Program-made: the position numbers and the translations under genes | Shown here: positions 1 through 32,754 of the stretch, one piece after another | Layout of the letters: the number at the start of each line of letters is the position of its first letter | Position numbering within the stretch: the stretch's first letter is position 1 | The notes under the pieces: generated by a model | What the model was told of the DNA's origin: nothing | Databases searched by the model: none | What the model saw: only the letters and a program-made list of their open reading frames with translations | Source: Candidatus Bathyarchaeota archaeon | Lineage (GTDB): Archaea; Thermoproteota; Bathyarchaeia; Bathyarchaeales; SOJC01 | DNA: 32,754 nucleotides | Assembly: GCA_004376645.1 (NCBI GenBank) | Contig: SOJC01000040.1 | Span: forward strand, 1-32,754 | Direction of reading: 5' to 3'

Positions 1-30
1 CAACCTTAACTGATTCACGCTCTATTGAAG

Positions 31-293
31 TTATGGCAGAACGGCATCAAACTTGTGGTCAATACACGCTCGTTTCTTCTAGAAAAAGAGGGGCTGTGTA
101 GGAGGTATCTACATGCATGCATGAACAGTGGATTAGCAGAATAGCAAAGGGATATCCACTAGAAAGAGTCTGCACAGTTGACGAGATCGCTAACGTTGCT
201 CTTTCTTAGGCTAGCGATTACTCCTCCTACGTCAATGGTCAGTGCATAATGGTTGATGGGGGAAGGTTCATTTCCGACACCCATGAGTTCTAA
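31..293 (+). pseudogene. Remnant of a short-chain dehydrogenase/reductase (SDR), C-terminal part
   Basis: The last part, read in the frame of position 123, gives EQWISRIAKGYPLERV followed by TVDEIANVALS, a stop (TAG at 207-209), then ASDYSSYVNGQ and IMVDGG, ending at TAA 291-293. This is the classic C-terminus of SDR oxidoreductases (family pattern: P-x-x-R plus 'EIA..v.FLASD.SSYvtGQ...vDGG'). An NGIK-V-N-like segment sits upstream at about 40-66 but in another frame, so at least one frameshift and one stop interrupt the gene. Around the stop, GCTCTTTCTTAGGCTAGC looks like GCTCTTTTCTTAGCTAGC with one T lost and one G gained. The 5' part lies outside the window or is lost. The reading is inferred by eye; a sequencing error could explain part of it, but two separate lesions favour real decay. 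Confidence 0.75.
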
Positions 294-514
294 TCAAGCG
301 GTCTCTTTAAGTCATCAATAGCTTTTCAATGTTCTATTTCTTTATTCCTTGAAGCCCGAATCTAATAATTCCAAGAACCCCCCTGCCCTAATTTGGTTCT
401 ACATGTTAGATTAGTCACCGACACTTCAATAGAAAGTTTACCAGTGAATGCGCTCGTAATCTAGATTCACGACTTCGTTTGCGCGAGTTTGCATGTTTAT
501 GATTTATCGTCAGT

Positions 515-1126
515 CTATCCCTCTGAAATTCGTATCGTCTCGAGATATTGCTCCAACTTGTCTCTCAATGTTAGCCTCAGTAATTCCATTCGCACACTCA
601 GATATTCCTCTCGAAGTAAGTCAAAGTAGAAATGGTCCCATTTACGTCCATTTACATAATGGATTTTTCTGTAGGTTCCCGACTTCTTAAACCCGCACGC
701 TATCAAGGTCTTGTAGGCACGACTATTATACTCGGCACTACCTGCATCGCAACGTTCCATATTCAACTGCGTGAAGGCCATTTCCAATAGAGCAACTGTG
801 ATTTGTCGCCCTATGCCCCTCCCCCAAAGCTCTTTCTTGCCGATGTATGTTCCAATGTGCCCAGTCTTAACATTGTCCCAGTCTCTCTGCTCTAGACGGG
901 CAATCCCTATAGGCTTCATAGTGTCAACAAGTTCAATAATAAAACGTAGATGTTTCTCTTCCTTGAGCCTCTCTTCGAACCGTTTTTCCAGTTGAATCAT
1001 GCTCAGAAAGGTTAATGGTCTGCTTCTGGAGTACATCATCAATTCTGCATCGTTTTCCCACATATGCAATAACTCCAAATCCTGCTTCTCCATCGGTCTG
1101 AACAATACGTTGCCAAATTGAAACAT
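515..1126 (-). CDS. GNAT-family N-acetyltransferase (RimJ/RimL type)
   Basis: This 203-aa protein probably transfers an acetyl group from acetyl-CoA to an amine; the substrate is unknown. The GNAT fold is recognisable from the N-terminal FRPMEKQDLELLHMW (residues 9-23), the acetyl-CoA pyrophosphate-binding motif ELWGRGIGRQ (99-108, the Q/RxxGxG/A motif A) and the helix-strand end of the fold around NSRAYKTLIACGFKKSGTYR (134-153). The order 'xN..A...y.k.GF...G..R' is typical of the RimJ/RimL subgroup that modifies protein N-termini or small molecules. The C-terminal about 30 residues form an extra charged helix. The ATG at 1126 is used. The gene stands alone, with 124 bp to the next gene upstream, which has the same orientation. 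Confidence 0.85.
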   Translation of the reverse strand: MFQFGNVLFRPMEKQDLELLHMWENDAELMMYSRSRPLTFLSMIQLEKRFEERLKEEKHLRFIIELVDTMKPIGIARLEQRDWDNVKTGHIGTYIGKKELWGRGIGRQITVALLEMAFTQLNMERCDAGSAEYNSRAYKTLIACGFKKSGTYRKIHYVNGRKWDHFYFDLLREEYLSVRMELLRLTLRDKLEQYLETIRISEG

Positions 1127-1250
1127 GAGCGATCACTGCCTTGATTGCGCTGGATTGTATGGTTGTTGTTATTTAACTTTCACGTGCTCCAGCGCATCAA
1201 TTGGTTTAGAACTAGAACCCTACATGCATGAATGCTCGATGCGTACGTTC

Positions 1251-1691
1251 TTACAATGCTCTAAATCTTTTTCTCAGTATATCCCGAATCATTTCGGCAA
1301 CTACTTGCTCTTCTTCTAATATTTGCTGGGTGAGTCGTTCTTCCAATCGAGCGATTTCCACGGAACGGGCTTCTGCCTCTCTATTGAATTCTTCGACACT
1401 AAGATTAGTCCGGTCTACAACCTCTTTGACCCAATCAAGTTTCTCTTTCATGGCATTTGGTGAAGTGACCAACCTAAGTTTTTTTCCAACCACGAAAAGT
1501 TTTCTGTCCCACAAATGTCTGCTTGATTTCCATTGCCGTTCGAATATATCCTGCCAAACATGATCAGGTATCGAATCCAATGGTAGGTCAATAATATAAG
1601 CATTAGAAAAATATTGATCCTTTTTGATTGCAATTTTGTCAGCTTCGATAGGTTCCAAAAACATTACTTTCTTGACCACATTTTTCACCAT
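1251..1691 (-). CDS. Uncharacterised 146-aa protein with C-terminal coiled coil
   Basis: I do not recognise the family. The N-terminal half (about 1-80) is a mixed strand/helix region with VMFLEPIEADKIAI and WDRKLFVVGKKLRLV segments. From about residue 85 to the end it is strongly helical and charged, with heptad-like spacing (SVEIARLEERLTQQILEEEQ at 110-129), so a coiled coil and self-association are likely. There is no signal peptide or membrane segment. The start is well supported: GAGGAG lies about 5 nt before the ATG on the minus strand (about 1697-1702). A TATA-like element at 1773-1780 lies upstream in the 151-bp divergent region shared with the winged-helix gene at 1843, so the neighbour could regulate it; that is speculation. 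The reading frame beats its shadows because it has both a good ribosome-binding site and coherent amphipathic structure. Confidence 0.7.
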   Translation of the reverse strand: MVKNVVKKVMFLEPIEADKIAIKKDQYFSNAYIIDLPLDSIPDHVWQDIFERQWKSSRHLWDRKLFVVGKKLRLVTSPNAMKEKLDWVKEVVDRTNLSVEEFNREAEARSVEIARLEERLTQQILEEEQVVAEMIRDILRKRFRAL

Positions 1692-1772
1692 CTCTACTCC
1701 TCAAATGCTAATTGCTCTGTTTCCGCTTTAAGTTTTCTGTGTGCGCGCAGCCTTTTACTCATCGGTGGTGCA

Positions 1773-1780
1773 TATTTAAA
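1773..1780 (-). promoter_or_regulatory. Candidate TATA box in the 1692-1842 divergent region
   Basis: TATTTAAA on the plus strand reads TTTAAATA on the minus strand. It would place a transcription start near 1750 for the 146-aa gene starting at 1691. A second AT-rich element, TTCTTAAGAG near 1796-1805, is placed about right for the winged-helix gene at 1843. Assigned by eye from spacing only. Confidence 0.4.
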
Positions 1781-1842
1781 ATCCCTACTCATGATTCTTA
1801 AGAGATTTATCTCCAACAACACACTTGAATTGAGATGACGGA

Positions 1843-2124
1843 ATGACTCTCTCAAAGCTTGAAAAGTACCTCAACATTCTTGAAGTTCTTGTCTCTTGGC
1901 CTCTGGAATTCGAGAACATTCTATATCAGGTCGATGAAAGAAGTAGCGTCCTGAAGAACTACCTAGATTTTCTGATTTCGCATAACCTTGTTGAAAAACT
2001 TCCCCTAGATGGAAAGGTTGTGGTTTACACGATCACTGACAAGGGTCTTTCGTTGCTCACAACAATGCAAGGACAAGATTATCTTGGCAAGCATGAGAAT
2101 CTGTTGCGTATATATGAGGAATAG
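1843..2124 (+). CDS. Small winged-helix DNA-binding protein, probable transcription regulator
   Basis: The 93-aa protein has the layout of archaeal single-domain winged-helix regulators: an N-terminal helix (LSKLEKYLNILEVLVSWP, 3-20), a helix-turn-helix region (FENILYQVDERSSVLKNYLDFLISHNLVEKL, about 23-53), then a two-strand wing with the usual KVVVYTITDKGLSLL (58-72), where 'Y.iT.kG..LL' is the hallmark of this group. A short C-terminal tail follows. It lacks any ligand-binding domain, so it probably acts as a dimeric repressor/activator. It is divergent from the 146-aa gene at 1251-1691, with which it shares a promoter region, so self- or neighbour-regulation is plausible. An upstream ATG at 1834 is in another frame and stops at once, so the ATG at 1843 is used. 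Confidence 0.8.
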   Translation: MTLSKLEKYLNILEVLVSWPLEFENILYQVDERSSVLKNYLDFLISHNLVEKLPLDGKVVVYTITDKGLSLLTTMQGQDYLGKHENLLRIYEE

Positions 2125-2255
2125 ATAGACCCGACGGTTTCGAAACGTGCGCCAAAGGCTGAGCACTCGCTTTGGTTCAGGGATTTGCGTGGTTGCCAAT
2201 CTTGCTTCATAGATTCATACTGATCTTTACAAGGTTCCATTCTAGCGTGTACGTT

Positions 2256-2263
2256 GATATATA
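2256..2263 (+). promoter_or_regulatory. Candidate TATA box for the DUF917 gene
   Basis: GATATATA lies about 27 nt before a predicted transcription start near 2285, close to the GTG start at 2298. The placement fits short-leader archaeal transcripts. By-eye call. Confidence 0.4.
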
Positions 2264-2297
2264 GTGCTAAATAGTCCAAACTGGCTTAACAAGTTTA

Positions 2298-3383
2298 GTG
2301 ATTTCACGTTTGAAAATTCTGAACCATCAAGACCTATTAGATTTGGCGAACGGTTCTTCGATATTCTCTGCTGGGGGAGGAGGAGACCCTGCTGCCGGTC
2401 GCAAAATCGTGGACAAACTGGCTTCTGAAGGTTACGACGTTGAAATTGTGGCTCCCTCTGAGATACCTGACGGCGCAAAAGTAGTGAATTTCGCCTGTGT
2501 CGGCGCTACAACATCCATAGACTATGATTCTGACGCGGCAGTAAGAACCCTAAGGACTCTGGAAGAATACGGAAACTTCTCCAGCCATGCCATAATTCCC
2601 GTAGAGCTAGGAGGCTTCAACACTTTAGTGGCAGTTGACGTCGCTGCAAGGTGTCATATTCCGATTGTGGATGGAGACGGTGCTGGAAGGTCTGTTCCAG
2701 AAGTTCATCTAAAAGTCTACACAATCGACGATATATCATTAACTCCAATGGTAGTTGCAGACCTTCACGCAAAGAACATTATCATTGTTAAGGAAATAAT
2801 AGACTCCAAAGCTGGAGAAAGGATCGCCCGTAACCTCGCCGCTGAATGGAATCACAGCGCCTATACTGCTAGAAGAATTTTAACAGGTGTCCAAGCGAAG
2901 AGTTCTCCAATTCAACTTAGCTTGTCGAGATCCATGCGAATTGGAAGAATACTTAGGCTAGCTGCTGATCCTATAGACGCGGTTATGAAGGAAACAGAAG
3001 GCTTCAAACTCTTTGAAGGTATTGTAGACTGCTCTGGGCAGGAGACAAAGGATGGTTTCACATTTATCGAGGCAAGACTTCATGGAAACCACGAATTTGC
3101 AGAGAGTACGTTTGAGTTTAAAGCTAAGAACGAGGTGCTTGTTGCCTACAGAAGCGGAAGGTTGGCTGCAATTGCCCCAGACATAATTACTCCGGTAAAT
3201 ATGGAAACCTGTATGTGTATAACTGCAGAGAAGATCAAGAAGGGAGACAAGTTGGTGGTTCTAGGGTTGCCCGCACCACAGAGATGGAGGACTAGTAAAG
3301 GGTTGGAATTGTGGAAGGATGTCTTGCAGAGGTCAGAAGTCCTTGAGGATTACGTACCTATAGAGCATCTGCAAAGTGTCTGA
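2298..3383 (+). CDS. DUF917 family protein (hydantoinase/S-methyl-thiohydantoin desulfurase-like)
   Basis: The 361-aa protein matches DUF917 over its full usual length (about 360 aa). Markers are SAGGGGDPAAG (24-34, glycine-rich loop), IIPVELGGFNT (99-109), PIVDGDGAGRSVPE (122-135) and a C-terminal region with ITPVNMETCMCITAE (297-311) and KLVVLGLPAPQRWR (318-331). DUF917 proteins are often neighbours of hydantoinase/oxoprolinase genes or act in ring opening of hydantoin-like substrates. No such partner gene is visible here, so the substrate is unknown. The start is GTG at 2298. There is no clear Shine-Dalgarno, but GATATATA at 2256-2263 could serve as a TATA box and would give a leader of only about 13 nt. 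The gene appears monocistronic. Confidence 0.88.
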   Translation: MISRLKILNHQDLLDLANGSSIFSAGGGGDPAAGRKIVDKLASEGYDVEIVAPSEIPDGAKVVNFACVGATTSIDYDSDAAVRTLRTLEEYGNFSSHAIIPVELGGFNTLVAVDVAARCHIPIVDGDGAGRSVPEVHLKVYTIDDISLTPMVVADLHAKNIIIVKEIIDSKAGERIARNLAAEWNHSAYTARRILTGVQAKSSPIQLSLSRSMRIGRILRLAADPIDAVMKETEGFKLFEGIVDCSGQETKDGFTFIEARLHGNHEFAESTFEFKAKNEVLVAYRSGRLAAIAPDIITPVNMETCMCITAEKIKKGDKLVVLGLPAPQRWRTSKGLELWKDVLQRSEVLEDYVPIEHLQSV

Positions 3384-3529
3384 AAGCCGGAAGGGGACGC
3401 ATTCCAGCAAATGAGTCATACGCCTTGCGTGCAGCTTTTTGACATCATCAATATGTCTTAATCGATATTCATCTGAAATAGGTTTTTGAAGTGGCAGATA
3501 GAATTTAAGTTGTTAACTTGGTGAAGTGT

Positions 3530-3916
3530 ATGCGTGGAGAATGGATCGACATAGCGGAGATCGTAGCGGACAGGAAAGTTTACGGAAAAGGAGTAGAAGA
3601 CTACATACAAGCGATAAAGTCTGGAAAGGAAGTTAGACCTTTACTTGTGGTTAAGCATCCTAAAAGGAACTTGTATGCAGTGTTAGACGGTCATCATAGG
3701 TATTGGGCTCAGAAGGAAACGGGCGTCAAGAATGTTAAATGCACAGTGATTCGCGACACTGTTGGCCCACTTTTCTTCTTCACAAAAGAGGGCTATCTCC
3801 AACCGACACCGCTCTTCACAGAGTACATCCGAGTGCCCTTCAGGAAGATGAAGGGATATCTTGAAGAGTTCCTGAAGAACCCTGAAAAACTGAAAGACGC
3901 ACTTGCACAACAGTGA
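3530..3916 (+). CDS. Stand-alone ParB/Srx-like domain protein
   Basis: From the ATG at 3530 the protein is 128 aa. It carries the ParB/sulfiredoxin-fold core: an N-terminal strand-helix region (MRGEWIDIAEIVADRKVYGK), then RPLLVVKHPKRNLYAVLDGHHRYWAQKETG, where LDGHHRYWA (about residues 52-60) is the ParB 'GEHRYEA' box with the nucleotide-binding H-H-R. It lacks the helix-turn-helix DNA-binding part of chromosome-partition ParB, so it is a single-domain relative of unknown role; such domains bind or hydrolyse nucleotides in several families. A longer start (TTG 3518 or GTG 3521) would add up to four residues. I prefer ATG because no ribosome-binding site is visible and ATTTAAGT at 3503-3510 would place the transcription start at about 3530, suggesting a leaderless mRNA. 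Confidence 0.8.
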   Translation: MRGEWIDIAEIVADRKVYGKGVEDYIQAIKSGKEVRPLLVVKHPKRNLYAVLDGHHRYWAQKETGVKNVKCTVIRDTVGPLFFFTKEGYLQPTPLFTEYIRVPFRKMKGYLEEFLKNPEKLKDALAQQ

Positions 3917-4095
3917 GTTCCGCTGTGCGGCAAGGCTACTGACGAATTGCATACACGGCGTTGAACATTTAAGCCTCCAATCTATAATCATGGGGTCTAT
4001 GAAGGTTTCATCGCAAACAAACCCATGCGCTGCTCACATAGAAAGCTAAATATGATCAATATGTAAACTAATTCAAAGGCAGGTGGAGTTTTGAG

Positions 4096-4263
4096 GTGAG
4101 AGTGCACTTTTGGCCTTTGCTCATAGGCGGACTCATACTAATCTTCGGCTTGGTTGGAATCGCAAACGAAGCTGGCGGTTTCAACATCGATGTACCTTGG
4201 ATTTCCATCATTGTAATACTAATAGGAATCTGGGTGCTAAGCAAGGCATTTGAAAGAAGGTAA
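4096..4263 (+). CDS. Small two-helix membrane protein (55 aa)
   Basis: This short frame starts at GTG 4096, eight bases after a good ribosome-binding site (AGGTGGAG, 4081-4088), and ends at TAA 4261. It encodes VRVHFWPLLIGGLILIFGLV, a loop with NEAGGFNIDVP, then WISIIVILIGIWVLSKAFERR. The two hydrophobic stretches make a helical hairpin, and the positive C-terminus suggests it faces the cytoplasm. The pattern 'FWPLLIGgLIL.fGl...PW..iivIlIGiWvl' resembles the LiaI/LiaF-like transmembrane region (DUF5668-type), but the call is by eye. A TATA-like element (GCTAAATAT, about 4045-4053) fits a transcription start near 4075. GTG 4102 is an alternative start. The longer minus-strand frame across this region is a shadow. 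Confidence 0.72.
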   Translation: MRVHFWPLLIGGLILIFGLVGIANEAGGFNIDVPWISIIVILIGIWVLSKAFERR

Positions 4264-4345
4264 CATTCTCCCAGACACGTGTGCAATTAAGATTCAAGTT
4301 TAGGACTGGGCCTTGAGCTACTTCCTATGGAATTGGTGAATAAAG

Positions 4346-4362
4346 CCATATCTGGGATATGG
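4346..4362. repeat. Inverted repeat, 7-bp arms and 3-nt spacer
   Basis: CCATATC-TGG-GATATGG is a perfect dyad upstream of the double-GNAT gene at 4429. It could be an operator for a dimeric regulator or a short hairpin. There is no T-run after it, so a terminator is unlikely. Confidence 0.4.
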
Positions 4363-4428
4363 TGTAACATGTGTGCCTGATTGTCTCTACTATGGAAGCG
4401 ATGAGGGTTTGCAACATGGGAGTTACCA

Positions 4429-5493
4429 ATGATAGGCTTTAGAAAGGCGAACAAAGACGACAACGATTCTCTGATTCTACTTCAGAGAAAATGTCCCCAA
4501 GGCACCAATCTGATCCTTGGCCTCGATAGCTCACCTGACTACTTCGCGCGATCCAAACCCTATGAAGACTGGCGCGTTTTCGTGGCTGTGGAGAATGATA
4601 AGATTATTGGCTCTGCTGGCTGTGCTGTGAGGGATACGTTTGTTGGAGGCAGACTGCTAAAAACTGCGTTTCTATATGGTCTAATGGTTGACCCACAACA
4701 TAGACGAAAAGGCATAGCAAAAAAACTCCACACAAACCTAGAACAGTTCGCACTCAAGAGAGATGTTGATCTAATATACCTCATCGTTACTGAAGAGAAT
4801 ATTCCTTCAATGAACCTAGTCGCAAACATGGGATTTAGACGGGTGAAAGATTGCGCAGTATTTTCTTTGATGGTGTACAAGAAACATCTGGACACAGGAG
4901 ATGGTGTTGTAAGGAGTATGGTTGAGGACGACGTTCCGAAGGTAGTAGATCTAATCAACAATACATTTCATGATTATGATTTCTTTGCACCCTTCGAAAT
5001 CGACGATTTCGTGGAATACGTTGAGAGAATGCCCTTCTTCAACCTAAAGAACATTCAAGTTCTCGAGGAAGACGGAGACGTTAAGGCTTGTCTAGGATAT
5101 TGGGACTACAACAAAATAGTGAGATTTACCGTGGAGAAATTCAATTGGAGGATGAAGATGCTCTCCCTTACGACGAAAATATTGGGTTTGTTCACAGAGA
5201 TGCCGGGCATTCCTAAGCCTGGTGAGACACTCAAGAGCTATAGTTTAACTACACCAGCTTACGAGGACATTGAAAGCATTGCGAGGCTCATAGAGCACGT
5301 AGACAACATTGCTCTAAAAGAAGGAATTAGATTTCTAAACATGCCAATCGACCCGCAAAGCCCCATTGCAACAGTTGTATCCAAGTTTAAACACGCCACG
5401 GTGAAGCTTCACATCTTTGTTAAAAAGTTGAAGCGGAGAAGCCTGCCCGACTTCGCAGGAAGAAGCCTCAACATCGACGTAATTGACGTGTGA
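4429..5493 (+). CDS. GNAT N-acetyltransferase with long C-terminal GNAT-like half
   Basis: The N-terminal half (1-150) is a complete GNAT domain: IGFRKANKDDNDSLILL at the start, FLYGLMVDPQHRRKGIAKKL (81-100) as the acetyl-CoA-binding motif A, and NIPSMNLVANMGFRRV (124-139) as motif B. The C-terminal half begins again with VVRSMVEDDVPKVVDLIN (160-177), the typical first strand and helix of a GNAT domain, but has no clear acetyl-CoA loop, so it looks like a degenerate second copy used for substrate binding or dimer contacts. Tandem GNATs of about 350 aa are a known arrangement. The substrate is unknown. ATG 4429 is preceded by GGGAG at 4418-4422. The gene converges on the HAD gene with a 26-bp gap. 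Confidence 0.85.
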   Translation: MIGFRKANKDDNDSLILLQRKCPQGTNLILGLDSSPDYFARSKPYEDWRVFVAVENDKIIGSAGCAVRDTFVGGRLLKTAFLYGLMVDPQHRRKGIAKKLHTNLEQFALKRDVDLIYLIVTEENIPSMNLVANMGFRRVKDCAVFSLMVYKKHLDTGDGVVRSMVEDDVPKVVDLINNTFHDYDFFAPFEIDDFVEYVERMPFFNLKNIQVLEEDGDVKACLGYWDYNKIVRFTVEKFNWRMKMLSLTTKILGLFTEMPGIPKPGETLKSYSLTTPAYEDIESIARLIEHVDNIALKEGIRFLNMPIDPQSPIATVVSKFKHATVKLHIFVKKLKRRSLPDFAGRSLNIDVIDV

Positions 5494-5519
5494 AGGGTTC
5501 CGCGCATAACACACTGAAG

Positions 5520-6200
5520 CTAGGTTTCGTCGAGAAGAGACAACAATGCAGTTAAACTTTCAATCTTGTCAACGTTTGATGGGGCTTTCCCCTCTCGATC
5601 AATAATTAAAGGTTTCATTCCAGCGCCTTCAGCCCCTTTATAATCGTTTTTCACCGAGTCGCCAACAAACAGAGCTTGCTCGGGATGGATGCCAAGCTTA
5701 TTGAGGGCAAATAGGAAGATCTCCTTATCCGGCTTCGCTTTGTCGCAGGTATCCATGCCCACAACGACATCAAAGCAATCGGCTAATTCCATTCTTTTCA
5801 ATAAATACTCAAAATCTCTCTTAAGCCCGTTAGTTACTAGCCCAAGCTTCACACCATTGGTTCTCAACTGGGCTAACATCGGGAATACGTCAGAATAGAC
5901 CTCCAGATCTGCATGATCCCACCATAACTCGTCGACTTTCTGAGCCAAGTACTCTATGTTTTCTGTTATGCCTATTCTCTCCAAAACTCTGAGATTCCAT
6001 TTAATCCAGAAATCTTGTCCGAATTCAAGTTGACCTTTGGCAATGTCAAATTCTTCTTCGTTGGCTCGATGGGCTTTGAGAATTTCGTCAGATGTAACAT
6101 TCACTCCAAAACGTTTGAGAATTCTCTTGTAGATTTCAGGGACCTCTGCAGTTTTTATAAGGGTTCCCCCAAGATCAAAGAGCACAGCTTTTACGCGCAT
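5520..6200 (-). CDS. HAD-superfamily hydrolase
   Basis: The 226-aa protein has all HAD landmarks: motif I VLFDLGGTL (6-14, nucleophile Asp9), motif II LVTNG (121-125, Thr123), motif III KAKPDKEIF (154-162, Lys156) and motif IV FVGDSVKNDYKGA (178-190, Asp181 and Asp186 for magnesium). The helical cap between about 15 and 95 is of the C1 type, as in phosphoglycolate-phosphatase/dehalogenase-like members. The second Asp of motif I (DxD), the usual acid/base of phosphatases, is Gly11 here. DxGGT variants are common, so it is probably still a phosphatase-like enzyme, but the substrate cannot be told. ATG 6200 is used; the N-terminal strand begins at once, so no longer start is needed. Confidence 0.88.
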   Translation of the reverse strand: MRVKAVLFDLGGTLIKTAEVPEIYKRILKRFGVNVTSDEILKAHRANEEEFDIAKGQLEFGQDFWIKWNLRVLERIGITENIEYLAQKVDELWWDHADLEVYSDVFPMLAQLRTNGVKLGLVTNGLKRDFEYLLKRMELADCFDVVVGMDTCDKAKPDKEIFLFALNKLGIHPEQALFVGDSVKNDYKGAEGAGMKPLIIDREGKAPSNVDKIESLTALLSLLDET

Positions 6201-6517
6201 CCTGCATCCTCAAATCCCATAAGTCATCATCCATAAAACATTTGCGCACGAAATGGAAAGTTAGATCCATACGTTACAGAAGAAAACACATGCATACTTT
6301 CAAGATTCCGAGGATCGGAACCATATTGACGCGCGCTTTGCGACATGAACCATTAAAGCATGGTAAACGCTGCCAATTCACACATTTGAAGAAACAGCAA
6401 AAAGGCAATTGAGGACAATACACTTCTGAAAGTTCAAGAAAACAGAAATCAAGTTCAAGATTTTATTCTGAACAGCTGGAAACGTTTCTTGCGCGTGCTT
6501 ACACTTTCGCACAGATT
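6201..6517. other. 317-bp intergenic region without a recognisable gene
   Basis: No frame here has both a start with a ribosome-binding site and protein-like composition. The region is the promoter side of the HAD gene and the downstream side of the 173-aa membrane protein gene. A short AAGTTCAAGA repeat occurs twice (near 6432 and 6453). I see no RNA gene. Confidence 0.5.
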
Positions 6518-7039
6518 CTACGATTTCGCAAGCCACTCAAGGAACTTAGGGGACAAAATGGAGAAGACTTTTAGAAGCAGGAAAAACGTCAAAACTAGCA
6601 CTACTATCAGGGCAATACCGTTAACCGCTGGGTGAAAACTGGCCAAGAATGGAAAATAAAGCCCGTAGAAAACCAAGGAGCAGACGATGCAGAGCAAGTG
6701 TTTAAACACCGCTAACGCATTCTCGCGACCAAGTCCTTTTGCCACACCGTATCTTCTTGCCAAAAGGTAAGCAGACACATCAATCAACCCCTTCAAACCT
6801 GGTAACGTCTGGACAATCAAAACACTAAAAGCAAAAAAGAACAACACAGAAACCAAAACTCTAGTCTGCCAGTTCAACGAATCAGCTAACGGAATAAACA
6901 CTAGAATGCCGAAAAGCCACACTAAGAGGGCGGCAAGCATACTAGTCAGCGTCTTTTGTCCATGCAGTCTTAAGTATTCAATTGCTCTTTTGATCTCTTC
7001 CTTATTCGAAACCATCATGTTGAACCCATCGGTTCCCAA
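6518..7039 (-). CDS. Four-helix membrane protein, paralogue of the gene upstream
   Basis: The protein is up to 173 aa, with four hydrophobic helices at about 33-52, 59-79, 111-133 and 138-160. The first helix contains LVWLFGILVFIPLADSL, which matches LIWLFGTLVFIPIADGM of the 204-aa protein encoded just upstream, so the two are tandem duplicates. A cytoplasmic N-terminal helix (EEIKRAIEYLRLHGQKT) precedes the first membrane segment. I know no named family and can assign no function. Start: TTG 7039 gives the full length; ATG 7018 or 7015 would shorten it by 7-8 residues and is equally possible, since neither has a strong ribosome-binding site. The 61-bp gap to the upstream paralogue on the same strand suggests co-transcription. 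Confidence 0.75.
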   Translation of the reverse strand: MGTDGFNMMVSNKEEIKRAIEYLRLHGQKTLTSMLAALLVWLFGILVFIPLADSLNWQTRVLVSVLFFFAFSVLIVQTLPGLKGLIDVSAYLLARRYGVAKGLGRENALAVFKHLLCIVCSLVFYGLYFPFLASFHPAVNGIALIVVLVLTFFLLLKVFSILSPKFLEWLAKS

Positions 7040-7100
7040 ATATCATAGTGACACCTAAAAAGGGGGCGGGACTCGCGCGCGGTTTTGAGTCAGTTGTATG

Positions 7101-7715
7101 CTATACTTCGCTTAGCTTCTCTATTTCGTTTGCGACTTTTTTAGTGTATTTTCCGATTTCTGCAGCGATTGCCCTTGCGCTTCTCCAAAGTGCGAAGATT
7201 GACCACACCACGATTAGGATGAGTAATATTGCAGGTATTGCAGCGTGGATTTGAGCAAGATAGTTGGCAAACAGCAGATAGCTAAGAACCACTATAACGA
7301 CATATAATACACCATCCAAGGCTGTTCGATAGTGCTTGATTGATTCAATGTCCACGTCTCCGCTTATTTTCCCGAATTGGTAAGCCAGTATTCCTGATAG
7401 TCCACTGGTTAGTCTGCGAACGTCAACAAATACTGTGAATACTATTATTGCCATTGCCGCAACAATAATGGTGCTGATGATTGCGTTCACGGGGTATCCG
7501 AAGAATATCTGTTGCATTCCGTCTGCGATAGGTATGAAGACAAGTGTTCCAAACAGCCAGATAAGGATTGCCGCGCCGATGGAGAGAGCTACACGAGTAC
7601 CAACTTCTCTGACAGCCTTGGCAGATTCCTGATACATTTTCGAGCCGTAAGCTTCTATCTTTCTCTCTTCTAAGCCATGTTCTTCTCTCTTAGGTTCATC
7701 TTTCTTTATGCTCAT
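7101..7715 (-). CDS. Four-helix membrane protein (204 aa), tandem paralogue
   Basis: A charged N-terminus (MSIKKDEPKREEHGLEERK) leads into four hydrophobic helices at about 42-63, 76-97, 134-152 and 157-176, followed by a charged amphipathic tail (KYTKKVANEIEKLSEV). The first helix and its end loop (LIWLFGTLVFIPIADGM, 51-67) are shared with the protein encoded directly downstream. There is no signal peptide, no known catalytic motif and no transporter signature. Both termini probably face the cytoplasm. AAGGAAGTG precedes ATG 7715 by a normal spacing. TTATATAG at about 7755-7762 on the minus strand is a good TATA box, so this gene is probably first in a two-gene unit. Function unknown. Confidence 0.8.
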   Translation of the reverse strand: MSIKKDEPKREEHGLEERKIEAYGSKMYQESAKAVREVGTRVALSIGAAILIWLFGTLVFIPIADGMQQIFFGYPVNAIISTIIVAAMAIIVFTVFVDVRRLTSGLSGILAYQFGKISGDVDIESIKHYRTALDGVLYVVIVVLSYLLFANYLAQIHAAIPAILLILIVVWSIFALWRSARAIAAEIGKYTKKVANEIEKLSEV

Positions 7716-7754
7716 TTTAACACTTCCTTAATGCTAAATCTGAATGCCTCTATA

Positions 7755-7762
7755 TAATCATG
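7755..7762 (-). promoter_or_regulatory. Candidate TATA box for the two membrane-protein genes
   Basis: CTATATAA on the plus strand reads TTATATAG on the minus strand. The predicted transcription start near 7735 gives a leader of about 20 nt containing the ribosome-binding site of the 204-aa gene. Confidence 0.5.
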
Positions 7763-7924
7763 AGAGTATAAAAGCAATTCGTAGTGTAGCATATAATGCT
7801 TCGAAGTACGCCGGGACATGTATCGCGATGCGCGCGGATAGTTTCACACCCTTCTTATTTTGGCAGCATGCATGTTTCCGTCGGGGTGCGAAAAATCAGA
7901 CAGGTTCCTTATCAAGAGAGTCCG

Positions 7925-9184
7925 TTACATGGAGATTGTCTCTCTTGGCTCTGGTATGTGCACTTCGGTTATTCCAGAAATCTCTTTTGAAAGAGCTTGC
8001 GCTTGCTCCAGTTCTCCGTGGATTAGGAATGTGCTCTTCGGCCTTAACGTTTCCACTAGTTGAACCAGTTCAACTTGATCAGCGTGCCCAGAGAGCTCTA
8101 TTTGTTCAACTTCTGCTCGCACAGGAACTTTGATTCCGTTCTCGATGAGTTCCCCTTTTTCCATGGCAACTTTCAGCGGGCTGTCCGGAGGAAGGTACCC
8201 TGAATTAATAATTACAGAGTTGTTCTCGTCCGCTGCCCACTCGTTCAGCAAGTAAAGGCTTGCGCCCGCATGGCCAAAACCTGAGGTGCATATGACTATT
8301 GCAGGTTCTTTAATCTGCTTGGTTCGGCGAAGTTGCCTTACGTGTCGATAGTTGAATGGTTCGTTTTCCTTTTGGATGTTTTTAGTGAAGAATTGCTTGT
8401 GGCTGTTGAAGTACCCTGTAATTTTGTGAGCCAGCTTCGATATTGTATAAACGTTATATTTTGGTAGGACGCCATCTTCCATGGCTTGGTCAATTCTTTT
8501 TGCCATCTCCTGACTTCTGTGGAAGGCGAATGAAGGGATCAAAACATTTCCCTTTCTTTCAATAGTGCAGAGAATTCGCTTCAGAAGCTGATCGACAAGT
8601 TCACTTCTTCGCAGCCTAATTGTTCCCCCGTAAGTTGACTCGACTATTAGTGCTTCAGGCTCTTTTGGCAGGTTCTCCAGTTTGCTTCCTTCCAGAATTT
8701 CAGTGTCGTGAAGACAGAAGTCCCCTGTGTACAGTATCTCTTTACCCTCAGTGCGTATGCTGGTCATTTTTGCTCCAGCAACGTGTCCTGCTGGGTAAAG
8801 TCGAATTAGCATTCCAGGCAATGCGATAGAATCCCGAATCCACCACGATTTCTTGACATTGTCTGCGTCATGATAATTATATGGGAAGTAATTTCCATTC
8901 ATGCGTTGAATCTTTATCATATCACGTAGAAGTTCAGTGGTGACATCACGAGTTATCCTTGATCCAACTATCACAGATTTTTTGCGGGATAACTCTAAGA
9001 GACTGCCTGAATGATCTAAATGGGCGTGGCTGATGATCACCGCGTCGAAATCCCTTGGGAACTGATTAGTAAATTTCTCGCCAATCTTGGTTCCATAATC
9101 GAGGGCAACTTTCCCGTAGTTAGTTTCGACGGCGATGCAGGAGCCGCCTACTTCTCGGACTCCTCCGAGGAAATGAATTTTCAT
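7925..9184 (-). CDS. Metallo-beta-lactamase/beta-CASP ribonuclease (archaeal CPSF-like)
   Basis: The 419-aa enzyme is a zinc-dependent RNase of the beta-CASP group, which process mRNA 3' ends or trim RNA 5'-3' in archaea. Visible motifs: HAHLDH (53-58, motif 2), His134 in GHVAGA (motif 3), TGD (153-155, motif 4), then the beta-CASP motifs A (ESTYGG, 182-187), B (SGFGHAG, 301-307) and C (LSGHAD, 364-369), with a final FLIHGELEQAQAL (386-398). There is no N-terminal KH domain, so it resembles the shorter aCPSF2/RNase J-like archaeal members rather than aCPSF1. ATG 9184 follows an excellent AAGGAGGT. A TATA box (9220-9227, minus) gives a leader just long enough for that site. A zinc-ribbon gene lies upstream on the same strand. 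Confidence 0.9.
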   Translation of the reverse strand: MKIHFLGGVREVGGSCIAVETNYGKVALDYGTKIGEKFTNQFPRDFDAVIISHAHLDHSGSLLELSRKKSVIVGSRITRDVTTELLRDMIKIQRMNGNYFPYNYHDADNVKKSWWIRDSIALPGMLIRLYPAGHVAGAKMTSIRTEGKEILYTGDFCLHDTEILEGSKLENLPKEPEALIVESTYGGTIRLRRSELVDQLLKRILCTIERKGNVLIPSFAFHRSQEMAKRIDQAMEDGVLPKYNVYTISKLAHKITGYFNSHKQFFTKNIQKENEPFNYRHVRQLRRTKQIKEPAIVICTSGFGHAGASLYLLNEWAADENNSVIINSGYLPPDSPLKVAMEKGELIENGIKVPVRAEVEQIELSGHADQVELVQLVETLRPKSTFLIHGELEQAQALSKEISGITEVHIPEPRETISM

Positions 9185-9219
9185 ATGTATACCTCCTTGT
9201 TCTCATAAAACAACAACTT

Positions 9220-9227
9220 CTTAAAAA
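9220..9227 (-). promoter_or_regulatory. TATA box for the beta-CASP RNase gene
   Basis: CTTAAAAA on the plus strand reads TTTTTAAG on the minus strand. The predicted start near 9198 leaves a 14-nt leader that begins almost exactly at the AAGGAGGT ribosome-binding site (9191-9198). Confidence 0.5.
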
Positions 9228-9263
9228 TCGGATCAAAGTACTTACATTCCGACTAGAAGACTA

Positions 9264-9306
9264 TCACACCAAAATTGTGTGAAATCAGTGCGTTTTACTT
9301 ACGCAC
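9264..9306. repeat. Two adjacent small hairpins, each 6-bp stem and 7-nt loop
   Basis: The first is TCACAC (9264-9269) paired with GTGTGA (9277-9282). The second is GTGCGT (9288-9293) paired with ACGCAC (9301-9306). Both have 7-nt loops. They lie between the zinc-ribbon gene and the RNase gene, upstream of the RNase promoter on the minus strand. They could form a transcript end or processing site for the zinc-ribbon mRNA, or be protein-binding dyads. Confidence 0.45.
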
Positions 9307-9360
9307 AACAACAAACGGTAGTATATTAACCTATTGCACCGTCCGCGCTTGCATACCTAC

Positions 9361-9573
9361 CTACGTGCTCTGAGACAAGTGAAGCCTGTTAGGCTTTCCA
9401 CACTTAGGACAAGCTTCCATGCTTGCATCCAACCATTTCCCACAACTTGGGCAAGGTTCTCTGACGAGGGTTCCACAATCAACACAATAATAGAAACTGC
9501 CAGCTTCTCTTCCACATTTCGGGCATTTTGGCACAGGAACACACCGAATGACTTGTAGAGTTATTTTGCTCAT
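9361..9573 (-). CDS. Small double zinc-ribbon protein
   Basis: From ATG 9573 the protein is 70 aa with four CxxC pairs: CPKC (17-20), CVDC (30-33), CPSC (41-44) and CPKC (55-58). They fit two zinc-ribbon modules, the second being the common 'CPsCGk.ld..m..CPkCGkp' form. The N-terminal SKITLQVIRCVPVP may be a beta strand. Such proteins bind zinc and may contact RNA or protein; no specific function can be given. A longer TTG start at 9588 would add five residues, but there is no better ribosome-binding site. It lies upstream of the beta-CASP RNase gene on the same strand, 176 bp apart, with hairpins and a separate promoter between them, so they are probably not one operon. Confidence 0.8.
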   Translation of the reverse strand: MSKITLQVIRCVPVPKCPKCGREAGSFYYCVDCGTLVREPCPSCGKWLDASMEACPKCGKPNRLHLSQST

Positions 9574-9637
9574 AAGCTTTAATTCCAATTCATGTTAACT
9601 ATCTCATATCGTTGTGTGCACGCGTCCCGTTGTAAGG

Positions 9638-9647
9638 TATATTTTAA
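9638..9647. promoter_or_regulatory. AT-rich element possibly serving divergent promoters
   Basis: TATATTTTAA lies in the 175-bp region between the zinc-ribbon gene (minus) and the SixA-like gene (plus). On the minus strand TTAAAATATA is well placed for a start near 9617, about 44 nt before the zinc-ribbon ATG. For the plus-strand gene the leader would be about 80 nt. Spacing-based call only. Confidence 0.35.
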
Positions 9648-9748
9648 GATGGTCTTCTTCACAAAGAGAAATGTAACACTGTTAACAGAGGTAACACAAA
9701 ACAATAATGTAAGAGGAATATGATAGAAGATCCCGCTAGGTGTAATCA

Positions 9749-10252
9749 ATGAAGCTCTACCTAGTCCAACATGCTCACGCCAAGAGCAAGGAAGAAGATC
9801 CACTGAGACCACTCTCCAACGAAGGATGGGAGGAGATCAAGAAAGTTGCAGAATATGCAAGGCGCTGCCTTCACATTGAAGTAGACCAGATCCTTCACAG
9901 CGGAAAGCTTAGAGCCAAACAGACAGCTGAAACTCTGGCTAGACAATTTGAGCTACCAAAACTAGTCAGTAGTGTCGAAGGGTTGGAACCAAGGGCTAAT
10001 CCACATGTTATGAGAGATTACCTCGCTGAGACCCAGAAGGACATTTTGGTGGTTGGGCATCTTCCTCACTTAAGTAAGCTTGCTAGTCTTCTACTCGTCG
10101 AAAACGAGGAGAAAGACGTGATTGTCTTTAGAAACGCTTGCCTTGTGTGCCTAGAAAGGCAGATAGACCGTAGATGGAGATTAGTTTGGATGATTACATC
10201 AGAAACTGTACCACAAGACCTCTTCGCGGATGCAGCAATCTTGGAAAAATGA
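9749..10252 (+). CDS. sixA: SixA-like phosphohistidine phosphatase (histidine phosphatase superfamily)
   Basis: The 167-aa protein has the size and order of SixA: an N-terminal phosphate-pocket strand MKLYLVQHAHAKS with catalytic His8, DPLRPLSNEGWEEIKKVAEY (17-36, the usual 'd..RpLt..G..~a..~a'), SGKLRAKQTAETLA (51-64, with Arg55 and the 'S.~~RA.qTA' box) and VVGHLPHLSKLASLL (100-114, second catalytic His103). The family hallmark RHG/RHA is QHA here. Gln for Arg is seen in some archaeal relatives, and Arg55 stays in place. It should remove phosphate from phosphohistidine or a small phosphoester; archaeal roles are unknown. The methyltransferase gene overlaps its end by 23 nt if that gene starts at 10230, suggesting an operon. 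Confidence 0.85.
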   Translation: MKLYLVQHAHAKSKEEDPLRPLSNEGWEEIKKVAEYARRCLHIEVDQILHSGKLRAKQTAETLARQFELPKLVSSVEGLEPRANPHVMRDYLAETQKDILVVGHLPHLSKLASLLLVENEEKDVIVFRNACLVCLERQIDRRWRLVWMITSETVPQDLFADAAILEK

Positions 10253-11210
10253 CCAAAACCAGACAAGATCCTTGAGTGTGGCTAAGTTGGGGGTCAATCT
10301 TCAAATTTTAGGAAAAACGGCTATTCCTCGACTTGCACCGAAGCTCAACATCTCACCAGAGATCCCGGAAAGCCGTTTTCTATATGATATGAACATGAAG
10401 GAATTCGATGAAGTTGTTAGAAACGTTGAAAGAGTCTTGAAGGTGATTCTTGAAAAGGCTGATGTATCTTGGTGGGACATCTACCTTAACTCAGATATTG
10501 GAATGGAGAGGATAGCCTTGGCAAAGGAGATGGAATTGGATGATCAGGACATAGTTCTCGACGTAGGATGTGGCAGAGGATACTTCTCAATTGCAGCCGC
10601 AACAGAATCCAAATCCGTAGTTGGAATAGATTTGATGAATGGAAGTGGACGCGCAAATTGGTGGAGTAATTTCTACGAAGGTATGCATGAGCTGAACTTA
10701 GCTGACAGAGTGTCAGGTCTAAAGTCTAGCGCCACTCTTACACCTTTCAAATCTTCCAGGTTCACTGTGGCAGCCGTCGTACATTCAATCAGGAATTTCC
10801 AAAACAAAGAAACCATCAAAGCAGCGTTGAAGGAAATGAAACGTGTAGTCGTCAAAGGAGGAAGTGTAATACTAGCTGAGAACATCCCAACCCCACGCAA
10901 TAAAGCCCAAGAAGCCCACCTGCAAATGTTCAACTGCAAAGTGAAATACGCCACAGGGGAATTATCCTATCCACAGAAAGAAGAGTTGATAGAATGGTTT
11001 CAAAAAGTAGGATTCCGCGGAATCGAAATCAAAGAACTCAACTATAACTTGATTGCTACGCCACCACTTTTCTGCCTCGACTATTACCTCTCACCACTAT
11101 CAGAAATCCAGAAACACAATGCTAGGGCAGCCTATGACCAAGCAATTAGCATGATCCACACATGGGGTGAGACGTCACCACCGACCCTTCTAGTAAAAGC
11201 AAGAAAATAA
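10230..11210 (+). CDS. SAM-dependent methyltransferase (class I)
   Basis: The protein is up to 326 aa. The Rossmann-type SAM site is plain: DIVLDVGCGRGYFSIAAA (107-124, motif I), VVGIDLMNGS (130-139, motif II, acidic Asp134) and a motif IV-VI stretch AAVVHSIRNF (181-190) to EMKRVVVKGGSVILAE (202-217), where 'vl.p.G.~~~~E' is the usual beta-5 region. The N-terminal 90 residues are helical and may form a lid. The substrate cannot be predicted. Start: ATG 10230 overlaps sixA; TTG 10275 or GTG 10281, just beyond the sixA stop, would lose 15-17 residues and are reasonable alternatives. Either way the gene follows sixA closely and is probably co-transcribed. Confidence 0.82.
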   Translation: MQQSWKNDQNQTRSLSVAKLGVNLQILGKTAIPRLAPKLNISPEIPESRFLYDMNMKEFDEVVRNVERVLKVILEKADVSWWDIYLNSDIGMERIALAKEMELDDQDIVLDVGCGRGYFSIAAATESKSVVGIDLMNGSGRANWWSNFYEGMHELNLADRVSGLKSSATLTPFKSSRFTVAAVVHSIRNFQNKETIKAALKEMKRVVVKGGSVILAENIPTPRNKAQEAHLQMFNCKVKYATGELSYPQKEELIEWFQKVGFRGIEIKELNYNLIATPPLFCLDYYLSPLSEIQKHNARAAYDQAISMIHTWGETSPPTLLVKARK

Positions 11211-11333
11211 TCTGATCCATTCTGCAATCAGGAGATGCACGAAGCGAGGGAGTATGAACTTCATGCAGCGTGCCGAGAGTTCTAAAAAGGGCAGTGGAAC
11301 CTTTTAAAGGACAGTTCTAAGAATTGTTCAGCG

Positions 11334-12050
11334 GTGAGAAACTTGGTTCTACCAGCAAAGATCTTCGAGATAAAAGAAGAAGCCGATCTTGGCTTAATCA
11401 TCTCCAAATTGAAAGATTTCAGAGAAGAAGAATCTTGCAGGACTGAGAATGGAGAGACCATAAATCTCCTGTCAGAGATCCTTGACCTCAAACAGGAAGA
11501 GGGCTCAGTATCAGGAGTCTTCAGCAAAGATTTCATACAGAGACGCTACTACAAACGCGAACTAATCGAGGCTCCCATCACAGAGGAATCCCCCTTCTGG
11601 ATAAAAACCTTCAAGAACAAAGTCTTCATCATCGTATCCGCACCATCCGTAGCAAGGGGAGTAAAGAAACTCCTCACAAACTACGTAGCCAACAAACTTA
11701 GCAAAGTCCTTTTCATCCTAAAAGGCTCGATCATAGAAGTGAAAATCTCACATGAAACCCTCAAAGAACTTCACGAGTCAAACCCACAAGCAACAAAGCT
11801 AATCTGGTTTGACCAAGTTGACCTACCTGGCGTAGAGAAGCTTTGCTTAGCCGGGTCAGACCTCGCCGACTCGGAACTCTATCAAGACTACCTCAAACAC
11901 GGAAAGATATGGTATGTCGTCTTCGGAGTCCACAAACGTGGAATCGTCGTCGGAATCACAAGAAATTGCGTTGTAACCCTTTTCAGCAAAAGCAGCGCAG
12001 ACGACTTCATCGACTATATCCTAAAAGACCTACTGATACTTGTAGAATAA
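11334..12050 (+). CDS. Uncharacterised 238-aa protein
   Basis: I do not recognise the family. The N-terminal 60 residues are charged and helical (FEIKEEADLGLIISKLKDF, then EILDLKQEEGS). From about 86 on the sequence is a mixed alpha/beta domain with several clear strands: KVFIIVSAP, KVLFILKGSIIEVKIS, IWYVVFGVHKRGIVVGIT, NCVVTLFSKSS, ending in an acidic-hydrophobic helix DDFIDYILKDLLILVE. There is no membrane segment, no metal cluster and no known nucleotide loop. The start is GTG 11334; a preceding TTTTAAAGG near 11302-11310 could be part of its promoter. It lies alone upstream of nurA with a 321-bp gap, so a shared function with nurA-herA is only a possibility. Confidence 0.7.
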   Translation: MRNLVLPAKIFEIKEEADLGLIISKLKDFREEESCRTENGETINLLSEILDLKQEEGSVSGVFSKDFIQRRYYKRELIEAPITEESPFWIKTFKNKVFIIVSAPSVARGVKKLLTNYVANKLSKVLFILKGSIIEVKISHETLKELHESNPQATKLIWFDQVDLPGVEKLCLAGSDLADSELYQDYLKHGKIWYVVFGVHKRGIVVGITRNCVVTLFSKSSADDFIDYILKDLLILVE

Positions 12051-12371
12051 CCTTAGATCATAACTCAACAACCACCCGCGATGCATGCAGATACCTAGCA
12101 TGGATCTAGAGACAATGGCAAAAGCTCTTGAAATATCAATTAGGGTGACAATCATAAACCTGTAACCCGACAGTCTCCTTCTCATTTGCCACTATATGAT
12201 TGCAAGCTAATGCCCAACGTAGAATCCACGATTGATCCACAACGAATCTCCTTGGAGCTAAACATCACTACTTAACGATTACAGAGACTCTTAACGAGTA
12301 TATTATAAACAGAAAGCTGATTCTAACTGTTTTAAGGCAAATCATTCTCTCTTAAAGAAACCGGTGACGAT
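12051..12371 (+). promoter_or_regulatory. 321-bp non-coding region with the nurA-herA promoter
   Basis: No convincing gene is present. TATTATAAA at 12301-12309 is the best TATA box and predicts a transcription start near 12333. A second candidate, TTTTAAGG at 12330-12337, would place the start almost at the ATG. The ribosome-binding site GGTGA (12363-12367) sits four bases before ATG 12372. Nothing else structured is visible in the upstream 240 bp. Confidence 0.45.
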
Positions 12372-14285
12372 ATGTCCTCAACTTCGCTCGGTAACACAGT
12401 GAGGAGAACAAGCGAACTGCTCAGAAAAGGTGCGGCTGAACAGATCTTGGAATATGAGAGACGCAAAAAACCTCTGCAGGCTCTCTATGAATGTTTCATA
12501 TCAGAACATATTGTGTCCAACTTCAGCAATCAAAGAGCGTACGAAACTGCTCAGGACTTCTTCGGCTCCCCCTCCATCAGCTTCGCTGCCATCGATGGCA
12601 CAATGTACGTTCGCCCCCTCTACGACCTGATAATATTCTTTGGTGGAGCTTACGCATCCACAGGATCAATCACATTTACCCCAACTTCCTTACCAACCAT
12701 CCAATACGACGCAAAAACAATTGAGAAAGGCGCAGGAATCTCCAGTGTCGTCCCCGTCTACATCAGTGAAGTTCCAGACATCGACCAGACGTTCTTTAGC
12801 GAAGAACAGCCTGGCGAAATCGCAACCAACAAACCGTTACAAGACAGTGCCATAATAAGCAACACTACAATTGCCAATTGGATAATGTCCTTCGCCGAAT
12901 ACTATCTAGCCTACAGATTCGCCACCGATCAAAGCCAAAACTTACATGTTATACTCTTAGATAGAAGCCTCTCCAACGAGCTAGCTAGCCTTCTCTATGA
13001 CACTTCAAAGAGAGAATTGTGGGAATCCAGATGCACCCTAATCGGCTACAGAATCAACAACACGACCATAGACCGCAACGATCTCTCTCTCGGACGGCAC
13101 CGTCTTCAAAACTATAAATTGAATATCCCTCCTCCAAGAGGTGTCTACCTCAACTCTGCGATATTTGACCTAATTCGAGAGAAAGGCCCCATTCAAAAAA
13201 GTCAGATCCTGCAGAATCTGAAAATAACAGATAATGAAAGAGCGAGAAGGGTAGGAAGATACCTCACAAGGTTAATGAGTGAAAAGATCATTTTGGAAAG
13301 AGACCACACATACGTTATCTCGGAGAAATACGCGACAACATGGCCAAGACTCAAGAAACTAGTTGACATAATAGGCAACCGTCTCTTCTATGGCAAAGGA
13401 ACTGAATCCACTTCTTCGAGCAACCTTCTAAAGATTAAGAAAGAAGGCAAAGACTATTGGCTCACAACCTTGGACATTGCCTTCCTTACTCTCTTCACTT
13501 TCCAGATGCTAATCGAAGAGTGTTGGAGAAGAAAAATCCTACTCGTGGGCATAACGAAGGACACTGCGGCCAGAGATATGAAACGTCAACTCATCCCAAT
13601 TCTCCACAGGAAAGGCCTGCTGAATCTGACCCGACCTACGGAGTTGTATAGGGATCTTCCTAATACTGACAGAATGATACTTCAATCCATCAGCCTTTTC
13701 AACCCTGAGAAAGTCAAAATCCCGTGGGCGCTGGCTGAGTATGACTCAGCCTTTCGCACTATGGTTCCTGACAATCAGGATTGTGGAGACTATGTGCTAG
13801 GGACAATCAAGAATCGGATAAGCCTTGAGAGGACCTTTCTGAAGACTTACATACAACTGGCACAAGCGAAGAAAGACCCTCTACTACGTAGCAACGTTCT
13901 TCTCATCGACCGGCTTGCATACTCACACTATGACGATGAATCAGAGGTAACCTTTCAGTTCTGGAACAAATTCGATAGTGCACGCGAGCCCCTTGAAGTG
14001 ATAATCTACAAGAACAAGACAACACCTAATCAGATCCAGAACTTAACAATGACAATTCTTCACGCTATGACACCATCAAGCATACCCGAAGCCTTCGGCC
14101 ATAACAAACCTCTCTTCATCGCCGACAAGATTGCCAAGTGGCATTATGGCCAATTCAAACGGATCGCAGACACAACAGCAATATGGATCCTCAACAATCA
14201 TAAATTAAGAAAGTTCGTATTTTACATGAGCACATTCAGAGAAAGGAGAGCCACAATTGAAGCAACAAGAAGAAGAGCAGTATAA
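12372..14285 (+). CDS. nurA: NurA-family nuclease, long form with internal winged-helix insert
   Basis: NurA is a 5'-3' nuclease that, with the HerA translocase, resects DNA ends for archaeal recombination. Conserved points: FAAIDGTMYV (71-80, metal-ligand Asp75), HVILLDRSL (192-200, Asp197), KILLVGITKDTAARD (388-402, motif III Lys396), NVLLIDRLAY (508-517) and the C-terminal PEAFGHNKPLFIADKIAK (572-589, the 'P..l..AH..A' region). At 637 aa it is well above the 330-450 aa of characterised NurA proteins. Part of the excess is residues about 262-318, AIFDLIREKGPIQKSQILQN to HTYVISEKY, which read as a winged-helix domain inserted between motifs. The next gene, herA, overlaps its end by 29 nt, so the partners are translationally coupled. 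ATG 12372 has a close GGTGA. Confidence 0.88.
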   Translation: MSSTSLGNTVRRTSELLRKGAAEQILEYERRKKPLQALYECFISEHIVSNFSNQRAYETAQDFFGSPSISFAAIDGTMYVRPLYDLIIFFGGAYASTGSITFTPTSLPTIQYDAKTIEKGAGISSVVPVYISEVPDIDQTFFSEEQPGEIATNKPLQDSAIISNTTIANWIMSFAEYYLAYRFATDQSQNLHVILLDRSLSNELASLLYDTSKRELWESRCTLIGYRINNTTIDRNDLSLGRHRLQNYKLNIPPPRGVYLNSAIFDLIREKGPIQKSQILQNLKITDNERARRVGRYLTRLMSEKIILERDHTYVISEKYATTWPRLKKLVDIIGNRLFYGKGTESTSSSNLLKIKKEGKDYWLTTLDIAFLTLFTFQMLIEECWRRKILLVGITKDTAARDMKRQLIPILHRKGLLNLTRPTELYRDLPNTDRMILQSISLFNPEKVKIPWALAEYDSAFRTMVPDNQDCGDYVLGTIKNRISLERTFLKTYIQLAQAKKDPLLRSNVLLIDRLAYSHYDDESEVTFQFWNKFDSAREPLEVIIYKNKTTPNQIQNLTMTILHAMTPSSIPEAFGHNKPLFIADKIAKWHYGQFKRIADTTAIWILNNHKLRKFVFYMSTFRERRATIEATRRRAV

Positions 14286-16146
14286 GGAAGCTTGCTTCAC
14301 AGACTTCAACGGGAAGTTCCACGCCCGGTTGATCAATGTCTTCCCCCGCCAACTCGGCAGTTCAAAAGACTCCAGATTCTCAGGTATAAGTTCAAGGTAC
14401 GAAGCCCGAATAAAGGTGGAATACCAAAAAGACCTCATGGGGCTACTAGAAGAAGGGATGCTTCTAGCCATTCCCAACTTCAAAAAAACTGAACCTGACT
14501 TTGAAAGGTTCACTCTAGTAGAGATCAGCAGGGTCTGGCCTGAACATTTCGGCTTAAAGGGACTCTCAGATCACAGCTACTACCCAATGTTATTCGAAAT
14601 TATAGAACAGTCAGAAGCAGATTGGCAAACCAACGATAAGGCCACAATGGTCATACAGATAAGTGCCATCCCAATAAATTACGACCTCACGATCCACTCC
14701 AATGGCAACTGCAAATTCACCAAAGGCTTTAGCTATCCAATAATAGCCAGCTCGGCCTACATCCTCAACAGCAGCCTGATAAATCACATGTATAATCAGA
14801 GGATAACCGAAAAAATCGCCACAGTCCCCATTGAAACAACACAGAATGCAAAACAAGATCCTCGATTAGGCACAGTGAGAATGTTCCAAACGAGCGAGAA
14901 GGCAATTCCAATCTATATAGATTTCGAAAACCTTTCACGTCATCATTTCGGCGTCTTCGCTTTCACCGGAGGCGGCAAGAGCAATCTCATGTCAAACATC
15001 CTCAGACGCATCCTCCTCCACACTAAAGATACAAAGATCATCATCTTTGACATAAGCTGTGAATACGTCTTCCTGCTCCTTGACATTCTCTCAGATCCCT
15101 CGATCCCTTCAAAAGTAATTCTTGAACGCAGAATCGACTCTATGGAGCAATTCTTCAATTCCATAGTGAAGCCCAGAGAATACGAAACCGACAAGAGAAT
15201 TAACAAAGGGCTGCAAAAAATCATGGATCAAGGTAAACTTTCATACTACACAAAACCCAAACAGAAAGTTCCCACCTACACTGGGTTTATCAAAGACTTG
15301 GAAAACCAAAGAAGAGAAAATTTCAGCAAACCCCACTACATAAATGCGATCGACCAAATCGGCGACGCCGTCCTCAAATACGTGGATCAACACGCCCTCA
15401 GCGAAAACCAAGAAGTTGATGAGGAATTCATTCGCTACATAGACTCTACAGCTGCAGAGACCGTTCAAACATTCAAAGTCCACGAAAAAAGCGGGCTATA
15501 CGCCTGGGCTACAACAAGAAATGCTCTACTCGATCTGATAAAGAAAGCTCAAGCAGAAGAGCAGAAAGAAGTTGGCGGACTGACAGTAGACAAAATATGT
15601 GGCTTCCTTGAAGGGGCGACAAGACTCGTCTGTGTTTCCATCGCAGATCCCTTCACGATAAAAGAGCTTGCAATAACCCTTACTGGAAATTTGATAGCTC
15701 GGCGAAAGCGAAGATTCCAAATCAAACCCTACATCCTCTTCGTGTTCGATGAAGCCCAAGAATTCATTCCAGACCTAGGAGGCTCCACAGGCATAGACAA
15801 AAAATGCAGCAAACAAGTTGAAACGTTGCTCAGGCAAGGACGTAAATATGGGCTGGGCGCATGCATTGCCACCCAAAGAATCGCCTACCTCAACACCAAT
15901 GCCCTCCAGCAACTCCACACATATTTTGTAGGCACATTACCTAGACCATACGATCGAGCCCTCGTGAGCAACACATTCATGATAGATCAAGGCATACTGG
16001 AAAAAACTCTTGAATTCGCGCCTGGCGAATGGCTGCTATCAAGCTTCACGGCAACTGGAATAGAGAACGTTCCCATATTCATCCAAGCAGACAACGCCCA
16101 AAACGAAATCAACAATTTCCTCTCAGCCAACAACCATCAATTGTAA
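14257..16146 (+). CDS. herA: HerA hexameric DNA translocase ATPase
   Basis: HerA is an FtsK-like ring ATPase that pumps DNA and drives NurA during end resection. The 629-aa sequence has an N-terminal beta-barrel (HAS-barrel) region to about 190, then FGVFAFTGGGKSNLMSNILR (231-250) with Walker A GGGKSN, IIIFDISCEY (261-270), a helical insert (about 285-440), Walker B YILFVFDEAQEF (492-503, Asp498-Glu499), an arginine-finger region LLRQGRKYGLG (524-534) and sensor GACIATQR (534-541), followed by QLHTYFVGTLPRPYDR. All key residues are present, so it should be active. The start is TTG 14257, preceded by GGAGAG at 14245-14250; the frame overlaps nurA by 29 nt. The length is slightly above the usual 500-600. 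Confidence 0.93.
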   Translation: MKQQEEEQYKEACFTDFNGKFHARLINVFPRQLGSSKDSRFSGISSRYEARIKVEYQKDLMGLLEEGMLLAIPNFKKTEPDFERFTLVEISRVWPEHFGLKGLSDHSYYPMLFEIIEQSEADWQTNDKATMVIQISAIPINYDLTIHSNGNCKFTKGFSYPIIASSAYILNSSLINHMYNQRITEKIATVPIETTQNAKQDPRLGTVRMFQTSEKAIPIYIDFENLSRHHFGVFAFTGGGKSNLMSNILRRILLHTKDTKIIIFDISCEYVFLLLDILSDPSIPSKVILERRIDSMEQFFNSIVKPREYETDKRINKGLQKIMDQGKLSYYTKPKQKVPTYTGFIKDLENQRRENFSKPHYINAIDQIGDAVLKYVDQHALSENQEVDEEFIRYIDSTAAETVQTFKVHEKSGLYAWATTRNALLDLIKKAQAEEQKEVGGLTVDKICGFLEGATRLVCVSIADPFTIKELAITLTGNLIARRKRRFQIKPYILFVFDEAQEFIPDLGGSTGIDKKCSKQVETLLRQGRKYGLGACIATQRIAYLNTNALQQLHTYFVGTLPRPYDRALVSNTFMIDQGILEKTLEFAPGEWLLSSFTATGIENVPIFIQADNAQNEINNFLSANNHQL

Positions 16147-16175
16147 CTCCAATCAGACAGCTGCAGTGTCAAAAA

Positions 16176-17126
16176 ATGCCTAACCCAACTCTTCCGCACA
16201 GCTGCATCTTGTTCATAGGACACGTCTCAACAGACAAAATTGAGAACATCAACGGAACAAGAACACAACCTGGAGGAGCCGCTCTATACGCTGCCATCGC
16301 CGCAAAGGCACTCAACGCTAGACCCGCGATAGTTTCAGCTATAGGCAAAGACTTCCCCTTCAAAGATTCCTTCTTAGGACTCGATTCCGCAAGCGTCAAG
16401 ACACTGAACATGCCAACTGCAAGATTCCACATCCGCTACAACCGAAGGTGGGAAGCCAATTACCTCCAAGTCAACATTGGAGCTGGAAGCAAGATTAGTT
16501 CCTCAATGATACCGTCAAGGCTTCTAATGCCTCAAAACCTGGTACACCTGTCACCGATGAAGCCCACGAAAGTCGCGAGAATCGTGGAGAACATCAGAAG
16601 AAGAGCCTCCAAAGTCAAGATATCAATGAGCACTTGGATTGGATATATGAAAGTGGCGAGACAAAGAAGATTACTTGCCAAGCTTGCTTCACAAGTCGAC
16701 TTCTTCATACTTAACGAGTTTGAAGCCAAAGCCCTTTCTCAAACAGATACTCTCCCCTTCGCACTAGAACGAATAAAAACTCGAAGACTGATAGTGACGA
16801 TGGGGAAACTGGGCGCCATAATGAGTGGTCCAGACATCGAACCTCAAATGGTTCCGGCTCTAAGCATCCCCACTGGCAAGGTAGTGGATACAACTGGAGC
16901 AGGAGATACGTGGCAAGGGGCCTTCTTAGCATCCTACCATATGACTAATGACCTGCTAAAATCTGTCACTGTGGCTTCAATAATCTCAAGCATAAAGTGC
17001 TCTCAATGGGGATTCAAAGCTATAGAAGGACTGAACTTCAAGAAGCCAGCAGACGTGATCTCTTATGTGCTTGCACTTAAGGAAGGGTGGATGCAGAAGA
17101 GAATCACAGATTTCGCCAAGATGTAA
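16176..17126 (+). CDS. PfkB-family carbohydrate/nucleoside kinase
   Basis: From ATG 16176 the protein is 316 aa, normal for PfkB-type sugar kinases that phosphorylate ribose, nucleosides or related substrates. Signatures: TQPGGAALYAAIAAKAL (30-46, substrate-binding GG), VSAIGKDF (53-60), FFILNEFEAKAL (176-187, N..E motif for Mg-ATP), RLIVTMGKLGAIM (204-216) and VDTTGAGDTWQGAFLASY (237-254, anion hole plus catalytic Asp244). The frame stays open upstream to 16029, but that stretch lies inside the 3' end of herA and is not protein-like for this family, so ATG 16176 is chosen. It lies 29 bp after herA on the same strand and is probably co-transcribed. A ribokinase- or nucleoside-kinase-like role is inference. 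Confidence 0.88.
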   Translation: MPNPTLPHSCILFIGHVSTDKIENINGTRTQPGGAALYAAIAAKALNARPAIVSAIGKDFPFKDSFLGLDSASVKTLNMPTARFHIRYNRRWEANYLQVNIGAGSKISSSMIPSRLLMPQNLVHLSPMKPTKVARIVENIRRRASKVKISMSTWIGYMKVARQRRLLAKLASQVDFFILNEFEAKALSQTDTLPFALERIKTRRLIVTMGKLGAIMSGPDIEPQMVPALSIPTGKVVDTTGAGDTWQGAFLASYHMTNDLLKSVTVASIISSIKCSQWGFKAIEGLNFKKPADVISYVLALKEGWMQKRITDFAKM

Positions 17127-17131
17127 CATTC

Positions 17132-17293
17132 TTAGCTTCTTTGATGTCGGATCCACTGTATTGTTTTCCATGCCAGGTAGATGATGAGCACTATCGCCAC
17201 CAGCTGGAACGTATCCTTTGCGTAGAACCAAACGACTACAAGAGCTATAATTACTGAGACGAGCGTTATCAGGTAAGCCAGTAAATCCTTCAT
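17132..17293 (-). CDS. Small two-helix membrane protein (53 aa)
   Basis: ATG 17293 to TAA 17132 encodes MKDLLAYLITLVSVIIALVV, then VWFYAKDTFQ, then LVAIVLIIYLAWKTIQWIRH and QRS. Two hydrophobic segments (about 4-22 and 30-45) form a hairpin; the basic C-terminus should be cytoplasmic. There is no Cys, no motif and no family I recognise. It follows the PolB2 gene by 45 bp on the same strand, but TTATAAAT at 17316-17323 (minus) is a good TATA box that would start transcription almost exactly at the ATG, so it may be made as a separate leaderless mRNA. It converges on the PfkB gene with 5 bp between stops. Composition and codon coherence make this a likely real gene. Confidence 0.65.
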   Translation of the reverse strand: MKDLLAYLITLVSVIIALVVVWFYAKDTFQLVAIVLIIYLAWKTIQWIRHQRS

Positions 17294-17315
17294 ATTAAAG
17301 TCTTCCAAGTTGACA

Positions 17316-17323
17316 ATTTATAA
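17316..17323 (-). promoter_or_regulatory. TATA box for the 53-aa membrane protein
   Basis: ATTTATAA on the plus strand reads TTATAAAT on the minus strand. Its centre is about 26 nt before the ATG at 17293, predicting a leaderless transcript. Confidence 0.5.
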
Positions 17324-17338
17324 CTCTTCACGTCATAC

Positions 17339-19651
17339 CTAAAGATTTGGGAGGAAATGGGTGAGTTTTGTGGGTTGATAGCCCCTGATTGCGTCGTAAA
17401 CGTCTTTAGTTGAATAGCTAAAGGGACTCAAAATGTTTGAGGCAGCTGAATAGAGGAGTAGGAGGTATTTTCTAACATCAGAGTTTGTTCCGTCTTCAAT
17501 CAATTCTTCCGCTCTCACCCTTCGGTTATATCTCTTATTTTCCGCACTTGTAAAGACGAATCTAACACTCTTTCCAGCGGATACCTCAACACCTTCCTTC
17601 AAGAGTTGCTCGGCAGCGATTACTTGACTAACTCTCTGTTTGTAGTCTTCCAGATTCTTAGAGAGTCGTTTAGTGACGACTAAATCCCAAATTGGAACTT
17701 CTCCACTTAGCAGCCTGCTTCTGTATTCCTTAACCACGTTCAAAGCATCAGGTATCTTCACAATGACCCCTTTAGAGTCTCCAGCTGCAGCTAACGCTTT
17801 GATCATCGCCATCTGAGCGTCATACACAAACTTCGGAGTATCCCTCCTCCTAACCTCTAGACCCCTGACCTTAATTCTGCCATCTTCTTTTACACCGTAG
17901 TAACGATTTAACACGGCAACATTAGGGTGCTGTTTAGAAGGGAGGAAAACTATCCATCTGTATCTGCCTTCAAAATTTAAAGACACCCCAGTTACCTCAC
18001 TTATCTCCTTACACAAACTGACGTATTCCTGAACTGTTGCATCTTCCTTCTTCAGCCACAACGAATCGACGATGCCGTGGATGACGCTGAATCCTCTCTC
18101 TTCCGCCATGTGAGCAGCCTCTAAAAAAACATGCCTGCCAAAGGCGCAAACACTAATATGTCCGTCAACAGTGCCAAATTTAGCGTTTCTATATCCGAGA
18201 TAGCCAAAACATGTTACTAGAATCCACTTAAGCGCGCCTTGGCGCCTCTCGTAAACTTCCCTTAACTTCGCATCCTTAGCTTGTCGCATCAACTCTTTGT
18301 AACGCTGTCTCTTCGCAATTACAAACTTCAGGGTCTTCGGTATAATTCCCTCTCGTTTCTCGCAGATATTATAGTTGAGTTCTGGTACACGTAAAGTTGA
18401 GGTTGGGCAACACTTGCAGAGAACAGTCTCGGCTGAGATGTTGTTTTTCGCCATCAAAAAAGGGTACATTGATGAAAAATCTACTTCTCCAACTTGATCA
18501 TGGATGCCCATTCTGGGTTCGTAAACGAAGCCACCTCGATCTCCAACTAGCAATTCATAAGCTGATTTAAAAGCCTCTGGAACCCGTTTGTTCCTGGGAA
18601 TTAAGATGCCATTTTTTATGGCTTGGAAAAGCTGGAGGGAAGTCATGCTTGAGCCTATTGAAGAGCGAGAAGCCCTATGCAAGGGTACTCTGCAGGTTCT
18701 AGCAACCTCGATGAGCCCTTCTATACCACATTCAACGAGAATGAAAGTGTTATTCACGTCGATGTGGATTCTGCCATAGAGCCTCCTCGTTGGAGCCCTA
18801 AAGTAGGTTCTGCCATAAGAAAAGTAGGTTTTTCCTTTTCTGTGCCTAGCAACAAGGGGCACATTCTCTCTGCTAAGAACAAACCTGTCTAAAACTCCGT
18901 TAATCGTAGCCCTTCTTGCAAGGTAAGGAAAGATATGTGAATCTCCACCTCTGGTGAGTAAGATGTCTGGATCAAGTTCTCTAACAACTTCTATGAGTTG
19001 TAACAGTTTCTCTTTCTCGTCGCCAGAGGCTATGATAATGGCTTCATCATCTTGAGAAACTGTCACCTCCTTTACAGGATCGTGGAAGCTCGCTATCTTT
19101 TTCTTCTTAGCGACATCTACGTTGATCTTCATAATTCGTAAAGGTGGAATCGAATAGTCAACGCTTTCCACACTGTCTAAGAGACGATATCTTAGTTCTT
19201 GCTTTTCAACTTCGATTTCGGCAAAAGCGAGAGGGAAAATATCCTTGTTGTAAAGATAAGATTGGGTGCTTTGCAAATCGCAGTTATACACTTGAAATCG
19301 TAAGTATCTGCCAATCTCTAAGATTTCATGTACAAAGAACGGGACTCTCCTGCAATCTTTTAATTCAACCTCCAGCACTTTCGACTTTTCAATGTCGGTT
19401 GGACTAACATATCTGTAGACGAACTCAAATGAAGCTATGGATTTATCTAAGAAGAAACGGGTTGAGAGTCTCTCCAAATCCACTACGTTGCCAGAAATGT
19501 AGATTTTAGGCTTGAACTTATCTACGAATCGTATTCTCTCCCCATTCTTAGTGATAACCCAAATGCTCATCTGCCCAAAAGCTGAAGGGTAGATGTCGAA
19601 TATCCAGCCTTCTACATGTTTAGGGTTGGCTGTGTTGCTTTCTAACTGCAT
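17339..19651 (-). CDS. polB2: B-family DNA polymerase, PolB2 (Dpo2) type, exonuclease-dead
   Basis: The 770-aa protein aligns in order with B-family polymerases. Palm motif A is intact: GEVDFSSMYPFL (388-399, Asp391). In the fingers, KRQRYK (447-452) and QGALKWILVTCFGYLGYRN (471-489) keep the Arg and Lys475, but the KxxxNSxYG consensus reads K-WIL-V-T-C-F-G. Motif C reads HGIVDSLW (525-532): the second Asp (529) stays, the first (527) is Ile. Exonuclease motif I (FDIE) reads INVD (176-179), Exo II lacks the usual Asn/Asp (RGGDSHIFPYL, 234-244), and I find no Exo III Asp. This fits the PolB2/Dpo2 family linked to damage tolerance in crenarchaea. It is third in an operon, overlapping the 91-aa gene by 32 nt. 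ATG 19651. The C-terminus is QPTKLTHFLPNL. Confidence 0.88.
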   Translation of the reverse strand: MQLESNTANPKHVEGWIFDIYPSAFGQMSIWVITKNGERIRFVDKFKPKIYISGNVVDLERLSTRFFLDKSIASFEFVYRYVSPTDIEKSKVLEVELKDCRRVPFFVHEILEIGRYLRFQVYNCDLQSTQSYLYNKDIFPLAFAEIEVEKQELRYRLLDSVESVDYSIPPLRIMKINVDVAKKKKIASFHDPVKEVTVSQDDEAIIIASGDEKEKLLQLIEVVRELDPDILLTRGGDSHIFPYLARRATINGVLDRFVLSRENVPLVARHRKGKTYFSYGRTYFRAPTRRLYGRIHIDVNNTFILVECGIEGLIEVARTCRVPLHRASRSSIGSSMTSLQLFQAIKNGILIPRNKRVPEAFKSAYELLVGDRGGFVYEPRMGIHDQVGEVDFSSMYPFLMAKNNISAETVLCKCCPTSTLRVPELNYNICEKREGIIPKTLKFVIAKRQRYKELMRQAKDAKLREVYERRQGALKWILVTCFGYLGYRNAKFGTVDGHISVCAFGRHVFLEAAHMAEERGFSVIHGIVDSLWLKKEDATVQEYVSLCKEISEVTGVSLNFEGRYRWIVFLPSKQHPNVAVLNRYYGVKEDGRIKVRGLEVRRRDTPKFVYDAQMAMIKALAAAGDSKGVIVKIPDALNVVKEYRSRLLSGEVPIWDLVVTKRLSKNLEDYKQRVSQVIAAEQLLKEGVEVSAGKSVRFVFTSAENKRYNRRVRAEELIEDGTNSDVRKYLLLLYSAASNILSPFSYSTKDVYDAIRGYQPTKLTHFLPNL

Positions 19652-19895
19652 CTAACTCTTTCTCTATTCTGTTCAGCATCTTCTGTTGATGTAAGAGAAT
19701 TGAGAGGATCATGGGCTCGAAGATAATAGGGCGCGTGGCGTTACTTCCTGCAGACGCGTAGCTTCTACATGCATCCATTAGATGATCAAAAGCCTTTCTG
19801 TCTTCTCTGCGTAAGGCTCTTGCAAATCCATTCCACTTCAGTAATTCTCTATCTAATGCTATTCGATAGGACTCCACGGTTTTTCCCATGTTCAC
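19620..19895 (-). CDS. Small helical protein of the PolB2 cassette (91 aa)
   Basis: The 91-aa protein is almost all helix: TVESYRIALDRELLKWNGFA (6-25), RREDRKAFDHLMDACRSYAS (29-48) and IIFEPMILSILLHQQKMLNR (57-76), then a charged end. There is no metal site or membrane segment. Its start (GTG 19895) overlaps the stop of the RadA-like gene (GTGA), and its end overlaps the polymerase start by 32 nt, so all three are translated together. A small helical protein between the RadA-like and PolB2 genes is, as I recall, part of the conserved Dpo2 cassette in Sulfolobales; its role there is unknown, perhaps a bridge between the two. ATG 19889 would be two codons shorter. Confidence 0.8.
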   Translation of the reverse strand: MNMGKTVESYRIALDRELLKWNGFARALRREDRKAFDHLMDACRSYASAGSNATRPIIFEPMILSILLHQQKMLNRIEKELDAVRKQHSQP

Positions 19896-20608
19896 GCCTC
19901 AAGGAACTCTGCTAAATTTTCTGAATGAAAGTAAGCGCTTCCAGAGTTTAGAAGTGGATGCTTCTCCAGAGTGAATTGCCGGCCATACTTTGAAAGTTCA
20001 ACGGAAGCAACGACGTTGGCACGGCCACAAATTATTGCCTTCAAAAACATGCCTTCTCTCGAAGCCCGATTTGGGAGAAGCGTGGTGACCACAACCATTT
20101 GATTTCTATCAGCAAATTTTGCGAGGTAACTGGTTAACTGGTTGAAGACATCTACTGACTCTCTCTTCGGGACATCCTTGTCAAGGTATAACCGGGCAAT
20201 GTCTGATATTATCACAAGTTTCGAGCGATACTTCTCAACAGTTCTCTGTAACCACTCAAATATCAAAGATGTCATCTGATAAGCTGTGAACGCTCTAGAG
20301 ATGAAAATCCGATTTAAAACATCCATTGGATAAAGCTTGTGAAGCTGAGCGAGGTAAGAAACATCGTATAGCCTGAAGGTGTTTCCTCCATCAACGAATA
20401 TCACATTTGTTTTTAATCCTCCAAGTTGATATGGGAGCTGGGCTCTAACGCAGAGGAGCATGGATAAGGGTAAAATTGCGGATGAGCCGTGAAAGACGGC
20501 GAAGTCGCCTGCGACGAATCCTGGAAAAACATGGTCAACATTTTTGATGTTGAAAGATAATTGGAATTGAGAGGATAAAGTAGTCTTCACTAATGTTCTC
20601 AGCGACAA
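19892..20608 (-). CDS. RadA/RecA-like protein without Walker A lysine (PolB2 cassette)
   Basis: The 238-aa protein has the RecA core layout: FPGFVAGDFAVFHGSSA (28-44) where RadA has the Walker A loop, NVIFVDGGNTFRLYDV (68-83, matching RadA 'viyIDtE.tFrp.ri'), RIFISRAFTAYQMTSLI (100-116), KLVIISDIARLYLD (130-143, Walker B region with Asp136) and MVVVTTLLPNRAS (171-183, the sensor/L2 region). The P-loop reads HGSSAILPLS, lacking GKT/S, so ATP hydrolysis is unlikely. The family role is probably scaffold or DNA/RadA partner of PolB2, like ImuA of bacterial mutasomes (inference). The start is TTG 20608 with AGGT about 7 nt ahead; GTG seven codons later is an alternative. First gene of the operon. 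Confidence 0.82.
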   Translation of the reverse strand: MSLRTLVKTTLSSQFQLSFNIKNVDHVFPGFVAGDFAVFHGSSAILPLSMLLCVRAQLPYQLGGLKTNVIFVDGGNTFRLYDVSYLAQLHKLYPMDVLNRIFISRAFTAYQMTSLIFEWLQRTVEKYRSKLVIISDIARLYLDKDVPKRESVDVFNQLTSYLAKFADRNQMVVVTTLLPNRASREGMFLKAIICGRANVVASVELSKYGRQFTLEKHPLLNSGSAYFHSENLAEFLEA

Positions 20609-20771
20609 CTTAACCTGCTTTCTCCTATCGCGAATTAGAAGCTTAGGACTTGTACTCTTCTTAAGGATTTGGTGGAGTGATATATTGGAGAAGGGGAGAC
20701 TGCTAAGTGAAAGTGAAAGTTATGATTAACCTTAATCTACGATGTTGCCAATGTTAACAAGAGGGTGAAGG
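20609..20771. promoter_or_regulatory. Divergent promoter region of the PolB2 cassette and DUF72 pair
   Basis: On the minus strand AATATATC (20679-20686) and CTTAAGAA (about 20658-20665) are TATA candidates for the PolB2 operon. Upstream of them AAGTGAAAGTGAAAGT (20705-20720) reads ACTTTCACTTTCACTT on the operon strand, i.e. two tandem ACTTTC hexamers. ANTTTC is the damage-response promoter hexamer bound by Orc1-2 in Sulfolobales; conservation outside that order is not established. For the plus strand GAGGGTGAAGG just before TTG 20772 is the DUF72 ribosome-binding site. Confidence 0.5.
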
Positions 20772-21692
20772 TTGACTGAGTACCTTATTGGAACTGGTGG
20801 CTGGGGCTACTTCAAAGTTCCAAGCAAACCCTCACTAAGAGCCTATTCTGAGCACTTCAACTTTGTAGAAGTCAACTACACCTTTTATGAATATCCAGAC
20901 TCGAGAACTGTTGAGAGATGGCGTCAAACCGTGCCCGACGATTTCACGTTTACAGTTAGATGCCACCAAGACCTAACTCACAAGATAGGGCTGCAATCAA
21001 CAGACGAAGCCATTGAAGTCTTCGGCCGAATGATATGGATCTGCAAGATTCTTGACGCTCCCTTTCTGCATCTGCTAACACCTGCAAATTACTCTCTAGA
21101 CAACAGAAAGATAAGGCAAGCTAGAGATTTATTCTCAACAGCAAACTGGAAAGGAGTTCAACTAGCTTGGGAAGTGAGAAGCACAATAACCCCTAAGCTT
21201 GGTGATTTGATGCGGGACATGGAGATAGTTAACTCAGTTGACCTCTCAAGAGAGAAGTTCCCTCAGAAAACTGATATCATCTACACCAGACTTTTCGGCA
21301 AAGGAAGACACAACATCTACCAGTTCATCGACGAAGAGCTAATGGAGATAGATCAAAGAATACTGAAGGCGGAAGCCAAAACCGCTTTCATAACCTATCA
21401 TGGGGTAAGGATGAATAGTGATGCCTCAAGATTCAAACACTATAAGGAAACCGGACGATTTCTACCTGTATCTGCCTTCACTGGTATAGATTCGATCAGA
21501 TCTGCACTTGAAGAGGATGCTAAGTTTCCATGCACAAAGACAGAGTTGGTCAAGCATCAAGGCTGGAAAGTAGTTGATTTGACAATTGATAAGCGAGTTC
21601 ATCTTTCAAAGATGCTCTCAAAGCTCCATGAAAAGACATATGGCAACATCCAAGAGGTCATCAAAGAATTAGAGGTTTCCACTCTTGAATGA
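20772..21692 (+). CDS. DUF72 (YecE-type) TIM-barrel protein with C-terminal DUF2795-like domain
   Basis: The 306-aa protein starts with the DUF72 opening YLIGTGGWGYFKVPSKPSLR (4-23), continues YSEHFNFVEVNYTFYEYPD (25-43, family pattern 'Ya..F~tvEvN.TFY..P'), W..~vPddFtFtvr...dlTHK (50-71) and IYTRLFGKGRHNIYQF (170-185). DUF72 is a TIM-barrel family of unknown activity. The end (251-300, KFPCTKTELVKHQGWKVVDL then LHEKTYGNIQEVIKELE) reads like a DUF2795 domain ('yP.tk.eLv..a...~vv..L..L....Y.s.~evi..l'). The TTG 20772 start follows GAGGGTGAAGG. The gene overlaps the second DUF72 gene by 8 nt. The two are related but this copy is more divergent, and it has GTGGW instead of GTSGW. Confidence 0.82.
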   Translation: MTEYLIGTGGWGYFKVPSKPSLRAYSEHFNFVEVNYTFYEYPDSRTVERWRQTVPDDFTFTVRCHQDLTHKIGLQSTDEAIEVFGRMIWICKILDAPFLHLLTPANYSLDNRKIRQARDLFSTANWKGVQLAWEVRSTITPKLGDLMRDMEIVNSVDLSREKFPQKTDIIYTRLFGKGRHNIYQFIDEELMEIDQRILKAEAKTAFITYHGVRMNSDASRFKHYKETGRFLPVSAFTGIDSIRSALEEDAKFPCTKTELVKHQGWKVVDLTIDKRVHLSKMLSKLHEKTYGNIQEVIKELEVSTLE

Positions 21693-22503
21693 AAGCAACA
21701 TTTCGCTAGGTACTTCTGGGTGGAGCTACAAAGAATGGGAGCAATCATTCTATAGAAAGGGAGAGAAATCCAAGCTTCGGGCCTACTCGCGAATCTTCTC
21801 AACTGTCGAAATTGATTCAACTTGGTATAGGTATCCTTCAAAGGGAATGGTGATAGGATGGCTACGTTATTCTCCCTCAGATTTCGTGTTTACAGCCAAA
21901 ATGCCTAAGGTTATAACTCATGAAAAGATGCTTGGCCTCAAAGACGATGTCAAAAAGGATTTGGAAGCATTTCTGGAGATCATGCAGCCTCTGCAATTAA
22001 ATGGGAAACTAGGATGCCTTCTGATCCAGCTCCCCCCTAGCTATGAGTACAATCCTGAAAACTTGGAAGAATTCTTCGAGTCTCTCTCTCCTCAATTCAA
22101 ATTCGCCATCGAATTCCGAAACCTCTCCTGGATGCGAGAAGAAACTTGGGCACTGCTGAAGAAGTACAATGTTGCGTATACCAATGTGGACGAACCACTT
22201 CTGCCACCCGAAATTCACATCACAGCCGACTTCACCTATTTCCGCTGGCATGGAAGAGGACGAAAGCCTTGGTTCAACTATCTATACAAGAAGGAAGAAC
22301 TTGAACCATGGATCCCAAAGATTCAAGAAGCATCCAAACAAGTTCGCAGAGTATATGGATACTTCAACAATCATTTCCATGGCTACGCTCCCGAAAATTG
22401 TCTATCTCTGATCGAGAAGATAATGCCACTAACGCCCAAACAAAAGGAAGCTAAGAGAAGAATTAGCAAGAGGCAAGTGGGTCTTACCAGCTTTTTCGAA
22501 TAA
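21685..22503 (+). CDS. DUF72 (YecE-type) TIM-barrel protein ending in a PCNA-binding box
   Basis: This 272-aa copy is a textbook DUF72: SLGTSGWSYKEWEQSFYRKG (7-26), YSRIFSTVEIDSTWYRYPSK (34-53), PSDFVFTAKMPKVITHEKML (64-83), GCLLIQLPPSYEY (110-122), FAIEFRNLSWMREETWALL (140-158), TYFRWHGRGRKPW (184-196) and RRVYGYFNNHFHGYAPENCL (221-240). After the barrel comes a short basic linker (PKQKEAKRRISKR) and the last nine residues QVGLTSFFE. These match QxxLxxFF, the PIP box that binds the PCNA clamp, in the usual terminal position. So the protein probably works on DNA at the clamp; the chemistry is unknown. TTG 21685 overlaps the previous gene; AGAGGT (about 21670) is its ribosome-binding site. Confidence 0.87.
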   Translation: MNESNISLGTSGWSYKEWEQSFYRKGEKSKLRAYSRIFSTVEIDSTWYRYPSKGMVIGWLRYSPSDFVFTAKMPKVITHEKMLGLKDDVKKDLEAFLEIMQPLQLNGKLGCLLIQLPPSYEYNPENLEEFFESLSPQFKFAIEFRNLSWMREETWALLKKYNVAYTNVDEPLLPPEIHITADFTYFRWHGRGRKPWFNYLYKKEELEPWIPKIQEASKQVRRVYGYFNNHFHGYAPENCLSLIEKIMPLTPKQKEAKRRISKRQVGLTSFFE

Positions 22504-22566
22504 ATCGAAAGCGCGCGATTTAAGCCTTTGCATCCTAAAGCTTGGGCTAGAACGGGCTAAAGGTCG

Positions 22567-23784
22567 TCATGACCGTCGCAATTCATAACTATCGGTTTCA
22601 TGAATGTAATGTAGCTTTCCAGTTTTCACTGATTCTGACAAACCAATTTCAACCTCGTCTTTGCTGAATCTTCTCAAGCTGCTGCATGTTGCAGAAATCA
22701 GCCAGTTTCGAGGATATGTGAATCCCGGTTTTACGTTTGTCATAAGCTCTCTGGCACATTCACCCAGTCTCTCTGACGCGAAAATCTTCGATTCTCCTGT
22801 GACAATCTTCATATCCTTCGTAAGCGGTGAAGATGGGATGTGCAGGGTTCTTTGAATTTTCTTGGCGAGAGCCATTTTTGATTTGCGGTTGCCATGACAA
22901 GTAAAGACGACTTTTGGTCTAGCCTCTTCCACATACTCGAGTAAACGGTAGAAGTCTGAGTGGTCGCTTAAACAGAAGGCTTTTCTCCTTCCTGAAAATC
23001 TGGAGCCCCAACCTGACACGAACGCTGCTTTGAACTCGGGTCTACCCCGTAAGTCAACGTTCTTTGGCAGTATAAGCGTGCATTCTTTTCCGTCAAGAAC
23101 CTCTTTGCCTTCTTTGCAGTTTTGGTCCAAGTACTCTAGCTTATGCCCAAATTCTCCATAGATGTTATTGTAGTTAGAAACTTTAGGATGAGTTATTACA
23201 GGAATATTAGTCAGTCTGTTTAGTAGTGCGATGAGTTCTTGAGCGTTCCCTAAGGCATCAGTTTGAAAAGCCGGTATCTTACCAGTCTTAATCGTATAGT
23301 TTGTCCATTTTGCGATTCTTTCATACATATACTCTTTAGAAGGAAAATAACAGGGAGTTCCATAAGTTGATTCGATGATCAGGATGTCACATGGTACAAC
23401 TTCTGCTCTCTTTATCAACAATGTGTCCCTGAAGTTGATGTCACCAGTATAGACAACATTTCCCAAAGGAGAAATTATCTCATATTGGGTTGAGCCTAAA
23501 ATGTGTCCGGCATTGTGGGCTTCAACCTCAACATCACCGAACACAATTTTCTCGCCATATTCAACGAAGTGATGATTCTTAGCTTTTCCACAGGAAACCT
23601 GGGCCAAGGCGAAGGTGGCTTGTGTGGAATACGCTTCGTCGACCAACTTCAACTTGCCACAGTGATCACCATGGGCGTGAGATATGAAAACAGGACTGTC
23701 TGATCTTCTTACTGCATCCAGAACAACTTGGGTGTCCTTAAACAGAACTTCGATTCCATTGGTCCGTCTGATGGAAAAAGCCAT
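22567..23784 (-). CDS. Metallo-beta-lactamase nuclease-like protein with C-terminal extra domain
   Basis: The 405-aa protein has an MBL core: VFISHAHGDHCGKL (32-45, zinc motif HAHGDH 36-41), AHNAGHILGSTQYE (89-102, His94), VYTGDINFRDTLL (111-123, Asp115), DILIIESTYGTP (133-144), FVSGWGSRFSGRRKAF (255-270), CLSDHSDFYRLLEYV (271-285) and VVFTCHGNRKSKMALAKKI (292-310, His297). The 'SDHSDF...' and '.cHG' pair are as in SNM1/Artemis-like and DNA-ligase-associated exonucleases, so a DNA or RNA nuclease is the best guess. Residues about 335-405 form a separate small alpha/beta domain, perhaps winged-helix. ATG 23784; a TATA-like ACTTAAAG (23827-23834, minus) lies about 43 nt upstream. The gene is convergent with the PIP-box DUF72 gene, 63 bp apart. 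Confidence 0.82.
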   Translation of the reverse strand: MAFSIRRTNGIEVLFKDTQVVLDAVRRSDSPVFISHAHGDHCGKLKLVDEAYSTQATFALAQVSCGKAKNHHFVEYGEKIVFGDVEVEAHNAGHILGSTQYEIISPLGNVVYTGDINFRDTLLIKRAEVVPCDILIIESTYGTPCYFPSKEYMYERIAKWTNYTIKTGKIPAFQTDALGNAQELIALLNRLTNIPVITHPKVSNYNNIYGEFGHKLEYLDQNCKEGKEVLDGKECTLILPKNVDLRGRPEFKAAFVSGWGSRFSGRRKAFCLSDHSDFYRLLEYVEEARPKVVFTCHGNRKSKMALAKKIQRTLHIPSSPLTKDMKIVTGESKIFASERLGECARELMTNVKPGFTYPRNWLISATCSSLRRFSKDEVEIGLSESVKTGKLHYIHETDSYELRRS

Positions 23785-23826
23785 AGCACCTTTTTAGGGT
23801 AGGCATCATATTAGTTTTTTAGTCAG

Positions 23827-23834
23827 CTTTAAGT
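23827..23834 (-). promoter_or_regulatory. Candidate TATA box for the MBL nuclease-like gene
   Basis: CTTTAAGT on the plus strand reads ACTTAAAG on the minus strand and predicts a start near 23805, about 20 nt before the ATG. AAAAAGGTG just before the ATG is the likely ribosome-binding site. Confidence 0.4.
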
Positions 23835-23935
23835 AAATCTACTTGCCGGAGTCTTCTGTTTATGCATACTGGCCCAACTCGATCAGACACTTAGCAAAGA
23901 GAAGACTTAACTATTAATTTTACGAATGAACAGCC

Positions 23936-24988
23936 GTGAAATATTTGTCTAGTGAAATTCATCTTCTTGCCGCCCTTTCCAATGCCTTTGGGCCACCTGG
24001 AAACGAAAAGGAAGTGGGTAACATTCTGAAGCAAGAACTGGAAGAATACGCAGACGATGTGAAGATCGATAAGCTCGGAAATGTTCTCTTCTATCATCAT
24101 GGGAAGGAAGGTCTTCCAAAAGTGATGATATCAGCACATATGGATGAAGTAGCGTTTATGGTTACTTACATAGAGGACAACGGTTTTCTTCGATTTCATA
24201 TTCTAGGTGGAATACCCAGCACAACCCTTCCTGGACAGAGGATACTTCTCCGAGGCAACAAAGGTGACATCAAAGGAATCATCGGAACTAAACCACCTCA
24301 CCTCATGAGAGAAGAGGAGAAAAAACAGGCGTTTCCTCAGGAAGATCTCTTCATTGACGTAGGGGCTGAAACCCTCAAACAAGCAGAAGAAAAGGGTTTA
24401 GAGATTGGAAGCACAGGGGTCTTCAATGTTAGATTCGAAGAGCTTGGAGATGGCTATATATGTGGTAAAGCCTTTGACGACAGAGCGGGATGCACAGTCT
24501 TGGTAGAAGTCTTTAAAGCATTAAAGGAATCGTCCTGCAACCTTGTTGCTGTGGGAACAGTTCAAGAAGAAGTTGGGCTAAGGGGAGCCCGTACAGCTGC
24601 TTGGCAGATAAACCCTGACTACGGTCTCGCTCTTGAAGGAACCTTTGCAGCAGACGTTCCAGGCTCAAGACCAGATAGAGTATCTTCAAAGCTGAAGAGT
24701 GGCCCAGTAGTGACAATAGTTGATAGAGCCACAATTACCCATCCAAAGGTCTTACAAACCTTGGTTTCTCTTGGGAGGGAGAAATCGATACCATTCCAAT
24801 TTAAGAGAGTTCCAACGGGTGGAACTGACGCGGGAGCAATCCATCTTACAAAAGCTGGTGTTCCAAGCGGGACACTGGCAGTACCATGCAGATATATCCA
24901 TGGCCCTGCATCCATTGCCCATATGGATGATTTGAGAAACACAATACAGTTGGCTAAAGAATTCGTGAAGAAGATTTCAATCGAGTAG
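23936..24988 (+). CDS. M42-family metallo-aminopeptidase
   Basis: The 350-aa enzyme is a dinuclear metal aminopeptidase of the TET/endoglucanase-like M42 family, which trims peptides in the cytoplasm as large tetrahedral assemblies. Metal and catalytic residues are visible: His68 and Asp70 in MISAHMDEVAF (64-74), Asp181-Asp182 in GKAFDDRAGC (177-186), the catalytic Glu211 and ligand Glu212 in TVQEEVGLRGA (208-218), Glu234 in ALEGTFAADVPG (232-243), and His322 in PCRYIHGPASIAHM (317-330). GGTDAGAIHL (295-304) is the typical core loop. The start is GTG 23936; CTTAACTA at 23906-23913 would place the transcription start near 23933, hence a leaderless mRNA is likely. It is convergent with the next gene (20-bp gap). 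Length is normal. Confidence 0.92.
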   Translation: MKYLSSEIHLLAALSNAFGPPGNEKEVGNILKQELEEYADDVKIDKLGNVLFYHHGKEGLPKVMISAHMDEVAFMVTYIEDNGFLRFHILGGIPSTTLPGQRILLRGNKGDIKGIIGTKPPHLMREEEKKQAFPQEDLFIDVGAETLKQAEEKGLEIGSTGVFNVRFEELGDGYICGKAFDDRAGCTVLVEVFKALKESSCNLVAVGTVQEEVGLRGARTAAWQINPDYGLALEGTFAADVPGSRPDRVSSKLKSGPVVTIVDRATITHPKVLQTLVSLGREKSIPFQFKRVPTGGTDAGAIHLTKAGVPSGTLAVPCRYIHGPASIAHMDDLRNTIQLAKEFVKKISIE

Positions 24989-25008
24989 ATACTGCAGCTT
25001 CACAGTTA

Positions 25009-25989
25009 TTAAAGCGGGAGCCACCTGCCAACTCCTTTCTCCTTGGCTTTCCTATAGACGTATGTTGCAGTGGCCATGTCCTCAATGGCCAATCCTAAGT
25101 TCATCGACATTATTCGTTCATTGCAATCTTCTCGACCAGGCTTTTGTCCCCCTACAACCTCGCCTAGATCGGCATATACCTCAGGGATGTCCAAAAAGTA
25201 ACCCTGTTCTTTGTAGTACTTCAGTTGGGTTTTATCATCAGTGTAGAACTTGTCCATGGAGCGCATAGCTTCAGGCTTCCAGTAAGAGTCAAAATCCAAG
25301 GGACATGCAAAGCTACCATTTGGAAACCATGAATCTTCGATGATTGGCTTTGGATCCTTCAAGATTGGCCCCGCGGTAACAACCACGTCGCATTCTTCAA
25401 CAGCTTTTCTAGGCGAACTAACAGCTAAGACTTCCAATCCGTGTTTGGCAGTCATATCTCTAACATACGTACGTAGGTTTCTCTCGTTAATATCATAAGC
25501 TTGCACCCTTTCAAGACTATTGCAGACAACCGTCAGGGCTTCGAGATTGCTCCTTCCTTGGACCCCGCACCCTAATATGCCTACAACCTTTGAATCTTCC
25601 TTGGCCAAATGCTTAGCGGCAACTGCAGTTGCGGCACCAGTCCTCTTTGCAGTTACCCACGAACAATCCATAATGCAGATCGGCAAGCCAGTTTCCAAGT
25701 TATTCAGGACCAGTACACCTGTTATATATGGCAATTTTCGTCGTTCATTCTCTGGAAATCCTGACACCCACTTCACACCAGCAGAATACATCTTCGGTAT
25801 GTAGGCTGGCATAGCATGGATGAATGCGTCTTTCTGTGGATGAATGCCTGGTTTTGGAGGTGCTTCTGTCCTGCCGAGGGCCTTTTCGAGAAAAGCTTCC
25901 TTCACAATGCTAATAATCTCGTTCATGGGAATGCCTAGTTTCTCCACATCAGAGCGGGAAAGGTACAATATTTCGCCCAGTTGACTCAT
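25009..25989 (-). CDS. Ornithine cyclodeaminase/mu-crystallin family dehydrogenase
   Basis: From ATG 25989 the protein is 326 aa, standard for the OCD/mu-crystallin family of NAD(P)-dependent enzymes (ornithine cyclodeaminase, alanine dehydrogenase, ketimine reductase). Seen: ILYLSRSDVEKLGIPMNEII at the start, AGVKWVSGFPENERRKLP (about 70-87, substrate Lys), MDCSWVTAKRTGAATAVAAK (107-126, the family 'T..RTgA.sa.aa..La'), and the Rossmann loop VVGILGCGVQGRSNLEAL (135-152). C-terminal DLGEVVGGQKPGREDCNE matches 'dlgeVl.G..pGR.~..e'. The substrate is not decidable by eye; some archaeal members are alanine dehydrogenases. TTG 26007 would give six more residues, but GAGAGAGGC stands at the right distance for ATG 25989. 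Confidence 0.88.
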   Translation of the reverse strand: MSQLGEILYLSRSDVEKLGIPMNEIISIVKEAFLEKALGRTEAPPKPGIHPQKDAFIHAMPAYIPKMYSAGVKWVSGFPENERRKLPYITGVLVLNNLETGLPICIMDCSWVTAKRTGAATAVAAKHLAKEDSKVVGILGCGVQGRSNLEALTVVCNSLERVQAYDINERNLRTYVRDMTAKHGLEVLAVSSPRKAVEECDVVVTAGPILKDPKPIIEDSWFPNGSFACPLDFDSYWKPEAMRSMDKFYTDDKTQLKYYKEQGYFLDIPEVYADLGEVVGGQKPGREDCNERIMSMNLGLAIEDMATATYVYRKAKEKGVGRWLPL

Positions 25990-26289
25990 AGTAGATGCCT
26001 CTCTCAATATCTTCGGAACCCTGCAAATAACAGCATTGTAGATACTATGATAGTTGTATTCAAAAGTTGGTCTTCATTGGCTTGCGCCTCTGACATCTTT
26101 TGGGAGGGGTAGTGAAAACGAAGATCGTCAATCAACGTATAAAGGCTTTGTGAAATATTTTTCCAGAAGATAAATCTGTTATCTCGCTGGGTATGTCGTA
26201 TCTCTGCTATATTTCAGCTTCTGTAATATGTTGTGAGAGGGAAATCTGTTTAAAAATTGAGACGTGTATCGTTTATTTAGTGTCAAGAT
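25990..26289. other. 300-bp intergenic region, one candidate promoter
   Basis: I find no RNA gene or repeat. TTTAAAAA at 26249-26256 is a good TATA box for the 38-aa frame at 26290 (predicted start near 26279). The left part is the promoter side of the OCD-family gene on the minus strand; no clear TATA box stands out there. Confidence 0.45.
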
Positions 26290-26406
26290 ATGAGTAGCAA
26301 TAGGCTGAAATCCAAAGACTTTATTATTTTAGCAAGGGCCTTCTGGAAGAATCACCTCAAAGTGAAGTACCAGAATCCTGACGCTTGGATACGCTACCTA
26401 AGATAA
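26290..26406 (+). CDS. Possible 38-aa basic small protein
   Basis: ATG 26290 to TAA 26404 encodes MSSNRLKSKDFIILARAFWK followed by NHLKVKYQNPDAWIRYLR. The sequence is basic and reads as a single amphipathic helix with aromatic residues, then a short tail. A strong TATA-like element (TTTAAAAA, 26249-26256) predicts a transcript starting about 11 nt before the ATG, with no ribosome-binding site. No family is recognised. It could be a real micro-protein or chance; the clean promoter and sensible composition favour the former. It is convergent with the 98-aa zinc-binding protein gene (11-bp gap). Confidence 0.45.
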   Translation: MSSNRLKSKDFIILARAFWKNHLKVKYQNPDAWIRYLR

Positions 26407-26417
26407 AGGTGACCTAT

Positions 26418-26714
26418 TTACTTATCACTTGCTTCTATTCTTACGCAGCCAGTTATCTCTAATTGTCCGTCGATCGTCTCAGAGAACTGTTTCTCCTCCG
26501 TAACTCCACATCGCAAACAACTTCTTTTGGAAAAGACATATTTTTTCTTGTTGACTTTGGTTCCTGGTAGAAATCCTGGCTCTCTCCAAACAACCATGAC
26601 CCGTTCTCCATAGTTTTTCCACTTGTGGACTCCAAGTCTACACAATAATGCGGGCAACAATCTAACCCTCAGACTATTGAAATTAACGATGAATAAAACT
26701 TTTTTCCTATACAT
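26418..26714 (-). CDS. Small zinc-binding protein with split C/H...CxxC site
   Basis: The 98-aa protein carries LLCRLGVHKWKNYG (23-36) and KRSCLRCGVTEEKQ (63-76). The spacing Cys25-x4-His30-x-Trp and Cys66-x2-Cys69 is a recurrent prokaryotic pattern ('C.lGlHkW......r.C.rCG') of small zinc proteins; the four residues would bind one zinc. Nothing indicates the partner. The middle (MVVWREPGFLP, 40-50) and the positive KVNKKKYVFSKR suggest a beta-rich, basic surface, perhaps nucleic-acid binding (inference). ATG 26714 is used; the N-terminal about 20 residues are hydrophobic/basic and less conserved-looking, so a later start is possible. It is divergent from the metallophosphoesterase gene, 103 bp apart. 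Confidence 0.68.
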   Translation of the reverse strand: MYRKKVLFIVNFNSLRVRLLPALLCRLGVHKWKNYGERVMVVWREPGFLPGTKVNKKKYVFSKRSCLRCGVTEEKQFSETIDGQLEITGCVRIEASDK

Positions 26715-26817
26715 TTTCCGCAGAGATAAGTACTCAGCGCTACAGCGTCTGACTTACGTATGTACGAAAAGCATCTATAGAAGTTATCGCGGAATAGCCA
26801 GAGAAGGAAATGAGGAT

Positions 26818-27570
26818 ATGTTGCTTGTTCAAATCTCTGACATCCATTATGGTTCAATGTTTCGACCAAAAACGTTCCATACCGCTATCAATGAAATTAA
26901 CTCCATGACTCCAGATGCCGTTATAGTCACTGGAGATCTGACCGAGGAAGGACTAATGGTTGAATTTCAGAAGGTGGCGAAGGAACTGAAAAAGTTGACG
27001 GCTGAAAGAATCATATTTGTAAGTGGAAATCACGACTATCGCTCAACAGGCTATCTTATCTTCCGAGAGTTGTTCCCGTTTTCACGAGTAACAGAGATCG
27101 GAAACGTTGTTATCTTCGTCGTTAGTTCAGCAAGACCTGATAGAGATGATGGAGAAGTTGGTCATAGGCAGAACCTCTGGCTGGAAAATGTCTTGGCGAA
27201 ACACTCAGGTAAAACAAAAATCGTCGCAATCCACCATCACGTAGTTCCAGTTCCAGATACGGGAGCGGATCCGATTACCATAGTCGACGCAGGAGACATC
27301 TTGAGAACCCTAACCAGATCAGAGGTAAATCTCGTCTTATGTGGTCACAGGCATAGACCTTGGAGATGGCAGATAGAAGATATGAAAGTGATCCATGCTG
27401 GAAGTGTCTCTAGCGAAAAGCTCCGAGGTTTCTTTTTCAACTCCTATAACCTCATCACGATAGAAAAAGGTAGAATCGAAGAGAAGCTGAAGATAGTAGA
27501 CGGTGACATTATCGATTTTGATGACATAGTCAAAATGAAGGAGGTCTTGTGGGAATCCGATATTGAATGA
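26818..27570 (+). CDS. Calcineurin-like metallophosphoesterase
   Basis: From ATG 26818 the protein is 250 aa and begins directly with the first motif, LLVQISDIHYGSMF (Asp8, His10). The other family blocks follow in order: AVIVTGDLTEEG (34-45, Asp40), IIFVSGNHDYRS (65-76, Asn71-His72), VAIHHHVVP (136-144) and LVLCGHRHRPW (172-182, His177, His179). It should hydrolyse phosphomonoesters or diesters (cAMP-phosphodiesterase/MJ0936-like class III); the substrate is open. The frame is open back to 26623, but that part has no family similarity and contains the divergent promoter region, so the ATG next to the motif is taken; AAGGAAATGAGG precedes it. No partner gene is evident. Confidence 0.9.
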   Translation: MLLVQISDIHYGSMFRPKTFHTAINEINSMTPDAVIVTGDLTEEGLMVEFQKVAKELKKLTAERIIFVSGNHDYRSTGYLIFRELFPFSRVTEIGNVVIFVVSSARPDRDDGEVGHRQNLWLENVLAKHSGKTKIVAIHHHVVPVPDTGADPITIVDAGDILRTLTRSEVNLVLCGHRHRPWRWQIEDMKVIHAGSVSSEKLRGFFFNSYNLITIEKGRIEEKLKIVDGDIIDFDDIVKMKEVLWESDIE

Positions 27571-27591
27571 CATCATCTGTTAAAGATAAGG

Positions 27592-27882
27592 CTAGCCTCC
27601 ATGGGAGACTGGCAGTAAAACTAGCTTGTCACCATCTTTAACTCCGGTTTCAAGTCCATTTAGGGCACTTATCTCCTTCTTATTCAGCATAATGAGAACA
27701 TTTGGTCGTGGGTCATTTAGTTCGGGATCAATCAAAGCCTGTTTAAACTCTTGTGAGAACCGGTTGACCAGTTCTGAGATTACATCTCCGACAACTATTG
27801 GGCTTTGAAGTTCAAGAGAAACAGTACTTCTCTCGGCAAGTCCAGCCAAGACTCCCAAGAATTCTATTCTTATTTTAGCCAT
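27592..27882 (-). CDS. MoaD/ThiS-family ubiquitin-like sulfur carrier
   Basis: From ATG 27882 the protein is 96 aa: AKIRIEFLGVLAGLAERSTV at the start, IVVGDVISELVNRF (29-42) as the beta-grasp helix, VLIMLNKKEISALNGLET (62-79), and KDGDKLVLLPVSHGG at the end. The strand-helix-strand pattern, 'dGDklvllPpv.GG' and the exposed Gly-Gly terminus are hallmarks. After adenylation by an E1-like enzyme the tail carries sulfur for molybdopterin, thiamine or tRNA thiolation; archaeal members (SAMPs) can also tag proteins. Which of these applies cannot be told here. ATG 27885 and 27891 are equally good starts (1-3 more residues). It lies 45 bp after the HEPN-like gene on the same strand. Confidence 0.88.
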   Translation of the reverse strand: MAKIRIEFLGVLAGLAERSTVSLELQSPIVVGDVISELVNRFSQEFKQALIDPELNDPRPNVLIMLNKKEISALNGLETGVKDGDKLVLLPVSHGG

Positions 27883-27936
27883 CATCTTCATTACATCAGA
27901 CTATGTAAGCCCCAGCTTGGGAACGCTTGAAAGACC

Positions 27937-28314
27937 CTATGATTTCTCGCCTACAAAGAGTTCCACAATATCAGATGCGATTTCCATTACATTGTTCGCT
28001 TGATCTATAGTTTTAGGAAGTTCTAAGTCTAGTGTTTGAGAGAGTTTCTGTATGGTCTTCTCAATTTCAATCAAGCATTTCAATGTCGGTTCATTTGCTA
28101 GTTGTGGTTGAGTTGAGAGCGATTGATAGACAATAGATTCTATGAACGCTGGGTCTCCGAGACTATAGTAGATCGCTGCTTGAGCCTTTCTCATAGCTTC
28201 AAGTACCAAACTGTGTGCAATTGATGGTGTCTTCCTAGCAGCTATGAGTTCTGCTTTCGCTTCTCTAAGGTAGCGAAGTGCCCATCCTTTTCTGTAATTG
28301 CCAATCGTTGTCAT
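27937..28314 (-). CDS. Helical protein, possibly HEPN-like (125 aa)
   Basis: I do not recognise a named family with certainty. The protein is all alpha: GWALRYLREAKAELIAARKT (10-29), SIAHSLVLEAMRKAQAAIYY (31-50, then SLGDP), SIVYQSLSTQ (60-69), and two more helices ending in EIASDIVELFVGE (111-123). The start 'A..yLreA..eL..A......a...~~eA..ka~~Aiyy~LGdp' is like HEPN-fold or DUF357-type helical bundles, which are nucleic-acid associated or toxin-like. There is an R-x6-H (Arg27...His34), but its place in the fold is not that of the HEPN catalytic motif, so I claim no RNase activity. It starts 7 bp after the eS17 stop, so it is co-transcribed with a ribosomal protein gene. Confidence 0.7.
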   Translation of the reverse strand: MTTIGNYRKGWALRYLREAKAELIAARKTPSIAHSLVLEAMRKAQAAIYYSLGDPAFIESIVYQSLSTQPQLANEPTLKCLIEIEKTIQKLSQTLDLELPKTIDQANNVMEIASDIVELFVGEKS

Positions 28315-28321
28315 CGTATTC

Positions 28322-28570
28322 TCAACTCTGCTCCTTTACCTCTCCCTCTTCAGATTCTTCCTCCTCTTCTTCTGAGGAAGAAGTTGAAAGCAACGATGTG
28401 ATGTAACCGGCAATTCTGTTCCTAAGCTTCACAGAAGAAGTGTGCGTTAGCGCGTTCACCATCTCCTTGTTATTCTGAAAGTCATTGTTGAATTTTTCAG
28501 GATTAAGCTTTATCAGTTCACGAGCGACCTTCTTCACATTCTCCGGGCGAACCTTACCCAACTTTTTCAT
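28322..28570 (-). CDS. rps17e: 30S ribosomal protein eS17 with acidic tail
   Basis: The first 60 residues match archaeal/eukaryotic S17e: LGKVRPENVKKVARELIKLN (4-23), KFNNDFQNNKEMVNAL (26-41) and SSVKLRNRIAGYITSLL (45-61, family 'iPSKrLRNkIAGyvThLm'). It is a small-subunit head protein. After the globular part comes an unusual tail of about 20 residues, SSSEEEEEESEEGEVKEQS (64-82), rich in Glu/Ser. Archaeal eS17 usually ends near residue 65, so the tail is an extension. ATG 28570 follows GAGAGGATGA at good spacing. The gene is first in a probable unit with the helical 125-aa gene. A 20-codon frame that ends at the eS17 start (TGA overlapping) is a possible leader. Confidence 0.9.
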   Translation of the reverse strand: MKKLGKVRPENVKKVARELIKLNPEKFNNDFQNNKEMVNALTHTSSVKLRNRIAGYITSLLSTSSSEEEEEESEEGEVKEQS

Positions 28571-28836
28571 TCATCCTCTCTTTTTCAGATCTCTAGCCTT
28601 ACTCTTATTGGCTCTAAGTATTGAAGCTTCCATAAAAGCGATTTGGTATAGTGGACCCTTGCCTTAAGAGCAAACGCCTTAACGCCCAACAAACAGCTTG
28701 AGGCACAGTACATAATGTATTCGATGAGTTCAAGTTGAACGAGGCGACGTACCGGAAGATGCATGCAGTTTTCTACATAATACTTAAACAATCCCACGTT
28801 AGATTGGAATTAATAAGGTGCAAGGAGATTTATGAG

Positions 28837-29601
28837 TTGCTGGTGGATAGTCACGCCCATCTTCAATGGGCGAGTTTTAACAAAGATCTGGAAGATGTTC
28901 TTGACAGGGCTGCGAGAGAAGGTGTGGAAAACGTTGTGAATGTTGGATTTGATTTTGATGGCAGCAGAAAAGGCATCGAGCTTGCTGATAAATACAATGA
29001 GCTGTACGCAGCTGTCGGCTTTCATCCTCATGTGGCGAACCAATTAGATGATAATATACTTGATGAGCTGGAAAAGCTCTCTGAAAACCGAAAAGTTGTA
29101 GCTATCGGAGAGATCGGATTAGACTATTATAGGAAATTGTCTCCAATTGAAGTCCAATGGAGAACCTTCATTACTCAGTTATCATTAGCTGAGAAGTTGG
29201 ACTTACCTGTGATAGTCCACAACCGAGAAGCACACGCAGATGTTGTGAAAGCATTGTTAAAGTTCAAAGGAAAGATTAGAGGCGTAATGCACTGTTTCTC
29301 TGGAAGCAAAGACATGGCTAGACAATGCATTAAGATGGGCTTTTACATATCCTTCGCTGGGTCTGTCACTTATCCAAATTCTAGAGGACTGCGTGAAGTT
29401 GTCCAATGGATAGGTTTGAATAGGATTCTGTTAGAGACAGATTGTCCGTGGCTGGCTCCTCAAGATGTCAGAGGAAAACGGAATGAACCCGCATTCCTAG
29501 TCTTCACGGCTAGAAAGATTGCAGAGCTCAAGAAGATTTCATTAGAGGGGTTGGCCAGCGCAACTATGGCAAACACAAATGAACTCTTCAGAATGCACTA
29601 G
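28837..29601 (+). CDS. tatD: TatD-family metal-dependent deoxyribonuclease
   Basis: From TTG 28837 the protein is 254 aa and starts LLVDSHAHLQ, putting the first metal motif HxH (His6, His8) at once after the start, as in TatD proteins (usual length 250-265). Other blocks: VVAIGEIGLDYY (metal Glu), LPVIVHNREAH (metal His), GVMHCFSGS and LLETDCPWLAP (catalytic Asp). TatD is a 3'-5' exonuclease acting on DNA/RNA, linked to repair and nucleic-acid turnover. The frame is open from 28735, but the upstream part has no similarity. AAGGAG at 28822-28827 has the right distance to TTG 28837; TACTTAAAC near 28778-28787 is a TATA candidate. Confidence 0.9.
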   Translation: MLVDSHAHLQWASFNKDLEDVLDRAAREGVENVVNVGFDFDGSRKGIELADKYNELYAAVGFHPHVANQLDDNILDELEKLSENRKVVAIGEIGLDYYRKLSPIEVQWRTFITQLSLAEKLDLPVIVHNREAHADVVKALLKFKGKIRGVMHCFSGSKDMARQCIKMGFYISFAGSVTYPNSRGLREVVQWIGLNRILLETDCPWLAPQDVRGKRNEPAFLVFTARKIAELKKISLEGLASATMANTNELFRMH

Positions 29602-29740
29602 TTCCCTCATTATGTGTCAATCATGATGATTATCCTTCCCAACCTGCCACGGACGAAGGCTCAGGAGATTTTTGAAGCACGTCACAACTCGGAAGGGTCT
29701 AGCCTAGATTTGGACTTAAGAAGAAAACCTTAAGTACTGG

Positions 29741-29748
29741 CTTAAATA
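29741..29748 (+). promoter_or_regulatory. TATA box of the histone gene
   Basis: CTTAAATA lies about 30 nt before the ATG at 29775, predicting a very short leader. A second possible element, CCTTAAGT (29729-29736), would give a leader of about 20 nt including the GGAG ribosome-binding site at 29763-29766. Confidence 0.45.
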
Positions 29749-29774
29749 AGAAAAGAAGCCACGGAGATGGTTGA

Positions 29775-29996
29775 ATGGCTAATTTAGAGTTGTCCATTGC
29801 GCCAATGCATAGAATAATCAAAAAAGCCAAAGCAGACAGAGTCAGTGAGAGCGCAGCAAAAGCTTTGGCAATTGCCCTCGAAGATATCGGCATAAGAATC
29901 GCAAAAGAAGCAATAGAGTACGCTATGCATGCAGGGCGTAAAACTGTAAAGTCTGAAGACATAGAAATAGCAAAGCGAAAAGTGGTTGGAAAATAA
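29775..29996 (+). CDS. Archaeal histone (HMf-like)
   Basis: The 73-aa protein is a single histone fold: ELSIAPMHRIIKKAKADRVS (5-24, helix 1 and loop 1 with the 'l..aPv.RiiKkagAdRVS' signature), ESAAKALAIALEDIGIRIAK (25-44, long helix 2), then YAMHAGRKTVKSEDIEIAKR (49-68, loop 2 with RKTVK and helix 3). It packages DNA as dimers that stack into hypernucleosomes. There are no N- or C-terminal tails beyond KVVGK. The gene is single-copy in this window, with its own promoter, GGAG before ATG 29775, and a T-rich stretch (CTTTTT, 30007-30012) after the stop. Histones are absent from Sulfolobales, so the host is from another lineage. Confidence 0.95.
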   Translation: MANLELSIAPMHRIIKKAKADRVSESAAKALAIALEDIGIRIAKEAIEYAMHAGRKTVKSEDIEIAKRKVVGK

Positions 29997-30006
29997 CCAC
30001 TCACTC

Positions 30007-30012
30007 CTTTTT
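30007..30012 (+). terminator. Candidate T-rich terminator after the histone gene
   Basis: CTTTTT about 10 nt after the stop codon; archaeal polymerase ends on such non-template T-tracts. Short, so only a candidate. Confidence 0.3.
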
Positions 30013-30136
30013 CGACACTCTTAGTAGGCTTCGTCGACTAATGCTAATTATGACAGTCTTAGACATTAATAGGCTCACCTATTCGACTTGTTGGGTCTAA
30101 TCGAAATGCAATGATTCCTAAAAGTTAGAAAGCTTT

Positions 30137-30784
30137 CTATCTCACCTGATATTCTTCGCCTTCCCGCAGAACTTGAACAGTAATATTCGAATTGGCTTCC
30201 ACTTTCTGTTTGAATTCTTGAGGATCCGTGTCCCATCTATGTATTGGCACTGCAACTTTGGGGTTAATCGCCAACGCAGCCTCGGCGGCGTCAGAATTGT
30301 CCATTGTATATGTATCTCCACTTGGGAGTAGAGCAACGTCAATACTTCCCAGTTCATTCATCTCAGGTATGAAATCTGTGTCTCCTGCATGATATATTGT
30401 CTTGCCATCAGCTTCAATCAAGTAACCAACGCCGAATCCTTTAGGATGATAAGGATTGCCGGGAGATCTAAACCGTTTGTGATTGTAAGCCTCAACTGCT
30501 CTAACCTTTATCTTTCCGTAAGTTTCCTCTTCTCCGGGCTTGAGTGTTCTAACGTTTTTGTCCAGTTTTGAAGAACAATCTTCAGGAGCGATTATCACTG
30601 TACTCTCTTTGGATGCTTCATTGACTTTAGCTGGGTGACAATGATCGAAATGTGAATGCGTTATCAAAATGACGTCCGCTTTCTTTGTGACTGGAGAGTT
30701 CTCTTCGAGGTCCACGTAGACTATTGTTTCATTGATAGAAATCTGAAAACCAGAGTGGGACAGCCACTTTATTAAGACACCCAT
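30137..30784 (-). CDS. UPF0173 metallo-beta-lactamase-fold hydrolase
   Basis: From ATG 30784 the protein is 215 aa, the normal UPF0173/UlaG-like length of about 220. The order is complete: IKWLSHSGFQI (5-15), VYVDLEE (23-29), VILITHSHFDHCHPAKV (38-54, zinc motif HSHFDH), VIIAPEDC (63-70), EAYNHKRFRSPGNPYHPKGF (98-117), KTIYHAGDTDFIPEM (127-141), VALLPSGDTYTMD (149-161) and VAVPIHRW (177-184). The 'H.AGDTd...em' and 'llP.gg.~tMd..~A' blocks define the family. The activity of archaeal members is unknown (lactonase- or phosphodiesterase-like proposals exist). GTG 30793 gives three more residues; neither start has a clear ribosome-binding site. It lies on the same strand as the AMP phosphorylase gene, 75 bp downstream. 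Confidence 0.9.
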   Translation of the reverse strand: MGVLIKWLSHSGFQISINETIVYVDLEENSPVTKKADVILITHSHFDHCHPAKVNEASKESTVIIAPEDCSSKLDKNVRTLKPGEEETYGKIKVRAVEAYNHKRFRSPGNPYHPKGFGVGYLIEADGKTIYHAGDTDFIPEMNELGSIDVALLPSGDTYTMDNSDAAEAALAINPKVAVPIHRWDTDPQEFKQKVEANSNITVQVLREGEEYQVR

Positions 30785-30868
30785 CCTATCCACAGATCTT
30801 CATATGGTTAATGCACTCATATTACAGTATCGCAAGAACGTATTCTCTCTCTAACTAGCTACTCTCCG

Positions 30869-32380
30869 TCAAGTGAACTTAGGAATCTTTCGTAGAAGCA
30901 TTCCTTCTATCGTGATTGGATTCATTTTCAGAGCTAGGGTGTAGGCTTCGTTGAGCTTTGAGTTTCGTTCAGCATGTATCTGTAGCAAAACATCGTTCTT
31001 CTTTATTTTGCAGCCTCTCTTCCAGAGTAGTTCGATTCCCGCTCCCTTCTCTCGAGGAGCCCCTGCTGCCCTAGCTATAGCTGTTATTGCAGCATTGTCG
31101 ACATTTGTCACGAATCCATCACACGGTGCTTTAAGCGCAATGGTTTCGTGTCCGATACTGATGTCTTGAGGTTGAACCTTTGGGTTACCGCCTTGGATTT
31201 CGATGATCTCTCGCATCTTCTTTAAAGCCTTTCCAGACGCAAGGATGTCCTTGGCGAGGATCTTTCCTTCATCAGGGTGGGCCTTGAATCCCATCTCTAG
31301 AAGTATACCTGCGAGGGCAGTAGCTTTTTCCACGAGACTTGCAGGCCCTTTTCCTTGTAGTGCCAATAATGCCTCTCTTGCTTCCAAGGCAGGACCTACA
31401 GTGTGACCGACAGGTTGCCCTCCATAAGTGATGCCGCATTGAAGGTGCATCTTGAAACGTTCGCTTAGCTCTACAAAACTCTCGGCAAGTTTTCGTGCTT
31501 CTTCCATGGTTGAGACTTTTGCTCCAGCTCCAATTGGGATGTCAATAACAACATGGTCGGCCCCGACAGACAGTTTCTTGGAAAGAATACTTGCAAGCAT
31601 CTGCCCGACAGGATCGATATTTAAGGGATGTTCAACACGAATCAACAAATCATCTGCTGGCGATATTCCCAGCTTTCCACCCCAAACTATCGCTCCTGAA
31701 GCCTTTAACGCGATACTCTTAAGTTCATCAATGTCAAATTCAACATCTGCAAGAACTTCCATCGTGTCTGCAGTTCCTGAAGAACTAGTTATAGCTCTGC
31801 TGCTAGTCTTCGGAATCAGCAATCCAGCAGCAGCCACTATCGGAACTATCAATAAAGAAACCTTGTTGCCTGGCACTCCTCCTATACTATGTTTGTCATA
31901 GCAAGACCTATCGAAGTCGATAACTTTCCCTGCTTCGATCATAGCCCGCGTCAAATACTCAATCTCGTCAATTGTCGAGCCATGAAATTCTCCTGCTAAG
32001 AGAAATGCAGCAATTTGGATCTCGCTCAACTTGTGGTCAACAACATCTCTTATGATGCTGAAGTATTCGTCCTTAGTCAGAGATTCACCTTCAATCTGTT
32101 TGTGAATGAACTTGATTGATTCAGGTGGCTGTGCTAGAGATACGGAAACCGTCCCGCCATCTTTTGCTTTCAGTTGGTCGTGGAGATCTTTGAAAATCCC
32201 GATTTCTCCTTGCTCCAAATAAGATTGTGTGGTGTCCACGAAAGCTGCTGTCTTATACTTTGCAGATGATATTTTTACCCAGTCATGAGCTAAAACACCG
32301 ATTTCCAGAGCATCTTTTTCGTGCAATAGAACCATTCGTTTGCCAACTTTCAAATCAATTATCTTCGCTCTAAGTTTCAT
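30869..32380 (-). CDS. deoA: AMP phosphorylase
   Basis: The 503-aa protein is the archaeal AMP (nucleoside monophosphate) phosphorylase, which splits NMP with phosphate into base and ribose-1,5-bisphosphate, the first step toward type III RuBisCO. It has the archaeal N-terminal domain (KLRAKIIDLKVGKRMVLLH, 2-20), then the thymidine-phosphorylase core: YDKHSIGGVPGNKVSLLIVP (161-180), IPKTSSRAITSSSGTADTME (189-208), WGGKLGISPADDLLIRVEHP (233-252), DIPIGAGAKV and GHTVGPALEAREAL. The extra N-terminal domain distinguishes it from bacterial DeoA. ATG 32380 follows GAGGAG by good spacing; the frame is open 20 codons further, but that part lies in the leader. TATATAA (32456-32462, minus) is its TATA box. 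Pathway partners (R15P isomerase, RuBisCO) are not in the window. Confidence 0.95.
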   Translation of the reverse strand: MKLRAKIIDLKVGKRMVLLHEKDALEIGVLAHDWVKISSAKYKTAAFVDTTQSYLEQGEIGIFKDLHDQLKAKDGGTVSVSLAQPPESIKFIHKQIEGESLTKDEYFSIIRDVVDHKLSEIQIAAFLLAGEFHGSTIDEIEYLTRAMIEAGKVIDFDRSCYDKHSIGGVPGNKVSLLIVPIVAAAGLLIPKTSSRAITSSSGTADTMEVLADVEFDIDELKSIALKASGAIVWGGKLGISPADDLLIRVEHPLNIDPVGQMLASILSKKLSVGADHVVIDIPIGAGAKVSTMEEARKLAESFVELSERFKMHLQCGITYGGQPVGHTVGPALEAREALLALQGKGPASLVEKATALAGILLEMGFKAHPDEGKILAKDILASGKALKKMREIIEIQGGNPKVQPQDISIGHETIALKAPCDGFVTNVDNAAITAIARAAGAPREKGAGIELLWKRGCKIKKNDVLLQIHAERNSKLNEAYTLALKMNPITIEGMLLRKIPKFT

Positions 32381-32455
32381 AGTGTGAAACTCCTCTCTTT
32401 GTATAGTGCTAGCGGAATTAAAGTAAGCATCTCTTTTCATTTCTTGATGCTTAAG

Positions 32456-32462
32456 TTATATA
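32456..32462 (-). promoter_or_regulatory. TATA box of the AMP phosphorylase gene
   Basis: TTATATA on the plus strand reads TATATAA on the minus strand, predicting a transcription start near 32430 and a 50-nt leader that includes GAGGAG before ATG 32380. Confidence 0.5.
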
Positions 32463-32488
32463 CTATTTTGGGAGGTATTCAACTCAAG

Positions 32489-32605
32489 TTGAAGGAAACG
32501 CCACTTCTGGCGTCGATGATTACTGTTCATGTTTTTCCTGTTGATACACAACAGTCTTCTCTGTTTGAATTCCAACCGGATATTCTTTTGTTTGTGCAGG
32601 TGTGA
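32489..32605 (+). CDS. Possible 38-aa protein divergent from AMP phosphorylase
   Basis: A strong ribosome-binding site GGGAGGT (32470-32476) is followed by TTG 32489 (12-nt spacing, a bit long) and a frame to TGA 32603 encoding MKETPLLASMITVHVFPVDT then QQSSLFEFQPDILLFVQV. ATG 32516 is an internal alternative. No family is recognised. After the TGA the same frame stays open to the window end, so this may be the 5' part of an interrupted or recoded gene. Low confidence: the promoter side is shared with AMP phosphorylase, and codon use is not decisive. Confidence 0.35.
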   Translation: MKETPLLASMITVHVFPVDTQQSSLFEFQPDILLFVQV

Positions 32606-32620
32606 GATAGTCAATGTCAA

Positions 32621-32754
32621 TTGGCTTTTTGGCGGGAATCTGGGTTCTCGTTTGTGGCAGCGCCGCATTGCGAGATGTCGACGGATGGGGAAGCTCTCCA
32701 GGAAGCTTTCCACGAATTGTCCGATGTGTTGAAAACCTTCCCCAAGTGTAAGCC
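32621..32754 (+). CDS. Partial open frame running off the window end
   Basis: In the frame of the previous entry, beyond TGA 32603, sequence from TTG 32621 reads LAFWRESGFSFVAAPHCEMS, then TDGEALQEAFHELSDVLKTF and PKCK to the edge. ATG 32675 (MSTDGEALQ...) is the only in-frame ATG. The last 30 residues look like an amphipathic helix and the GC content rises, both in favour of coding. No family is recognised. The start is uncertain and the 3' end is missing. Confidence 0.35.
   Translation, partial: MAFWRESGFSFVAAPHCEMSTDGEALQEAFHELSDVLKTFPKCK

Follow-up and report, generated by a model that had tools for sequence, protein, structure and literature searches.

DUF72b, an archaeal TIM-barrel protein of the DUF72 (YecE) family, as a probable PCNA client, and beta-clamp-like tails in its bacterial relatives

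An archaeal DUF72 protein, here called DUF72b, ends in a PCNA-interacting (PIP) box that is conserved in its close orthologues, tails of PIP type are carried by DUF72 proteins of many archaea, and other members of the same family end, in several bacterial groups, in motifs of the beta-clamp type. We consider DUF72b to be a likely sliding-clamp client (probability about three in four), its PIP tail binding PCNA and its barrel acting in a damage-tolerance response linked to the DNA polymerase PolB2. The case is built on the motif itself, its conservation, a motif swap in DUF72 that follows the domain of life, and the gene context. To our knowledge, DUF72/YecE proteins, which occur across bacteria and archaea and of which structures have been solved since 2004, are without an assigned function. 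A domain-specific clamp tag indicates where the family works, probably, judging from the sequences, on damaged DNA at replication forks, and it makes the function testable in laboratory E. coli K-12, whose YecE ends in QSSLF, as well as in archaea. If true, this would place one more family on the small list of proteins that bind the beta clamp, and two error-prone polymerase systems may thereby gain a component.

The PIP box and the protein that carries it

The window, that is the whole stretch of 32,754 nucleotides analysed here, is one contig of a draft archaeal genome of 1.25 Mb in 142 contigs (completeness 94.7%), to which Bathyarchaeota genomes are the closest among named relatives. The gene and its 3' end comprise:

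21685 to 22503, plus strand: DUF72b, a 272-residue TIM-barrel protein (Pfam PF01904, E=4.1e-65; AlphaFold2)
22429 to 22473, plus strand: basic helix/linker LTPKQKEAKRRISKR preceding the PIP box (from the sequence; pLDDT falls to 55, then 40, in the final two blocks)
22474 to 22500, plus strand: C-terminal PIP box QVGLTSFFE (the sole C-terminal QxxLxxFF of the draft; conserved in orthologues)
20772 to 21692, plus strand: DUF72a, a diverged paralogue in the same operon, with no PIP box (PF01904, E=7e-27)

DUF72b scores 220 bits against PF01904, for which the curated Pfam cut-off is 25.3. Its start codon, TTG, lies 8 nt within the 3' end of the upstream paralogue, so that the two genes form a tandem plus-strand pair (20772-21692 and 21685-22503) with an overlap of 8 bases. 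AlphaFold2 predicts the barrel with high confidence (mean pLDDT 89.5), and the C-terminal tail is predicted to be flexible or disordered, pLDDT being below 50 in the final seven residues (266-272).

The C-terminus reads KEAKRRISKRQVGLTSFFE up to the stop, with Q264-F271 encoded at 22474-22497, E272 at 22498-22500 and the stop TAA at 22501-22503. The original prediction had placed QxxLxxFF at the very end of the protein, behind a basic linker, and we found it exactly there, the precise motif being QVGLTSFF plus E. QVGLTSFF agrees with the PIP consensus Qxx[LIM]xx[FY][FY]. Archaeal PIP boxes have been described as extreme C-terminal, disordered and flanked by basic residues (PMC6881253); that of DUF72b is at the very end of the protein, residues 266-272 are those of pLDDT below 50, and the preceding flank, KEAKRRISKR, is basic. 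The archaeal PIP clients FEN1, PolB and the RFC large subunit likewise end, behind a basic stretch, in a motif of the QxxLxxFF type; they are replication or repair enzymes, whereas the DUF72b barrel is not a known one.

It is hardly credible that this resemblance arose by chance or by hitch-hiking, a reading that the statistics refute to the extent that sequence statistics are able to. In six frames of the 1.25-Mb draft, 53 DNA sites encode QxxLxxFF, and that of DUF72b alone ends an open frame (at least 60 codons upstream), in a statistic built from DNA pattern matches and the surrounding sequence stretches. Scored in the last 15 residues, the strict PIP pattern was present in 11 of 27 short DUF72b tails versus 2 of the 781 other ORF C-termini of the window and 80 related loci that served as background; in 2000 shuffles of the short tails the mean was 0.06 and the maximum 2. 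When the tails were clustered below 65% identity, the 10 that were left gave 2 strict and 5 core matches, compared with 0.01 and 0.74 in shuffles. The PIP signal in these sequences thus survives clustering, with the strict form mainly in one part of the DUF72b clade. The motif is missing from some of the 27 short tails, as chance would allow, but the shuffles, the background, the genome-wide scan and an independent bacterial motif (see below) all contradict that reading.

Conservation of the tail in archaea

Conservation among close DUF72 orthologues, the check proposed with the original prediction, was complete. The PIP residues Q, L, [FY] and F are kept in 9/9 orthologues found in the GTDB family, the window's own included, while the x positions vary; the other tails are KKQVGLASFFQNN, RKQVGLIGYFEKK, KKQVGLTSFFQDS, KKQSSLAGFFE, KKQVGLTSFFQNG, KKQVGLAKYFEK, KKQVGLQGFFENK and KKQVGLTNFFAE. 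A reduced form, [QK]xxLxxF, recurs in other short DUF72b orthologues: more distant tails read KQSNLEGFL, KQSQLGAFF, KQTTLGAFG and KKSSLEEFF, the last at the stop, and those of Nitrososphaeria end in QKTLGEF, KITDF or KLLTDFL. FEN1 is an established PCNA client, and its tail has this same form in these genomes. Within the same family its C-termini are KAKTTLDAFFG, KARTTLDVFFGSST or KSKTTLDTFF, so K in place of Q at PIP position 1 is normal there.

Both sampled members of the genus (G000 and G001), this draft and a 79%-complete congener, gave no PCNA gene, also when rechecked with a relative's PCNA protein. The gene is present in 11/11 other members of the family searched, and the two absences are probably assembly gaps. 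At least one relative with a complete genome (G012) has no DUF72b at all.

Of 69 longer forms of DUF72b, about 390 residues in length, 66 continue into a C-terminal HxC...CxH zinc-finger-like (SWIM-like) domain (e.g. L102, L109, L110), to which a single weak Pfam SWIM match corresponds (E=0.26). The linker of these proteins contains a weaker LxxF-type motif, L..[FYW] being found in 44/67 versus 8.9 in shuffles; the scored interval was shifted for this count, since the initial pattern was confounded by the preceding helix. As position 1 is mostly not Q and the count ignores relatedness, the motif is at most suggestive of a clamp-like signal. In another archaeal clade of DUF72 (f29 and others) the tails mostly have a shorter clamp-like form, Q..L(F) or Q..L..F, as in QVKLF, QEKLF, QKTLGSF, QTKLEF and QRSLFE (loci L297, L306, L307, L310, L313, L315, L317, L318, L319 and L322).

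Bacterial DUF72 tails resemble beta-clamp motifs

The bacterial beta-clamp motif is QPhi-x-[L/M][F/L] or, with six residues, QPhi-x-[L/M]x[F/L] (PMC11139829). EF0366 of E. faecalis (PDB 1VPY) ends in NPKQLDLF, the PDB chain itself ending in QLDLF, and relatives at 38-62% identity end in TQMDLF, MQMDLFSE, KQLDFFNEF, QQLKLF and EQLSLF; in the alignment of this group the Q and the motif's last F are invariant. In a second bacterial clade, YecE of E. coli, Salmonella and Klebsiella ends in QQSSLF, the Aeromonas member in RQGVLPF and a Pseudomonas sequence in VEQLGLL, while a Nonomuraea DUF72 protein of the YecE clade ends, without Q, in EPLTLF. Firmicutes and Pseudomonas tails are canonical; the enterobacterial QSSLF, QGVLPF of Aeromonas and QLDFF of Priestia are variants. 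A slightly widened clamp pattern was matched by 9 of the 23 bacterial tails sampled, against a mean of 0.7 and a maximum of 4 in shuffles, in a small and uneven sample that comes from collections of plasmids, phage records and E. coli genomes; several records labelled 'phage' or 'plasmid' have the look of host DNA. Scans of viral contigs with Firmicutes and archaeal DUF72 queries gave nothing useful. Several prophages (phi80, PPyecE and others) integrate at yecE, which accounts for the yecE fragments in phage records.

Bacterial DUF72, with a C-terminal motif of the QLxLF type, resembles beta-clamp-binding proteins such as Pol II, Pol IV, UmuC and Hda; YecE, YunF and DUF72 do not appear in the review of that motif (PMC11139829). 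The DUF72 structures of TM1631 and EF0366 (1VPQ, 1VPY, 1ZTV), which share family and fold with DUF72b, have no function assigned to them, and we found no mention of the QLDLF tail of the EF0366 chain as a clamp motif.

A tree of the barrels places the bacterial tags apart from the archaeal PIP clade, and its starred branches make two changes necessary to account for them. Most likely the same barrel acquired a clamp tag repeatedly, and always in the form proper to the host's own type of clamp. As the tag matches the clamp of its own domain, neither chance nor an unrelated function of the tail is an easy explanation, and no other single argument for DUF72 as a clamp binder is as good as this match. 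A PIP box general to DUF72 was considered and rejected, as DUF72a, the rhizobial proteins and several archaeal clades are without the tag. The clades that stop right after the barrel include rhizobia, Desulfosarcina, Paraburkholderia and several archaea. With so many clades tail-less, the fold as such does not depend on binding a clamp.

Gene context points to damage tolerance

Divergent from DUF72a lies an operon with the gene order iRadA-PPB2-PolB2 of the PolB2 mutasome (PMC11791011):

20709 to 20720, minus strand: tandem ACTTTC (ANTTTC) boxes, a candidate damage-response element in the divergent iRadA/DUF72a promoter region (GTGAAAGTGAA-like block)
19892 to 20608, minus strand: iRadA, RadA-like, divergent from DUF72a (PF08423, E=1.6e-12; PIP-like tail SENLAEFLEA)
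19620 to 19895, minus strand: PPB2-like small protein (from position and size; conserved between iRadA and PolB2 in relatives; no match in a Pfam search)
17339 to 19651, minus strand: PolB2-type DNA polymerase B (PF00136, E=1e-40; operon order as published)

DUF72 has been reported as enriched near polB2, with PCNA or beta-clamp motifs moving between PolB2 and iRadA (PMC11791011). A clamp motif in DUF72 is not among the findings of that work. DUF72b joins the carriers of such motifs, mostly with its paralogue DUF72a next to it, and in this contig the mutasome operon adjoins the DUF72 pair. The C-terminus of PolB2, QPTKLTHFLPNL, is PIP-like, as is that of iRadA, whose relatives often end in LTxFM(EV).

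Of 80 loci, 54 have DUF72a close to DUF72b, the two genes being either co-directional or divergent, and the pair spans Bathyarchaeia, Asgard-group, Nitrososphaerota and Thermoplasmatota genomes; such recurrence suggests an obligate pair. The DUF72a sequences form a single clade (support 100/100) and have diverged where DUF72b matches TM1631 (K72 to R, D169 to L, H189 to F, and N228-N229), residue losses consistent with the role of a non-catalytic partner. Other possible partners of the tail are thus close at hand, since 16 of the 80 named loci, the six nearest included, also have PolB2 or iRadA no more than 8 kb from DUF72b, and the tail could be a real conserved motif for DUF72a, iRadA or PolB2, for instance, rather than for the clamp. 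We regard this as unlikely. PIP tails are also found at loci that lack PolB2 (L081, L082, L084-L088), the archaeal tail is shaped like the FEN1 PIP box of the same genomes, and the clamp-tagged bacterial members, in the annotated records seen, have no adjacent PolB2 or DUF72a, yet agree with the beta-clamp consensus.

The GTGAAAGTGAA-like block between DUF72a and iRadA is conserved in 7 sequences, with one match within the window, and its reverse complement contains ANTTTC, which in Sulfolobales is the Orc1-2 damage-response element (PMC9738581). The ACTTTC boxes are partly conserved in relatives and are a lead to a damage-response element here; the extended block is unique in the genome, so a regulon cannot be inferred from it.

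In bacteria, DUF72 genes sit in mutagenesis cassettes. A Desulfosarcina plasmid (L182:5310-11085) has the order lexA, DUF72, a Y-family-like (IMS) gene and DnaE, and a Paraburkholderia plasmid (L271:3094-9269) has imuA, a Y-family gene, an error-prone polymerase and DUF72, in an imuA-imuB-dnaE2 cassette. Both cassette proteins are tail-less, and a partner may supply the clamp contact there. Taken as a whole, the gene context (PolB2 operon, imuA-imuB-dnaE2, lexA, ANTTTC boxes) points to damage tolerance. The DNA-repair role proposed at the outset gains support from the conserved tail, the bacterial beta-clamp motifs, the PolB2 linkage and the imuA-imuB-dnaE2/lexA cassettes. As a statement about the whole family it needs a qualification, for the clamp tag is not universal and several clades are tail-less.

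The barrel and its possible action

The best PDB match to the DUF72b model is TM1631 (1VPQ, E=1.2e-19), for which a phosphate/DNA groove was predicted and whose structure has led to the proposal that it binds DNA lesions in the manner of endonuclease IV (PMC3828134). The conserved residues of DUF72b are E42, K72, H79, E143, R145, D169, R187, H189 and N228-N229, with few His, many basic residues and no obvious multi-metal cluster. Outside DUF72, the best Foldseek matches are weak, an AP-endonuclease-family entry and sugar epimerases alike. We therefore rejected the idea that the DUF72 fold alone proves nuclease activity.

DUF72 could instead be an ordinary metabolic TIM barrel, of the sugar epimerase or isomerase kind, whose tail merely moonlights or localises. 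UlaE and D-psicose epimerases indeed match level with the AP-endonuclease-family entry, and E. coli yecE adjoins yecD and yecN, not repair genes. Against this, DUF72 genes are found time and again with damage polymerases, lexA and a DNA ligase (also PMC11791011), and a phosphate/DNA groove has been predicted in TM1631 (PMC3828134); we hold a purely metabolic role to be distinctly improbable.

If DUF72b is a clamp client, its disordered basic tail would dock into PCNA through the PIP box and tether the barrel to DNA under replication or repair, which may recruit the protein to stalled or damaged forks. There the barrel, probably paired with DUF72a, would bind or process a damaged-DNA structure, in the same, presumably damage-induced, tolerance response to which the PolB2 mutasome, transcribed in the opposite direction, belongs. 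Bacterial members of the family would make the same link by a beta-clamp motif, or are encoded, untagged, in the ImuA/ImuB/DnaE2 cassette. The chemistry of the barrel is the least certain part of this explanation. One may speculate further that DUF72 is a clamp-tethered, lesion-processing factor of translesion synthesis in archaea and bacteria alike, acting as DUF72a/b with PolB2 through PCNA, or through the beta clamp or ImuA/ImuB/DnaE2, with a tag that moves between subunits and changes form with the type of clamp; we put this forward tentatively, as something we doubt more than we believe.

The original prediction named no earlier description. In the open-access literature we met no paper that describes a clamp motif in DUF72; the link to polB2 and a role at lesions had already been suggested in publications (PMC11791011, PMC3828134).

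Two further loci of the window deserve mention. Convergent with DUF72b, a metallo-beta-lactamase protein (22567-23784) resembles the ligase-associated DNA-damage exonuclease family TIGR04122, at 146 bits, below the cut-off. At 12372-16146, a 637-residue protein with no Pfam or NCBIfam match is followed by a DUF87 helicase of the HerA type, and the two may form a pair like NurA-HerA.
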